A stretch of 56,439 nt of DNA from Anaerolineae bacterium CG2_30_57_67 (GTDB taxonomy: Bacteria; Chloroflexota; Anaerolineae; Anaerolineales; Villigracilaceae), in the NCBI GenBank assembly GCA_001872455.1, contig MNXJ01000053.1, positions 1 to 56,439 on the forward strand. Reading direction: 5' to 3'. How positions within the stretch are numbered: position 1 is the stretch's first letter; every line of letters begins with the position of its first letter. Position numbers and translations under genes: made by a program. The notes under the pieces are model-generated. The model ran no database searches and had not been told where the DNA came from. It worked only from the letters and a program-made list of their open reading frames with translations. Of the stretch, positions 1-56,439 are shown one piece after another.

Positions 1-1
1 G

Positions 2-103
2 GAACTGATTGTGCCGGTCGGCCTGGAGCAAGGCTCCAAATTTGCCATCCGCGAAGGCGGCCTGACCGTTGGCGCGGGTGTCATCACTAAGATTATCGAG
101 TAG
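2..103 (+). CDS. tuf: Elongation factor Tu, C-terminal end (partial)
   Basis: Only the last 33 codons lie in the window. The tail [20 protein letters not shown] followed by GVITKIIE is the typical end of EF-Tu domain III, the GTPase that delivers aminoacyl-tRNA to the ribosome. The gene is cut by the window edge, not broken. It lies 9 bp upstream of rpsJ, the common str-S10 junction in bacteria, so it probably shares a transcript with the ribosomal protein genes that follow. Confidence 0.95.
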
Positions 104-112
104 GACGAAATC

Positions 113-421
113 ATGACGAAGCAAAAAATTCGTATCCGCCTTAAGGCGTATGACCATCGTGTACTCGACCAATCGGCCAAGCGCATCGTGGAAACCGCTG
201 AACGCTCTGGAGCGCAAGTTGTTGGTCCTGTACCCTTGCCAACGAAGAAAGAACGGTTTACAATACGTCGCTCTGCATTTATTGACAAGGACTCGCACGA
301 GCATTTCGAAATCCGTACTCATAACCGCTTGATTGATGTTCTTGATCCGGATTCCAAGACGATTGACATGCTCATGCGTTTGAACTTGCCGGCTGGTGTG
401 GATATCGAAATCAAAATCTAG
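113..421 (+). CDS. rpsJ: 30S ribosomal protein S10
   Basis: 102 residues, the usual length. S10 sits in the head of the small subunit and in many bacteria also serves as NusE in transcription antitermination. The start [19 protein letters not shown] and the core [20 protein letters not shown] are family hallmarks. It follows tuf by 9 bp, but unlike the rest of the cluster it is separated from the next gene (rplC) by a 222-bp structured spacer. Confidence 0.97.
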
Positions 422-439
422 TGCTTTAGAAAGTCTAGC

Positions 440-488
440 GTCTGACTGGTCTAACGGCCTTGCGAAAGACTCGTTAGGCCAGTCGGGC
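440..488 (+). promoter_or_regulatory. Stable hairpin in the rpsJ-rplC spacer
   Basis: Bases 440-456 pair with 472-488 (13 pairs GACTGGTCTAACG/CGTTAGGCCAGTC with one G-U, extended by four more pairs including G-U), enclosing a 15-base loop. No T-run follows, so it is not a simple terminator. It is the first of several stems in the 422-643 spacer and is a candidate ribosomal-protein autoregulatory leader. Confidence 0.55.
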
Positions 489-513
489 TGATAAGACCAA
501 AAACAGGCTCAAG

Positions 514-616
514 AGTTGGTGTGTTCGTGGGCAAACAAATCAAGTTGCCGCGGCGCACTGGCTGACTGGCCTGTTCGGGATGATGCAGTCAAAAGCCCAG
601 ACTGACAGTCCCAACT
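514..616 (+). promoter_or_regulatory. Possible branched leader structure before rplC
   Basis: Nested complementary segments can be read by eye: AGTTGG (514-519) with CCAACT (611-616), GGGC (529-532) with GCCC (595-598), and TGACTG (563-568) with CAGTCA (586-591). Together with the 440-488 hairpin they would make a multi-stem leader ending just before the rplC ribosome-binding site (GAAGGAG near 627). By analogy with S10-operon leaders bound by L4, this could be autogenous control, but no family was matched. Confidence 0.35.
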
Positions 617-643
617 AAAATCTTTTGAAGGAGAAAACCGAGT

Positions 644-1273
644 ATGTTGAAAGGGCTTCTTGGTAAGAAGATTGGCATGACCCAGATCTTCGATGATGCC
701 GGTGTGGCGTATCCTGTCACCATCATTGAGGCTGGGCCTTGCTACGTTACCCAGATTCGGCGTCCGGAGAGTGAAGGTTACTCAGCGGTGCAGTTGGGAT
801 TTGGCGAGATTCACCCGAAGCGTTTGAGTGGCGGCGAGTTGGGCCACCTCAAAACTTTGGAACTGCCTCCCCTGCGTTTCCTGCGAGAGTTTCGTTCTAA
901 ATCTCCGGATGTTTCTGTTGGTGACGTAATGAAAGCAGATGTGTTCGCCTCTGGCGAACACGTGGACGTTGTGGGCACGAGCAAGGGTAAGGGCTTTGCG
1001 GGTGGCGTCAAACGCTATCACTTCCGCGGCGGCCCTAAAACCCACGGTCAATCTGACCGGCATCGTGCTCCCGGTTCTCGCGGCTCTGGCACTACGCCGG
1101 GTCGCGTCTACAAAGGCGCACGTGGCGCAGGCCACATGGGCGACGACCGCGTAACGGTGCAGAACCTAAAGGTTGTGCTGGTGGATGTGGAACGCAACCT
1201 GATTGGCGTTCACGGCGCTGTTCCCGGCCCCAAAGGCGGCCTGGTAATTATCAAGGAAGCGCGCAAGCAATAG
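644..1273 (+). CDS. rplC: 50S ribosomal protein L3
   Basis: 209 residues. L3 is an early 23S rRNA binder that reaches towards the peptidyl transferase centre. The central extension, residues about 115-165 (GKGFAGGVKRYHFRGGPKTH, then GQSDRHRAPGS), is diagnostic and includes Gln136, the position methylated by PrmB in other bacteria. The start is preceded by AAGGAGAAAACCGAGT. First gene after the structured leader, so the likely first target of any control exerted there. Confidence 0.97.
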   Translation: MLKGLLGKKIGMTQIFDDAGVAYPVTIIEAGPCYVTQIRRPESEGYSAVQLGFGEIHPKRLSGGELGHLKTLELPPLRFLREFRSKSPDVSVGDVMKADVFASGEHVDVVGTSKGKGFAGGVKRYHFRGGPKTHGQSDRHRAPGSRGSGTTPGRVYKGARGAGHMGDDRVTVQNLKVVLVDVERNLIGVHGAVPGPKGGLVIIKEARKQ

Positions 1274-1292
1274 GCGCGAGGGAGCATGTGCT

Positions 1293-1922
1293 ATGAAGGT
1301 TGATGTTTTGAACATGCAGGGTGAAAAGGTGAGGCAGGTTGAACTTCCTGCTGCCATCTTTGAAGCCTCCATTAATGTAGATTTGATGCACCAGGCTTTT
1401 ATCCGCCAGATGGCGAACGCTCGCCTTGGAACGCACGATACCAAGGTTCGTGGTGAAGTCGCCGGAGGTGGACGCAAACCCTGGAAGCAAAAAGGCACTG
1501 GCCGCGCCCGTCAGGGCGGGACTACTGCCGCGCAGTGGGTGGGTGGTGGTCGTATTCACACCCCGCACCCACGAAAATACACTCAGCGTATGCCGCTTAA
1601 AATGCGCCGCGCCGCTCTTCGTTCTGCTTTGACGGTGAAAGCCGCAGAAGCCGGAATTATTCTGGTGGACGAGTTGATGTTGCCGGAGCCGAAGACCAAG
1701 CTGATGGCGCAGGCTCTCAACGCAATTGCCGGTCAGGCGCGCACGCTGGTTCTTCTCCCCGAAAAAACCGCCGCCTACGATGCGATTTATCGCGCAACTA
1801 ACAACATCGAAAGCGCCAAGGTTTTGATGGCGGGTTATCTCAATGTCCGCGATGTTCTGGGTTATGACAAAGTAATCATGCCCGTTTCTGCGCTGGATGT
1901 TTTGACGGCCACCCTGGCATAG
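1293..1922 (+). CDS. rplD: 50S ribosomal protein L4
   Basis: 209 residues. L4 lines the polypeptide exit tunnel; in gamma-proteobacteria it also represses its own operon. The long basic loop at residues about 46-95 (RGEVAGGGRKPWKQKGTGRA is part of it) is the tunnel loop and is intact. It lies 19 bp after rplC and 10 bp before rplW. If the upstream leader is an L4 target, this is the regulator gene, but that is inference. Confidence 0.97.
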   Translation: MKVDVLNMQGEKVRQVELPAAIFEASINVDLMHQAFIRQMANARLGTHDTKVRGEVAGGGRKPWKQKGTGRARQGGTTAAQWVGGGRIHTPHPRKYTQRMPLKMRRAALRSALTVKAAEAGIILVDELMLPEPKTKLMAQALNAIAGQARTLVLLPEKTAAYDAIYRATNNIESAKVLMAGYLNVRDVLGYDKVIMPVSALDVLTATLA

Positions 1923-1932
1923 GATGTAAATC

Positions 1933-2235
1933 ATGACGACTATTTATGAAGTCCTGCGCCGTCCACTGGTCACTGAAAAAACAAACTACCAGTCGGGCAA
2001 ACTCAACAAGTACAGCTTTGAAGTCGCTGGAAGTGCCACCCGTGTCATGGTTAAAGATGCAGTGGAAAAGCTTTTCGATGTCAAAGTGGAAAATGTGAAT
2101 ATCATCAACACCCCGGCCAAGCGTGGCCGTCGCGCCCGCTCCCGTCGTTTGTTGGTTCGCCGTGCCGGTTACAAAAAAGCTATTGTGACTCTCGAAGCGG
2201 GCCAGACACTCTCCATCTTCGAAGGGGTGCAGTAA
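1933..2235 (+). CDS. rplW: 50S ribosomal protein L23
   Basis: 100 residues. L23 binds 23S rRNA at the tunnel exit and is the docking site for trigger factor and SRP. It begins [17 protein letters not shown], the family signature, and has the basic hairpin [10 protein letters not shown] in the middle. Its stop codon TAA overlaps the rplB start (TAATG, 2233-2237), consistent with translational coupling. Confidence 0.96.
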
Positions 2236-3071
2236 TGGCTGTCAAGAAATATAAACCTGTAACTCCGGGTCAGCGAGGAATGACTGGGTATACCTTTGAG
2301 GAAATTACCAAGTCAACTCCTGAACGTTCCCTGATTGTTGCCCTACACAAGCGCGGTGGTCGTAACGCTTCGGGTCGGATTACCGTCCGACACCAAGGTG
2401 GTGGCAATAAGCGCTATGTGCGTCTGGTGGATTTCAAGCGTAATAAACTTGGTATTCCTGCCAAAGTGGCTGCGATTGAGTATGATCCTAATCGCACTGC
2501 GCGCTTGGCGTTGCTCAACTACGCGGATGGCGAAAAACGTTATATTTTGGCCCCGCTGGGGCTAAAAGTGGGCGATACCCTCATTTCTGGCCCAGCCGCT
2601 GAAATTCGCCCTGGTAACTGCCTGCCGATTGCCAATATCCCGGTTGGTACTTTGGTACACAATGTTGAGGTGAAAGAGGGCAAAGGCGGCCAACTGGTTC
2701 GTTCTGCTGGTGCGGCGGCTCAGCTGGTAGCCAAGGAAGGTGATTTTGCTCAATTGCGTATGCCTTCCGGTGAAGTTCGCCTTATTCGCCAGACGTGTTA
2801 CGCCACCATTGGTCAGGTAGGCAACCTTGACCACAGCAATATTAAACTTGGTAAAGCCGGTCGCAAACTTCACATGGGCGTTCGCCCAACAGTGCGCGGT
2901 ACAGCCATGTCGCCGCGCGATCACCCACATGGTGGTGGCGAAGGCCGTCAACCTACCGGCATGCCTAGCCCGAAATCGCCATGGGGTAAACCCACGCGCG
3001 GTTATAAGACCCGCAGAAACAAGCAGACCGATAAGTACATCGTCAAGCGGCGTAGCAAGTCTAGCCGCTAG
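2235..3071 (+). CDS. rplB: 50S ribosomal protein L2
   Basis: 278 residues, normal length. L2 is needed for subunit association and the peptidyl transferase centre. The motif [15 protein letters not shown], with the conserved histidine at about residue 230, is present near the C-terminus. It begins in the rplW stop codon and is followed after 33 bp by rpsS. Confidence 0.97.
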
Positions 3072-3104
3072 GCCGTAACCTTATGGCGAGTAGAGGAAGA
3101 GATT

Positions 3105-3383
3105 ATGTCTAGATCGCTCAAAAAGGGGCCGTTTATCGCCCCGAAACTGCTCAAAAAAATCGAGATGATGAATCAGCGCGGTGAGAAAAAAGTGCTGCGC
3201 ACTTGGAGTCGCGCCAGCGTCATCTTCCCTCAGATGGTAGGGCATACCATCGCCGTGCATGATGGCCGCCGCCATGTACCGATTTATGTTACTGAAAACA
3301 TGGTCGGTCATCGCCTGGGTGAATTTGCGCCCACGCGTACCTTCCGCGGACATCTCTCGGAAAAAGCCACGAAAGGAAAGTAA
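3105..3383 (+). CDS. rpsS: 30S ribosomal protein S19
   Basis: 92 residues. S19 forms a complex with S13 in the small-subunit head and contacts the A-site region. It begins [20 protein letters not shown] and contains [15 protein letters not shown] near the C-terminus, both diagnostic. Preceded by GAGGAAGAGATT. Three bases separate it from rplV. Confidence 0.97.
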
Positions 3384-3386
3384 GCC

Positions 3387-3728
3387 ATGTCCGACATTCA
3401 TGCTCAGTTGCGCTTTCTTTCCTCCTCGGCCCAAAAAGTCCGTCTGGTACTCGACTTGGTGCGCGGTCAGGATGCCAACAAGGCGCTGGAAATGTTGCGT
3501 TTTGTTCCCAACCAAGCCGCTCAGCCAGTGTTGAAGTTGCTGAAATCGGCAGTTGCAAATGCAGAAGAAAATTTCGGCCTCAGCCGTGATGACCTGTATG
3601 TTGCCACTATCTTCGCCGACGAGGCTCCCACCCGCAAATGGCGTCGTTTTGGCGCACGCGGCCGCTTCAAGCCTGTTTTGCGCCGCTCCTCCCACGTCAC
3701 CATTGTCCTGCGCGAGCGCGGAGCCTAG
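3387..3728 (+). CDS. rplV: 50S ribosomal protein L22
   Basis: 113 residues. L22 lines the exit tunnel and is contacted by macrolides through its beta hairpin. The segment DEAPTRKWRRFGARGRFKPV with the following basic stretch is that hairpin and carries no obvious deletion. It begins 3 bp after rpsS, preceded by GAAAGGAAAGTAAGCC. Confidence 0.96.
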   Translation: MSDIHAQLRFLSSSAQKVRLVLDLVRGQDANKALEMLRFVPNQAAQPVLKLLKSAVANAEENFGLSRDDLYVATIFADEAPTRKWRRFGARGRFKPVLRRSSHVTIVLRERGA

Positions 3729-3746
3729 GAAAGGTAAGGAGAAACT

Positions 3747-4424
3747 ATGGGTCGTAAAGTTCATCCGGTTGGATTTCGTTTGGTTGTTACCCGCGGCTGG
3801 CAAGGTCGCTGGTTTGCCGAAGGCGCAGAATACCGTGAATACCTCAATCAAGATTTTGCCATTCGCGCGTTGTTGCAAGACATTGCTCCGAAGGCAGGCG
3901 TCTCGCGTATCGAAGTTGAGCGCTTTCCTGGAAAAATTAAGGTCATTGTTTTTACGGCCAAGCCCGGCATTCTGATTGGGCGCAAAGGCGAAGGCATCAA
4001 AAAAGTTCGTGAAGCCTTAACTGCGTTGGTTGGCAAAAAGGTTGACCTTGATATCAAGGAATTGAGCGCGCCCGATACTGATGCGTTGCTCGTAGCCCGT
4101 AACATTGCCGAACAAATGGAACGTCGTATTGCTTATCGCCGGGCGATGAAACGCGCCATGCAACAGGCGATGCGTCAGGGCGCTCAAGGTATCAAAATTG
4201 AAGTTGCTGGCCGCCTGGCGGGCGCTGAAATGGCCCGTACAGTCTGGTTGCGCGAAGGCCGCGTCCCTCTGCAAACTCTGCGCGCCGATATGGACTTTGC
4301 CCGCGCCGAAGCGCTGACCACCTATGGTCGCATCGGCGTCAAGGTTTGGGTCTACAAAGGTGAAACCAAGCCGCAAGTTGAAGAGAAGGTCGAACAGACC
4401 GAGGGCGTTTACGTTAGTGAATAG
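3747..4424 (+). CDS. rpsC: 30S ribosomal protein S3
   Basis: 225 residues. S3 lies at the mRNA entry side of the 30S subunit. It begins [20 protein letters not shown] and contains the type II KH GxxG loop as [11 protein letters not shown] (about residues 80-90), followed by the C-terminal domain ([20 protein letters not shown]). Preceded by the ribosome-binding site AAGGAGAAACT. Position between rplV and rplP is canonical. Confidence 0.97.
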
Positions 4425-4441
4425 AGAGTAGAGGTCTAGCC

Positions 4442-4867
4442 ATGTTAATGCCGAAACGTGTCAAATGGCGCAAGCAGATGCGCGGCCGCATGAAAGGCAA
4501 AGCCCTGCGCGGGGCAGAGGTTTCCTTTGGTGACTGGGGCTTGCAAGCCTTGGAACCCGGTTGGGTGACTGCCCGGCAGATTGAAGCCGCTCGTCGTGCC
4601 ATTGTGCGTGAAATGAAGCGCCGCGGTAAGGTCTGGATTCGTATTTTCCCGGCCAAGCCGTATACCCATCGCCCCCCCGAAACTCGTATGGGTAAGGGGA
4701 AGGGTCCCGTCGAATACTATGTTGCTGTAGTCAAGCCGGGGCGTATGATGATTGAAGTGGGTGGCCTATCCCTTGATGAAGCTATGAAGGCTCTCAAGAT
4801 GGCTCAGTATAAATTCTCAATCAGAACCAAAATCGTGACCCGCCACGATGCGGTCGCAGGAGAGTAA
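4442..4867 (+). CDS. rplP: 50S ribosomal protein L16
   Basis: 141 residues. L16 organises the A-site region of the 50S subunit and sits near the central protuberance. Diagnostic segments are [20 protein letters not shown] at the start and [20 protein letters not shown] in the middle. Preceded by AGAGGTCTAGCC and followed within 4 bp by rpmC. Confidence 0.97.
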
Positions 4868-4871
4868 GGAC

Positions 4872-5069
4872 ATGAATTCTAAAGATATCCGCGCTCTTTC
4901 CGCCGATGAGATTAAGGCCAAGATTGCTGACAATCGTGAAGAGATGATGAAACTTCGCTTTCAGCAGGTCAGCGGCCAGTTGACGGATACCAGTCGTCTG
5001 CGCATTCTGCGCCGCGAAATCGCTCGCATGGAGACGATTTTGGGCCAACAGAATAAGGCGGCAGAATAG
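4872..5069 (+). CDS. rpmC: 50S ribosomal protein L29
   Basis: 65 residues from ATG 4872, chosen over an upstream in-frame start at 4848 because it has the Shine-Dalgarno-like AGGAGAGTAAGGAC and gives the normal L29 length (MNSKDIRALSADEIKAKI). L29 is a helical hairpin at the tunnel exit next to L23. The C-terminal helix carries LRILRREIARMETIL, typical of the family. Confidence 0.95.
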   Translation: MNSKDIRALSADEIKAKIADNREEMMKLRFQQVSGQLTDTSRLRILRREIARMETILGQQNKAAE

Positions 5070-5079
5070 AAAGGTCGTA

Positions 5080-5352
5080 ATGAATAATCGTCGTCGTCTG
5101 ATTGGTGTTGTCACCAGCAATAAAATGCAGAAGACCGTCGTGGTGGAGGTCAGCCGTACTTTTCGCCACCCGCTCTATCGCAAAGTCGTTCACCTGAGCC
5201 AGCGCGTCAAAGCGCATGATGAAATTGGTTGCCAGGTGGGTGACGAAGTACAAATTGTGGAAAGCCGCCCGCTTTCTGCGCAGAAGCGCTGGGTGGTCGA
5301 AACCGTCGTCAAGCGTGAAACCAAAACCGCCGATAACGGCGTGGAGGCCTAG
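5080..5352 (+). CDS. rpsQ: 30S ribosomal protein S17
   Basis: 90 residues. S17 is an OB-fold protein and a primary binder of 16S rRNA. It reads [20 protein letters not shown] at the start, followed by [19 protein letters not shown], both diagnostic. Ten bases follow rpmC and two bases precede rplN. Confidence 0.96.
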
Positions 5353-5354
5353 CC

Positions 5355-5726
5355 ATGATTCAGCAAGAGTCTCGTATCAAAGTAGCCGATAACAGCGGCG
5401 CGCGCGAGCTGCTGGTCATCCACGTTCTGGGTGGTTCCAGCCGCCGGTACGGATCGGTGGGAGATGTGGTGGTGGCGACTGTCAAATCTGCTGCTCCACA
5501 GGGTGCCGTGAAGAAGAGTGAAGTGGTGAAAGCGGTCATCGTGCGCTGCACCAAAGAATGGTGCCGCGAAGATGGTTCGCACATTCGCTTCGATGATAAC
5601 GCCGCGGTGATTTTGGACGCAGATGGACAAAATCCCAAGGGTAGCCGCATCTTCGGCCCTGTCGCGCGTGAACTGCGCGAAAAGGGCTTCATGAAGATTG
5701 TTTCGCTGGCTCCGGAAGTTCTCTAG
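5355..5726 (+). CDS. rplN: 50S ribosomal protein L14
   Basis: 123 residues. L14 forms part of the subunit interface (bridges B5/B8) and is the docking site of RsfS. It begins [20 protein letters not shown] and contains [20 protein letters not shown], the conserved C-terminal region. Adjacent to rpsQ with a 2-bp gap. Confidence 0.97.
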
Positions 5727-5745
5727 CCAGCAGTGGAGTGACGCC

Positions 5746-6078
5746 ATGAAAGTAAAGATTCGCAAAGGTGATACCGTTGAAGTCATCAGCGGGCGTCTCG
5801 AAGATAAGGGCAAACGCGGCGAAGTGATTAACGTCCTCATCGAAGAGCGCCGTGTCGTTGTGCAGGGTATTAACCTCCGTACCAAGCACCAAAAACAGGT
5901 GCAAACCCAACAGGGCCGCAACCTTGACCCAGGCCGCATCAAATTTGAGGGGCCGCTCGCTATTTCCAATGTAATGCTGGTCTGCCCAAAATGCGATAAG
6001 CCGAGCCGCGTTGGCGTAGCCCGTGACGAAGAAGGCACGCATCGTGTCTGTAAAAACTGCCAGGCCCAGATTGACTAA
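5746..6078 (+). CDS. rplX: 50S ribosomal protein L24, zinc-ribbon form
   Basis: 110 residues from ATG 5746; an in-frame start at 5698 would overlap rplN and add residues foreign to the family. The KOW segment is KVKIRKGDTVEVISGRLEDK. The C-terminal part has CPKC and, about 20 residues later, CKNC, giving a four-cysteine zinc ribbon that many bacterial L24 proteins lack. L24 starts 50S assembly and lies near the tunnel exit. Confidence 0.95.
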   Translation: MKVKIRKGDTVEVISGRLEDKGKRGEVINVLIEERRVVVQGINLRTKHQKQVQTQQGRNLDPGRIKFEGPLAISNVMLVCPKCDKPSRVGVARDEEGTHRVCKNCQAQID

Positions 6079-6108
6079 TCCTGCGGGTACTGGACAGGAG
6101 ACCTAGAA

Positions 6109-6654
6109 ATGAACCGATTGAAAGAACGATATCTTAAAGAAGTCGTCCCGGCTTTGAATAAGGCGTTCCAGTTTCGGAACGCCATGGAAGTTCCGCGCAT
6201 CCAGAAGGTCGTTGTCAACATCGGCCTGGGCGAAGCGATGGACAACTCCAAAGTCATGGAGGCGGCTGTGGGTGATATAACCACCATCACCGGCCAGAAG
6301 CCCATCCAAACCAAGGCACGCAAGAGCATCGCCAACTTCAAGTTGCGCGAAGGTCACGTCATTGGTGTCAAAGTCACCCTGCGCGGCGAGCGCATGTGGT
6401 CGTTCCTCGACCGTGTGTTGAGTATTGCCCTGCCACGCGTGCGCGATTTCCGCGGTGTTTCGCCGGACGCCTTCGATGGGCGCGGTAACTACACCTTGGG
6501 GTTGCGCGACCAGTTGATTTTCCCCGAAATCGAGTATGACAAAATTGACAAACTTCGCGGGATGGAAATCACGATTGTGACGACTGCCCAAAATGATGAG
6601 CACTCTCGCGCAATGCTCAAGTTCCTTGGAATGCCTTTCAGGAAGGATGCCTAA
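6109..6654 (+). CDS. rplE: 50S ribosomal protein L5
   Basis: 181 residues. L5 binds 5S rRNA and forms the inter-subunit bridge with S13. It contains [14 protein letters not shown] near residue 30, and [20 protein letters not shown] around residue 120, both diagnostic. The start is preceded by GGACAGGAGACCTAGAA. Three bases separate it from rpsN. Confidence 0.97.
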
Positions 6655-6657
6655 CCT

Positions 6658-6840
6658 ATGGCGAAGAAATGCATGACTTATCGTGAACAGCGCCGGAAAT
6701 TTCCTACTCGGGTGCGCAACCGCTGCAATCGCTGTGGCCGCCCGCGTGGTTTCATCCGTCGCTTCGGTCTCTGCCGGATTTGCTTCCGTGAGTTGGCGCT
6801 GGATGGCAAAATTCCTGGTGTCGTGAAATCGTCCTGGTAA
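6658..6840 (+). CDS. rpsN: 30S ribosomal protein S14, type Z
   Basis: 60 residues, the short zinc-binding form of S14 (rpsN1 or rpsZ in some naming schemes). The four cysteines occur as CNRC and CRIC within [20 protein letters not shown] and the residues after it. S14 helps assemble the small-subunit head. Together with the zinc forms of S4, L24 and L36 in this cluster it suggests no zinc-sparing replacements at this locus. Confidence 0.96.
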
Positions 6841-6859
6841 ACCGGGCGGAGGTGCTGGA

Positions 6860-7273
6860 ATGAGTGTTTCTGATCCGATTGCTGATATGCTGACTCGCAT
6901 CCGCAACGCGGTTGCCATTGGTCAGCCGAACGTAGCTATGCCGTCTTCCAAAGTGAAAGTGGAAATTGCCAAAATCATGAAGGAAGAAGGTTTTATCGAA
7001 GGCTTTGAAATCGTTGATGGCGAAATCGTGGGCCAGAAGATGCTGCGTGTCAAAATTAAATACATTGGTGAACGCCGTGAGCGCAAACCCGTTTTCAATA
7101 GTCTGGTGCGCGTAAGCCGCCCTGGACGTCGGGTTTATACCAAAAAACAGGATATCCCCTGGGTTCTTTCCGGGATGGGTATTGCCATCCTCTCGACGCC
7201 CAAGGGTGTCATGACCGGCCAACGTGCCCGCCAGTTGGGCGTGGGCGGTGAAATCCTCTGCAAGGTATGGTAA
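6860..7273 (+). CDS. rpsH: 30S ribosomal protein S8
   Basis: 137 residues. S8 binds the central domain of 16S rRNA. It begins MSVSDPIADMLTRIRNAVAI and ends with the conserved LSTPKGVMTGQRARQLGVGG followed by EILCKVW. Preceded by CGGAGGTGCTGGA. It is followed by rplF after 13 bp. Confidence 0.97.
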   Translation: MSVSDPIADMLTRIRNAVAIGQPNVAMPSSKVKVEIAKIMKEEGFIEGFEIVDGEIVGQKMLRVKIKYIGERRERKPVFNSLVRVSRPGRRVYTKKQDIPWVLSGMGIAILSTPKGVMTGQRARQLGVGGEILCKVW

Positions 7274-7286
7274 AGGAGGTGGTACT

Positions 7287-7835
7287 GTGTCGCGTATAGG
7301 ACGCATGCCCATCACTGTCCCCGCGGGCGTTCAAGTAGCTGTCAAGGGAACGGATGTGAATGTGAAAGGCCCCAAGGGCGAACTTCAGCGTGTTTTCTCT
7401 CCGCTGATGGGAATCGCTCTTGAAAATGGTCAAATCACCGTCACCCGTCGCTCTGACTTGGCTCCTGAACGTGCACTGCACGGGACAACGCGGGCTGTAA
7501 TCAACAACATGATTCTCGGCGTTAGCGCCGGTTTCACAACCGTTTTGGAATGGGATGGCGTGGGCTACCGCGCCGAACTGAGCGGCAAAACCCTGACGTT
7601 ACACATGGGTTACTCGCATCCCATTTCTGTCGAACCTCCCACTGGAATTTCTTTTGAAGTAGATGCTAAAGCCCGCCAGATTAAGGTAATGGGCTACGAC
7701 AAAGAAGTGGTCGGTCAGGTTGCCGCAGATATTCGCAAGGTGCGCCCGGTGGAACCCTACTTGGGCAAAGGCTTACACTATCTGGGCGAGAAAATTCGCC
7801 GTAAAGCCGGTAAATCTGGGAAAGGGAAGAAGTAA
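7287..7835 (+). CDS. rplF: 50S ribosomal protein L6
   Basis: 182 residues from GTG 7287. An upstream in-frame start at 7224 would lie inside rpsH; the GTG follows AAAGGAGGTGGTACT, an almost perfect ribosome-binding site, and gives the family start SRIGRMPITVPAGV. The C-terminal MGYDKEVVGQVAADIRKVRP with EPYLGKG is diagnostic. L6 lies near the factor-binding site and helps late 50S assembly. Confidence 0.95.
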   Translation: MSRIGRMPITVPAGVQVAVKGTDVNVKGPKGELQRVFSPLMGIALENGQITVTRRSDLAPERALHGTTRAVINNMILGVSAGFTTVLEWDGVGYRAELSGKTLTLHMGYSHPISVEPPTGISFEVDAKARQIKVMGYDKEVVGQVAADIRKVRPVEPYLGKGLHYLGEKIRRKAGKSGKGKK

Positions 7836-7838
7836 CCT

Positions 7839-8204
7839 ATGGCTGAAAAAACTCGCTCTGCGGCCCGCATTCGGCGCCACACGCGCGTGCGCAAGAACGT
7901 TTTCGGCACTACCGAACGCCCGCGCCTTAGTGTCTTCCGCAGTCTCAACGAAATTTACGCCCAAGTCATTGATGACGTTGATGGGCACACCCTGGTATCC
8001 GCATCGACCGTGGACGCCGAACTACGCGGTAAAGCCAGCGGCCTGAAAAAGGCTGAACAGGCTCGCTTGGTAGGTAAAACTGTGGCTGAACGCGCCAAAA
8101 GCAAGGGCATCAATGCGGTCGTCTTCGACCGCGGCGGGTTCCGCTACATGGGCCGCGTCAAGGCCCTCGCTGATGGCGCTCGCGAAGGCGGCCTGGAATT
8201 CTAG
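7839..8204 (+). CDS. rplR: 50S ribosomal protein L18
   Basis: 121 residues. L18 binds 5S rRNA along with L5. It has the basic N-terminal tail ([20 protein letters not shown]) followed by [20 protein letters not shown], and ends [25 protein letters not shown] in typical fashion. It starts 3 bp after rplF. Confidence 0.97.
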
Positions 8205-8222
8205 TGCTGATGGAGAACGACA

Positions 8223-8762
8223 ATGTCGGATTACGTAAATACTAATAGTGAACAACAGGCTGAACTGGATGAACGCGTCATTGAAATTGCCCGCGTTGCC
8301 AAAGTGGTCAAAGGCGGGCGCCGCTTCCAGTTTCGCGTGACCGTCGTCATTGGCGACAACCACGGTAAAGTTGGCATGGGCATTGGCAAAGCCAACGCCG
8401 TCCCCGATGCCATGCGCAAGGCCAGCGAACATGCCCGCAAAGACATGCGTGATGTCAATCTACTGGGCACGACCATTCCCCATGAGGTGATTGGTCGCGT
8501 GGGTGGCTCGCGCATCCTGCTCAAGCCCGCCTCGCTTGGTACCGGAGTCATCGCCGGCGGTGGCGTACGCGCCGTCTTGGAAGCCGCTGGTGTACGCAAC
8601 ATTCTCACCAAATCATTGGGCGGTTCCAATGTTCTCAATGGCGTCATGGCTACTTTCGATGCCCTTGATGGTCTCAAATCGCCCGCCGAAGAAGCCGCTC
8701 GCCGCGGCAAACCGGTGGAAGAATTGACTCCATTCTGGGAACGCAGGAGAAAAAATGCCTAA
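8223..8762 (+). CDS. rpsE: 30S ribosomal protein S5
   Basis: 179 residues. S5 contributes to decoding fidelity and mRNA unwinding. The RNA-binding segment is [20 protein letters not shown], followed by [20 protein letters not shown]. The N-terminus carries a short acidic extension. Its last 8 bases overlap the start of rpmD, implying coupled translation. Confidence 0.97.
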
Positions 8763-8952
8763 TCAAAACGCTGACCCAAAAACCATTCGTGTGACTTTGG
8801 TGAAAAGCCCGATTGGCTTCCCTTACCCGCAAAAGCGTACCGCTAAGGCGCTTGGGCTGGGTCACATGAACGTGACCGTTGAGCACCTCGACACCCCCGC
8901 TTTGCGCGGTATGCTCAAAAAAATTATTCATCTGGTTCGGATTGAAGAGTAG
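8755..8952 (+). CDS. rpmD: 50S ribosomal protein L30
   Basis: 65 residues. The segment [20 protein letters not shown] and the following [20 protein letters not shown] are typical of short bacterial L30. The first codons overlap the end of rpsE by 8 bp. It is followed by rplO after 10 bp. Confidence 0.95.
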
Positions 8953-8962
8953 GACTTTTCTT

Positions 8963-9418
8963 ATGAAACTCCATGATTTATCCCCCAATCCGGGTTCCAA
9001 ACAAAACCGCAAGCGTGTTGGCCGTGGTATTTCTGCCGGACAGGGTAAAACTGCCGGTCGTGGTACCAAAGGCGAAGGCTCGCGCTCTGGTCAGGGCGGG
9101 CATATTTATCGCCAGGGCGGCAACCTGCCTTTCTACCGCCGTCTGCCTTTTATGCGTGGTGAAGGTTTCAGCCCGATCAATACAGTGGAATACAATGAGG
9201 TCAACCTCGACCAAGTTGTTGCTGTGTTCAAGGCTGATGCAGTTATTACGCCCGAAGCGCTGGCTGGCGCCCGCCTTTTGCGCGATTCGCGCAACCCCGT
9301 GGTTCTTTTGGGCCGTGGCGAAGTGACTTTTCCGCTTAATGTGCGCGTTCAGCGCGTCAGCGCTGGTGCTAAAAGCAAAATTGAAGCCGCCGGTGGTTCT
9401 GTAGAGATCCTGGCTTAA
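8963..9418 (+). CDS. rplO: 50S ribosomal protein L15
   Basis: 151 residues from ATG 8963; a longer in-frame start at 8879 would be buried in rpmD. The protein opens MKLHDLSPNPGSKQNRKRVG and continues with a glycine- and arginine-rich region (RGISAGQGKTAGRGTKGEGS) that threads through 23S rRNA. It precedes secY by 12 bp, the canonical end of the spc operon. Confidence 0.96.
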   Translation: MKLHDLSPNPGSKQNRKRVGRGISAGQGKTAGRGTKGEGSRSGQGGHIYRQGGNLPFYRRLPFMRGEGFSPINTVEYNEVNLDQVVAVFKADAVITPEALAGARLLRDSRNPVVLLGRGEVTFPLNVRVQRVSAGAKSKIEAAGGSVEILA

Positions 9419-9430
9419 GGAGATTGGCAG

Positions 9431-10819
9431 ATGAAAAACACCTGGACGGCTTGGCGCTATCTGTGGAAATCGGACGACATTCGTCGCATGTTGCTGGTTA
9501 GTTTGGGACTGCTTGCCATTTACCGTTTGGCGGCCAACCTGCCCGTTCCGGGTGTGGATGTGGTCGTGTTGGCGCAAATGCGGGCCTTTATCGCGCAACA
9601 GGGCAACTTTGTTCAATTTCTCAACCTGCTTTCGGGTGGTACGATCACCAATTTTTCCATCCTCTCGATGGGCGTTTACCCCTATATCACAGCCCAAATC
9701 ATCCTGCAGCTGATGGTGCCGATTATTCCTTCCCTGCAAAAGCGCATGGAAGAGAACCCCACCGAAGGCCGCAAGTGGATGGAGAAGTGGACGTATTACC
9801 TGTCTGTCCCAATGGCCGCACTCTCGGCCATTGGGCAAATCAACATCTTCAACCAAATCACCTTGAGTCAGCCGAACATTGGCAAAAAAGTGATTGAGTT
9901 TAGTTTTGTTGGCTCTCCAGAAACAATCCTGGCTTCTGCTACGGTGCTAATTAGTATGATTGCCGGAACGATGTTTGCCATCTGGATCGGCGAACTCATT
10001 TCTGAATATGGCATCCGCGGGCAGGGGCTTTCGCTGGTCATCTTTGCGGGTATCGTGGCGCAAATGCCTTCCAACATCATCAGCATTTTTCAAGATCAGG
10101 CTACTTGGCCGATCATGCTTACCTTGATGATTGTGGTTATTTTGGCTACCATCCTGGCGATTGTTTACATCCAGCAAGGTCGCCGTAACGTTCCGGTGAT
10201 GTACCCTGGACGGCGGGTCGGTAATCGCATGTCGATGCCGGTCAAGGCGTCTATGCCGCTGATGGTTAACTTGGCAGGTATGATTCCGCTCATCTTCGCC
10301 AGCGCCATCCTGCAATTTCCTGCCATTCTATCGGCTTGGTTTTTGACATCCACTAATCTGACTGTTTCACGTCTGGCTCAACAAACTCAAAGCCTGTTCA
10401 GCGCGAATTCAGCTACCTACTGGATTTTATATTTCGTGATGGTGGTCGCCTTCACCTTCTTCTACACTGATGTGCTTTTTGCCCAACAGAATTATGGCGA
10501 CAATCTCAAGCGGGCGGGTGCGCAAATCCCGGGTGTGGAACGCGGCAAACGGACGCAAGATTATCTCAGCCGTGTTCAGCGTCGCATCACACTTCCGGGG
10601 GCGCTTTTCCTCGGCCTGATTGCCATCCTGCCTTTCATTATCAGTCAGGGCCTGCAGCTTTTTGGCATCGGATCCCTAAGCTCCAGCTCTGGGTCAGGTC
10701 TGTTTCTGGCGAGTTCATCTGGTCTGCTGATTGTGGTGGGCGTTGTTCGCGACACGTTTTCTGTCATTGATGCAGAATTGAAATTGCACGGTTATCAAGA
10801 TTCCATCCTGGTTCGCTAA
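9431..10819 (+). CDS. secY: Protein translocase subunit SecY
   Basis: 462 residues with ten predicted membrane helices. SecY is the pore of the Sec translocon in the cytoplasmic membrane. Diagnostic segments are RLAANLPVPGVD in the first helix and plug region, GVYPYITAQIILQLMVPIIP, and the cytoplasmic loops GRRNVPVMYPGRRVGNRMSM and RAGAQIPGVERGKRTQDYL. It begins after AAGGAGATTGGCAG. Downstream, 36 bases that can fold (10824-10859) separate it from adk. Confidence 0.97.
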   Translation: MKNTWTAWRYLWKSDDIRRMLLVSLGLLAIYRLAANLPVPGVDVVVLAQMRAFIAQQGNFVQFLNLLSGGTITNFSILSMGVYPYITAQIILQLMVPIIPSLQKRMEENPTEGRKWMEKWTYYLSVPMAALSAIGQINIFNQITLSQPNIGKKVIEFSFVGSPETILASATVLISMIAGTMFAIWIGELISEYGIRGQGLSLVIFAGIVAQMPSNIISIFQDQATWPIMLTLMIVVILATILAIVYIQQGRRNVPVMYPGRRVGNRMSMPVKASMPLMVNLAGMIPLIFASAILQFPAILSAWFLTSTNLTVSRLAQQTQSLFSANSATYWILYFVMVVAFTFFYTDVLFAQQNYGDNLKRAGAQIPGVERGKRTQDYLSRVQRRITLPGALFLGLIAILPFIISQGLQLFGIGSLSSSSGSGLFLASSSGLLIVVGVVRDTFSVIDAELKLHGYQDSILVR

Positions 10820-10823
10820 TCAT

Positions 10824-10859
10824 GGTCGGGGCGCCGGCAATCAACTGGCTGCTCCGACC
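10824..10859 (+). promoter_or_regulatory. Inverted repeat between secY and adk
   Basis: GGTCGG (10824-10829) pairs with CCGACC (10854-10859) and encloses a GC-rich loop that can pair further. A run of five A and no T-run follows, so termination is doubtful. It could be a processing or attenuation structure between the translocon gene and adk. Confidence 0.3.
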
Positions 10860-10893
10860 AAAAAGACCCCAAGAAAGGGAAGGAATACCGCTC

Positions 10894-11544
10894 ATGCCCA
10901 CCTACATCGTTCTGTTGGGTCCCCCCGGAGCGGGAAAAGGGACACAGGCGAAGGTCTTGGCCCAAAAATTTGGCCTGCCTCATATTTCTTCGGGAGATAT
11001 CTTCCGAGAAAACTTGAAAAATGGTACAGAATTGGGCAAGCTGGCACAAACTTTTATGAGTAAAGGCGAACTTGTGCCAGATGACGTGACAATTGCAATG
11101 ATTCGGGAGCGTTTTGAACGCCCCGACTGTGAAAATGGTGCGATTCTAGATGGTTTTCCTCGTACCCCAACGCAGGCAGACGCTCTAGAAAATGCGCTTG
11201 CAGATTTTGGTGGGCGTGTGAATTTGGTTCCCTACATCACCGCCCCGGAAGAAGTTCTCATTGAACGTCTTGCCGGACGCTGGACGTGCCGCGCAATTGG
11301 GCATATCTTTCACGAGAAATTTAACCCGCCCCAACAGCCTGGCCGTTGCGACCTGGATGGTTCTGAACTATACCAGCGTGACGATGATAAGGCCGAAACT
11401 GTTAAACATCGCATCCAGGTCTACCTCGACCAGACGTCCCCGCTGATCGAGTATTATCGTAGCCGAGGTACTCTGGTGGAAATCAATGGTTTTCAACCCA
11501 TTGAGCAAGTCAGCGGCCAGTTGATGACCGCCCTGAAAAGATAA
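10894..11544 (+). CDS. adk: Adenylate kinase
   Basis: 216 residues from ATG 10894, preceded by AAGGGAAGGAATACCGCTC. It interconverts ATP and AMP with two ADP. The P-loop GPPGAGKGTQ is at residues 9-18 and DGFPRTPTQAD at 86-96. The long LID form is present (about 128-164). In zinc-type LIDs the ligands are Cys, Cys, Cys, Cys/Asp; here Cys132, Cys152 and Asp155 are present but the second position is Ile135. So the LID keeps three of four ligand residues and may not bind zinc well. Typical secY-adk-map order. Confidence 0.95.
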   Translation: MPTYIVLLGPPGAGKGTQAKVLAQKFGLPHISSGDIFRENLKNGTELGKLAQTFMSKGELVPDDVTIAMIRERFERPDCENGAILDGFPRTPTQADALENALADFGGRVNLVPYITAPEEVLIERLAGRWTCRAIGHIFHEKFNPPQQPGRCDLDGSELYQRDDDKAETVKHRIQVYLDQTSPLIEYYRSRGTLVEINGFQPIEQVSGQLMTALKR

Positions 11545-11562
11545 GTAACAGGTAAATAAACC

Positions 11563-12333
11563 ATGTCATGGGATCGCCAAATCATTCTGAAGAATCCGGC
11601 AGAAATCGCCATCATGCGTGAAGCAGGGCGTGTCAATGCCAGTGTACATGCGGCGATTCGTGAACTTTTGCAGCCCGGTGTTTCCACTGCTGACCTCGAC
11701 GCGGCTGCCGAGGAAGTCCTCAGGAAACACGGGGCAGTATCGCCCTTCAAAGGGTACGGGTATCCGCCTTTCCCGAATTCCATCACCGTTAGCATCAATG
11801 AAGAGTTGGTGCACGGCATCCCCAGCGCCAAACGCAAGTTACAAGAAGGCGACTTGGTTTCGGTGGATTGTGGAACCTTGTTGGAAGGCTATGTGGGTGA
11901 CTCAGCTTTTAGCGCTGGGGTGGGAAAAATTTCTGCTCGTGCGCAAAAACTGCTTGATGTGACTGAACAGGCGCTTCAACAGGGAATTGCCAAGATGCAC
12001 TCAGGCAACCACACAGGAGATGTTTCCGCGGCGATACAGCAATATGTTGAAAGTCATGGCTTCTTTGTAACGCGCGAATACACCGGCCATGGCGTTGGTC
12101 GAAATATGCACGAAGGTCCTCAGGTGCCGAATTATGGCAAACCTGGTACCGGAGTACTCTTACGCCCTGGCATGGTAATCGCGCTCGAACCTATGGTGTT
12201 GGTCGGAACTTCGCGCACCAAAGTCCTGGCAGACAAGTGGACGGTTGTCTCTGCCGATGGATCGCTGACGGCACATTTTGAACATAGTGTTGCCGTAACC
12301 GAAGGAGAACCCATTCTCCTGACTGTCCTGTGA
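11563..12333 (+). CDS. map: Methionine aminopeptidase, type I
   Basis: 256 residues. It removes the initiator methionine from nascent proteins. The five dinuclear metal ligands can be assigned: Asp in VSVDCGT, Asp in GDSAFSAG, His in TGHGVGRNMHEGP, Glu in ALEPM and Glu in FEHSVAVTE. There is no N-terminal SH3 or zinc-finger extension. It starts 18 bp after adk. The gene that often follows, infA, is absent here and found instead after rpsU at 27.4 kb. Confidence 0.96.
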   Translation: MSWDRQIILKNPAEIAIMREAGRVNASVHAAIRELLQPGVSTADLDAAAEEVLRKHGAVSPFKGYGYPPFPNSITVSINEELVHGIPSAKRKLQEGDLVSVDCGTLLEGYVGDSAFSAGVGKISARAQKLLDVTEQALQQGIAKMHSGNHTGDVSAAIQQYVESHGFFVTREYTGHGVGRNMHEGPQVPNYGKPGTGVLLRPGMVIALEPMVLVGTSRTKVLADKWTVVSADGSLTAHFEHSVAVTEGEPILLTVL

Positions 12334-12382
12334 TCTGGTAGAAAATTCAACTTTCCTTCTGGACGAAAAAGCCAGAGACTAG

Positions 12383-12420
12383 TATAATCAAGCGTTTGAT
12401 TGCACTGACACTCTGTGTCA
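12383..12420 (+). promoter_or_regulatory. Candidate promoter and palindrome before rpmJ
   Basis: A consensus -10 hexamer TATAAT lies at 12383-12388, with no good -35 at the right spacing. Eighteen bases later is a perfect inverted repeat TGACAC-TCT-GTGTCA (12406-12420), placed in the leader just before the ribosome-binding site (AAGGAG, 12426-12431). It may be an internal promoter for rpmJ-rpsM-rpsK-rpsD with an operator-like site. Confidence 0.5.
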
Positions 12421-12441
12421 TTTCTAAGGAGAACGGCACTT

Positions 12442-12555
12442 ATGAAAGTATCACCATCCATCCGTAAACGTTGCGCTAAATGCAAAGTCGTTAAACGCAG
12501 CGGCAGATTGTTTATCATCTGCGAAAATCCCAAACACAAGCAGCGGCAAGGGTAG
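12442..12555 (+). CDS. rpmJ: 50S ribosomal protein L36
   Basis: 37 residues, a normal length. It reads [20 protein letters not shown] and ends with [12 protein letters not shown]. The zinc ligands Cys11, Cys14, Cys27 and His32 of the zinc-binding L36 form are all present. The start follows AAGGAGAACGGCACTT. It is 6 bp upstream of rpsM, the usual alpha-operon head. Confidence 0.97.
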
Positions 12556-12561
12556 AATACC

Positions 12562-12945
12562 ATGGCGAGAATTGAAGGTATTGACCTGCCCCGCAACAAA
12601 CGCGTAGAAATTGGTTTGACCTATCTCTATGGCGTTGGTCTTACGCGCTCTCATCAGATTTTGGCCGAAACCAAGGTAAGCCCGGATATTCGTGTCAAAG
12701 ACCTGAGTGAGGCTGATGTTGCTGCTTTGCGCGAATACATCTCCAAGCACTATATGGTGGAAGGTGATTTGCGCCGTGAAGAGCAACTCAACATTAAGCG
12801 CTTGATTGAAATTGGGTGCTATCGCGGCATGCGTCATCGCCGCAATCTCCCTGTGCACGGACAGCGCACTCGCACCAATGCGCGCACCCGCAAAGGCCCC
12901 AAGAAGACGGTGGCTGGTCGTGGGCGTCGTCGTGGTGGTAAGTAG
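12562..12945 (+). CDS. rpsM: 30S ribosomal protein S13
   Basis: 127 residues. S13 lies in the small-subunit head and forms bridges with L5. It starts [20 protein letters not shown] and has the conserved C-terminal tail [20 protein letters not shown] followed by GPKKTV and a basic tail. Canonical position between rpmJ and rpsK. Confidence 0.97.
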
Positions 12946-12975
12946 TAACCGATTCGCAAGAGGAAATAAAGACTT

Positions 12976-13380
12976 ATGGCACAAAGTGTACGTCAGGCGC
13001 GCCGTCAAAGCGGCGCCAAAAAAGCCAAGCGCACGTTATCTACCGGGCAAGTGCATGTTTTTGCCTCGTTCAATAACACCATTGTGACGGTGACTGATAC
13101 GACTGGCAATACTGTCGCCTGGGGTTCGGCTGGTTCAGCTGGCTTCAAAGGTTCGCGTAAAAGCACGCCTTTTGCTGCTCGTCTAGCCGCTGAACAGGCT
13201 ATCAAGGCCGCCCAGCAGATGGGATTGCAGGAAGCCGAATTGATTGTTACGGGACCCGGTCCTGGTCGCGAGTCGGCCATCCGTGCCGTGCAATCTATGG
13301 GCGTCCGTGTCCGTACGATTTCGGATATTACCCCGGTGCCGCACAACGGTTGCCGTCCTCCGAAGAAACGCCGCGTGTAA
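12976..13380 (+). CDS. rpsK: 30S ribosomal protein S11
   Basis: 134 residues. S11 forms part of the platform of the small subunit. It has the segment [20 protein letters not shown] and the C-terminal [18 protein letters not shown], both diagnostic. The start follows AAGAGGAAATAAAGACTT. It precedes rpsD by 24 bp. Confidence 0.97.
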
Positions 13381-13404
13381 TTTGTTATTGGAGAGGTAAG
13401 ACAA

Positions 13405-14052
13405 ATGGCAAAGTATATTGGTCCGGTGTGCAGACTCTGCCGGCGCGAAGGTGAAAAATTATTTCTAAAGGGCGAGCGTTGCTTTAGCCCCAAGTGCGCT
13501 TTTGAACAGCGCAGTTTTCCCCCTGGTCAGCACGGCAAAAACCCTGGCCGCGGTCGTCGTGGCACTGGTCGTGAATCCGACTACGCGCGCCAGCTGCGCG
13601 CCAAACAACGCGCCCGCCGCGTCTATGGTGTCTTTGAACGTCAATTTCGCCGCTATTACGGCATTGCCCTCAAGCACCATGGTCTGACTGGCTTGAATCT
13701 GTTGCAAATTCTCGAAACCCGTCTGGACAATGTCGTTTATCGTCTGGGTTTTGCTACCAGCCGCGCTCAAGCTCGTCTGCTGGTCAGTCACGGTCACTTC
13801 ATCGTCAATGGTCGTCGTCTTAATGTTGCTTCTACCACCCTTGAAGCAGGCGACATCTTGCAGGTGCGTGATGGCTCACGCGATACGACTTATTTCAAAG
13901 AACTAGGCACTTTGGCCGAAACCCGCAATTTTCCGGCTTGGTTGGCGCGTGATTTGAAAAACATGACCGGCACCGTGCAGCGCCTGCCCGAACGCGCTGA
14001 AATTGACGGCAACCTGAACGAACAGCTTATCGTTGAGTATTACTCGCGCTAG
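13405..14052 (+). CDS. rpsD: 30S ribosomal protein S4, zinc form
   Basis: 215 residues. S4 starts small-subunit assembly on 16S rRNA and influences fidelity. The N-terminus has Cys9, Cys12, Cys26 and Cys31 ([20 protein letters not shown] region), so this is the zinc-binding form. The S4 RNA-binding domain is [20 protein letters not shown] with [10 protein letters not shown]. It is followed by a 70-bp spacer with weak hairpins before rpoA. Confidence 0.97.
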
Positions 14053-14062
14053 TGTGCTTCGG

Positions 14063-14100
14063 CAGTCCTTGCGACTGTGAACGGTTTTTTTGCCGTTTTT
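14063..14100 (+). terminator. Weak attenuator-like hairpins between rpsD and rpoA
   Basis: Two short stems follow rpsD: CAGTC (14063-14067) with GACTG (14073-14077), then AACGG (14080-14084) with CCGTT (14093-14097) around a T-rich loop and ending in TTTTT. This could reduce read-through into rpoA and so set polymerase versus ribosomal protein levels. The stems are short and the call is tentative. Confidence 0.3.
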
Positions 14101-14122
14101 CTCAACAAGGGAGAGGTGAACT

Positions 14123-15091
14123 GTGACCGGTTTATTGAATATGGTCATGCCGAAGATCGAGCGTGAAGCGGAAGCTCGAAATTACGGGAAATTTATTATC
14201 AGTCCGCTCGAACGCGGCTTTGGCAACACTGTAGGCAACGTTTTGCGCCGTGTTCTGCTTTCCTCGCTGGAAGGCGCTGCTGTGACGTCTGTACGCATCA
14301 CGGATGTCTTGCATGAATTCAGCGATATCCCGGGTGTGCGCGAAGATGTTATTCAGGTCATGCTTCAGGTCAAGCAATTGCGTTTGAAGCTAATTGGCGC
14401 TGAATCATCCCGAATGCACTTGGAAGTGCGTGGCGAAGGTATGGTGACTGCAGCGGATATCATTACCTCGTCCGAAGTGGAAATCATCAACCCAGACCTT
14501 TACCTCTTTACGGTGGATAACCCCAAAACCAAACTGGATTTGGAATTTACCGTGGAGCGGGGGCGCGGCTACTCTCCGTCAAATGACCGCTCTGGGCATT
14601 TGCCGATTGGGGAACTGCCGGTAGATGCCATTTTTAGCCCCATCAAGCGTGTCAACTGGGATGTTTCCAATGCCCGCGTCGGGCAGAGCACTAACTATGA
14701 CCGTCTGACGCTTGAGATTTGGACGGATGGCACTGTGGCTCCCGAAAAAGCGCTGTCAGCAGCCGCCAAGGTGATGATTGAGCATCTGCGTTATGTGGCA
14801 GGTATCAGCGAGGAAACGCTGACCATTACCATCGAAAAAGAAAGCACTGGCACCCGTCTTAGTAGTGAGATGGCAGAGACTCCGGTCGAGGCTCTTGATC
14901 TTTCAGTTCGGGTGTTCAATTCACTCAAGCGCACCGGTATTACCACGGTGGGCGATGTCCTGGACTTGCTTGAAAAAGGCGAGCAGGCGGTGATGTCCAT
15001 TCGCAATTTCGGTGAGAAAAGCTTGGACGAATTGCGACAAAAAATGCGCGAAAAAGGCTTTTTGCGCGACCAAACAATCGATTCGGAGTAA
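14123..15091 (+). CDS. rpoA: DNA-directed RNA polymerase subunit alpha
   Basis: 322 residues from GTG 14123, which follows GGGAGAGGTGAACT; in-frame ATGs at 14141 and 14147 are alternatives. The N-terminal domain (residues 1 to about 230) dimerises and carries SPLERGFGNTVGNVLRRVLL. The C-terminal domain (about 255-322) has the helix-hairpin-helix SVRVFNSLKRTGITTVGDVL and FGEKSLDELRQKM that binds UP elements and activators. Followed by rplQ after 6 bp. Confidence 0.96.
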   Translation: MTGLLNMVMPKIEREAEARNYGKFIISPLERGFGNTVGNVLRRVLLSSLEGAAVTSVRITDVLHEFSDIPGVREDVIQVMLQVKQLRLKLIGAESSRMHLEVRGEGMVTAADIITSSEVEIINPDLYLFTVDNPKTKLDLEFTVERGRGYSPSNDRSGHLPIGELPVDAIFSPIKRVNWDVSNARVGQSTNYDRLTLEIWTDGTVAPEKALSAAAKVMIEHLRYVAGISEETLTITIEKESTGTRLSSEMAETPVEALDLSVRVFNSLKRTGITTVGDVLDLLEKGEQAVMSIRNFGEKSLDELRQKMREKGFLRDQTIDSE

Positions 15092-15097
15092 GTTGAA

Positions 15098-15478
15098 ATG
15101 CGACATCAAATAGCAGGTTACCGACTGGGGCGTAGCAAGGGCGCACGTATCGCCCTGCGCCGTAATTTGATCAAACAGCTCTTTACCCATGAGCGGATCA
15201 CCACCACTCGTACCAAGGCAGATGCCATTCGCGGCGATGCGGAACGCATGATTACCATCGCCCGCAATTCTGCCAAGGCCGAAGCCCCTATCAAGATGAA
15301 TGCAATTCGCTTGGTAGAATCCAAACTCGGCGGCGGGAAAGAAATCATCAAAAAACTCTTTGATGAAATTGCCCCTCGTTTTGCGGAACGCCCCGGTGGC
15401 TATATCCGCATGTTCAAACTTGGCCCTCGCCAGGGCGACGCCGCCGAAATGGTCAGGCTCGAACTGGTTGAAGAGTAA
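15098..15478 (+). CDS. rplQ: 50S ribosomal protein L17
   Basis: 126 residues. L17 lies at the tunnel exit. It begins MRHQIAGYRLGRSKGARIAL and has the conserved NLIKQLFTHERITTTRTKAD. The C-terminal GPRQGDAAEMVRLEL is also typical. Ten bases after its stop codon a 7-base tandem repeat begins (15488-15515). Confidence 0.96.
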   Translation: MRHQIAGYRLGRSKGARIALRRNLIKQLFTHERITTTRTKADAIRGDAERMITIARNSAKAEAPIKMNAIRLVESKLGGGKEIIKKLFDEIAPRFAERPGGYIRMFKLGPRQGDAAEMVRLELVEE

Positions 15479-15487
15479 AATGAGTGT

Positions 15488-15515
15488 AGAACGCAGAATG
15501 TAGAATGCAGAATGA
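15488..15515 (+). repeat. Heptamer short tandem repeat (4 units) after rplQ
   Basis: Four consecutive 7-base units of the form AGAAYGN (AGAACGC, AGAATGT, AGAATGC, AGAATGA) fill part of the 83-bp gap between rplQ and truA. It resembles the short tandemly repeated repetitive sequences described in cyanobacteria in period and placement. Similar 7- or 8-base repeats occur at three more operon-internal gaps in this window. Confidence 0.8.
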
Positions 15516-15561
15516 TGAAAACCAGTAGCATTCATCGTTTTGACTTCATCAGCCTGCTTTC

Positions 15562-16317
15562 ATGATGGCACGTTACCAAATCATTTTTGCTTACGACGGC
15601 ACCGAACTCCTCGGCAGCCAGCGACAAACGCAAGGTCCCACGGCGCAAAGCAGGCTTGAAGAGGCCCTGCATCGTCTGGGGTGGTCGGGAGAATCAATTC
15701 TCCTGGCTGGTCGCACTGATAGCGGTGTTCATGCCGCTGGGCAGGTAGCCGCATGTGACATCGAATGGAGACATGCCCCTGAAGACCTGCTTCGTGCGCT
15801 CAACAGCCTTCTGCCGTCTGATGTGGCCGTCGGTCTGGTGGAGCAGGTCCGCCCGGACTTTCATCCGCGCTTTGATGCCCGCTCGCGTTGCTACCAGTAC
15901 CGTCTTTTCTGCCAGCCTGTGCGCGACCCTTTGCGCGAGCGCTTTGCCTGGCGGGTCTGGCCTGTAGTGACCGCGGAACTCCTTACCGATGCCGCCCGTC
16001 TGCTGGTTGGCGCGCACGATTTTGCGGCTTTCGGTACCCCGCCCCGGCCCGGAGGCAGCACTGATCGCACTGTTTTGCAAGCGGAGTGGTGTCAAACAGC
16101 TGAAAATTCTTGGCTGTTTCAGGTACGAGCAAATGCTTTCCTGTACCGGATGGTACGCCGAATGGTCTTTGCTCAGGTAGCCGTCGCGCAAAATAAATTT
16201 TCACTGGAGCATTTCGCCAGGGCGCTAATTCCTGACGGAACCCTGCTCCCCGCTGGTCTGGCCCCGGCGCACGGGCTGATGCTCGTTGAAGTGGAATATC
16301 CTGATGATTTGGCCTGA
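15562..16317 (+). CDS. truA: tRNA pseudouridine(38-40) synthase TruA
   Basis: 251 residues. It makes pseudouridine at positions 38-40 of the tRNA anticodon arm. The catalytic aspartate is in AGRTDSGVHAAGQVA, and the KxxxxQYxY-like region appears as RSRCYQYRLFC. The C-terminal FLYRMVRRMVFAQVAV is diagnostic. ATG 15565 is an equally possible start; neither has a clear Shine-Dalgarno site. Position between rplQ and rplM is common in bacteria. Confidence 0.95.
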   Translation: MMARYQIIFAYDGTELLGSQRQTQGPTAQSRLEEALHRLGWSGESILLAGRTDSGVHAAGQVAACDIEWRHAPEDLLRALNSLLPSDVAVGLVEQVRPDFHPRFDARSRCYQYRLFCQPVRDPLRERFAWRVWPVVTAELLTDAARLLVGAHDFAAFGTPPRPGGSTDRTVLQAEWCQTAENSWLFQVRANAFLYRMVRRMVFAQVAVAQNKFSLEHFARALIPDGTLLPAGLAPAHGLMLVEVEYPDDLA

Positions 16318-16352
16318 AAATCGCAATTATGTCTGTAAGTGGAGAGACGACC

Positions 16353-16778
16353 GTGTACAAATCGTATTATCCTAAAGCCGCTGAAATCAACCCGCAATGG
16401 GTCGTGATTGACGCCGCTGGTCTGACGCTGGGACGCATTACCAGCCAGATTGCCGCGCTTCTGCTCGGCAAAAACAAGCCCACCTTCACCCCCGGCGTCG
16501 CCATGGGCGACTACGTGGTCGTGATTAACGCCGCGCATATCACTGTGACCGGCGACCGCATGAATGACAAAGTCTATAACCATCACTCCGGCTATCCCGG
16601 TGGGTTGAAGACCGTCTCTCTGCGCGATCAGCTTAAGAATCGTCCGGATCGGGTGATTCGCGCCGCTGTGTGGGGCATGCTCCCGCACAACATCATGGGC
16701 CGCCACATCATTAAGCGGTTGAAGATTTACGGTGGCGCTGAACACCCTCATAGCGCTCAAGTGAACGCGAAAGCATAA
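16353..16778 (+). CDS. rplM: 50S ribosomal protein L13
   Basis: 141 residues from GTG 16353. This start has GTGGAGAGACGACC in front of it and gives the usual L13 length (YKSYYPKAAEINPQWVVIDA), whereas the in-frame ATG 16329 has no ribosome-binding site. L13 is an early 50S assembly protein. The segment DRPDRVIRAAVWGML-like (RPDRVIRAAVWGMLPHNIMG) is diagnostic. It pairs with rpsI, 15 bp downstream. Confidence 0.94.
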   Translation: MYKSYYPKAAEINPQWVVIDAAGLTLGRITSQIAALLLGKNKPTFTPGVAMGDYVVVINAAHITVTGDRMNDKVYNHHSGYPGGLKTVSLRDQLKNRPDRVIRAAVWGMLPHNIMGRHIIKRLKIYGGAEHPHSAQVNAKA

Positions 16779-16793
16779 AGGAGCAAAGAACTT

Positions 16794-17186
16794 ATGGCTC
16801 AATATTTTGAAGGCATTGGCCGCCGCAAGGAAAGCACCGCCCGCGTGCGTGTGATGAGTGGCACTGGTAAGTTTGTTGTTAACAACAAAGAGGCCGCCGC
16901 ATACTTTACTCGCGAAGGCGATATGCGCGACATTCTGCGTTCGTTCGAAGCCATCGGCGAAGCGCGCGAAACCTACGATGTGACTGTTGTTGCCACGGGC
17001 GGCGGCGTCACTGGTCAGACCGATTCGGTCAAAATGGGTCTCGCCCGCGCTCTGGTGAAGATGAACGCCGAATGGAACTCGGCCATGCGCAAGGCTGGCT
17101 TGTTAACCCGCGATGCTCGCATCAAGGAACGCAAGAAGCCCGGTCTCAAGCGCGCCCGCAAGGCTCCTACCTACACCAAGCGTTAA
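16794..17186 (+). CDS. rpsI: 30S ribosomal protein S9
   Basis: 130 residues. The C-terminal tail of S9 reaches the P-site tRNA; it ends KKPGLKRARKAPTYTKR with the conserved final Lys-Arg. The N-terminus QYFEGIGRRKESTARVRVM is diagnostic. Start preceded by AAAGGAGCAAAGAACTT. It is the last gene of the ribosomal cluster and is followed by a terminator. Confidence 0.97.
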   Translation: MAQYFEGIGRRKESTARVRVMSGTGKFVVNNKEAAAYFTREGDMRDILRSFEAIGEARETYDVTVVATGGGVTGQTDSVKMGLARALVKMNAEWNSAMRKAGLLTRDARIKERKKPGLKRARKAPTYTKR

Positions 17187-17217
17187 GCCTGCTTCGGCCA
17201 ATTTTCCCCCGCATAGA

Positions 17218-17259
17218 ACGCGGAGGACGCGGAGGAAACTCTGCGCCCCCGCGTTTTTT
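17218..17259 (+). terminator. Terminator after rpsI, embedded in an ACGCGGAGG repeat
   Basis: ACGCGG (17227-17232) pairs with CCGCGT (17249-17254), followed by a run of six T (17254-17259). The left arm is part of two tandem ACGCGGAGG units (17219-17235). The whole resembles a degenerate dispersed palindrome common in environmental bacterial genomes, of the pattern ACRSRGAGG repeated then its complement. It would end the ribosomal transcript before mazG. Confidence 0.6.
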
Positions 17260-17282
17260 GCGTTATCAAAAAGAGATTTCTC

Positions 17283-18392
17283 ATGCACCTTTTTCCTGCC
17301 AATCTGTCCGAAATATTAAACACCTTACCCGAACAAGCCACTCAACGGCTTAACCTGATTGCTGTGGAAACACTTCGCGCCGCTCACATGCCACCTTTTT
17401 CGCCGGATAGCGCCACACTGCTCCTGGGCGAGTGGAATACTCCGCTGGAGGAACATGCCCGCCACTTGTTGGCGACCGTTTATCCGGCCGATCACCCGTT
17501 GATGTGGGTACTTCCCAAAAAGCCATCCCGTATCTTTTCCCTGCAAACCTGGCAATCTCCCACCCCAGCAGGGGGCACGCTCTACATTGCCCCGCTCGAA
17601 AACGGTTCTTCCCTTGAATCTTTCCAAGAAATTATCGCACATCTGCGCGCGCCGGATGGCTGCCCCTGGGACCGCGAGCAAACTCATCAAACGTTACGGA
17701 AACATCTTCTGGAAGAATCCTATGAGACGCTTGATGCCATTGACGCGGGTAATGCGACCAAAATGCGTGAAGAATTTGGTGACCTGCTCCTTCAGATTGT
17801 GCTGAATGCTCAAATTGGTTTTGAAAGCAGCGAATTTAATATGGCCGAAATCATTAAGGGCGTTTACGACAAAATTATCCGCCGGCATCCGCATGTTTTT
17901 GGTGAAGTGCAGGTGAGCGGCGTCAATCAGGTGCTATCCAATTGGGAAAACTTGAAGCAGGAAGAACGTCGTCAAGACGGAGAAATGGAAAAGGGGATGT
18001 TGGACGGCTTGCCCGCCGCGCTTCCGGCGCTTTCGTTGGCGCAGGAGATTCAAGACCGCGCCGCGCGGGTTGGGTTTGACTGGCCGGAAATTAGCGGCGT
18101 GTTGGAAAAAATCCGCGAGGAAATTGACGAGGTTAACCGCGCTGAAACACAACCGGAAGTGGCAGAAGAACTGGGTGACGTTTTTTTTGTACTTTCTAAT
18201 TTTGCGCGCTGGAAAGGCGTGGATGCTGAATCGGCGCTGCGTGAAGCCAACCTGAAGTTTCGGCGGCGCTTCGCCTGGATGGAGAGCCGCGCCCGTGTGA
18301 TGAATTGTTCACTGAAAGAGATGAGCCCGCAAGCGTTGGATGATTTGTGGAATCAGGCCAAGCAACAACTATCTACTGCTCCCAAACAATGA
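17283..18392 (+). CDS. mazG: Nucleoside triphosphate pyrophosphohydrolase MazG
   Basis: 369 residues. MazG-type enzymes hydrolyse NTPs and dNTPs to monophosphate and pyrophosphate, clearing non-canonical nucleotides. The first MazG module starts at about residue 125 (RAPDGCPWDREQTHQTL) with metal-binding EESYETLDAID and EEFGDLL; the second has EIDEVNRAE and EELGDVF. About 115 residues come first that look like the C-terminal half of a YabN-type tetrapyrrole methylase-like domain; the SAM-binding half is missing. It ends inside the oppositely oriented GGDEF gene (20-bp tail overlap). Confidence 0.93.
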   Translation: MHLFPANLSEILNTLPEQATQRLNLIAVETLRAAHMPPFSPDSATLLLGEWNTPLEEHARHLLATVYPADHPLMWVLPKKPSRIFSLQTWQSPTPAGGTLYIAPLENGSSLESFQEIIAHLRAPDGCPWDREQTHQTLRKHLLEESYETLDAIDAGNATKMREEFGDLLLQIVLNAQIGFESSEFNMAEIIKGVYDKIIRRHPHVFGEVQVSGVNQVLSNWENLKQEERRQDGEMEKGMLDGLPAALPALSLAQEIQDRAARVGFDWPEISGVLEKIREEIDEVNRAETQPEVAEELGDVFFVLSNFARWKGVDAESALREANLKFRRRFAWMESRARVMNCSLKEMSPQALDDLWNQAKQQLSTAPKQ

Positions 18393-20553
18393 CGCGATTG
18401 CGCCCGGCGGCTTTGGCGGCGTACATGGCTTGGTCGGCTTGGACGATGAGACCTTCAGGGGTTTGGGCGTGTTTGGGGTAGCCCGCAATTCCCAATGAAA
18501 TGGTGGCGCTGACTGGCTGGTGGTTGACCTGAATTTGTGTGCTTTCAAAGCGTTGGCGTACTTCTTCGGCGCGGCGATAGGCAATTTCGAGCGGGGTATC
18601 GGGTAGAAGAATCAGAAACTCCTCGCCGCCGTAACGGCAGGCGATGTCGCTGGCGCGGGTTTGCTTGCGGAGCAAATTCCCCAGTATTGCCAGCAATTTA
18701 TCGCCTTGGGCGTGTCCATAGGTGTCATTAAATTGTTTGAAAAGGTCAATATCCAACATAATGACGCTGAATGGGGTTGATTTTCGGTGAGCATATTCCA
18801 ATTTCGATTTGAAAACTTCGTTCAAATAACGCCGGTTGTACAGGCCGGTGAGTGCGTCGCGGATGGATTGTTCGCGCAGTTCGTCTTTGATGGCTTCAAT
18901 GTGTTCGATGTGTGTTTGTAGTGCAAGATTGGTTTGTTGCAAGTTTTCTTGGTCGCGGCGACGTTCCTGCGCCTCGGTGCAGGCGGCTTCGTAGAGACGG
19001 CTGTTTTGAATGGCGATGGCCGCTTGTGAAGCGATGGCTTCGAGCATGTGAATGTGGTTTGGCGTGTAGCAATGAGGTTGGTAGGATTGCATTGAAATTG
19101 CGCCGATGATCTGACCGTGTGAAAGCATGGGCACGCCCACAAAACTACGGCTGGGCGTACCGCCTGCGTGGATAATCTGATACTTTTTCGCAATTTCTGG
19201 CACGAGAGTATCGGGCAGGTACAGGGTTTTACGGCTGAAGATGATTTCGCCGATGATGCCGGGCGTAGTGTGCAGGTCGCGCGCGGGGACGTTCTTGAAT
19301 TTCCCCTGGTCGAAGAATAGCGGGTGATGAATGGTTTGCGATGCATCGTCGTATAGGGCGATATAAAACGAGTCGAGCGGAAGCAATTGACGGCATTTTT
19401 CCAACAGATTGCGCAGAACTTGGTTAAGATTCAGGTCGGCAGAAAGTTCCTGGCTGATTTCGTAAAAGAGTGCGGTTTCTTCGGCGTGACGGCGCAGTTC
19501 GTCTTCGGCGCGTTTGCGTTCGGCAATTTCTTGCTGGGCCTCGTTGAAGAGGCGCGCGTTTTGCAGGGCGATGCCCATATTGGCGGCGATGGTGGTCAGC
19601 AGGCGCACATCTTCGGCGCTGAAGGCGTGTTCGTGCTCATAATCTTGCAGGCTGATGACGCCCAATACCTCTGCGCCAATCAACAATGGTACGCCGAGCC
19701 AGGTTTTGGGCAAGCCTTTGGCCTGGGCGAAAATCAATTTGGCGCCCAGGGGTGGGGCAATGGTTTCAAAATCTTCGTCTATCAGCAGCGGCACGCGCCG
19801 CTGAATGACAATGGAAGTCAGCCCCTGTCCGTAGGGCATCGGCGGCGCGTCCATTTTTTCGCGGTCGATGCTCCAATAGGGGGTGTTGATGACCTGTTTT
19901 TCACTATCGTACAGGGCGACAAACACCGATTTGACATTGAAGGCGTCTTCTAACTGCCGCCCTGCCAAATTTACGAGTGAGTCGGCATCCAGTTGAGAAG
20001 CGGCGGCCAGGCTGATGGTGTTGACCAGCGACAATTCGTCCAGGCGGTGATTGATGATTTCGTCAAGAGATTTGTGCGTGGTCACGTCGGCGCAGGTGGC
20101 GATGAAGTGGGCAATTCTCCCGTTCTGAAATAGGGGTAGGATGAAGGTTTCTTGCCAGTATTGTTTGCCGCTTTTGTGTTGATTGAGCAGGTCGCCCTGC
20201 CAGAGTTGGCCGATCTGAATGGTCTGCCACAGTTCTTCATAGATTTTGGGCGGCGTCTGACCGGATTGAAGCAGGTTGGTTTTGTGGCCAATAGAATCTT
20301 CGGGCGTGTAGCCCGTCAGCAGGGTGAAATACGGGTTAACGTACTGAATGATTCCTTGTGGGTTGGTGATGATGACGGCGTTTGGGCTATTTGCTACGCT
20401 GGCAATGATTTGATGAAGGTAGGCTTTTTCGCGCAAGCGGGTCAGCTTTTGCGATAATTTTAGCGTGACGAATGCCAAACCTGCGCAAATCGCCAGGATG
20501 AAAATTCCCCAGAATAAGGATGCTTGCAATAAAAAATAAGATTCGGTGGGCAT
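18373..20553 (-). CDS. Membrane-anchored PAS-GAF-GAF-GGDEF diguanylate cyclase
   Basis: 726 residues from ATG 20553; upstream in-frame codons run through the terminator and the end of upp and are not used. Order: one membrane helix (about 8-32), PAS (42-162, VANSPNAVIITNPQGIIQYV), GAF (about 175-336), GAF (about 365-522), a coiled coil (522-562) and GGDEF (562-724). The active motif is GGEEF at 642-646; the inhibitory c-di-GMP site RxxD is present as RASD (633-636), five residues upstream. It should therefore make c-di-GMP under product inhibition. Ligands are unknown. It overlaps the 3' end of mazG by 20 bp. Confidence 0.93.
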   Translation of the reverse strand: MPTESYFLLQASLFWGIFILAICAGLAFVTLKLSQKLTRLREKAYLHQIIASVANSPNAVIITNPQGIIQYVNPYFTLLTGYTPEDSIGHKTNLLQSGQTPPKIYEELWQTIQIGQLWQGDLLNQHKSGKQYWQETFILPLFQNGRIAHFIATCADVTTHKSLDEIINHRLDELSLVNTISLAAASQLDADSLVNLAGRQLEDAFNVKSVFVALYDSEKQVINTPYWSIDREKMDAPPMPYGQGLTSIVIQRRVPLLIDEDFETIAPPLGAKLIFAQAKGLPKTWLGVPLLIGAEVLGVISLQDYEHEHAFSAEDVRLLTTIAANMGIALQNARLFNEAQQEIAERKRAEDELRRHAEETALFYEISQELSADLNLNQVLRNLLEKCRQLLPLDSFYIALYDDASQTIHHPLFFDQGKFKNVPARDLHTTPGIIGEIIFSRKTLYLPDTLVPEIAKKYQIIHAGGTPSRSFVGVPMLSHGQIIGAISMQSYQPHCYTPNHIHMLEAIASQAAIAIQNSRLYEAACTEAQERRRDQENLQQTNLALQTHIEHIEAIKDELREQSIRDALTGLYNRRYLNEVFKSKLEYAHRKSTPFSVIMLDIDLFKQFNDTYGHAQGDKLLAILGNLLRKQTRASDIACRYGGEEFLILLPDTPLEIAYRRAEEVRQRFESTQIQVNHQPVSATISLGIAGYPKHAQTPEGLIVQADQAMYAAKAAGRNRVIVWEQ

Positions 20554-20575
20554 GTTGTTCTTAAAAATACTTACA

Positions 20576-20607
20576 AAACAGGCAAGCCCGTGCGGGCTTG
20601 CCTGTTT
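20576..20607 (-). terminator. Terminator after upp
   Basis: A near-perfect 15-base-pair inverted repeat (20576-20590 with 20593-20607), core GGCAAGCCCG, with T-rich sequence on the minus-strand 3' side. It ends the upp transcript just ahead of the GGDEF gene start. The GCAAGCC...GGCTTGC core resembles the second hairpin of the element at 35061-35081, so it may derive from a dispersed palindrome. Confidence 0.75.
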
Positions 20608-20614
20608 GATTGCA

Positions 20615-21241
20615 TTAGGCCGTGCCGAATTGTCTATCTCCAGCATCGCCCAACCCGGGGACGATGTATCCTTTTTCGTTGAGGTGGTCGTCAATTGCCG
20701 CCAGGTAAATCGGCACGTCGGGGTGTTCGGTCTGCATGTGGGCGATGCCCTCTGGCGCGCCAATCAGCCCAACGAATTTGATTTTCTTGACGCCCCAGCG
20801 TTTGAGCACTGCGACGGTGGCGGTGGCCGAGCCGCCCGTTGCCAGCATTGGGTCGAGAATCAGGCAAACTGAGACAGTCGGCTCCAGCGGCAGTTTGTTG
20901 TAATATTCCACCGGGCGCAGGGTTTTTTCGTCGCGGTACAGGCCAATGTGCCAGACCTCGGAACTTGGCATGAGTTCCCAAATGCCTTCCACCATGCCCA
21001 GTCCGGCGCGTAAAATTGGCACCAGGCCGATTTTTTCCTGCAGTTCGTAGCCGGTCATGGCTGCCAGCGGGGTTTGTACGGCGCGCGGCGTAACGGCCAA
21101 ATCGGCGGTGGCTTCGTAGGCCAGCAGGCAGGCGATTTCTTGCACCAACTCACGGAATTTTTTGGGGTCGGTCTTGGTGTCGCGCAGGTGGCTGAGCTTG
21201 TGTTTGACCAGCGGGTGCTGCGATTCGTGGACGTTCGACAT
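20615..21241 (-). CDS. upp: Uracil phosphoribosyltransferase
   Basis: 208 residues. It converts uracil and PRPP to UMP (pyrimidine salvage). It begins [20 protein letters not shown], carries the PRPP-binding loop [12 protein letters not shown] and the uracil-recognition end [16 protein letters not shown]. The start follows CAAGGAGCCGTC on the minus strand. A -10 hexamer (TATAAT on the minus strand) lies at 21271-21276, giving a leader of about 25 bases. Confidence 0.96.
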
Positions 21242-21270
21242 GACGGCTCCTTGACGGGCGAATTTTGTTC

Positions 21271-21276
21271 ATTATA
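21271..21276 (-). promoter_or_regulatory. Candidate -10 box for upp
   Basis: TATAAT on the minus strand, 29 bases upstream of the upp start codon. No recognisable -35 hexamer at 16-18 bases. Upstream (21305-21356) is an inverted repeat GGAGTC...GACTCC with an inner CTCC...GGAG pair, which may be the end of the yczE-like transcript or a regulator site. Confidence 0.45.
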
Positions 21277-21380
21277 CCGTTTTGCAAGCAATATTGTTTA
21301 GTAAGGAGTCCAAAGCCTCCAGATTTTCACGCCAACGTCGGGAGAAGTTAGACTCCGAAACCGCACAAAATTTGCGCATT

Positions 21381-22007
21381 CTATACGTTCTCCGCTTCTT
21401 TGTGCGGTTCCACCTTTAGCAATTTGAAGCCCCACTGCACAAATGTCCCAATCAGCAGCGCAAAAATGACCGTGCCAATGCCCGCCGGGCCGCCCAGCAG
21501 CCAGCCCAGGGCGACCACTGTCACCTCAATGCTCCCGCGCGCCACGCGAATGCTGACGCCCGTCGTGCGCTTAATTGCCAGCATCAGGCTGTCGCGCGGC
21601 CCCGCGCCCGCATCCACGCCGATGTAGATGGCGCTCGCCAGCCCCATCACGGCAATCGCCGCCAGCAGCATGGCCGCTTGCAGCGGCAGATTGCCCTGCA
21701 CCGGCGGAATCAGGCGCAGCGCCAAATCTTCCCAGGGGCCAATGCTGAGCATATTTGCCAGCGTCCCCCAGCCAATCTTTTCGCGCAGCAAAAAATCGCC
21801 CGTCAGCACCAGCGCGCCCATCAGCACCATCATCGTGCCCGGCGTCAGACCGAGCAAATTTGCCAGCGCCACTTCCAGCACCGCCCAAGAACTCGTGCCC
21901 AAATTGGCGCGAATCATGGCCGCGATGGCAAAACCAAACAGGCCCAGCCCCACCTGCATCACCAAAAAATCACGCGCAAACGTCTCCCAGCGAATCGGTT
22001 TGAACAT
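21381..22007 (-). CDS. YczE/YitT-like integral membrane protein
   Basis: 208 residues with about five membrane helices. It resembles the YczE family of uncharacterised membrane proteins, with the segments GLFGFAIAAMIRANLGTSSW near the N-terminus and DAGAGPRDSLMLAIKRTTGV in the middle. The conserved GAGPRDSLM-type motif is the basis of the call. The start follows AAAGGAGCGTT on the minus strand. It is divergent from the methyltransferase gene at 22064. Substrate unknown. Confidence 0.8.
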   Translation of the reverse strand: MFKPIRWETFARDFLVMQVGLGLFGFAIAAMIRANLGTSSWAVLEVALANLLGLTPGTMMVLMGALVLTGDFLLREKIGWGTLANMLSIGPWEDLALRLIPPVQGNLPLQAAMLLAAIAVMGLASAIYIGVDAGAGPRDSLMLAIKRTTGVSIRVARGSIEVTVVALGWLLGGPAGIGTVIFALLIGTFVQWGFKLLKVEPHKEAENV

Positions 22008-22063
22008 AACGCTCCTTTAAAAACGATGTCCGATGATACCACCCTCCGTGATAAACTCAGCCC

Positions 22064-23275
22064 ATGGATGCTCTTATTCTCAAACCCGACCGCGAAAAAT
22101 CGCTGCTGCGCCGCCACCCCTGGGTTTTTTCTGGCGCCATTCAGCAAGTGATTGGCGACCCCGCCTCCGGCGCAACGGTGGAAATTTTCTCTGCCGACCG
22201 CCAATTTCTGGCGCGTGCCGCCTACAGCCCCACCTCCCAAATCCGCGCCCGCGTCTGGACGTTTGACCCCGACGAAATGGTGGACGTGGAATTCTTTCGC
22301 CGCAAAATACGGAACGCGCTGGAGCGCCGCGCCGCCTGGAACTTTTCCCCGCGCGACTCCGCCGCGCTGCAACCGGCCTCCGGCGCGATGCGCCTGATTC
22401 ACGCCGAATCCGACGGGCTGCCCGGGCTGGTGGTTGACCGCTACGGCGACGTGCTCGTCCTGCAGGTACTCACGGCGGGCGTCGAATTTTGGCGCGAAAC
22501 CCTGGCCGACCTGCTGCTGGAAGTGACCGGCGCCCGCGCCATTTACGAACGCTCAGACGCCGACGTGCGCGCGCTGGAAGGTTTGCCGCCGCGCACCGGC
22601 CTGCTGCGCGGAACCTTGCCCGCCACGCGCCTGACGATTGACGAAGACGGCCTGAAATTTATTGTGGATGTCGCTTTCGGCCACAAAACCGGTTTTTACC
22701 TCGACCAGCATCTCAACCGCCGCCGGGTGGGGCAGTTGGCTGCCGGACGCGAGGTGTTAAATTGTTTCTGCTACACCGGCGCCTTCAGCCTGCACGCGGC
22801 GCGCGGCGGCGCAAAAAATGTGCTTTCGCTGGATTCTTCCGCAGATGCGCTGGCAATCGGCCAGGAAAATGCCGCTCTAAACGGATTTTCGCCCGAGGCG
22901 CTGGAATGGCTCGAAGCGGATGTTTTCACCGCCCTGCGAAAATTCCGCGACCAGAATCGCGCCTGGGATTTGATTGTGCTTGACCCGCCAAAATTTGCGC
23001 CGACCGCCGCCCAAGCCGAAAAAGCGGCGCGCGGCTACAAAGACATCAACCGTCTGGCGTTTAAATTACTGCGCCCCGGCGGAATTTTGGTCACGTTTTC
23101 TTGTTCGGGTGGGATTGACGCCGCGCTCTTTCAGAAAATTGTCGCTTCGGCGGCGCTGGATGCCGGGGTGGAGGCGCAAATTGTGGAATATCTGGCGCAA
23201 TCGCCCGACCACCCGGTTTCGATTCATTTCCCCGAAGGGGCGTATCTCAAGGGGCTGGTGTGTGTCAAGGCTTGA
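22064..23275 (+). CDS. Class I SAM-dependent rRNA methyltransferase, RlmI-like
   Basis: 403 residues. A PUA-like domain comes first (about 1-75, ILKPDREKSLLRRHPWVFSG), then the EEHUD-like linker, then a Rossmann methyltransferase with SAM motif NCFCYTGAFSLHAARGGAKN and catalytic-region DPPKFAPT. By family it modifies a cytosine in 23S rRNA (RlmI type), but the exact target is inferred. There is no Shine-Dalgarno site; a -10-like TAAACT (22052-22057) ends 6 bases before the ATG, compatible with a leaderless transcript. Confidence 0.88.
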   Translation: MDALILKPDREKSLLRRHPWVFSGAIQQVIGDPASGATVEIFSADRQFLARAAYSPTSQIRARVWTFDPDEMVDVEFFRRKIRNALERRAAWNFSPRDSAALQPASGAMRLIHAESDGLPGLVVDRYGDVLVLQVLTAGVEFWRETLADLLLEVTGARAIYERSDADVRALEGLPPRTGLLRGTLPATRLTIDEDGLKFIVDVAFGHKTGFYLDQHLNRRRVGQLAAGREVLNCFCYTGAFSLHAARGGAKNVLSLDSSADALAIGQENAALNGFSPEALEWLEADVFTALRKFRDQNRAWDLIVLDPPKFAPTAAQAEKAARGYKDINRLAFKLLRPGGILVTFSCSGGIDAALFQKIVASAALDAGVEAQIVEYLAQSPDHPVSIHFPEGAYLKGLVCVKA

Positions 23276-23612
23276 TTCTGGCTCCGGCTAGAACGCAGAA
23301 GAAGACAGTTAACATACCCGGCCAGCCAAAGGTGAGCGGGTTGTAGGCGTCGCTGGGATGGGCGTTGAAACGCAGGTAAACCAAAAAGGCGACTGTGACC
23401 AGCCCGCTGAATAGCGCCGTCAGGCTGGCGCGGCTGGGGCGTATCAGGCGCAGGAGCGCGCCGACGGCGAAGGCGGCCAGCGCCAGCGCGGGCAGGTCCA
23501 TCCAGGGGGCAAAAAAACTCAGGCGACGCAGAAGCGTGCCAAAAAGCAGAACGCTCATAAAAATCAGTGTTCCGCCGGGCAGAGAGACGAGAAAATCGGC
23601 AAAAATGGGCAT
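23265..23612 (-). CDS. Small hypothetical membrane protein
   Basis: 115 residues from ATG 23612; an upstream start (23672) would translate a polypyrimidine stretch and is less likely. Three or four hydrophobic helices are visible (residues about 12-27, 35-56, 62-81, 95-112). No family was recognised. It lacks a ribosome-binding site: upstream is a pure pyrimidine tract (coding strand) and then the heptamer repeat that ends the radical SAM gene. Its tail overlaps the end of the convergent methyltransferase gene by 11 bp. Confidence 0.6.
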   Translation of the reverse strand: MPIFADFLVSLPGGTLIFMSVLLFGTLLRRLSFFAPWMDLPALALAAFAVGALLRLIRPSRASLTALFSGLVTVAFLVYLRFNAHPSDAYNPLTFGWPGMLTVFFCVLAGARIKP

Positions 23613-23647
23613 GGGGGGAAGGGGGAGGAGAGAAGAAGAGAAGAAGA
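23613..23647 (+). repeat. Homopurine tract with mirror symmetry
   Basis: Thirty-five consecutive purines on the plus strand. Its right half (23631-23647) is a perfect 17-base mirror repeat, AGAAGAAGAGAAGAAGA. Such tracts can form triplex H-DNA in supercoiled DNA. It forms the immediate 5' flank of the small membrane protein gene. Confidence 0.8.
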
Positions 23648-23664
23648 TGATGAGAAGCAGCGGC

Positions 23665-23708
23665 CTGACCACTGACCACTACCCACTGACCACTACCCAC
23701 TGACCACC
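23665..23708 (-). repeat. Heptamer short tandem repeat containing the stop codon of the radical SAM gene
   Basis: Six 7-base units alternate between ACTGACC and ACTACCC on the plus strand (GGTCAGT and GGGTAGT on the gene strand). The TAG stop of the radical SAM gene (23693-23695) falls in one GGGTAGT unit, so the last residues (VVSG) are encoded by the repeat. The GTCAGT core also recurs in the repeat at 35672-35706. Confidence 0.85.
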
Positions 23709-25585
23709 GTCTTCACCTCCGGGCATTTCCAATACTCTCCGGGGTTTTCGCGGCGGACGGCGTTGAAGGTGGGCAAAATACCGCAGGCGTAGCACTGCTG
23801 GCGGCAGTCGGCGCGGATTTCGCCTTCGAGCGACATGCGGAAATCTTGAAACAGGTATTCCTTGCGCACCGCGCTGGAAATGTGGTCCCATGGGAAAACT
23901 TCGTCCAGGCGGCGCGGACGTTGGGTGTAAAAGGCCGGGTCCAGGCCGTGTTGGGCGAAGGCTGCCGACCAGGTGTCGAAGCGGCGCTCGTCATTCCAGG
24001 CGTCGAATTTGGCGCCGTTTTTCCAGGCGCTGAAAATGACCTCGCTCATGCGCCGGTCGCCGCGCGCCAGCCAGGCTTCCAGCAGGCTGTCTTGCGGGTC
24101 GGTCAGTGAAAGTTTGATGTTGCGGTCGCGCAGTTCGCGGCGCAGCAGCGCCTGCTTAGCGCGGATTTGCTCATCGGCGTCGGAACTGACCCACTGAAAG
24201 GGCGTATGCGGTTTGGGGATAAACGTGCTGACCCCGGCGTTGAGTTTGGCCTTGTTGCCAATCGCTTTGCGCCCCTCGGCAATCACCCGCTTGCACAGGT
24301 CGGCAATTGCCTGCACATCTTCCAGCGTTTCGCTGGGATGCCCAATCATAAAATACAATTTGAGCGTGCTCCAGCCGCGGCTGTACACTTCGCGCGCGGT
24401 GGCGAGAATTTCATCATCGGGGATGAATTTGTTGATGATGCGGCGCATGCGCTCGCTGGCGGCTTCGGGCGCCAGGGTAAAACCCGAACTGCGCTGGCTG
24501 CGCAGTTTATCCATCAAATCCACCGAAACCGATTCGATGCGCAGGGATGGCAGGCCAATCGAAAGATGCCGCCCGCTAAACTTTTCTCCCAGGCGGGTCA
24601 CCAGTTCCACAATGTTGGTGTAATCTGACGAGGAAAGCGAGAGCAGCGCCAGCTCTTCAAAGCCGGTGTTGGCGATGGCGGCTTCGGCGGCGGCCAGCAC
24701 CTCGTCCACGCTGCGCTCGCGCACCGGGCGCACAATCATCCCGGCCTGACAAAAGCGGCAGCCGCGCGTACATCCGCGCATGATTTCGACACTGGCGCGG
24801 TTGTGTACGCTTTCAATATTGGGGACGATGAACTTAACCGGCGGGGGCGGCAGTTTGGCGACCATGCGCTTGACGATTTTTTTCGGTGCGGCAGGCGAGA
24901 GCGGGCGCGTCTGCAAAATGGTTCCGTCATCCTGATAGGTTGTCGCGTAGAGCGAGGGAACGTACACGCCGGGGATTTTCGCCAGGGCCAGCAGCAAGGC
25001 TTTGCGGTTTTCCCTGTTTCCGCTTTTCCAGCTTTTCAGCGCGTTGATAATTTCGTGAATGACTTCCTCGCCCTCGCCGATGACGAAAGCGTCCAGGAAG
25101 GCGTGCATCGGTTCCGGGTTCATCGTCGAATGTCCGCCCGCAATCACCAGCGGATGCTGTGGGCCGCGCTCCGCCGCCCGCACGGGAATCCCGGCCAGGT
25201 TGAGCATGTTGAGCGCGTTGGTGTAGAGCGTTTCGTAGGGCAGGGTAAAGCCGAGCATGTCGAAATCAATCAGCGGGTGGAAACTTTCCAGCGCGTAGAG
25301 CGGAATGTTGCGCGCGCGCATCAGGGCTTCCATGTCGTGCCAGGGCGCGTAGGCGCGCTCGGCCAGCGCGTCGGGGCGCTGGTTGATTTGGTCGTACAAA
25401 ATTTTGATGCCGACGTTGGAAATGCCGATGTCGTAAATATCGGGGAAAATCAGCGCGACGCGGGTGGAAATTTTGTCCCAGTTTTTGTGGATGATGTTGA
25501 GTTCGCCGCCCACATAGCGCCCCGGTTTGGCGACTTTGAGCAAAATTTGGTCAAGCTGGGTCTGTATTTCTAAAGGATTCATCAT
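23693..25585 (-). CDS. B12-binding-type radical SAM protein (TIGR03960-like)
   Basis: 630 residues. The N-terminal part (about 1-250) has a cobalamin-binding-like Rossmann region (ALIFPDIYDIGISNVGIKIL). The radical SAM cysteines are Cys272, Cys276 and Cys279 in MRGCTRGCRFCQAGMI. A C-terminal cysteine group DCRQQCYACG lies near residue 595. I recall this family as often fused or adjacent to a second DUF2344 domain; no such domain is present and the gene ends in a tandem repeat. The reaction is unknown. The start could be the first or second Met. Confidence 0.85.
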   Translation of the reverse strand: MMNPLEIQTQLDQILLKVAKPGRYVGGELNIIHKNWDKISTRVALIFPDIYDIGISNVGIKILYDQINQRPDALAERAYAPWHDMEALMRARNIPLYALESFHPLIDFDMLGFTLPYETLYTNALNMLNLAGIPVRAAERGPQHPLVIAGGHSTMNPEPMHAFLDAFVIGEGEEVIHEIINALKSWKSGNRENRKALLLALAKIPGVYVPSLYATTYQDDGTILQTRPLSPAAPKKIVKRMVAKLPPPPVKFIVPNIESVHNRASVEIMRGCTRGCRFCQAGMIVRPVRERSVDEVLAAAEAAIANTGFEELALLSLSSSDYTNIVELVTRLGEKFSGRHLSIGLPSLRIESVSVDLMDKLRSQRSSGFTLAPEAASERMRRIINKFIPDDEILATAREVYSRGWSTLKLYFMIGHPSETLEDVQAIADLCKRVIAEGRKAIGNKAKLNAGVSTFIPKPHTPFQWVSSDADEQIRAKQALLRRELRDRNIKLSLTDPQDSLLEAWLARGDRRMSEVIFSAWKNGAKFDAWNDERRFDTWSAAFAQHGLDPAFYTQRPRRLDEVFPWDHISSAVRKEYLFQDFRMSLEGEIRADCRQQCYACGILPTFNAVRRENPGEYWKCPEVKTVVSG

Positions 25586-25607
25586 GCGCCCGATTATACC
25601 TGTTGGG

Positions 25608-25979
25608 TTACTTCCAAATGAAAATCTGAATCCAGCCGATGCCGAGCGCCAGAGAAATCAGGGTGATGAGCAGGCCGGGACGGGTGTATTCCCAAAATCC
25701 CAGTTTGACGTCGCGTCGACCGGCGACTTCGGCCACAATCAGGTTGGCGACCGAGCCGAGCAGGGTGAGATTCCCGGCCAGGGTGGAGGCGGCGGCCAGT
25801 GTCAGCCAGGCGGCGTGCGTGTTGGGTAAATTCGCCACGACCGGACGCAGCAGCAAAACCGCTGGAACATTTGAAACCAAATTGGAAAGGATGACCGTCG
25901 CCGCCGAGAGCGCCCACACGCCGCCGCTTAGCCAGGTTTTGGCCGCGTCAAACATTAAGGCCGTCAGGCCGCTCGATAA
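25608..25979 (-). pseudogene. Anion permease (ArsB/NhaD/SLC13-like), C-terminal remnant
   Basis: About 124 codons remain. The text ILSNLVSNVPAVLLLRPVV and AAASTLAGNLTLLGSVANLI is the conserved C-terminal half of ArsB/NhaD-type permeases, which normally have over 400 residues. A Met at 25955 could start a 115-residue product but has no ribosome-binding site, and family-like sequence (SSGLTALMFDAAKTW) continues upstream of it to about 25979, where it stops abruptly at the remnant of a second, divergently oriented gene. I read it as a 5'-deleted gene. Confidence 0.75.
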
Positions 25980-26083
25980 CTGTCGTGCGCGACCATCAGT
26001 GCATTTCCTGCCTGGAATGCACCTCCGAAGCCATTTGCCCGGTTGCGAAAACCTTCGTTTTCACCAGTGGAGGCCTGAAATGA
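25976..26083 (+). pseudogene. Ferredoxin-type 4Fe-4S protein, C-terminal remnant
   Basis: The reading frame gives HQCISCLECTSEAICPVAKT, a Cys-x2-Cys-x2-Cys-x5-Cys-Pro iron-sulfur motif like the ends of NapH/NosR-type polyferredoxins, followed by a stop at 26081-26083. Nothing of the gene's front half exists upstream, where the sequence is the oppositely oriented permease remnant. Its stop overlaps the next start as ATGA (26080-26083), so the pair was once an operon. Confidence 0.65.
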
Positions 26084-26777
26084 TACTCAAATCCAAAATG
26101 CTGGCCGTTGTCCTGGTCACTTTTCTCTTTGGCGGCATTCTGATTTCCTCTGCTTTCGGCTGGTGGCAGACCGAATCGACCAAACAGCCCGCCACCTTCA
26201 GCGAGGGCGAATTCGCCGGGCAGGCCAACCCCGCCGACATTCGCGGCTCGTATACCTTTGGCGATATTTCTGCCGCCTTCGCCGTCAGCAATGCCAACCC
26301 GGCGGCTTACCCGGTCAAAAACCTGGAAACCATCTACGCCGACAGCCCGCAGGAAATCGGCACCGGCTCGGTGCGTCTGTTCGTCGCCTTTTACACCGGT
26401 CTGCCCTTTGATTTGACCACCGCCGAAACCACCTACCTGCCCGAATCCGCCGCGCAGATGCTGCGGGAACTGGGGACTTGCCCCCGGAGCGGCTCGCTTT
26501 CGTAGAGAGTCACACCCTGCTGGCGGGTGAAAACGCCCCCGCGCCGGAAGCGGCTACCGTCACCCCAGCGCCCGCCCCCACCGAATCGGCGACCACCGTC
26601 AAAGGCAAAACCACCTTCGGCGAGTTGCTGGACTGGGGCGTGCCGCAGGCCGTCATCGAAAAACTGATTGGCGCGCCGCTGCCCGACCCGGCCATGACCG
26701 TCAAAGATTACGCCACCGCCAACGGCCTGGATTTTGAAACCCTGCGCCCCGCCCTGCAAGCCGAGGTGGATAATTAA
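26080..26777 (+). pseudogene. Exported or anchored protein gene with a frameshift
   Basis: The first frame (MILKSKMLAVVLVTFLFGGI, one membrane anchor, about residues 7-27) runs to a stop at 26503-26505. The family-like sequence continues in another frame from about 26478 (LPPERLAFVESHTLLAGENA) to 26777. Adding one G in the run GGGG at 26472-26475 would join them. The joined protein would be about 232 residues, with a C-terminal region (KTTFGELLDWGVPQAVIEKL...) that I associate with partners of iron-sulfur membrane proteins. Either a real inactivation or a base-calling error. Confidence 0.65.
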
Positions 26778-26825
26778 ACAAGTATAGCCTCTCAAAAATG
26801 CTTGACTGCTAGATAAAAAGATCAT

Positions 26826-26866
26826 CCTCGGTAAAATTGGTATTGCCAAACACCTGACTACCGAGG
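26826..26866. repeat. Inverted repeat CCTCGGTA / TACCGAGG
   Basis: Perfect 8-base arms (26826-26833 and 26859-26866) around a 25-base centre, in the 460-bp stretch between the frameshifted gene and rpsU. Ten bases later an 11-codon open frame (26876-26911) reads MKHSTLKPWQE then stop, reminiscent of the LKPWQ segment near the DNA-binding end of IS630-type transposases. Probably the residue of an insertion sequence. Confidence 0.35.
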
Positions 26867-26915
26867 AGTATCGATATGAAGCATAGCACGCTCAAGCCAT
26901 GGCAAGAATAAGTGT

Positions 26916-27043
26916 CCCAAAATAGTGTGCACGCACAAGGTTGTCAGGGCGCAGTGGACGGAGTACAAAATCTCCTGATTTTGCTCGAAAGTCAGGAGAC
27001 TTTCGACTCCATCCCTGACATGATTTGCGTGCACCCCCAAAAT
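26916..27043. mobile_element. MITE-like palindromic element flanked by 8-bp direct repeats
   Basis: An imperfect inverted repeat of about 110 bases. Outer arms GTGCACGCA (26927-26935) and TGCGTGCAC (27026-27034) are perfect. Inner stems are TGTCAGGG (26942-26949) with CCCTGACA (27013-27020), GGAGT (26960-26964) with ACTCC (27006-27010), and an 11-bp apical stem 26972-26982 with 26988-26998. The element is bracketed by the direct repeat CCCAAAAT at 26916-26923 and 27036-27043, as expected of a target-site duplication. It carries no gene. Confidence 0.65.
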
Positions 27044-27050
27044 TTGCGGC

Positions 27051-27079
27051 TTCCACCAGAAGAAGGTGTGTAGTATAAT
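27051..27079 (+). promoter_or_regulatory. Promoter for rpsU-infA
   Basis: A consensus -10 TATAAT at 27074-27079 with TTCCAC at 27051-27056, spacing 17. It starts 8 bp after the palindromic element's right direct repeat, so that insertion sits immediately upstream of the promoter. The start point would be near 27086, giving a leader of about 150 bases. Confidence 0.6.
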
Positions 27080-27085
27080 TCTAAA

Positions 27086-27237
27086 GTTACAGTTCAGCTC
27101 TCGTTGACTCTCAAGGAGTTTTGCAGGAATTGTTCTTTGTTATCTAGTTCATTCCTCTACGCAAAGATGCTCGGCTGTGTCTGTGACGCGCCGAGTTTTC
27201 TTTTTTTCATTCCCTCATGGAAGGGAGGTGAATTTAC
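27086..27237 (+). promoter_or_regulatory. rpsU leader with internal terminator (attenuator candidate)
   Basis: Between the promoter and rpsU there is a strong intrinsic terminator: CTCGGC (27170-27175) with GCCGAG (27190-27195) followed by TTTTCTTTTTTT (27196-27207). Upstream, AGGAAT (27125-27130) can pair with ATTCCT (27151-27156) and ACTC with GAGT near 27110-27120. Either a small RNA of about 120 bases ends here or read-through into rpsU is regulated. Confidence 0.6.
27170..27207 (+). terminator. Intrinsic terminator upstream of rpsU
   Basis: Six GC-rich pairs plus weaker inner pairs and an interrupted 12-base T-run. It lies 31 bases before the rpsU start codon and 91 bases after the -10 box, so it can only act on a leader transcript or small RNA. 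Confidence 0.75.
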
Positions 27238-27435
27238 ATGACCGCAGTCTATTTACGACAAAATGAGTCTCAAGATCAACTGCTGAAGCGTTTCCGCAAA
27301 AAGGTAGTTAAGAGTGGCGTTTTAAGCACCATACGCCGCAAACGTTGGTTTGTTTCCAAAAGTGAACAACACCGTATGGATGAAAAAAAGGCGATTCGCC
27401 GTCTGAAGCGTCGCCAAGTAAAAAGTTTTGAGTAG
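27238..27435 (+). CDS. rpsU: 30S ribosomal protein S21
   Basis: 65 residues. S21 sits near the anti-Shine-Dalgarno end of 16S rRNA and assists initiation. The sequence [20 protein letters not shown] then [14 protein letters not shown] is diagnostic. The start follows GAAGGGAGGTGAATTTAC, a perfect ribosome-binding site. It is coupled to infA, only 17 bp away, so two initiation-related genes share one leader with an attenuator-like terminator. Confidence 0.95.
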
Positions 27436-27452
27436 GTTGGTTGGAGGTGTGT

Positions 27453-27710
27453 ATGGCGAAAGATGACGATAAACTGGTGATGGAAGGTCTGGTGATCGAA
27501 GCCTTGCCTGGGACGCAGTTCAAAGTCCGGCTTGACAACGGTCACGAGGTCCTGGCCTATCTTTCGGGAAAGATGCGCAAGTTCTACATCCGCATCCTGT
27601 TGGGAGATCATGTCAAGGTAGAAATGTCGCCTTATGACCTGACCCGTGGGCGAATTACGTATCGCCAAAAGAAAACGGCCAGCGGCGAATTCATGCTCGA
27701 TAGTAAATAG
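27453..27710 (+). CDS. infA: Translation initiation factor IF-1
   Basis: 85 residues from ATG 27453, which follows TTGGAGGTGTGT; a TTG start at 27441 is less likely. IF-1 is an S1-like OB-fold that occupies the A site during initiation. Segments [35 protein letters not shown] and [12 protein letters not shown] are diagnostic. It has a tail about 13 residues longer than usual. In many bacteria infA lies between map and rpmJ; here it is with rpsU. Confidence 0.95.
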
Positions 27711-27733
27711 CCATACCGCCAGATAGCGCAATC

Positions 27734-27765
27734 AAAAAGGCAGGGAATACATCCCCTGCCTTTTT
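27734..27765. terminator. Bidirectional terminator after infA
   Basis: AAAAAGGCAGGG (27734-27745) is the complement of CCCTGCCTTTTT (27754-27765), so a T-run follows the stem on both strands. It ends infA (plus) and the converging DHOD-like gene (minus, stop at 27790). Confidence 0.85.
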
Positions 27766-27789
27766 CGTTGTCTGATTTTAATTTTGAGC

Positions 27790-28791
27790 TTACGGCAAAC
27801 TCTTCCAGGAGGAAAGCACGCGCATGTAGTTGGCGCGCTCAAAGGCGGCGGGTTCGCGCACCGATTTCTGGCTCATGGCGCCTTGCATTTGCTGAATGCT
27901 GGTGTATTCGTGCTGCTCCATCCACGACTGCATGACGCCGAGCATGTCGGCAACGCGGCCATAGCCATTGGCCAGCAGTTCGGAAGCCAGCATGGTGACT
28001 TTTGCGCCCGCCATCATGACTTTCAGCGCGTCCTGGCCGGTGTGGACGCCGCTGGTCAGGGCGAAATCGGCGTGGATGTTGCCGTGCAGGATGGAAATCC
28101 AGCGCAGGGGCAGGTTGAGTTCATCGGAACTGCTCAGGTGAAGGGTGTGAGTCACTTCCAAGTTTTCCAGGTCAAAATCGGGTTGGTAGAAGCGGTTGAA
28201 CAGCACCAGGCCGTCGGCCCCGGCTTGTACCAGCCGCGTGGCAAAGTTGGGCAGCGCGGTAATGAAGGGGCTAAGTTTGACGGCCAGCGGAATGGTGACA
28301 CTGTTCTTGACATCGGCCACCAGCTCGACGTAGGTATTTTCCAATTCGGCGGCAGTCAGCGCCGGGTCGGTGGCGATGTAGTACAGGTTGAGTTCCAGCG
28401 CGTCGGCGCCGGCGTCTTGCATGTGGCGGGCGTAGCGCGTCCAGCCGCCTTTGGAGACGCCGTTCAGGCTGGCGATGACCGGCACAGAGACGGCTTTTTT
28501 GACGGCGCTGAGATGGTCGAGGTATTTGCCCGGCCCCATGGCGTAGGTGCCGCTGTCGGGCAGGTAGGAGGTGGCTTCGGCAAAAGATTCAGTTCCGCGC
28601 GTCAGGTAGTGGTCAAGTTCCAGGCTTTCGTGGATGATTTGTTCTTCAAAGAGCGAGTACATTACCATTGCGCCGACGCCCGCCTGCTCTAATTTTTTGG
28701 CGCTATCAATTTTTTTGGTAAGCGGCGAGGCCGAAGCGACGATCGGATTTTTCAGGGTCAGGCCCAGGTAATGGGTAGTCAGGTCAGTCAT
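27790..28791 (-). CDS. Dihydroorotate dehydrogenase-like flavoprotein
   Basis: 333 residues, TIM-barrel of the DHOD class ([20 protein letters not shown] at the start, [12 protein letters not shown] and [10 protein letters not shown] in the barrel). I know this subgroup as a dihydroorotate dehydrogenase-like protein often found next to nifJ. The usual DHOD active-site context is altered, so pyrimidine synthesis is not assured; a redox role with the oxidoreductase is an inference from neighbourhood. Start preceded by CCGGAGAAAATCGT on the minus strand. A hairpin separates it from nifJ. Confidence 0.85.
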
Positions 28792-28822
28792 ACGATTTTC
28801 TCCGGAGGAAAGTCCATTTGAA

Positions 28823-28852
28823 AGAGATGGACGCGTTCAGGCGTCCATCTCT
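28823..28852 (-). terminator. Hairpin between nifJ and the DHOD-like gene
   Basis: A perfect 12-bp inverted repeat (AGAGATGGACGC, 28823-28834, with 28841-28852) with a 6-base loop. On the minus strand only TTTC follows, so it may act as a partial terminator or RNA-stability element lowering expression of the downstream gene relative to nifJ. Confidence 0.5.
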
Positions 28853-28863
28853 GGCGAAAGCGA

Positions 28864-31800
28864 TTAATTTTCTTTCTGGTCGTTTTCTTTGGAATAGCTC
28901 ATGGCGGCCATTTGCTGGTAAAACTCCCAGTGGGTTTTGACGTTGTGCTGGGCTTCTTTAAGTAAAAGTTCGGCGCGTTGTTCGTCACTTTGCAGCAGCA
29001 TGCGATAGCGGGTTTCGTTGTAGACGTACTGGTCGAGGCTGATGCTGGGTTCTTTCGAGTCAATTTGCAGGGGGTTTTGCCCTTGCGTCGCCAGAGCCGG
29101 GTTGTAGCGGTAGAGCGGCCAGTGACCGGACTGAACAGCCAATTTTTGCTGCTCGAGGCCCTTCGACATATCAATGCCGTGGGCGATGCAGTGGCTGTAG
29201 GCGATAATCAACGACGGGCCATCGAAGGCTTCGGCTTCCAAGACGGCTTTCAGTGTTTGCTGGTCGCTGGCGCCCATGGCGATGCGGGCCACGTAAACAT
29301 AGCCGTACGACATGGCAATCAGGCCGAGGTCTTTTTTGGCGGTGCCTTTGCCTGCCATGGCGAACTTGGCGACAGCGCCCAGCGGCGTGGATTTGGAGGC
29401 CTGCCCGCCCGTGTTGGAGTAGACTTCTGTATCCAGCACCATGACATTGACATTGCGCCCAGACGCCAGCACGTGATCGAGACCGCCGTAGCCGATGTCG
29501 TAGGCCCAGCCGTCGCCGCCGAAAATCCAGACAGATTTTTTGACGAGAATGTCGGCCAGCGAGAGCAGATCTTTGGCTTTGGTGTCATTTTTCAGTTTCG
29601 CGAGTTGTTCCTTCAGGATGGAAACCCGCGCGCGCTGATGTTGGATGCCCAACTCGCTGTTTTGGTCGGCGTTGAGCAGGCCATCCACCAGTTCCGGGCC
29701 AAGTTCCGGCGCGAAGTGGGGCAGCAGCTCGCGGGCGTATTCCAGCTGTTTGTCAAGCGTCAGACGCATGCCCAGGCCAAATTCCGCGTTGTCTTCAAAC
29801 AGCGAGTTGGACCAGGCTGGGCCGCGTCCTTCCTTGTTCACCGCCCAGGGCGTCGTCGGCAGGTTGCCACCGTAGATGGAGGAACAGCCGGTGGCGTTGG
29901 CAATCACCGCCCGCTCGCCGAATAACTGCGAGACGAGTTTGATGTAGGGGGTTTCACCACAGCCCGCGCAAGCGCCCGAAAATTCAAAGAGCGGTTGCAG
30001 CAGCTGCGAATTTTTGATGGTGTTCGGGGTGATTTGGGTGCGGTCAACTTCCGGCAGGTTGAAGAAGAACTCCCAGTTGGCGGCTTCGCGCTCGCGGATG
30101 GCGGGCTGCGGTGCCATGTTGATGGCTTTGCGCCCGACCTGGGTTTTGTCTTTGGCCGGGCAGGCTTCCACGCACAGCGTGCAGCCGGTGCAATCTTCGG
30201 GCGCAACCTGAATGGTGTAGGCCATGCCGGGGAATTCTTTGAACTTGGAGTCCATGTGCTTGAAGGATTCGGGCGCCTGTTCGAGCGCGGCTTTGTCATA
30301 CACCTTGTGGCGGATGACGGCGTGGGGGCAGACGAAGACGCATTTGCCGCACTGAATGCACAAATCGGGCTCCCAAACCGGGATTTCGAGCGCGATGTTG
30401 CGTTTTTCCCAGCGGGTTGTGGCGCTGGGATAGGTTCCGTCCACCGGCATGGCCGAGACGGGTACATCGTCGCCTTCGTAGGCAATCATCGGGCCGAGCA
30501 CGTTGCGCACGAATTCGGGCGCTCCCGCCGGGACGGGCGCGCGGCGGCTGGTAACGCTGGTCAGTTTGCTCGGCGTGCTGATTTCATGCAGGTTGGCGAG
30601 GGTCTGGTCCACCGCCTCAAAGTTTTGCTTGATGACCGCCTCGCCGCGTTTGCCATAGGTTTTTTGAATGGCGTGTTTGATTTCTTCAATGGCCTGTTCG
30701 CGCGGCAAAACGCCAGAAATGGCGAAGAAGCAGGTCTGCATAATGGTATTGATGCGCGTTCCCATGCCGGTTTTTTCCGCCACGTCGTAGGCGTTGATCA
30801 CGTACACCTTGAGCTTTTTCTCCAGGATGGCTTTTTGCGCTTCCAGCGGCAGGGTGTCCCACACCTTTTCGGGTTCTTCCAGGCTGTTGAGCAGGAAAAT
30901 CCCGCCCGGCTGGGCATATTTCAGCACGTCAATCCGTTCCAAAAAGCTGAACTGGTGGCAAGCCACAAAGTTGGCGGTGTTGGGCGCAATCAGATACGGC
31001 GCTTTAATCGGTTTCGACCCAAAGCGCAAGTGCGAGATGGTGATCGAGCCGGATTTCTTCGAGTCATAGACAAAATAGCCCTGGGCAAAGTTGTCGGTTT
31101 CGACGCCGATAATCTTGATGGAATTTTTGTTCGCGCCGACCGTGCCATCCGAACCCAGGCCAAAGAAAACGCAGCGCACGGTTTCAGGATATTCGACCGA
31201 AAAAGACGGGTCGTAGGCCAGGCTGGTGCCCGAAAGGTCATCGTTGATGCCGATGGTGAAGTGATTTTTCGGCTGGGGCCGGGTCATTTCATCAAAAATG
31301 CCCTTGACCATGGCCGGGGTAAATTCTTTGGAAGAAAGCCCGTAGCGCCCGCCGATGGTTTTGACGCCGTTGCGGCCCGTCTCCACCAGCGCGTTGACTA
31401 CGTCCAAATAAAGCGGTTCGCCAGCCGAGCCGGGTTCCTTGGTGCGGTCGAGCACAGCGAGCGTCTTGGCCGAGGTCGGAATGGCCTGTGCCAGCGCCTC
31501 AACCGAAAGCGGGCGATACAGCCGCACACGCAGCAGGCCGACCTTTTCGCCTTTTTCGACCAGGAAGTTGACCGTCGCCTCGACGGTTTCGGCGCCCGAA
31601 CCCATCACGACGATGACGCGCTCGGCCTGCGGGTGGCCGACATAATCAAACAGGTGATACTGGCGTCCGGTCAGCCCGGCGAATTTATCCATCTGCGCCT
31701 GAACAATGCCAGGAACGGCGCTGTAATATGGGTTGGAACTTTCGCGCCCCTGGAAGTAAACATCCGGGTTCATGGCGGTGCCGCGAATGAACGGATTTTC

Positions 31801-32433
31801 GGGCTTCAGGCCGCGATTGCGATGCGCGCGCACCAGGTCGTCGTCAATCATGGCGCGCAAAACGTCATCTTCGAGATATTCAATTTTGGCAACTTCGTGC
31901 GAGGTGCGGAACCCGTCAAAAAAGTGCATGAACGGGATGCGGCTCTGCAGGGTGGCGGCTTGCGCAATCAGGGCGAAGTCGTGCGCCTCCTGGACGCTGC
32001 CCGAGCTGAGCAGCGCCCAGCCCGTCTGACGGGTCGCCATCACATCTTGATGATCGCCAAAAATGGAGAGTGATTGCGCGGCGATGGAGCGCGCGGCCAC
32101 ATGAAAAACGGTGCTGGTCAGCTCGCCTGCAATTTTGTACATATTGGGAATCATCAAAAGCAGGCCCTGGCTGGCGGTGAAGGTGGTTGTCAGCGCGCCA
32201 GTTTGCAGCGAGCCGTGTACCGCGCCCGCCGCGCCGCCTTCCGATTGCATTTCTGCCACCAGCGGAATGGTGTTCCAGATGTTGCGCTTGCCCTTGGCCG
32301 ACCACTCATCGGAAAGTTCGCCCATGCCCGAAGACGGCGTGATGGGGTAAATGGCGATGACTTCGTTGGTGCGGTGCGCAACGGATGCGGCGGCTTCGTT
32401 GCCGTCAATGGTGATGAATTGTTTTTTTGCCAT
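28864..32433 (-). CDS. nifJ: Pyruvate:ferredoxin (flavodoxin) oxidoreductase, single chain
   Basis: 1189 residues, normal for the homodimeric enzyme. It cleaves pyruvate with CoA to acetyl-CoA, CO2 and reduced ferredoxin. Order: alpha-like domain (YPITPSSGMGELSDEWSA), gamma-like domain, ferredoxin domain with CIQCGKCVFVCPH (near residue 693) and CTGCTLCVEACPA (near 748), then beta-like TPP domain with GACAGCGETPYIKLVSQLFG and GGDGWAYDIGYGG (near 972). All cluster cysteines appear present. Start preceded by CAAGGAGTTTTTTCCAC on the minus strand. Points to an anaerobic or facultative fermentative lifestyle. Confidence 0.96.
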   Translation of the reverse strand: MAKKQFITIDGNEAAASVAHRTNEVIAIYPITPSSGMGELSDEWSAKGKRNIWNTIPLVAEMQSEGGAAGAVHGSLQTGALTTTFTASQGLLLMIPNMYKIAGELTSTVFHVAARSIAAQSLSIFGDHQDVMATRQTGWALLSSGSVQEAHDFALIAQAATLQSRIPFMHFFDGFRTSHEVAKIEYLEDDVLRAMIDDDLVRAHRNRGLKPENPFIRGTAMNPDVYFQGRESSNPYYSAVPGIVQAQMDKFAGLTGRQYHLFDYVGHPQAERVIVVMGSGAETVEATVNFLVEKGEKVGLLRVRLYRPLSVEALAQAIPTSAKTLAVLDRTKEPGSAGEPLYLDVVNALVETGRNGVKTIGGRYGLSSKEFTPAMVKGIFDEMTRPQPKNHFTIGINDDLSGTSLAYDPSFSVEYPETVRCVFFGLGSDGTVGANKNSIKIIGVETDNFAQGYFVYDSKKSGSITISHLRFGSKPIKAPYLIAPNTANFVACHQFSFLERIDVLKYAQPGGIFLLNSLEEPEKVWDTLPLEAQKAILEKKLKVYVINAYDVAEKTGMGTRINTIMQTCFFAISGVLPREQAIEEIKHAIQKTYGKRGEAVIKQNFEAVDQTLANLHEISTPSKLTSVTSRRAPVPAGAPEFVRNVLGPMIAYEGDDVPVSAMPVDGTYPSATTRWEKRNIALEIPVWEPDLCIQCGKCVFVCPHAVIRHKVYDKAALEQAPESFKHMDSKFKEFPGMAYTIQVAPEDCTGCTLCVEACPAKDKTQVGRKAINMAPQPAIREREAANWEFFFNLPEVDRTQITPNTIKNSQLLQPLFEFSGACAGCGETPYIKLVSQLFGERAVIANATGCSSIYGGNLPTTPWAVNKEGRGPAWSNSLFEDNAEFGLGMRLTLDKQLEYARELLPHFAPELGPELVDGLLNADQNSELGIQHQRARVSILKEQLAKLKNDTKAKDLLSLADILVKKSVWIFGGDGWAYDIGYGGLDHVLASGRNVNVMVLDTEVYSNTGGQASKSTPLGAVAKFAMAGKGTAKKDLGLIAMSYGYVYVARIAMGASDQQTLKAVLEAEAFDGPSLIIAYSHCIAHGIDMSKGLEQQKLAVQSGHWPLYRYNPALATQGQNPLQIDSKEPSISLDQYVYNETRYRMLLQSDEQRAELLLKEAQHNVKTHWEFYQQMAAMSYSKENDQKEN

Positions 32434-32457
32434 GTGGAAAAAACTCCTTGAAATAAA

Positions 32458-32475
32458 CAGGACAGTCTTGTCCTG
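32458..32475. promoter_or_regulatory. Palindrome in the nifJ leader
   Basis: CAGGACA (32458-32464) and TGTCCTG (32469-32475), perfect 7-base arms with a 4-base centre, 25 bases upstream of the nifJ start. It could be an operator or an RNA hairpin close to the ribosome-binding site. No known binding motif was matched. Confidence 0.4.
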
Positions 32476-32547
32476 GTGGAATGGCGAAATATCCGTACAA
32501 GTTTAGTCGCCCCGCGCTTTTTAGGAAAGTAATATTTTACATATAAA

Positions 32548-32591
32548 AAACCTGCGGGTTGTCATATATTCGGACAATAACCCGCAGGTTT
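32548..32591 (-). terminator. Terminator after the NUDIX gene
   Basis: A 13-base inverted repeat AAACCTGCGGGTT (32548-32560) with AACCCGCAGGTTT (32579-32591), followed on the minus strand by TTTTTTATAT. It separates the NUDIX gene from the nifJ promoter region. Confidence 0.85.
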
Positions 32592-32634
32592 GTAAGAATT
32601 GAATTTTTGTGTTGTGGCTGGCAGTTTGGTCGGG

Positions 32635-33162
32635 CTAAAAGTGGCTGCGCGCCAGCAGCAGCGCGGCCAGCGTTTTGGCGTCTGGCAGGTCGCCGTTGAG
32701 TGACATTTCCAATGCGCGCGCGGCGGGGATGATTTCATTTTGCAAAAATTCATCCGCGTCGGCCTCAAGCGGGTCGGGGAATAGTCCCCTCGCCAGGTAA
32801 ACATGCATCAGCTCGGTAGAGTAGCCCGGAGCCAGGTAAAAACTTCCCAGCGCGGTAATTTCGCGGGCGTTCATCCCGGTTTCCTCGCGCAGTTCGCGCC
32901 GGGCGCAATCTGCCGGGGCTTCGCCTGCTTCCAGCGTTCCGGCGGGCAGTTCGAGCAGGTCAACGCTGGCGGCGTGGCGATATTGGCGCACGAAAATCAG
33001 GTTTCCCGCTTCGTCGAGCGGAATCAAAATCACCGAGCCGTGATGCTCGATGATGTCAAAGCGCGTTTCTGCCCCGGAGGGGGTGCGCAGCAGGTCGCGC
33101 CGAATGGTGAAGGCGCGCCCTTTGTAGACGGTTTCGCTGGCGAGCAGGTCAAATTTTTGCAT
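32635..33162 (-). CDS. NUDIX hydrolase, ADP-ribose pyrophosphatase type
   Basis: 175 residues. The NUDIX box is complete: GTLEAGEAPADCARRELREE followed by TGM, with the metal-binding REXXEE core. The N-terminal SETVYKGRAFTIRRDLLRTP and the placement of VRQYRHAASVDLLELPAGTL resemble ADP-ribose pyrophosphatases. Substrate is inferred from this resemblance. Start preceded by AAGGAAACC on the minus strand, partly within the T-run of the LysM-gene terminator. Confidence 0.88.
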   Translation of the reverse strand: MQKFDLLASETVYKGRAFTIRRDLLRTPSGAETRFDIIEHHGSVILIPLDEAGNLIFVRQYRHAASVDLLELPAGTLEAGEAPADCARRELREETGMNAREITALGSFYLAPGYSTELMHVYLARGLFPDPLEADADEFLQNEIIPAARALEMSLNGDLPDAKTLAALLLARSHF

Positions 33163-33172
33163 GGGTTTCCTT

Positions 33173-33205
33173 AAAAAAAGGAGGAAAGACGGGTGTCTTT
33201 CCTCC
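33173..33205 (-). terminator. Terminator after the LysM lipoprotein gene
   Basis: GGAGGAAAGAC (33180-33190) pairs perfectly with GTCTTTCCTCC (33195-33205) over a 4-base loop; the minus strand continues with seven T (33173-33179). Strong intrinsic terminator. Confidence 0.88.
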
Positions 33206-33224
33206 GGAGATGAAAAGCGTTTTT

Positions 33225-33941
33225 TTAGGGGATTTGCAGAACCTGGCCGACGGTTAGCGTGGTGGTGGCGCTCAGCCCATTGACGGTGGCAATGTTGACT
33301 GGGTCTACATCGCCGAATTTGCAGGCGATGCCAGAGAGCGTGTCACCGCTGTAGACGGTGTAGGTGGTTGGATGTGGTTTCAGTGCGCGGTCGGCGGGGA
33401 AGATGCCGGTTTGCGGAATTCTCAGCGTCAGGCCGGGTTGAAGAATTTGCCCGTCGCTTAACCCGTTGAGGGTCAGCAGTTCATCGGGATTGATGTTGAA
33501 GCGGCGCGCGATGCAATACGGGAATTCTCCCACGCTTAGGGTGTAGCTCGCCGGGCGCGAAACTGGGACGGTGGGGAAAGGCGTCACTGCCGCAGGCGGC
33601 TGAACAGCGGGCGCGCCAGCATCGGGTGTCAGGCTTGGCAGAGCGGTTGCTCCACCATCCAGCGGTGTGGTAAACGGCAATGGCGTGATGGCAATAGCCG
33701 GTGGCGTACCAGGTGTCCCGGGCGTACCCTGCCCAACCGACGGTAAACCACCCAGTTTTGCCAATTCCGTTTGGGTCGCCAGCTGTTCGATCATGCCCAT
33801 TCCGGGCGTAGCGGCTGAGGCCTGCGGAAACAAGGTTGTGGGTGTGATCACTGGCGCGGTGGATGCCCGCTGTGTGCAGGCCGATGCGCTTATCGCCAGA
33901 AATACCAAAACAAACAAACGAACTAACTTACTCGATTTCAT
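33225..33941 (-). CDS. LysM-domain lipoprotein
   Basis: 238 residues from ATG 33941, after GGAGGAGAAC; an earlier in-frame Met at 33953 overlaps that site. The N-terminus is a lipoprotein signal with lipobox SASAC (Cys22). A Pro/Thr-rich linker follows (about 25-125). Two LysM modules then occur, SYTLSVGEFPYCIARRFNIN and TYTVYSGDTLSGIACKFGDV, which bind peptidoglycan or similar glycans. Function: cell-surface attachment, partner unknown. A good promoter is at 33997-34025. Confidence 0.9.
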   Translation of the reverse strand: MKSSKLVRLFVLVFLAISASACTQRASTAPVITPTTLFPQASAATPGMGMIEQLATQTELAKLGGLPSVGQGTPGTPGTPPAIAITPLPFTTPLDGGATALPSLTPDAGAPAVQPPAAVTPFPTVPVSRPASYTLSVGEFPYCIARRFNINPDELLTLNGLSDGQILQPGLTLRIPQTGIFPADRALKPHPTTYTVYSGDTLSGIACKFGDVDPVNIATVNGLSATTTLTVGQVLQIP

Positions 33942-33996
33942 GTTCTCCTCCAAGCAAAGGGACGGCGAATAATCGTGGGTGTGGGTGGGCAGGGTG

Positions 33997-34025
33997 ATAC
34001 TAGCATAACCTTTCTAAAGCGTCAA
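33997..34025 (-). promoter_or_regulatory. Promoter for the LysM lipoprotein gene
   Basis: On the minus strand TTGACG (34025-34020) and TAGTAT (34002-33997) are separated by exactly 17 bases. The start codon is 55 bases beyond. It lies back to back with a plus-strand promoter at 34048-34076. Confidence 0.7.
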
Positions 34026-34047
34026 GTGACCGATTTTTCTGTCTGTT

Positions 34048-34076
34048 TTGACTGAACCTTTACCCCTTGTTAATCT
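34048..34076 (+). promoter_or_regulatory. Promoter for the small gene at 34121
   Basis: TTGACT (34048-34053) and TAATCT (34071-34076) with a 17-base spacer, 44 bases before the start codon. The two divergent -35 boxes are 22 bases apart, so one regulator could affect both genes. Confidence 0.6.
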
Positions 34077-34120
34077 TTTCATAAAATAGCCGCGCTACAC
34101 TTGAGCCAAAGGAATAAAAA

Positions 34121-34423
34121 ATGCTAACAATGACTGAAACTATTTTGGAACCCTTATGGAGCCGATTGCAAGAACCGGCACGTCCCAGCACCAAACCGGC
34201 TGATTTTCTGCTTCTGCTTTCTGCGCTGGATGAAGGCTGGCAAATTCTCGAAGCCGTGCGCTGGCTCCCGTTTAATGGGAATGATTCTGGCTTATATTTG
34301 GTGACCATTTTCCACCCGCGCGCGCTGTTGACACGCGCCATCAGCATTCGCCATGCGCCCGAGGTTGCTGCCTTGCTGAAGAATGAGTCTGTTATTCTGG
34401 TCAATACTCAACCAGGTGATTAA
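34121..34423 (+). CDS. Hypothetical protein, 100 residues
   Basis: No family recognised. Start preceded by AAAGGAATAAAA. Composition is ordinary soluble: LSALDEGWQILEAVRWLPFN in the centre and a hydrophobic C-terminal half with PRALLTRAISIRHAPEVAAL. It has its own promoter and ends with a 4-bp tail overlap with the CYTH gene on the other strand. Likely real because of promoter, ribosome-binding site and clean fit between neighbours. Confidence 0.65.
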   Translation: MLTMTETILEPLWSRLQEPARPSTKPADFLLLLSALDEGWQILEAVRWLPFNGNDSGLYLVTIFHPRALLTRAISIRHAPEVAALLKNESVILVNTQPGD

Positions 34424-35022
34424 TCGGCCAGCGTGACTTTCATATCAGAGGGGGCAAAAATTTGGTGGCTGAACGTGTCGAAGGTCAGGTCACGCGCCGT
34501 CAGCCCGCGCGCGCTTTTCAAATGCTGAAATAGCCCATGATAACTTTCGGCGCTGGCGGCGGCGGGATTCAGGCCGAGCCGCTGCGCCAGCCGGGCGATT
34601 TCTGCGGGGGTTTCGGCTTCAATTTCGACAAAATTTCCAAAGGGCAGTTCATCGAGGGTGATGCTGGCCGCTTCCAACTCGTACATGGCGCGGTATTTTT
34701 CGTAGGTGAAGAAAACCCGAAAGCCGAGGCCTTCCAGCAGGGCGCGGGTTTGCTCAAAATCGGAGACGCTGACTTCGATTTCCTGGCGGGTGGCGACGCC
34801 GTTGGCGCTGGTTTTGCCGCTTTTGAAGGTGAGGCGGGCTTCGTCGTAGCGGCGCAGGCGCAACACGTTGCGCTCGGTTTGCAGGCGGTTTTGTGCATCA
34901 TCGAAGCGCAGGTTGGTTTCCAACTGGCGTGGGACGCGGCAGACCGCGCCCAGGGTTTTGAGACGCGCTTCAATGGCGGGCAGGTTGTGGACGTAAAACT
35001 TGGATTCGATTTCGAGCGGCAT
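34420..35022 (-). CDS. CYTH-domain protein (class IV adenylate cyclase/thiamine-triphosphatase fold)
   Basis: 200 residues from ATG 35022. Further upstream codons would run through a palindromic repeat (35042-35081) and are not used. The signature ExExK is present at the very start (MPLEIESKF, Glu4, Glu6, Lys8), and later charged strands (RLRRYDEARLTFKSG, RQEIEVSVSD, TYEKYRAMYE, FVEIEAE) complete the tunnel. CYTH enzymes act on triphosphates; the substrate cannot be told. Last gene of the long minus-strand string. Confidence 0.85.
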   Translation of the reverse strand: MPLEIESKFYVHNLPAIEARLKTLGAVCRVPRQLETNLRFDDAQNRLQTERNVLRLRRYDEARLTFKSGKTSANGVATRQEIEVSVSDFEQTRALLEGLGFRVFFTYEKYRAMYELEAASITLDELPFGNFVEIEAETPAEIARLAQRLGLNPAAASAESYHGLFQHLKSARGLTARDLTFDTFSHQIFAPSDMKVTLAD

Positions 35023-35041
35023 TTTTTGGCCTGATGGGTGG

Positions 35042-35081
35042 GGCAAATCTCTGATTTGCCGCGCAAGCCAGAGGCTTGCGC
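35042..35081. repeat. REP-like double hairpin
   Basis: Two abutting perfect palindromes: GGCAAATC-TCT-GATTTGCC (35042-35060) and GCGCAAGCC-AGA-GGCTTGCGC (35061-35081). It lies in the 82-bp gap between the biotin carrier gene and the CYTH gene. Paired short palindromes of this sort are typical of REP elements. The GCAAGCC/GGCTTGC core recurs in the terminator at 20576-20607. Confidence 0.75.
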
Positions 35082-35104
35082 CACGGTACGGGTGGAAAAT
35101 TATT

Positions 35105-35602
35105 TCAGACAATGCTGAGCAGGTTGGCTTTTTGTTCGACCGTTTCGCCGGGTTTGACGCGGATGCGCTGGACGGTTCCGGCGCGCGGCGCTTTGAGTTC
35201 GTTCTGCATTTTCATCGATTCGAGGATGAGCAGGGTTTGCCCTTTTTCGACGGTCTGCCCATCGCTGACCAGGATGGCGACAACCAGCCCCGGCATGGGC
35301 GATTTCAGGTGGTATTCGCCGCCCGCGCCTTCTCCGCTGCCAGCGGCGGTTTTGAGCCGCTTTTCGCGCTCGTCCTCCACCGAAGCCTGGTAAAGCCGTC
35401 CGCGCAGCAGCACCTGCCAGTCGCGTTCATCGGGGTAGATGTAGGCTTCGTAGGATTTTCCGCCAATCAGCAGGGAAAAAACCGGCTGGCCGCTGACGGA
35501 TTGAAAATCCACCGCCAGTTCCTGCCCGTTGACGCGCACGCATTTTTCGTCCACGATTTCCACGTTAAATTCTTTGCCATCAATCGTTGTGATGTAGTTC
35601 AT
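35105..35602 (-). CDS. Biotin carboxyl carrier protein of acyl-CoA carboxylase
   Basis: 165 residues. The C-terminal biotinyl domain (about 95-165) contains ESMKMQNE with the biotin-accepting Lys131, and the turn SPMPGLVVAILVSDGQTVEK. The N-terminal part is a beta-rich BT-like segment as in propionyl-CoA type carriers. It transfers carboxybiotin between the biotin carboxylase and the carboxyltransferase encoded just upstream. Start preceded by GAAAAGAGAACTC on the minus strand, close to the end of the octamer repeat. Confidence 0.92.
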   Translation of the reverse strand: MNYITTIDGKEFNVEIVDEKCVRVNGQELAVDFQSVSGQPVFSLLIGGKSYEAYIYPDERDWQVLLRGRLYQASVEDEREKRLKTAAGSGEGAGGEYHLKSPMPGLVVAILVSDGQTVEKGQTLLILESMKMQNELKAPRAGTVQRIRVKPGETVEQKANLLSIV

Positions 35603-35611
35603 GAGTTCTCT

Positions 35612-35667
35612 TTTCGGTGTTCCGGTGTTCCGGTTGTCCGGTTATTCGGTTATTCGGTTGTCCGGTT
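35612..35667 (-). repeat. Octamer short tandem repeat (7 units) between accC-like and biotin carrier genes
   Basis: Seven 8-base units, consensus NTYCGGTT on the plus strand (AACCGRAN on the gene strand), in register without gaps. It adjoins the heptamer array at 35672-35706, so the 101-bp gap is almost entirely tandem repeat. Confidence 0.88.
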
Positions 35668-35671
35668 AAAT

Positions 35672-35706
35672 CTGATCACTGACAACTGACAACTAATCAC
35701 TGATTA
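35672..35706 (-). repeat. Heptamer short tandem repeat containing the biotin carboxylase stop codon
   Basis: Five 7-base units near CTGACAA on the plus strand. The biotin carboxylase stop TAA (35704-35706) lies in the last unit. On the gene strand the units read close to TTGTCAG, sharing the GTCAGT core with the array at 23665-23708. Confidence 0.85.
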
Positions 35707-37206
35707 CCGGTGCATGCGTTCCCAGCGGCCCACCCACTTCCAGTTGGAGGTGTCGCGGGCATTGCGCTGAACGAATTGCGCGGCGCGCTCGGTTTGCTCG
35801 TGGGCGGCCAGGGTGGCCAGCACGGCGGCGATTTTCATGGCTTCTTCGTCGCGTCCCTCCTGAATGGAGAAACGTTCTTCGATGAAGCGCGTGTCGTACT
35901 GCCCGCCCATGAAGCGGTGACTGTCCATCAGCATTTGGTGGAAGGGAATGTTGGTGCGCACGCCGACAATGCGAAATTCTTCCAGCGCGCGGCGCATACG
36001 CAAAATGGCCTGGGCGCGGGTTTCGCCCCAGACAATCAGTTTGGAAATCATCGGGTCGTAGTAGGGGCTGATTTCAAAGCCGGGGAAAACGCCCGTATCC
36101 ACGCGCACGCCGGGGCCGGTGGGGATGATGCTGTGGGTGATTTTCCCGGTGGAGGGCATGAATCCGTTAAACGGGTCTTCGGCGTTGATGCGGCATTCGA
36201 TGGCTGCGCCGTTGATTTTGACATCTTCCTGGCGGTATTGCAGCGGGCGTCCGCGCGCGATGCGCAGCTGCTCTTTGACGATGTCAATGCCGGTCACCAG
36301 TTCGGTGACGGGATGCTCAACCTGCAGGCGGGTGTTCATTTCCAAAAAATAAAAATTGCGGTCTTTGTCCACCAAAAATTCAATCGTGCCAGCGTTGACG
36401 TAGTTGACGGCTTGCGCGGCTTTGACGGCCACGTCGCCCATGCGGCGGCGCAGGTCTTCATCCATAAACGAGGAGGGTGATTCTTCCACTAGCTTTTGGT
36501 GGCGGCGCTGAATGGAACATTCGCGCTCGTTGAGGTGGATGACGTTGCCGTGTTCGTCGGCCAGAATCTGAAATTCGATGTGGCGCGCGCCTTCGACGAG
36601 TTTCTCCAGGTAGACGTTGCCGTCGCCGAAAGCGGATTCGGCCTCGCGGCGGGCCGATTTCAGCAGTTCGGGCATGGCCTCCAGCGAGGAGACCTCGCGC
36701 ATGCCTTTGCCGCCGCCGCCAGCGGTGGCTTTAATCAGCAGGGGAAAGCCAATTTTGGGGGCAATCGCCAGCAGGTCGGCGTCGCTCAGATTGCCGACAT
36801 CTTCCGTGCCGGGGACGACCGGCACGCCCGCCTTGCGCACCGTTTCGCGGGCGGTCATTTTGTCGCCCATGGCGGCGATGGAGGATGGGTTGGGGCCGAT
36901 GAAGGTGATGCCCGCGTCCAGGCAGGCCTGGGCAAAATCTCCGCGCTCGGCCAAAAATCCGTAGCCGGGGTGAATGGCGTCTGCGCCGGAGAGCCGGGCG
37001 ATTTCCAGAATTTTGTCCATGCGCAAATACGATTCGCGCGAGGGCGCCGGGCCAAGCAGATAGGCTTCATCGGCCAAGCGCACATGCAGGGCCTGCCGGT
37101 CGGCCTCGGAGAAGACGGCGACCGTTTCCAAGCCGACTTCGCGGCAGGCGCGGATGACGCGCACGGCAATTTCACCGCGATTGGCAATCAAAACTTTGTT
37201 GAACAT
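35704..37206 (-). CDS. Biotin carboxylase subunit of acyl-CoA carboxylase
   Basis: 500 residues from ATG 37206, after CAAAGGAGATTTC; an upstream Met at 37245 would add a tail encoded by repeat-flanking sequence. ATP-grasp enzyme that carboxylates biotin with bicarbonate. Visible are FNKVLIANRGEIAVRVIRAC, the glycine-rich ATP lid KATAGGGGKGMREV, the catalytic region HIEFQILADEHGNVIHLNER ECSIQRRHQK, and EMNTRLQVEHPVTE. It has about 50 residues beyond the usual AccC end. It probably works with the adjacent carboxyltransferase rather than in fatty acid synthesis. Confidence 0.94.
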   Translation of the reverse strand: MFNKVLIANRGEIAVRVIRACREVGLETVAVFSEADRQALHVRLADEAYLLGPAPSRESYLRMDKILEIARLSGADAIHPGYGFLAERGDFAQACLDAGITFIGPNPSSIAAMGDKMTARETVRKAGVPVVPGTEDVGNLSDADLLAIAPKIGFPLLIKATAGGGGKGMREVSSLEAMPELLKSARREAESAFGDGNVYLEKLVEGARHIEFQILADEHGNVIHLNERECSIQRRHQKLVEESPSSFMDEDLRRRMGDVAVKAAQAVNYVNAGTIEFLVDKDRNFYFLEMNTRLQVEHPVTELVTGIDIVKEQLRIARGRPLQYRQEDVKINGAAIECRINAEDPFNGFMPSTGKITHSIIPTGPGVRVDTGVFPGFEISPYYDPMISKLIVWGETRAQAILRMRRALEEFRIVGVRTNIPFHQMLMDSHRFMGGQYDTRFIEERFSIQEGRDEEAMKIAAVLATLAAHEQTERAAQFVQRNARDTSNWKWVGRWERMHR

Positions 37207-37230
37207 GAAATCTCCTTTGGCAGGGAGGAA

Positions 37231-37310
37231 GGAAACAAGGAACAAGGAAACAAGGAAACAAGGACTTGTCTACCTGTCTACTTGTTTACTTGTTTACTTA
37301 CTACTTCTCT
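37231..37310 (-). repeat. Octamer tandem repeat that folds on itself
   Basis: Left block (37231-37263): four units near GGAAACAA, one of 7 and three of 8 bases. Right block (37264-37310): six units near ACTTGTTT. The two blocks are complementary (AAACAAGGAAACAAG versus CTTGTTTACTTGTTT, 14 of 15 pairs), giving a long hairpin in the 119-bp gap between the carboxyltransferase and biotin carboxylase genes. Confidence 0.88.
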
Positions 37311-37325
37311 GCTTTCTACCTTCTC

Positions 37326-38867
37326 TTACAGCGGAATGTTGCCGTGTTTTTTGGCCGGGTTGGCGTCGCGCTTGTTTTGCAGCATTTCGAGGGCGTTAAT
37401 CAGGCGCGCGCGGGTTTCGCGCGGTTCAATCACATCGTCAATGTAGCCGCGTTCCGCCGCCACAAACGGGTTGGCGAATTTTTCGCGGTATTCCTGCACC
37501 AACTCGGCTTTACGCGCCGCCGGGTCTTCGGCTTTTTCCAATTCCTTGCGGAAGACGATGTTGACCGCGCCCTCCGGCCCCATGACGGCGATTTCGGCAT
37601 TCGGCCAGGCCAGGTTCACGTCGCCGCGAATGTGCTTGGACGACATGACGCAGTAGGCGCCGCCGTAGGCTTTGCGGGTGATGACGGTTAATTTGGGTAC
37701 GGTTGCCTCGCAGTAGGCGTAGAGCAATTTTGCGCCAGAGCGGATGATGCCGCCGTGTTCCTGCGTCACGCCCGGCATGAAACCGGGCACATCTTCAAAG
37801 GTGATGATCGGCACGTTGAACGAATCGCAGAAACGAATGAAGCGCGCCGCCTTCTCGCTGGCGTCAATATCCAGCACACCGGCCAGCACCGCCGGTTGAT
37901 TGGCGACAATCCCCGCGCTGTGACCGCCGAGGCGGGCAAAACCGACCACCACGTTCATGCCGTAATTTTCGTGAATTTCGAAAAATTCGCCGTTGTCCAT
38001 CACCAGCCGAATCACGTCCTTGATGTCGTAGGGTTTGCCAGCGTCGGCTGGCACAATCGAATCGAGCGCCGCGTCCGCGCGCAGCGGGTCGTCGCCGGTG
38101 TTGACGTAGGGCGGGTCTTCCATATTATTCTGCGGCAGATAGCCCAGCACTTTTCGAATCAGGTAGAGCGTGTCGGCTTCGCTGTCGGCGGCCACATGGC
38201 ACACGCCCGATTTTTCGCTGTGGACGCTGGCGCCGCCCAGGTCTTCAAAGGAAACTTCCTCGTGCGTCACGGTTTTGACCACTTCGGGCCCGGTGACGAA
38301 CATGTACGACGAGCCGCGTGTCATGAAAATCAAATCGGTCAGCGCCGGAGAATAGACCGCGCCGCCAGCGCAGGGCCCCATGATGGCCGAAATTTGCGGG
38401 ATGACGCCGCTGGCAAGCGTATTTTGCAGGAAAATATCCGAGTAGCCGGCCAGAGAAACCACGCCTTCCTGAATGCGCGCCCCGCCCGAATCGTTCAGCC
38501 CAATCATCGGCGCGCCGTTTTTCATGGCCATCTTCATAATTTTGACGATTTTTTCGGCGTGAACTTCGCCCAACGAGCCGCCAAAAACAGTGAAATCTTG
38601 CGAGTAGACATATACCAGCCGCCCGTCAATCGTTCCCCAACCGGTGACGACACTGTCGCCGGTGTATTTTTGTTTTTCCAGGCCGAAATCATGCGTGCGG
38701 TGCACGACAAACGGGTCAATTTCGCGGAAGGAGCCTTTATCCAGCAGCAGGTCAATCCGCTCACGGGCGGTCAATTTTCCGCGCGCGTGCTGCGCCTCGA
38801 TGCGTTCCGCCCCGCCTCCCAGGCGTGATTTTGCGCGGCGCTCGTGTAAACTTTTTGTCTGGCTCAT
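37326..38867 (-). CDS. Acyl-CoA carboxyltransferase (propionyl-CoA carboxylase beta type)
   Basis: 513 residues from ATG 38867, after GAGGAGAACAA. Two crotonase-like halves: [20 protein letters not shown] with [14 protein letters not shown] and [20 protein letters not shown] in the first, [40 protein letters not shown] and [13 protein letters not shown] in the second, ending KKHGNIPL as in PccB. It moves the carboxyl group from biotin to an acyl-CoA, most likely propionyl-CoA; methylcrotonyl-CoA cannot be excluded. Its first bases overlap the previous gene's stop (ATGA). Confidence 0.92.
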
Positions 38868-39256
38868 TTGTTCTCCTCTTTGGCCGCCATCAGAAAAAGG
38901 GCTGTCACCAATAGAAATACAGAAATGGATGTTATCACACTGAACGGCAAGTTTTTGGCCGGAGAATCTTGCAGGCTGAGGCGCTCGAACCAGTAAAAGG
39001 CAAAATACACCAGGCTGAGCAGAATTCCGGCAACTGGGGCCGGTTTCCAGCCTTTTGACTGCGCCCCAAACAGAATGAAAAGTGTCAGGCTCCAGCCCAG
39101 GCCGCTTGCCGCCAGGTAAAGCGGGTCGGCGCCCAGGTGTTGCAGGGTTTGCCAGTTTTGCAGCGCGGCCAAAAAGCGCACGAAATTCCAGGACGAGAAC
39201 AGAAACACTGGCACGCTGGAAATGGTTGCGAAAATTCGAGGCTGGGGTGTTTTCAT
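38864..39256 (-). CDS. Hypothetical four-helix membrane protein
   Basis: 130 residues, with hydrophobic segments near residues 8-28, 43-66, 72-90 and 104-124. No family recognised. It overlaps both neighbours by four bases as ATGA (39253-39256 and 38864-38867), so it is translated in series between a glycosyltransferase gene and the carboxyltransferase gene. Possibly a partner of the glycosyltransferase, but this is only position. Confidence 0.75.
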
Positions 39257-41313
39257 GGGAGAAACCGCAAAATTTGTTTGCCGCCGTAGACCGGCGCGCC
39301 CGGCAGTGGTTCCAGGTGACCATTGAATTGCCGCGCGTAGGGCTCGGTTTGCGTCAGAATTTCGGGGTTGGCGAAGATGTAATCCAGCCCCATGGCGGAG
39401 AGAAATTCGGCGCCCTGGCCGTTTTGGCTGGCCTGGAAGTAGGCGTAACTGTTAATCAGCCCGTCGAGGTTGATGATGGTGCGGCCCTGGATGAAGTAGC
39501 CGACATTGCCGCCGCCGGTCATGCCGATGCGCGCGCCGGGCTCGGTGTTTTGTTCCAGCAGAGGAACCATGTCGAGGTAGGCTTGCCCGGCGTACTGCGC
39601 GTCTGAGAGCGGCATGCGCGCCGTCAGGGCGAAGGCAAAATTCCAGGCCAGGCTCAGGCTGAGGGCCAGCGAGACGCCCCAGGCCAGGCTTTTCGTCAGG
39701 CGCGGAAAGGGCAGCAGGCGCAGGGCAAAATCCGTCAGCGCGGCCAGCAAAATCAGCCCGGCGAGAATTTCCAGCACCCAGTACCATTCCTGTTTTCCGC
39801 CGTAGGGCAGGGCGCCGTAAAAAAAGACGTGCAATTCGGCGGCCATCAACAAGGGGAACAGGCCGAGACGCGCCAAAACCGGCAGATTCTGCTTGCGGCG
39901 GGCGAAAATGAGCGCCAGCGCCAGCAGTGCGGCGAAAAACAGCGTCCACAAAAAGGTGGTGTTGGTCAGGCTGTTCAGGCGCGCGGCGAGAGATTCGGAA
40001 AGGCTGAAGAGCGTTTTGAGCCAGGGATTCCAGGCGGCGCTGAAGTGCGGGTCGAGGCCAAAAATGTCGAGCGCGGTTTTGGCTTCGCCGCCGTAAATGT
40101 CGTGACGCAGCAGACCCCACCAGCGTTTGATTTGCCCGGAAACCGGCATGAACGTGCCAAAGGCCAGCCGGTTGTAGAGCAGGTAGCCGCCCAGCGTCGC
40201 GCCCAGCGGGCCGAAGTAGGCGAGCGCATCCGCCAGCCAGCCGCGCCAGGCGGAGCGCAATTCTGTCAGCGGCGATTTTTGCTCTTCGGGCGGCATGGCA
40301 GGCCACGGGGAGAAAAATCCAAGCCCCAGCCGGAACCCCAGGCTGAGCGGCAGGGAGATGCCCAGGGCGAGCAGCGGCGCACTGCGCGGAATTTCCAGCC
40401 CGAAAAGCAGAGTCAGTGCCAGAACGCTGGTGTTGGCAGCCACGCTTCCCAGCGCGGTTTTGGCCGTCAGCGCCAGAAGATTTTGTCCTTTGGGGTGCTG
40501 GTACAGGCCGAGAAAATAAAAAATCAGGCTTTGCAGGCCGAAGGCCAGCGCGGCGGCCAGCAGGGTGGCGCTGGAAAAAACAGGCAGGTAATTTGGCAAA
40601 CTGGTGCGCTGTAAAACGGCCAGCACATACGCGCTGAGGCTGATGAACAGGTCGGCCAGCAGCAGTTTGGGCAGGGCGCTGCCGCGCAAGACAAGCCACA
40701 GGCCGAGAACCAGTACCAGGTAAATGCTGTCGAGGCGGCTGAAGAGGGTCAGGCAGGCGGCGGCGGAAAGCCAGAGCAGGCTGCGCCGGTTGGAAGCGGC
40801 CTGGTAGCGTTGCAGCGCCGTCAGCAAAAGAATCAGGCTGAAGGCCAGCAGGCCGGTTTCCAGCCCCATTTGGGTGATGGTGTTGTGCAGGGTTAAATCC
40901 AGGGTGAAAAAACTGGTTGCCAGAACGGCGATGGCCGGCGTCAGGCTGCGCCGCAGCAGGCGGTAGAGCAGCACGCCGCTGGCCGCGCTGAGCGCCGCCT
41001 GCACCAGAATCACAATCCGCAGGGGCAAAATCAAGTCGAAACGCGCCAGCGCAAAAATGGGGACGCAAATCAGCAGCCAGAGCGGGTGATAGCCGTTGGT
41101 CAGGTTGAGGCCGTCAAAGGTGGAACCCAACCCCTGGCTGATATTTTGCGCGACTTTGAAGTAGTAGTAGGCGTCATCACGCAGAAACCAGCGCATGGGC
41201 AGGAAATGCGACCCGGCCAGGGATGCGTATAGATGAACGCCCAGCACCAGGCTGGCGAGGGCAATTTCAAAAAGGGGCAAAGTGCGCAGGCGGCTCAGTT
41301 TCAAAGGCGTCAA
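39253..41313 (-). CDS. Family 39-like membrane glycosyltransferase (first)
   Basis: 686 residues, about ten or more membrane helices and a short soluble C-terminal part (about 590-686). The first extracytoplasmic loop has [20 protein letters not shown], with the acidic pair expected at the active site of GT-C enzymes, then [10 protein letters not shown]. Such enzymes use lipid-linked sugars to glycosylate proteins or lipids outside the cell. Acceptor unknown. Linked by ATGA overlaps to the genes on both sides. Confidence 0.8.
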
Positions 41314-42338
41314 ATCTCCAGGGTGATTTTTCCCAACTGTTGGCCGCGCGCCAGGCGTTCCTGGGCGGCGCGCGCCTCGCGCAGCGGAAAGGAACGGTCG
41401 AGCGCCGGGCGCAGGCGGCCTGCCGTCACCAGGCGCATCACCTCGTGGTAATCGGCCAGCGTCCCCATGGTGGAGCCGAGCAGCGAAAGATGTTTGCTAA
41501 AAACAAAGCGGTTGTCAATTTCAACCAGCGGCCCGCCGGTGTTGCCGACCGTCACAATGCGCCCGCCTTTGGCCGCCGCGCGCAGCGAAAGCGGGTAGGT
41601 TACGCCGACATTGTCCACAATCACCTCGGCGCCGCGTTTTTCCGTCAACGTAAAAACGGCCTTGTGCCATTCGGGGGTTTGCTGGCGGTTGATGAGTTCA
41701 TCCGCGCCCAGGCTTTTCGCCAGGGAAAGTTTTTCCTCGTCCGAGCCGATGACGATGACGCGCGCGCCGAGGAATTTGGCAATCTGGATGCTGGCGGTGT
41801 TGACTCCGCCGGAAGCGCCGACCACGACGACGGTTTCGCCCGCTGAAAGCGCGGCGCGCCGGGTGAGCGAGTGCCAGGCTGTCAGGAAAATTAGCCCGGC
41901 GGCGGCGGCGACCCGAAAATCGAAACCTGGCGGCAGGCGGAAAAGTTGCCGCGCTGGGACGCTGACAAATTCGGCGTAGGTGCCGCGCCGGGTTTCGCCG
42001 AGCAGCTGCCAGCGGGCGCAGCGATTGTCGTTGCCGCGCAAACATTCGGCGCATTCGCCGCAGCCGAGGTTGGCGTTGATCGCCACCGGTTCGCCAATTT
42101 CCCAGCCGTTGACGCCCTCGCCCAGTTCGGCCACTTCACCCGCGCCATCCGCGCCGGGAATGTGAGGGTACTGCAGTTTGATGCCCGGCCAACCGGCGCG
42201 TACCCACAAATCCAGCCGGTTCAGGCTGGCGGCGCGCAGGCGCACTAAAATTTCGCCGGGGGCGGGCTGGGGGCTGGGAAAATCAGTGTATTCCAGCACT
42301 TCGGGCCCGCCGTGCTGGTGAAAGAGAATTGTTTTCAT
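41310..42338 (-). CDS. Zinc-type alcohol dehydrogenase / quinone oxidoreductase-like protein
   Basis: 342 residues, medium-chain dehydrogenase. The catalytic domain has GADGAGEVAELGEGVNGWEI and a structural-zinc lobe LGCGECAECLRGNDNRCARW with four cysteines. The cofactor Rossmann motif is VVVGASGGVNTASIQIAKFL. NADP(H) or NAD(H) and the substrate cannot be told. Both ends overlap neighbours by 4 bp, placing a soluble oxidoreductase between two glycosyltransferase genes. Confidence 0.88.
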   Translation of the reverse strand: MKTILFHQHGGPEVLEYTDFPSPQPAPGEILVRLRAASLNRLDLWVRAGWPGIKLQYPHIPGADGAGEVAELGEGVNGWEIGEPVAINANLGCGECAECLRGNDNRCARWQLLGETRRGTYAEFVSVPARQLFRLPPGFDFRVAAAAGLIFLTAWHSLTRRAALSAGETVVVVGASGGVNTASIQIAKFLGARVIVIGSDEEKLSLAKSLGADELINRQQTPEWHKAVFTLTEKRGAEVIVDNVGVTYPLSLRAAAKGGRIVTVGNTGGPLVEIDNRFVFSKHLSLLGSTMGTLADYHEVMRLVTAGRLRPALDRSFPLREARAAQERLARGQQLGKITLEI

Positions 42339-44284
42339 GGGTTATCCGGGTTTGGGTCGTAAATATAGAAAAGTGGGCTGTCGTCGTTGTCCATCTGGTC
42401 TGTCAGGCGGCCATTGGGGTAAGCGCGCATAATCAGCGCAATCTGGTCTTGGTTGTACGGCAGGATGATGAAGAGAATTTTACCGGTGGGGATGGGCGGG
42501 TTTTGCGGGTCGCCCCAGGGAAAATTAATGTCAATGCCGGTAATGGCTGGGGCGTAATATTGTGTACTGGGGATGGATTTAAAACTCATGTACGGGCCAC
42601 CCAGAAAAAGAACTTGCGTATCTGGTGGTTGCTGCGCCAGGTAGTGTCCCATGCGGTCGCCAATCATGCTGTTGGTATGCGTCAATCTGAGGGCAGATTG
42701 TGGTGTGTATTTGAAGAAGTAAAATTCGCCTTCCACTCCGGCCAGGAGCAAAATTATAAGGACGCCCAGCCAGTGGAAGGCTTTCTCGCCTGCTGGGAAG
42801 AATCTTGTCAGCAGGCGCAGGCTGTTTTCCAGGCCGTAGCCAATCAGCAGGGCGGCGGCGGGCGCGGCGCCAGGGTAGCGTTGCGAGGCCGGGGCGCTTT
42901 CGCTGAGCGAACCCATCAGCCCGTAGGCGGCGAGCCAGAGCAGCAGCGGCAGACGAAACGAGTCACGTTTCCAGAGTAGAAAAATCAGCCCAAGCGCGAA
43001 AAAAATGGCCGAGGATGGCAACAGGATGGGCGCGCCGGGAGTGTACCAATGGCGTATTGGCACCCAGGCAAAGCCGCCGAACCCCAGCCAGAGTTGATCA
43101 AGCAAAATGTGCCAGGCGGGCAGGCCGCTGCTTTGCATGGTAACCGTCATCCATTTTCCCAAAATAGTGACCCGGTTGAAGGGCGCGGCGAATTCATTGG
43201 GAAATTGAATCTCAAAAAATACCAGCGGCAGGGCGGTGACCCATGCTGTCAGCCACATCAGCGTCAGGTCTGGCAGACGTGCGCGCAATCTGGCGCGGTT
43301 TCTTACGGCCAGAAAAATCATCCATAGGATAACAACAACCAGCAGGCCGCGGCCGCTGGTATAGAAATATTGCGAAAGTCCGAGCGTCAGCCCGGCCAGC
43401 ATAAAAGCATTGCGCCGGTTGCGCTCCAGCCCGTACCATAACGCTCCGCAGACAACGGTGAACCACAGGCCGTCCCAAATATTGTTAAGCGCGATGCGGC
43501 TGAAATGATTGTGAAAGTGGGAAAACGTCAAGAAAATAGCGGCAAACCAGCCCGCGCGCGCGCCGAAAGCTGTTTGCGCCAGCGCAAACACGGCCACGAC
43601 GGTCAACGCGCCGCCGATGGCGGCAGGGACGCGCAGGGCTGTCAGGGTTTGTCCAAACAGGCGGATGGAGAGAGCGGGGATGCTGAAATAGAATGTGGGA
43701 AAACTGTACCAATCCAGCCGGAAAAGGTTGTTAACCTGGCCGTTTGCCATGCGGGCAGCGGCAATTCCGGCAGAGCCTTCGTCTCCGCTCAGGAAGATGG
43801 GGATGGTCTCGGAAAATAGAATGCGTGGAAGTAAAGCCAGCAGAAAGACCCCCGCCAGGCTGATGAGCGTTTTGCGTGAAAGTGGCACGCTGGAAGCTTG
43901 TTCGAAACCGCCAAAGACAGCCGCCGTGAGCGCCAGCGCCCAAGCGAGCCAGGCAATCAGCGGGAAGGTCATTAAATCTGCTTTCCCAGCGGCCAGCCAG
44001 ACGGTCAGTGACAGCGCCGGAGAAAGCGCCAGGGCAGCCAGTTGGGCCTCGCTTACGCTTAACCAAGCGCAAATACGCTGGCTGGCTTGTTCCACGCGAA
44101 CAGGCCAGCCAGGTTGAATCTTGGTTGCTCCGGCCAGCAGGAAGAAAACTGCCAGGGCCAGAATCAATATGACGACAATGGGATATTCAGAACGCCCGGC
44201 GGCCCAAATAGATGAACCGGTAATCAGCAAAAAAACGCCGCCAGCCAGCCAGACCAGCGTTGCATTGCGGGCGTTTTGTTTCAT
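42335..44284 (-). CDS. Family 39-like membrane glycosyltransferase (second)
   Basis: 649 residues, about twelve helices. After two or three N-terminal helices the loop FLSGDEGSAGIAAARMANGQ supplies the acidic active-site motif of ArnT/PMT-like GT-C enzymes; VPAAIGGALTVVAVFALAQT and AAIFLTFSHFHNHFSRIALN follow. A soluble C-terminal portion includes YYAPAITGIDINFPWGDPQ. Not closely alike to the first glycosyltransferase by eye. Six bases after the acyl-CoA dehydrogenase gene. Confidence 0.82.
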   Translation of the reverse strand: MKQNARNATLVWLAGGVFLLITGSSIWAAGRSEYPIVVILILALAVFFLLAGATKIQPGWPVRVEQASQRICAWLSVSEAQLAALALSPALSLTVWLAAGKADLMTFPLIAWLAWALALTAAVFGGFEQASSVPLSRKTLISLAGVFLLALLPRILFSETIPIFLSGDEGSAGIAAARMANGQVNNLFRLDWYSFPTFYFSIPALSIRLFGQTLTALRVPAAIGGALTVVAVFALAQTAFGARAGWFAAIFLTFSHFHNHFSRIALNNIWDGLWFTVVCGALWYGLERNRRNAFMLAGLTLGLSQYFYTSGRGLLVVVILWMIFLAVRNRARLRARLPDLTLMWLTAWVTALPLVFFEIQFPNEFAAPFNRVTILGKWMTVTMQSSGLPAWHILLDQLWLGFGGFAWVPIRHWYTPGAPILLPSSAIFFALGLIFLLWKRDSFRLPLLLWLAAYGLMGSLSESAPASQRYPGAAPAAALLIGYGLENSLRLLTRFFPAGEKAFHWLGVLIILLLAGVEGEFYFFKYTPQSALRLTHTNSMIGDRMGHYLAQQPPDTQVLFLGGPYMSFKSIPSTQYYAPAITGIDINFPWGDPQNPPIPTGKILFIILPYNQDQIALIMRAYPNGRLTDQMDNDDSPLFYIYDPNPDNP

Positions 44285-44290
44285 AAACGC

Positions 44291-45460
44291 TTATTTCAAA
44301 CCCAGTTCCTGCCGGCTGATGACCAGCCGTTGAATTTCGCTGGTGCCTTCGTAAATTTCGGTAATTTTGGCATCGCGGAAGTAGCGCTCCACCGGCAGTT
44401 CCTTGCTGTAGCCAATTCCGCCGTGAATTTGCAGTGATTGGTGGGTGACAAACATGGCGGTTTCTGAGGCGAATAGCTTTGCCATGGCCGCTTCTTCGGA
44501 GTAGCGCCCACCGCTGGTTTTGGCGCGTTCTTTGGAGAGGGCGGCGTTGTAAATCAGCAGGCGGGCGGCTTCGATGCGGGTTTTCATATCGGCCAGTTTG
44601 AAGCCCGTCCCCTGAAACGCGCCAATCGGCTGGCCGAAGGCGATGCGTTCCCCGGCATAGACGCGCGCTGCTTCGTAAGCCGCTTCGGCGATGCCCAGCG
44701 CTTGCGAGGCGATGCCGATGCGCCCGGCGTCTAATACCGTCATGGCGATTTTGAAGCCTTCGCCTTCCGCGCCCAGGCGGTTGGCGGCGGGGATGCGCAC
44801 GTTTTCAAAAATCATTTCGCTGGTGGCCGAGGCGCGGATGCCCATTTTTGGCTCTTTTTTGCCGCGCGTCACGCCGGGGGTGTTGACTTCCAGCAAAAAG
44901 GCGCTGACGCCCTTTTGCTTTTTTTCCGGGTCGGTCATCATAAAGATGACCATATATTCGGCCACTGGCCCGCTGGTGACCCAGGATTTGCGCCCATTGA
45001 GGACGTAAAAGTCGCCGTCGCGGGTGGCGCGGCTTTTCATCGTGCCCGCGTCTGAACCGCTCATCGGCTCGGTCAGCGAGTAGGCGCCGATGGCTTTGCC
45101 GGAGGCGATGGGCGGGAGAAATTTGCGTTTTTGTTCCTCGGTGCCAAATTTCAGCAAGCCGTGACAATACAGTGAGTTGTTGACCGACATGATGACGGCG
45201 TGCGAGGCGTCCGCGCGGGCAATTTCTTCCAGCGCCAGAACGTATGCCAGGGTATCCATGCCGGCCCCGCCGTATTCATCCGGCACTTCAATGCCCATGA
45301 AGCCCATTGCCCCCATTTTTTTGATGGTTTCACGCGGAAATTCGCCGCTTTCGTCGAACTTGGCCGCAATCGGCGCGATTTCATTTTGGGCAAAGTCGCG
45401 CGCGGCGGTTTGAATCATCTTGTGCTCGTCACTTAACGGAAAAATAGCCAGGTCACTCAT
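44291..45460 (-). CDS. Acyl-CoA dehydrogenase (short/branched-chain type)
   Basis: 389 residues from ATG 45460 after GGAGGAGGCATAT. FAD enzyme that makes the alpha-beta double bond in acyl-CoA and passes electrons to ETF. The signatures are AYSLTEPMSGSDAGTMKSRA, the MSVNNSLYCH region, GMGIRAS-like KMGIRASATSEM, and ITEIYEGTSEIQRLVI with the catalytic Glu near residue 370. It heads the nine-gene minus-strand string. Together with the divergent 2-oxoacid oxidoreductase it suggests branched-chain acyl-CoA oxidation. Confidence 0.93.
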   Translation of the reverse strand: MSDLAIFPLSDEHKMIQTAARDFAQNEIAPIAAKFDESGEFPRETIKKMGAMGFMGIEVPDEYGGAGMDTLAYVLALEEIARADASHAVIMSVNNSLYCHGLLKFGTEEQKRKFLPPIASGKAIGAYSLTEPMSGSDAGTMKSRATRDGDFYVLNGRKSWVTSGPVAEYMVIFMMTDPEKKQKGVSAFLLEVNTPGVTRGKKEPKMGIRASATSEMIFENVRIPAANRLGAEGEGFKIAMTVLDAGRIGIASQALGIAEAAYEAARVYAGERIAFGQPIGAFQGTGFKLADMKTRIEAARLLIYNAALSKERAKTSGGRYSEEAAMAKLFASETAMFVTHQSLQIHGGIGYSKELPVERYFRDAKITEIYEGTSEIQRLVISRQELGLK

Positions 45461-45491
45461 ATATGCCTCCTCCGATTTTGGGTATGGGTAA

Positions 45492-45497
45492 ATTATA
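45492..45497 (-). promoter_or_regulatory. Candidate -10 box for the acyl-CoA dehydrogenase string
   Basis: TATAAT on the minus strand, 31 bases upstream of the acyl-CoA dehydrogenase start and just ahead of its ribosome-binding site. No clear -35. It would drive the entire 34.4-45.5 kb string. Confidence 0.45.
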
Positions 45498-45582
45498 CTT
45501 CCTTTCGCTTGCTCCGCTTCGCGCCCGAATTGCATTACGAGAAGTTTATTAGGTGATTACCTGCATCTCTGTTCCACCCTGC

Positions 45583-45604
45583 AAAGCGACATAAATGTCG
45601 CTTT
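45583..45604. repeat. Perfect 22-base palindrome in the divergent gap
   Basis: AAAGCGACAT (45583-45592) and ATGTCGCTTT (45595-45604), centre AA, with further A and T on both sides. It has terminator shape on the plus strand but no gene lies upstream there, so it may end a small RNA or be a regulator site in the 502-bp gap between the two catabolic gene strings. Confidence 0.5.
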
Positions 45605-45768
45605 TATCCACAGGACAAAAATTGGCGGCTTGCGGGTAATCGCCAGAAGATTATTGGGCACCTGAAAATCTTGGCAGAGACGTTCATTTATGACGGTGAA
45701 AGCGACGATTTTTAGCAAAACCGTCCCCATATATAAGGTCAGGGCTTTCTTGAAATCGAAAAACAGCC

Positions 45769-45786
45769 AACGCGAATAACGCGAAT
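45769..45786. repeat. Two tandem AACGCGAAT units
   Basis: A 9-base direct repeat in the same divergent gap (45769-45777, 45778-45786). Similar to short tandem motifs elsewhere in this window but with only two copies. The rest of 45541-45846 shows no gene I can support. Confidence 0.5.
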
Positions 45787-45846
45787 GAGAAAATTCCACA
45801 AATTTTACTGGGGTTATTCACGCCAATCCCCAAAAAGGGAGGAGTT

Positions 45847-45921
45847 ATGTATACTTTGAAATATGACGCATTGCACTACCCGCTTTTGTCTGAAACCGAC
45901 ATAATGAAAAGCGTAGCGTAA
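45847..45921 (+). CDS. Possible 24-codon leader ORF
   Basis: An ATG preceded by AAGGGAGGAGTT opens a 24-residue frame (MYTLKYDALHYPLLSETDIM, then KSVA) that stops 41 bases before the ferredoxin subunit gene. The ribosome-binding site is good. It has six Leu/Ile/Val residues. It could be a regulatory leader peptide or a chance frame; no promoter was identified upstream. Confidence 0.3.
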   Translation: MYTLKYDALHYPLLSETDIMKSVA

Positions 45922-45962
45922 ATCTGCTAAATTTTGTCCAACTTCTCATAAAGGAGTAAGGA

Positions 45963-46202
45963 ATGGCCGCAAAAGGCTGGATTGATGTTTCGGACCAGTA
46001 TTGCAAAGGCTGTGAACTTTGCGTTAACGCATGTCCACAAAAGGTCATTGAATTAGAAATGACCCGCCTGACTCACAGGGGTTACCACCCCGCTCATCTC
46101 TTCAAAGATGGCTGCACTGGATGCGCAATTTGCGCAGTAATTTGTCCAGATGCAGCCATTACTGTCTACCGCGAAGTTACCAAAGCAGCAGCGGTTTCTT
46201 GA
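45963..46202 (+). CDS. 2-oxoacid:ferredoxin oxidoreductase, ferredoxin (delta) subunit
   Basis: 79 residues. Two full [4Fe-4S] motifs: CKGCELCVNACPQ and CTGCAICAVICPD. It carries electrons from the TPP subunit to ferredoxin. It begins after AAAGGAGTAAGGA and ends 16 bp before the alpha subunit gene. First gene of a four-gene set in the order delta, alpha, beta, gamma. Confidence 0.92.
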   Translation: MAAKGWIDVSDQYCKGCELCVNACPQKVIELEMTRLTHRGYHPAHLFKDGCTGCAICAVICPDAAITVYREVTKAAAVS

Positions 46203-46218
46203 TTATTTCGGAGAAAAA

Positions 46219-47328
46219 ATGGCGAGAGAACTGATTAAAGGGAATGTAGCCATGGCTGAATCTGCCATCCGCTACGGGCTGGAAGCCTATTTTGGCTACC
46301 CAATTACTCCACAGACGGAGCTGCTGGAGCACCTGGCAAAGCGCATGCCCGAACTTGGGCGCGCCTTTGTTCAGGCGGAAAGCGAAGTCGCCGCCATCAA
46401 TATGGTCTACGGCGCGGCTTGCACTGGCGTGCGGGTGATGACTTCATCCTCCAGCCCCGGCGTTTCGCTGATGAGCGAAGGCATCTCTTACATTGCCGGA
46501 ACAGAAATCCCGGCAGTGCTGATTAACGTCATGCGCGGCGGCCCCGGGTTGGGCAACATCGCCCCGGCGCAAAGTGATTACAACCAGGCCGTGCGCGGCG
46601 GCGGACATGGCGACTATCGCAACATCGTCCTGGCGCCCGCCTCGGTGCAGGAAGCCATTGATTTGGTGGGCCTATCTTTCGACCTGGCCGAAAAATACCG
46701 CACGATTGCCATGATTTTAGCCGATGGTTCCATCGGCCAAATGATGGAGCCTGCTGAACTGCCTGAAATGCGTCCCATTCAGCGCAAAGACCCCGAATGG
46801 GCCACCAACGGCAACCCCAACCGTCCACGCCGACAGCTGACCTCCATTTATCTGGAGCCGCACGACGAGGAAATCACCAATCTGCGCCTGCTCAAACGCT
46901 GGCAGGATATTCAGACCAACGAAGTGCGCTACAAGGAATACTATCTCGATGATGCAGACTACGTTATCGTCGGCTTCGGTACTGCCGGGCGCATTGCGCT
47001 TTCAGCCGTGCGCGCCGCCCGCGCCAAAGGCATCAAAGTTGGCCTGTTGCGCCCCATCACCCTTAGCCCCTTCCCCGTTGCTGTGATGGACGAACTCAGC
47101 CAACGCGCCAAAGCCTTTTTGGTAGTGGAAATGAACACCGGACAGATGCTGGACGATGTCCGCATGGCTGTGCGCGGACGCGCGCCAATTGAGTTTTATG
47201 GCCGCCCCGGCGGAGTTGTCCCCTTCCCCGATGAAATTATGAGCGAAATCGAACGCATGACCCATGCCAAACTCAATTCCCAAACCGACCCGCGCATGGC
47301 CTGGCTCGAACGCGCCCTGGCAAGATAA
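46219..47328 (+). CDS. 2-oxoacid:ferredoxin oxidoreductase, alpha subunit (VorB-like)
   Basis: 369 residues from ATG 46219 after TTTCGGAGAAAAA; an earlier start would lie in the ferredoxin gene. It contains [20 protein letters not shown] and [20 protein letters not shown], matching what I know of subunit VorB of 2-oxoisovalerate:ferredoxin oxidoreductase rather than the KorA or PorA patterns. It would bind the substrate side and CoA region. Substrate preference for branched-chain oxoacids is an inference. Confidence 0.88.
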
Positions 47329-47339
47329 TAGAGGTAAAA

Positions 47340-48134
47340 ATGGTTACTCTGATAAAACCCACGTTTGCGATGGAACAAAACGCCGTTTACTGCCGCCCCC
47401 AGGCGTTTACCGATGTTTCCACTCATTACTGCCCCGGCTGTACGCACGGCGTCGCCCACCGGCTGATTGGTGAAGTCATTGACGAGATGGGCATCCGCGA
47501 AAATACGGTTGGCGTCGCGCCGGTTGGCTGTTCGGTCTTTGCCTACAATTATTTCAACACCGATTTTGTCGAAGCTGCACATGGCCGCGCCCCGGCCATG
47601 GCGACCGGCATCAAGCGCGTCTTGCCCGATAAAGTGGTCTTCTCCTACCAGGGTGACGGCGACCTGGCCTCCATCGGCATGGCCGAAATTATGCACGCCG
47701 CCGCGCGTGGTGAACACATTACCGTCATTTTCATCAACAACGCCATCTACGGCATGACCGGCGGCCAAATGGCGCCGACCTCCCTGCCGGGCATGAAAAC
47801 AACCTCCTCTCCGAATGGGCGCGATGTGGAAACGCAGGGTTATCCCGTGCGTATGGCCGAAATGCTGGCGCAGATGGATGGCGCGGGCTACGTTGTGCGC
47901 CGCTCTTTGCACGATCCGGCCAACATCCGTAAAGCCAAAAAGGCCATCCGCACCGCCTTTGAAGTTCAACAGCACGGGCTGGGATTTTCGCTGGTAGAAC
48001 TACTTTCCACCTGCCCGACCAACTGGGGCATGACCCCGGTGGACGCGCTTGGTTGGGTCAACGAACACATGATTCCTGCTTTTCCGCTGGGTGATTACAA
48101 GGTCAGCCCGGCGGTAGCGCAGATCAAGTTTTAG
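47340..48134 (+). CDS. 2-oxoacid:ferredoxin oxidoreductase, beta (TPP) subunit
   Basis: 264 residues. The thiamine pyrophosphate motif is [20 protein letters not shown] then [18 protein letters not shown]. The N-terminal [13 protein letters not shown] with Cys and the following GCSVF supply ligands for the proximal cluster in this family. Eleven bases follow the alpha gene, 14 bases precede gamma. Confidence 0.92.
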
Positions 48135-48148
48135 GAAAGGGAAAAGCC

Positions 48149-48706
48149 ATGCAAAAAGAAATTCTCATCGCCGGTTTTGGCGGGCAGGGCGTCCTCTTCG
48201 CCGGGCAGGTATTGGCCTACGCCGCAATGGATTCGGGCATGGAAGTGACCTGGATTCCATCGTATGGCCCCGAAATGCGCGGCGGCACCGCCAACTGCAC
48301 CATCGTCATTGCCGATGAAGAAATTGGCTCGCCGCTGGTGCAGTATCCGCCGCTGGCAATTGCGCTCAATTTGCCTTCCTATGATAAATACGAGCCGCTA
48401 ATGCAACCGGGAAGCCTGCTGGTCGTCAATCAATCCATGGTAGACCGTCTTGCCAAACGAAATGACATTGTCACAGTCTTCATCCCCGCCAATGAAATGG
48501 CCGAGCAAATTGGTGATAAAAAATTAGCCAACATGATTATGGTTGGCGCTCTGCTGGCAGGTTTGCCGGAAATCTCACTTGAGGCGCTCGAAACTGCGCT
48601 TAAAAACCACCTGCCCGTGCGCCATCAAAAATTGCTTCCCAAGAACTTCGAGGCCCTGCGCAAAGGATTCTCAATTGCTCAAGAACAGATGGCTGTGAGA
48701 CCGTGA
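48149..48706 (+). CDS. 2-oxoacid:ferredoxin oxidoreductase, gamma subunit
   Basis: 185 residues. The sequence [20 protein letters not shown] and [20 protein letters not shown] are signatures of the gamma subunit that closes over the CoA-binding site. Start after AAAGGGAAAAGCC. It is followed by a strong terminator at 48732-48765, so these four genes can be a separate transcript. Confidence 0.93.
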
Positions 48707-48731
48707 ACCGTGATTTGTGGTGAGTAAAGTA

Positions 48732-48765
48732 AAATTCCTGGAGAGAAAATTCTCCAGGAATTTTT
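48732..48765 (+). terminator. Terminator after the gamma subunit gene
   Basis: AAATTCCTGGAGA (48732-48744) pairs with TCTCCAGGAATTT (48751-48763) across a 6-base loop, followed by further T. It separates the oxidoreductase genes from the B12 subunit gene. Confidence 0.88.
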
Positions 48766-48822
48766 ATACCCGTGTACATTTTTGCAAATTTGCCATGTAT
48801 TCACGGAAAAACACGCCGCCCG

Positions 48823-48849
48823 TTGAAATCGAATACTGGATAGTATAAT
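48823..48849 (+). promoter_or_regulatory. Candidate promoter before the B12-binding subunit gene
   Basis: TTGAAA (48823-48828) and consensus TATAAT (48844-48849), but with a short 15-base spacer. It would drive the genes from 48936 to 52912. Just upstream, CCGTG...CACGG around 48770-48806 can fold. Confidence 0.45.
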
Positions 48850-48935
48850 TACTACCGAAAAGCCATTGATTCATCAAGCGGGCGATTTTACATGCTTTGC
48901 CCCGTGAATTTTCCCTTGTGTTCATGGAGACTCCT

Positions 48936-49340
48936 ATGACAGAACGAAAAATCCGCGTACTGGTTGCCAAGCCCGGCCTGGATGGACACGACCGCGGCGC
49001 AAAAGTTGTCGCCCGCGCTTTGCGTGACGCCGGCATGGAAGTCATTTACACCGGCCTGCGCCAAACGCCGGAAATGATTGCCGAAGCCGCCCTGCAGGAA
49101 GATGTGGACGCCGTCGGCCTGTCCATTCTCTCTGGCGCGCACATGGCGCTCGTGCCGCGTGTGCTGGAACTGCTCAAAGCCAACGGCCAGCAGGGCGTTA
49201 AAGTATTTCTCGGCGGAATTATCCCCGATGAAGACCTGCCGCGCCTGAAGGAAATCGGCGTCACCGGCGTTTACGGTCCCGGCGCTTCCACCGATGATAT
49301 TGTCGCCGACATCCGCGCTTCCATTCCCCTGGTAGCCTGA
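48936..49340 (+). CDS. Methylmalonyl-CoA mutase, cobalamin-binding small subunit
   Basis: 134 residues from ATG 48936 after TGGAGACTCCT. It is a stand-alone B12-binding domain: the DxHxxG motif is present as [11 protein letters not shown], followed by LSILSGAHM and LGGIIPDED. The histidine replaces the cobalamin lower ligand. It would pair with a large substrate-binding subunit that is not in this window, converting methylmalonyl-CoA to succinyl-CoA. Three bases separate it from meaB. Confidence 0.92.
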
Positions 49341-49343
49341 CCT

Positions 49344-50345
49344 GTGAACAGTTCACTGGCTCAGGCCGTTTTAGCGGGCGACCGGCTCGCGCTCGCGCGC
49401 CTGCTTTCGCGCGTGGAAAACGACACTGCTGAGGGCCGCGCCGCGCTCGATGAACTCTTCCCGCTCACCGGGCGGGCGCATCTCATCGGCGTGACCGGCG
49501 CTCCCGGCACAGGAAAATCATCGCTGGTCAATCAACTGGCCGTGTTTTTTCGCCAGCAGGGCCAGAAAGTCGCCATTATTGCAGTAGACCCTTCCAGCCC
49601 GTTCACCGGCGGCGCGGTGCTGGGCGACCGTGTGCGCATGAAAGATTTGCAGGGCGACGCCGGCGTTTTCATCCGCTCCATGGCTTCGCGCGGCTCACTC
49701 GGCGGGCTGGCAACCGCCACCGCGCAAATGGCTCAGGTCTTTGACGCGGCGGGCTTCGAAATTGTTATTATCGAAACCGTCGGCGCAGGCCAAAGCGAAG
49801 TGGATATTGCCCGCTTGGCGCATACCACGCTGGTGGTGGAAGCGCCCGGCTTGGGCGATGACATTCAGGCCATCAAAGCCGGAATTTTGGAAATCGCCGA
49901 TATTCTGGTCATCAACAAAGCCGACCGGCCCGGTGTGGAAAGCACGGAGCGTGCGCTAAAATCCATGCTCGAACTGGCGCACCCGGTACAGCGGATTTTC
50001 CTGCATCACGGGCAGATGATGACGTTGGCAGGCGAAGAACCCACCGCCGGGCTGTGGATTCCGCCAATTTGCAAGACCGTCGCCCCCGATGGCAGTGGCC
50101 TGCCCGAATTGGTTCAGGCCATCGAAAAGCACGCTGATTACCTGCGTCAGAGCGGTGACTGGATTCGTCGAGACCGCGCCAGGCTGGAGGCTGAGTTTGA
50201 TTTGTTGTTGCAGGAAACGCTTGTAGCGCAGTTCCGCGCTCATTTAACGGAATCACGGCTCCAGTCTGCCATCGCATCCATTCACAGCCGTCAGGCCTCG
50301 CCGCGCGAAGTTTTAGCCAAATTATTGGAGGAAATGCCCCGATGA
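49344..50345 (+). CDS. meaB: Methylmalonyl-CoA mutase-associated GTPase MeaB
   Basis: 333 residues from GTG 49344. A G3E-class P-loop GTPase that protects the mutase and gates cofactor loading. P-loop GVTGAPGTGKSSLVNQL (about residues 49-65), switch II region ETVGAGQSEVDI, NKAD base motif (LVINKADRPG). The adjacent B12 subunit supports the assignment. Its last four bases are shared with prs (ATGA). Confidence 0.94.
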   Translation: MNSSLAQAVLAGDRLALARLLSRVENDTAEGRAALDELFPLTGRAHLIGVTGAPGTGKSSLVNQLAVFFRQQGQKVAIIAVDPSSPFTGGAVLGDRVRMKDLQGDAGVFIRSMASRGSLGGLATATAQMAQVFDAAGFEIVIIETVGAGQSEVDIARLAHTTLVVEAPGLGDDIQAIKAGILEIADILVINKADRPGVESTERALKSMLELAHPVQRIFLHHGQMMTLAGEEPTAGLWIPPICKTVAPDGSGLPELVQAIEKHADYLRQSGDWIRRDRARLEAEFDLLLQETLVAQFRAHLTESRLQSAIASIHSRQASPREVLAKLLEEMPR

Positions 50346-51331
50346 CTCATCTTGCTCATCACGACATGAAAATGTATGGCGGCATCAAATTGTACGCCGG
50401 AACCGGCTCGCCAGAACTGGCGCAAAAAGTGGCCGATTATTTGGGCGAACCGCTATGCGGACGCGATATTATTCAGTTTCCCAATGAAAATCTGTTTGTC
50501 AAGTTGCATTCCAGTGCGCGCGGACAGGATGTGTATGTTATTCAGACCACATCCTCGCCGGTGCATCGCAACCTGATGGAGCTGCTGATTATGGTGCAAA
50601 CGCTGCGCCTCGATTCGGCGGCGCGCATTACCGCGGTTGTGCCGTACTTCGCTTATGGCCGCTCCGACAAAAAAGACCAGCCGCGCGTGCCGATTACTGC
50701 CCGCCTGGTGGCCGATATGATGGAAGTGGCTGGGGCTGACCGCTATATTCTCATCGAACCGCACGCCGGGCAGGTGCAAGGCTTTTTCTCTGTCCCCGGC
50801 GACGTGCTGACGGCCTTTCACATGATTGCTGATCACCTGAAAAGCATCAAGCCGCAATTGCACGACCCTGTGGTGGTGACGGTGGATTTGGGTTTTGCCA
50901 AAAAAGGGCGTAATGTCGCCGCCGAAATTGACGCGCCAATTGCCTTTATCGAAAAACGGCGCGTCGCCAACGATGCCAAAGCGCAAGCGCTCACCGTCAT
51001 TGGCGATGTCAAAAACCGCGACGTGGTACTGGTAGATGACGAAATTGACACCGGCGGGTCTATTGTACAAGCCGTCAACCTCGTCAAAGAATACGGCGCG
51101 CGCGACGTTTATGTCATTTGCGTTCACCCCATCTTCTCAGCCAGCGCCGCCGAACGGCTGGCGGCCTTGCCGGTCAAGCAATTCATTACCACCGACACCG
51201 TCCCGATTTCGCCCGAAAAAGCTGCGTTGCTGGGCGACCGGCTCAAAATTCTCTCTGTCTCCTCCCTGCTGGGCGAAGTTATTTTGCGCGCGCATGAAGG
51301 CCGCAGCGTTGGCGAAATGTTCAACGAATAA
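50342..51331 (+). CDS. prs: Ribose-phosphate pyrophosphokinase
   Basis: 329 residues. It makes PRPP from ribose 5-phosphate and ATP. Visible are SSPVHRNLMELLIMVQTLRL, VVPYFAYGRSDKKDQPRVPI, the flexible-loop region FIEKRRVAND and the PRPP loop LVDDEIDTGGSIVQA. Start overlaps the meaB stop. The location between meaB and mutM shows no functional link; upp elsewhere in the window uses its product. Confidence 0.93.
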   Translation: MTHLAHHDMKMYGGIKLYAGTGSPELAQKVADYLGEPLCGRDIIQFPNENLFVKLHSSARGQDVYVIQTTSSPVHRNLMELLIMVQTLRLDSAARITAVVPYFAYGRSDKKDQPRVPITARLVADMMEVAGADRYILIEPHAGQVQGFFSVPGDVLTAFHMIADHLKSIKPQLHDPVVVTVDLGFAKKGRNVAAEIDAPIAFIEKRRVANDAKAQALTVIGDVKNRDVVLVDDEIDTGGSIVQAVNLVKEYGARDVYVICVHPIFSASAAERLAALPVKQFITTDTVPISPEKAALLGDRLKILSVSSLLGEVILRAHEGRSVGEMFNE

Positions 51332-51333
51332 CC

Positions 51334-52137
51334 ATGCCCGAACTGCCCGAAGTTGAAACCATTGCCCGTATTCTGCGTCCGGAGTTGATCGGGCGTAGAA
51401 TTGTTGCCGCTCAAGTTTACTGGCCGCGCACCCTGGCTGCGCCTGCCACACCCGCCGAATTTGGCCGCGCACTAAGCGGGGAAACCATCGAATCCGTCAG
51501 CCGCCGGGCCAAATACCTGCTTTTATTGTTCAAGCGCGGCAATTTGCTCATTCACCTGCGTATGAGCGGCGACCTGCGTTTTTTGGCCGCCAGAGAAGCG
51601 CCGGGCAAACATGATCGGTTGACGTTGACACTGGACAACGGACGGATACTGGCCTTCAACGACCCGCGCAAATTTGGGCGTATCTGGTTTCTCAATGACG
51701 CTGCCCCCGTTTTAGGCCGTCTCGGCCCCGAACCACTCGAAGATAACTTCAGCGCCGAATGGCTGTACGCCGCCTTGCAAGCGCGTCACCGCCAATTGAA
51801 ACCGCTCCTGCTCGACCAGACTTTTCTGGCCGGGTTGGGCAACATCTACACCGACGAGGCATTACATTTGGCGGGCTTGCACCCGGCGCGTATTTCCGCT
51901 ACAATTTCAACGCAAGAAGCCGTCCGCCTGCATCAGGCCATTCGCGCCGCGCTGACCGCCGGAATCGACAACAACGGCGCCAGCATTGATTGGGTCTACC
52001 GCGGCGGCAGCTTTCAAAACCACTTTCGTGTCTATGGACGCACCGGCCAGCCCTGCCCGGTCTGTGGCGCGCCCATCCAACGCATCGTCATCGGGCAGCG
52101 CGGAACGCATTTCTGCCCAGCTTGCCAGCTGAGGTAA
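51334..52137 (+). CDS. mutM: Formamidopyrimidine-DNA glycosylase
   Basis: 267 residues. A base-excision enzyme that removes 8-oxoguanine and formamidopyrimidines and cuts the strand. The N-terminus PELPEVETIARILRPELIGR provides the catalytic Pro and Glu. The helix-two-turn-helix is DQTFLAGLGNIYTDEALHLA, and the C-terminal zinc finger is CPVCGAPIQRIVIGQRGTHF followed by CPAC. Two bases after prs, one before the next gene. Confidence 0.95.
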   Translation: MPELPEVETIARILRPELIGRRIVAAQVYWPRTLAAPATPAEFGRALSGETIESVSRRAKYLLLLFKRGNLLIHLRMSGDLRFLAAREAPGKHDRLTLTLDNGRILAFNDPRKFGRIWFLNDAAPVLGRLGPEPLEDNFSAEWLYAALQARHRQLKPLLLDQTFLAGLGNIYTDEALHLAGLHPARISATISTQEAVRLHQAIRAALTAGIDNNGASIDWVYRGGSFQNHFRVYGRTGQPCPVCGAPIQRIVIGQRGTHFCPACQLR

Positions 52138-52138
52138 T

Positions 52139-52912
52139 ATGCAAAACTCCATTTTTTCCATCGTCTTTATTTTGATTGCTGCCGCAGTCGGCTACGCTGT
52201 TGGCATTCTGGCGCGGCGCAAGCAAGATTACGACGAAGCGCAAGCCGCGCCGGTTGCGCCAGCCCCAGTCGCAATCATTGCAGAACAAACTGCGCCCACC
52301 CCTGCGCCGGTTGCCTCACCCGATGACGGGCACACCGCTTTGCGCGTCAGCATAGATAAACATCTCAAATGGTGGCTCGAAATTGATGGCAACCGTCTGG
52401 AAGGAACACCCGACAGCCTGACCCCTGAACAACGTCAACGGCTGGTCACTATTTTGGTACAAATTCGCCCCTGGTTGGAGAATAAACCCGGTGCTCCCGC
52501 CTCATCAGTTTCTCCCGCACCTGCAGTCCCTTCCATTTCGGCAGAGTCCCGGCCGGTGATGGCCCCTGTTCATCCAACACCCGCCGCCCCTGCATCGGAT
52601 GCGCTTTCCACCACCCCGCCGCCGCGCCTCAGCCTTGGCCGCGGATTTCGCTCGGTGTTGGAAACCGAAATTCAGGGCAAAAAAATAGATACCCCGCCGA
52701 TCGTCTCCATCGTCGGTCTGATTGACAATATTTTGCAAAAAAATATCGCCAACACCCCGCTGGCCGCGCGCAATATCAAGTTGGAAGAAAGCGCCACAGG
52801 CGAAGTGCTGGTGCTGATTGGCATCACCCGCCAACCGCTCGAAGCCGTCCCTGATACTCAAGTCAAAGCCGCCATTCAACAGGCGATTGCAGAATTTAAT
52901 CAAAGCAAATAG
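52139..52912 (+). CDS. Hypothetical membrane-anchored protein
   Basis: 257 residues. One N-terminal helix (SIFSIVFILIAAAVGYAVGI, residues 4-23), then low-complexity Ala/Pro segments (about 35-60 and 115-165) around a small domain (HTALRVSIDKHLKWWLEIDG...), and a C-terminal globular part with DTPPIVSIVGLIDNILQKNI. No family recognised. The alternating Pro/Ala linkers suggest an extended protein anchored in the membrane. Last gene before a strong terminator. Confidence 0.8.
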   Translation: MQNSIFSIVFILIAAAVGYAVGILARRKQDYDEAQAAPVAPAPVAIIAEQTAPTPAPVASPDDGHTALRVSIDKHLKWWLEIDGNRLEGTPDSLTPEQRQRLVTILVQIRPWLENKPGAPASSVSPAPAVPSISAESRPVMAPVHPTPAAPASDALSTTPPPRLSLGRGFRSVLETEIQGKKIDTPPIVSIVGLIDNILQKNIANTPLAARNIKLEESATGEVLVLIGITRQPLEAVPDTQVKAAIQQAIAEFNQSK

Positions 52913-52941
52913 CGAACCCACTGCAAAAAGTAAAATTTTCG

Positions 52942-52992
52942 GTAACTGCTTATTTCGTAAAACGGTAACGACATAAGCAGTTACGTTTTTTT
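52942..52992 (+). terminator. Terminator before fmt
   Basis: GTAACTGCTTAT (52942-52953) is the complement of ATAAGCAGTTAC (52973-52984), and seven T follow at 52986-52992. It ends the string of genes that begins at 48936. Confidence 0.88.
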
Positions 52993-53029
52993 GCGCCAAA
53001 CCGCGCAACCCTTGTGCTAGAATTACCGC

Positions 53030-53953
53030 ATGTCTCATACACGCATCGTTTTTATGGGTTCGCCCGACTTCGCCGTGCCGATTTTGCGCCGTCTGGCCGC
53101 AGAATATGCCGTCGTCGGCGTGGTCACCCAGCCCGACCGGGCGGCGGGGCGCGGGCAAACGCTCCAGGCGCCGCCGGTCAAACGCGCCGCGCAGGAATTG
53201 GGGATTGATGTGATGCAGCCGGAGCGTCTGCGCCAACCCGAAGCGATGGAACGCCTGCGAGCCTGGGCGCCCGACCTGGTGGTGGTGGCCGCTTTCGGGC
53301 AAATTCTCAAACCCGAAGCGCTGGAACTGCCCCGTTTTGGCTGTCTCAACGTTCACGCCTCGCTTTTGCCACGCTGGCGCGGCGCGGCGCCCATTCAGGC
53401 CGCCGTTTTGGCCGGGGACGCCGAAAGCGGTGTGACCATTATGAAAATGGAAGCCGGGCTGGATACCGGGCCGATTCTGCTGCAGCGGGCAATCGCCCTC
53501 AGCAAACAGGAAACCGGCGGCAGCCTGTTCGAGACGCTCTCCGCGCTGGGGGCGAATCTGCTGCTGGAGGCGATTCCGCCTTACCTGCGCGGGGAACTGC
53601 TCCCCCGGCCTCAACCGGCTGAGGGCGTCACCTACGCCGCCATGCTCAAAAAAGAAGACGGCCTGCTCGACTTCACCCGCCCCGCCGAAGAATTGGAACG
53701 CCGCGCGCGCGCCATGTTCCCCTGGCCGGGCGCATTTTTTCTGTGGCGCGGCGCCCCGCTGAAGGTACTGCGCGCGCATGTCGCGCCCGCCGCCCGCCGC
53801 GCCGCGCCGGGAACGCCCGTCATCACCGGCGGCCTGCCCGCCCTGCACACTGCCACCGATTTGTTCGTTTTGGATGAACTGCAACCCGCCGGAAAAAGAC
53901 CCATGCCCGGCAAAGCCTTTTTGGCGGGAATCAAGAACTGGGAAAACGATTAA
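53030..53953 (+). CDS. fmt: Methionyl-tRNA formyltransferase
   Basis: 307 residues. It formylates initiator Met-tRNA. N-terminal domain has RIVFMGSPDFAVPILRRLAA, and the folate-binding catalytic region is LNVHASLLPRWRGAAPIQAA. The C-terminal OB-like domain begins near residue 205. There is no Shine-Dalgarno site; a -10-like TAGAAT at 53018-53023 ends 6 bases before the ATG, which suits a leaderless mRNA. Followed by glpK after 12 bp. Confidence 0.94.
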   Translation: MSHTRIVFMGSPDFAVPILRRLAAEYAVVGVVTQPDRAAGRGQTLQAPPVKRAAQELGIDVMQPERLRQPEAMERLRAWAPDLVVVAAFGQILKPEALELPRFGCLNVHASLLPRWRGAAPIQAAVLAGDAESGVTIMKMEAGLDTGPILLQRAIALSKQETGGSLFETLSALGANLLLEAIPPYLRGELLPRPQPAEGVTYAAMLKKEDGLLDFTRPAEELERRARAMFPWPGAFFLWRGAPLKVLRAHVAPAARRAAPGTPVITGGLPALHTATDLFVLDELQPAGKRPMPGKAFLAGIKNWEND

Positions 53954-53965
53954 GGAGTCATAATC

Positions 53966-55444
<1,479 letters not shown>

Positions 55445-56080
55445 ATGGCCGCGCAAAAATTTTATGTAGTTTGGGCCGGACGAAAAACCGGCGTTTTCAC
55501 CCGCTGGAGCGAATGCGCTTTGCAGGTCAACGGTTTTGCCGGGGCGCGCTACAAAGCCTTCGCCACGCTGCGCGAGGCCGACCAGGCTTTCAAAGATGGC
55601 GCAGAAGCGCACATTCACCTCGTCGCGCGGCGCGAGCCTGCGCCTGCCGCGCCCGACCAACCGTCTGCCAGCGCGCCAGTTGCGGAAAGTTACTGTGTGG
55701 ACGCCTCCTGCCCCGGCAACCCCGGCCCGGTCGAATATCAGTGCGTGCGCACGGCGACGGGTGAAAAAATCTTCCATCTCGGCCCGCTGGCGGGCGGCAG
55801 CAACAACATTGGCGAATTTCTCGCCATTGTCCACGCTCTGGCGATGATGCAAAAAACTGGTGAGACTCTGCCCATTTACAGCGACTCGCGGACTGCCGCC
55901 GCCTGGGTGCGCGCCAAAAAATGCCGCACAAAAATTGCGCGCCACGAATACAACCGTCCGCTGTTTGAACTGGTGGAACGCGCCGAGGCCTGGCTGGCGG
56001 CCAACACCTACCCCAATAAAATTCTCAAATGGGATACCGTTCACTGGGGCGAAATCCCCGCTGATTTCGGACGGAAATAA
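55445..56080 (+). CDS. Ribonuclease HI with N-terminal viroplasmin-type domain
   Basis: 211 residues. Residues 3-55 (KFYVVWAGRKTGVFTRWSEC) form the caulimovirus-like hybrid-binding domain of eukaryote-type RNase H1. A linker rich in Ala/Pro follows, then the RNase H fold (about 80-205) with VDASCPGNPGP, the acidic residue in NNIGEFLAIVHAL and YSDSRTAAAWV as catalytic carboxylates. It removes RNA from RNA-DNA hybrids. The ATG directly abuts the glpK stop, with no ribosome-binding site, so translation may be coupled. Confidence 0.88.
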   Translation: MAAQKFYVVWAGRKTGVFTRWSECALQVNGFAGARYKAFATLREADQAFKDGAEAHIHLVARREPAPAAPDQPSASAPVAESYCVDASCPGNPGPVEYQCVRTATGEKIFHLGPLAGGSNNIGEFLAIVHALAMMQKTGETLPIYSDSRTAAAWVRAKKCRTKIARHEYNRPLFELVERAEAWLAANTYPNKILKWDTVHWGEIPADFGRK

Positions 56081-56292
56081 ATGCAAATTCGGCACGGTTC
56101 AAAAAAGGTTAAAAAGGGGTCACAGCAGCTTTACAAATTATGCCATGGACTGTTGCCGGGTACAAACGAAGTAGCCCGGCAGAGCGGGTAAGTAATGCAG
56201 ATTTAATAAAATTCTTCAAAGGGGTAAGCGCCTTCTTTAAGGTTAGGTCTGATAAACTTGGTGGTAAAACCAGTCCGTGAGGAGTAGTGCAG
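56081..56292 (+). other. Gap between RNase H gene and transposase, probable insertion sequence end
   Basis: No gene seen. GCCGGG (56155-56160) and CCCGGC (56175-56180) can pair. The stretch probably contains the left end of the insertion sequence whose transposase starts at 56293, but its exact terminal inverted repeat cannot be fixed because the other end is outside the window. Confidence 0.4.
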
Positions 56293-56439
56293 ATGAAACA
56301 GTTTTACAGCCAAGAAATAGAGAAAATCATGAGAAAGTATTATGTCACGCTTTCAGAAAAAGATCGGCGTCGCTATGCAGGCGTGGAGGCGTTAAAATTG
56401 GGTGTTGGCGGCCAGGGTTATATCGCCAAAGTGTTGGGT
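56293..56439 (+). CDS. ISAzo13-type transposase, N-terminal part (partial)
   Basis: 49 codons before the window ends. The sequence VTLSEKDRRRYAGVEALKLG and VGGQGYIAKVLG is the N-terminal start of ISAzo13-family (ISAzo13-like DDE) transposases as I recall them. Start preceded by GTGAGGAGTAGTGCAG. The gene is cut by the window edge, so intactness cannot be judged. Confidence 0.7.
   Translation, partial: MKQFYSQEIEKIMRKYYVTLSEKDRRRYAGVEALKLGVGGQGYIAKVLG

Follow-up and report, generated by a model that had tools for sequence, protein, structure and literature searches.

IS-derived MITEs and REP/REPIN palindromes, which as classes of small repeat are mostly discussed separately, are linked by the element described here. 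In the section of Guerillot et al. 2014 cited here (PMC3942029), members of the ISKra4 group (p-MULT 4) target sigma-A promoters, and 13 ISKra4-group ISs, along with TnGBS and ISLre2 elements, insert approximately 13 to 17 bp upstream of −35 boxes; a transposase motif is described there as a signature of this targeting. MITEAba12, according to the excerpt of its report used here (PMC6382973), is a gene-less element of ~110 bp that has the ends of a known IS type and 9-bp duplications in 40% of its copies. REPINs and BIMEs, as presented in part of Bertels and Rainey 2011 (PMC3116915), are inverted pairs of palindromes with complementary loops, which can form one long hairpin or two and are present in many dispersed copies. 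The short dispersed palindromes of PMC3733652 are defined by a GTAG or CGTC end tag, and those with CGTC have no dedicated transposase; the excerpt of that paper covers stem-loop repeats and RAYT genes flanked by TIRs and contains no REP doublets inside MITEs.

The window is a stretch of 56,439 nucleotides (contig MNXJ01000053.1, positions 1 to 56,439, forward strand) of Anaerolineae bacterium CG2_30_57_67, whose 2.99-Mb draft genome consists of 87 contigs and is 98% complete. Positions 26916 to 27043 of the window are a MITE of 112 bp with an 8-bp duplication of CCCAAAAT. As in the ISKra4-group ISs of PMC3942029, elements of this type lie upstream of sigma-A promoters, which can be on either side of the element, and two scanned full-length elements bearing the same ends encode a transposase of the same family; unlike those ISs, the window element lacks a transposase gene and is built around a palindromic core, with GTGTGCACGCAAA as its TIR. 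It resembles the excerpted MITEAba12 in length, in the absence of genes, in having IS-type ends, and in the partial presence of duplications (here perfect over 8 or 9 bp in 40 of 80 elements) but differs in its IS, its promoter targeting, and its REP doublet core. That core has in common with REPINs and BIMEs, as excerpted, the inverted palindromic pair, the complementary loops, the option of one long hairpin or two, and the many dispersed copies; it differs in its GGA(G/C)TC start, in that no linked RAYT was found, and in that 40 of 67 REP loci examined in its own genome lie by transposon ends. With the tagged REPs of PMC3733652, in the part cited, it shares the form of a short dispersed palindrome and, with those of the CGTC type, the lack of a dedicated transposase, whereas the end tag differs, the units starting with GGAGTC or GGACTC in place of GTAG or CGTC.

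Structure of the element and its insertion site

Table 1. Features of the element and the adjacent rpsU-infA region (positions in the window)
Feature	Position	Strand	Basis or remark
Left target-duplication copy, CCCAAAAT	26916-26923	no strand	Repeat comparison
MITE body, 112 bp	26924-27035	+	Copies, inverted ends, sister elements
Left terminal inverted repeat, GTGTGCACGCACAAGGTTGTCAG	26925-26947	+	1 base more than family
REP unit 1, GGAGTACAAAATC-TCCT-GATTTTGC	26960-26984	+	
REP unit 2, inverted, GGAGTCGAAAGTC-TCCT-GACTTTCGA	26985-27010	-	
Right terminal inverted repeat	27015-27035	-	Pattern match 27015-27036, 1 mismatch
Right target-duplication copy, CCCAAAAT	27036-27043	no strand	Single copy in relative G004
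rpsU-infA promoter	27050-27079	+	-10 TATAAT 27074-27079; weak -35 CTTCCA 27050-27055 (3/6)
Presumed rpsU-like ORF, 65 aa	27238-27435	+	
Presumed infA-like ORF	27441-27710	+	

The element is located between an ORF ending at 26777 and the promoter of two ORFs that we take, by sequence recognition alone, to be rpsU-like and infA-like (Table 1). An earlier note on this DNA had described a gene-free, imperfect palindrome of ~110 bases with perfect 9-base outer arms and bracketing direct repeats and had read it as a MITE-like element with an 8-bp target duplication. This description holds: the two CCCAAAAT copies are identical, the body is 112 bp, the outer arms (26927 to 26935 and 27026 to 27034) pair at 9 of 9 nucleotides, and the three overlapping ORFs of 53 to 60 aa in the element are all without support. 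An inner pair of arms (26942 to 26949 and 27013 to 27020) is likewise perfect at 8 of 8 nucleotides. The apical stem, given earlier as 11 bp, comprises 12 pairs when folded at minimum energy, and its bases can alternatively fold as two separate hairpins. In agreement with the suggestion that a transcript would form a stable RNA hairpin, the predicted fold has an energy of −52.6 kcal/mol (z score, −6.16), and none of 200 shuffles was as stable.

The duplication matches at 8 of 8 positions only with the right end placed at 27035; moving the right end by one base to 27036, where the consensus end pattern puts it, and starting the element at 26925 leaves 8-bp flanks that agree at 7 of 8. For the family as a whole, chance can be discarded, since a perfect 8- or 9-bp repeat was found in 40 of 80 complete elements. 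Just left of the MITE (26820 to 26915), we observed an inverted repeat (GATCATCCTCGGTA and TACCGAGGAGTATC) and a short reading frame, which may be the remnant of another mobile element.

Copies, target duplications, and the parent insertion sequence

Further copies, anticipated in the earlier note, are dispersed through the genome: 32 BLAST matches were obtained, part of them to the inner hairpin only, and the 22-nt end pattern has 26 sites at ≤3 mismatches, versus 0 for the reversed control pattern. In the genome collection, the exact end pattern was found in at least 117 stretches; among the matches listed, 115 of 117 are by record title from Chloroflexota, and the remaining two are from one Moraxellaceae and one Abawacabacteria MAG (L074 and L106), which may be misbinned or transferred. 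From the matches listed, a set of 80 complete elements (74 short and 6 long) was assembled that includes ten other complete copies from the element's own genome and leaves out the window copy on account of the additional base in its left end. A perfect direct repeat abuts both ends over 8 bp in 31 and over 9 bp in 9 of these 80; with ≤1 mismatch allowed, the counts are 37 and 11, whereas 200 shuffled pairings averaged 0.47 and 0.15. Among the long elements listed, four of six have a perfect duplication. The direct repeats that the earlier note expected in sister copies were found in many, over 8 or 9 bp, but just one of the ten other complete copies in the element's own genome is perfect (L019, 9/9), with L005 and L018 at 7/8, L004 at 7/9, and six showing no clear duplication.

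The window element is short, has inverted ends, and lacks a transposase gene; its dispersed copies carry target duplications, and its ends are common to autonomous elements, of which six complete ones of 1,491 to 1,538 bp were found in other genomes among the matches listed. The empty site proposed for relatives was recovered in part: G004 has GCCTAAAATTTCGGCCTTCC at the place of the window's CCCAAAATTTGCGGCTTCC, equivalent to one target copy, and keeps CCTAAAATTT where the window has CCCAAAATTT, but four same-genus relatives, G004 included, diverge to the left of the element, and a clean empty site was accordingly not seen. Inspection by eye of the 500 nt 5′ of rpsU in these four relatives revealed no such element. 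The two outcomes against which the note had set its reading, a single-copy sequence conserved with its flanks and sister copies without direct repeats, were not encountered, and the checks made on copies, full-length elements, and relatives favored that reading.

The proteins of two of the six full-length elements (477 and 463 aa) were scanned and score 224.5 and 228.5 bits against the NCBIfam ISKra4 model, above its cutoff of 205; one of the two passes Pfam UPF0236 (cutoff, 24.3) at 27.1 bits, the other being below it. No homologue of this ISKra4-type transposase was found in the 98% complete draft of the element's own genome. Transposase matches are present in 13 of 61 genomes and exceed 200 bits only in G006 (698.5 bits), which belongs to the same family as the window's genome; the next-best genome match, at 172.6 bits, has internal stop codons. 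Near its C terminus, the G006 transposase is spread over two reading frames. Twenty stretches of G006 were examined, nine of which have complete elements and 11 single ends. This genome contains a 1,491-bp IS (the same element as L117) with an 8/8 duplication, six MITEs of 204 to 209 bp with the same ends (duplication of 8/8 in five of six), and two shorter elements of 111 and 130 bp with duplications of 7/8 and 4/8. Duplications in the ISKra4 group are 8 to 9 bp long.

Insertion upstream of promoters

A −10-like box, defined as a ≥5/6 match to TATAAT, lies 36 to 40 nt from the element end in 79 of 234 distinct outward flanks among the matches listed. Random positions at the same loci averaged 2.9 and never exceeded 6 (50 draws). 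Away from this distance, the same flanks have a −10-like background of 5.7 per five positions, which is higher than the average for random positions; flanks of TIR-B, a set of unrelated ends described below, have the box at this distance in 1 of 51. Counted by element among the matches listed, 43 of 73 scorable mini-elements have the box on at least one side (four on both) and 30 have none at the right distance, while four of six full-length elements have it at 36 to 40 nt. In the window, a TATAAT-like box lies 38 nt from the element end. A −10 at 38 nt places the −35 near 15 nt, so that by its −10 spacing the element falls within the 13 to 17 bp upstream of −35 reported for the ISKra4 group. 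The sequence TGTAGTATAAT at the rpsU-infA −10 is conserved in same-genus relatives.

The position next to the rpsU-infA promoter, already pointed out in the earlier note, is thus explained by a family-wide −10 spacing: the element stands beside the promoter of an essential gene pair because the transposase habitually targets that spacing. There is good support for promoter-directed transposition along the ISKra4 route. Promoter targeting has been published for full-length ISKra4-group elements, and our counts indicate that it is kept by non-autonomous copies; such MITEs may therefore flag promoters, and alter their activity, in a phylum with poor annotation, and the sharp −10 peak at 36 to 40 nt could be exploited as a naturally occurring means of locating promoters in uncultured Chloroflexota.

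The interior as an inverted REP doublet

Between its ends, the window element consists of GGAGTACAAAATCTCCTGATTTTGC and an inverted GGAGTCGAAAGTCTCCTGACTTTCGA, two palindromes with complementary loops. Judged from these letters, the interior is an inverted, REPIN-like REP doublet, and, as in REPINs and BIMEs, the palindromic unit of which it is composed is dispersed. The REP-unit pattern has 110 sites in the element's own genome at ≤3 mismatches (control, 0), some perfect palindromes being scored on both strands. With ≤2 mismatches, the unit is found in 23 of 61 genomes, all 23 among the 37 that belong to the window's family (with the own genome counted) and 0 among the 24 from other families. 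The 67 REP loci examined in the own genome, which leave out 17 further sites (7 plus 10), divide as follows: 17 lie by ISKra4-type ends under a loose criterion that makes three doubtful, 22 by TIR-B, 1 by both, and 27 by neither. In 94 REP units of this genome, where perfect palindromes may score on both strands, pair 7:24 is CG in 62, GC in 27, TG in 3, and GG in 2, and pair 10:21 is AT in 43, CG in 31, TA in 1, and another combination in 19.

REP units were also observed within open frames, at L276, L277, L278, L284, and L235 (997 to 1059), the last inside an ORF resembling an ATP-binding-cassette protein, and at 12 of the 27 free REP loci of the own genome a frame is open across 150 nt on each side.

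Compared with the earlier note, the promoter targeting and the REP nature of the interior are new. No mention of ISKra4-type MITEs or of REP doublets inside MITEs was found in the open-licence literature; as evidence of novelty this is weak, because the search covered open-licence papers only.

A second carrier family and other interiors

The same type of REP doublet is carried by a second family of MITEs. Its end, TIR-B (CAATACTGTTTAG), bounds 18 complete elements of 71 to 94 bp, with a perfect 10-bp duplication in 9 of 18 and a match of ≥9/10 in 12 of 18 (shuffled mean, 0.84; maximum, 4). Eleven (93 bp) have a core with a 52-nt REP doublet, three (71 bp) have a single palindrome, and four are degenerate; because the search for these elements started from REPs, any TIR-B elements that lack them would be missed. 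Covariation in the 18 TIR-B doublets is not above shuffles for a model of two small hairpins and is modestly above them for one long hairpin, whose score was reached in 4 of 500 shuffles, which favors the long form in the TIR-B family and counts against the two-hairpin form. The pair counts from the 94 own-genome units are a better sign of within-unit pairing than this covariation. A damaged TIR-B copy is present in the window itself (21289 to 21370), with the left end CAATATTGTTTAG and a REP doublet, the right end being lost.

The interiors of the 74 short ISKra4-ended elements among the matches listed form 11 clusters (BLAST; E value, 1e-4). The likeness of their ends is partly due to the choice of search pattern; this choice has no bearing on how the ends pair or on the duplications. 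Among the matches listed, at least two hairpins are kept in 28 of 74 interiors, versus 3.6 expected from shuffles, as counted by a finder (stem of ≥6, loop of 3 to 9) that often credits window-type copies with one hairpin only; the same finder detected no hairpin in 17 of 74, including all 10 of the CCCTGAGCGG cluster, so not every interior is a REP doublet. Three clusters have a loop starting with TCC: the window type, GCGCCG(TCCY)CGGCGC, and GGCGGC(TCCCAC)GCCGCC. At the loci examined, the GCGCCG type is without ISKra4-type ends in G062 (7 of 7) and in part of G063 (4 of 7), and it has at least one such end in G061 (7 of 7). At L257 (G063), a doublet of this type lies between other 13-nt inverted repeats, TATTACAGCGCAA, 10 nt of which are seen at L246 (G062). 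Additional dispersed repeats in the element's own genome (L017, L009, L014, and L273) include a GGTGATTACCCACA-type inverted repeat and palindromes of the GCGACATnnATGTCGC form.

Origin of the element and alternative explanations

With a probability of roughly 85%, we regard the window element as a REP-carrying MITE with ISKra4-group ends that was inserted by a promoter-targeting transposase acting in trans. This account draws on the ends, copies, duplications, promoter spacing, REP doublet, and second carrier family, all as read from DNA sequence. The ends match those of an ISKra4-group (Mutator-superfamily) IS, the window element being non-autonomous, and an ISKra4-type transposase, not found in the genome today, would have acted in trans on the ~22-nt ends. 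Insertion would have occurred into CCCAAAAT, approximately 14 to 15 bp from the −35 and 38 bp from the −10, on the upstream side of both, with 8 bp duplicated and with a spacing set by the habit of the transposase, not by chance. The inverted REP doublet between the ends, with TCCN loops, is likely a captured module, one that also occurs free and inside an unrelated MITE family, and in other Anaerolineae the same ends enclose other interiors, many of them palindromic. We infer both the transposition in trans and the capture or exchange of the doublet. The rpsU-infA promoter may be mildly insulated by the element, or a UP element replaced: the element end now sits where a UP element could have been, and transcripts arriving from upstream could be terminated at the hairpins.

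More tentatively, ISKra4-type ends with an exchangeable cargo slot might serve in Anaerolineae as a vehicle for RAYT-less REP doublets, repeatedly captured and planted ~15 bp upstream of −35 boxes. Pointing in this direction are the 11 interior clusters, the occurrence in one genome of one doublet type under two unrelated end types, and that of another type under a further end type elsewhere. Such a vehicle would offer a route for the spread of REPs without a RAYT, and, if the reading is true, the paired hairpins could be ready-made insulators between neighboring genes.

The element could instead be an ordinary internal-deletion MITE whose palindrome is a by-product of its formation (template switching on fold-back DNA), the likeness to REPs being convergence. 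MITE interiors are often palindromic, and the interiors here differ between genomes, but neither end type is found at 27 of the 67 REP loci examined in the own genome, and the doublet type recurs inside a second MITE family, and we consider this origin unlikely. It also seems quite unlikely that the REPs come from the MITE rather than being carried by it, the free ones being decayed MITE cores. While 40 of the 67 examined own-genome REP loci lie by MITE ends, the free REPs often start with GGACTC and have other stems, and G011 has 134 REP sites (≤2 mismatches) and two ISKra4-type end sites, although a TIR-B source is possible there.

REP doublets elsewhere are thought, in the excerpt of PMC3116915, to be moved by RAYTs, and a RAYT-type tyrosine transposase might correspondingly have put the doublet into existing MITEs. 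The sole Y1_Tnp match of the own genome was considered as the REP mover and rejected, having no REPs nearby. Among 20 scanned loci, drawn from 27 Y1 matches in eight REP-rich relatives, 18 are without REPs, and the other two have one single REP and one doublet inside another ORF, neither being REPIN-like flanking. Given these results, we hold the involvement of a RAYT to be very improbable. On contig C44 of the own genome (L172, 238 to 1902), only part of a 554-aa ORF matches Y1_Tnp, and similar long frames of 525 to 603 aa surround Y1_Tnp matches in relatives; the 554-aa ORF is perhaps a domesticated transposase domain.

That the very stable hairpin directly 5′ of the promoter is a conserved regulatory RNA or terminator of the rpsU-infA leader is hardly credible, as none was seen 5′ of rpsU in the four same-genus relatives, the element has a target duplication and genomic copies elsewhere, and the one Rfam match is far under its gathering score and outside the element.

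In the rpsU leader proper (27080 to 27237, and L174 to L188), the motif CGGCTGTGTCTGTGAC is conserved, with a terminator-like stem and a T-run after it, and this arrangement is common to relatives. The consensus fold, computed from a gap-rich alignment, gave no structure; the motif is possibly an attenuator or a ribosomal-protein leader.
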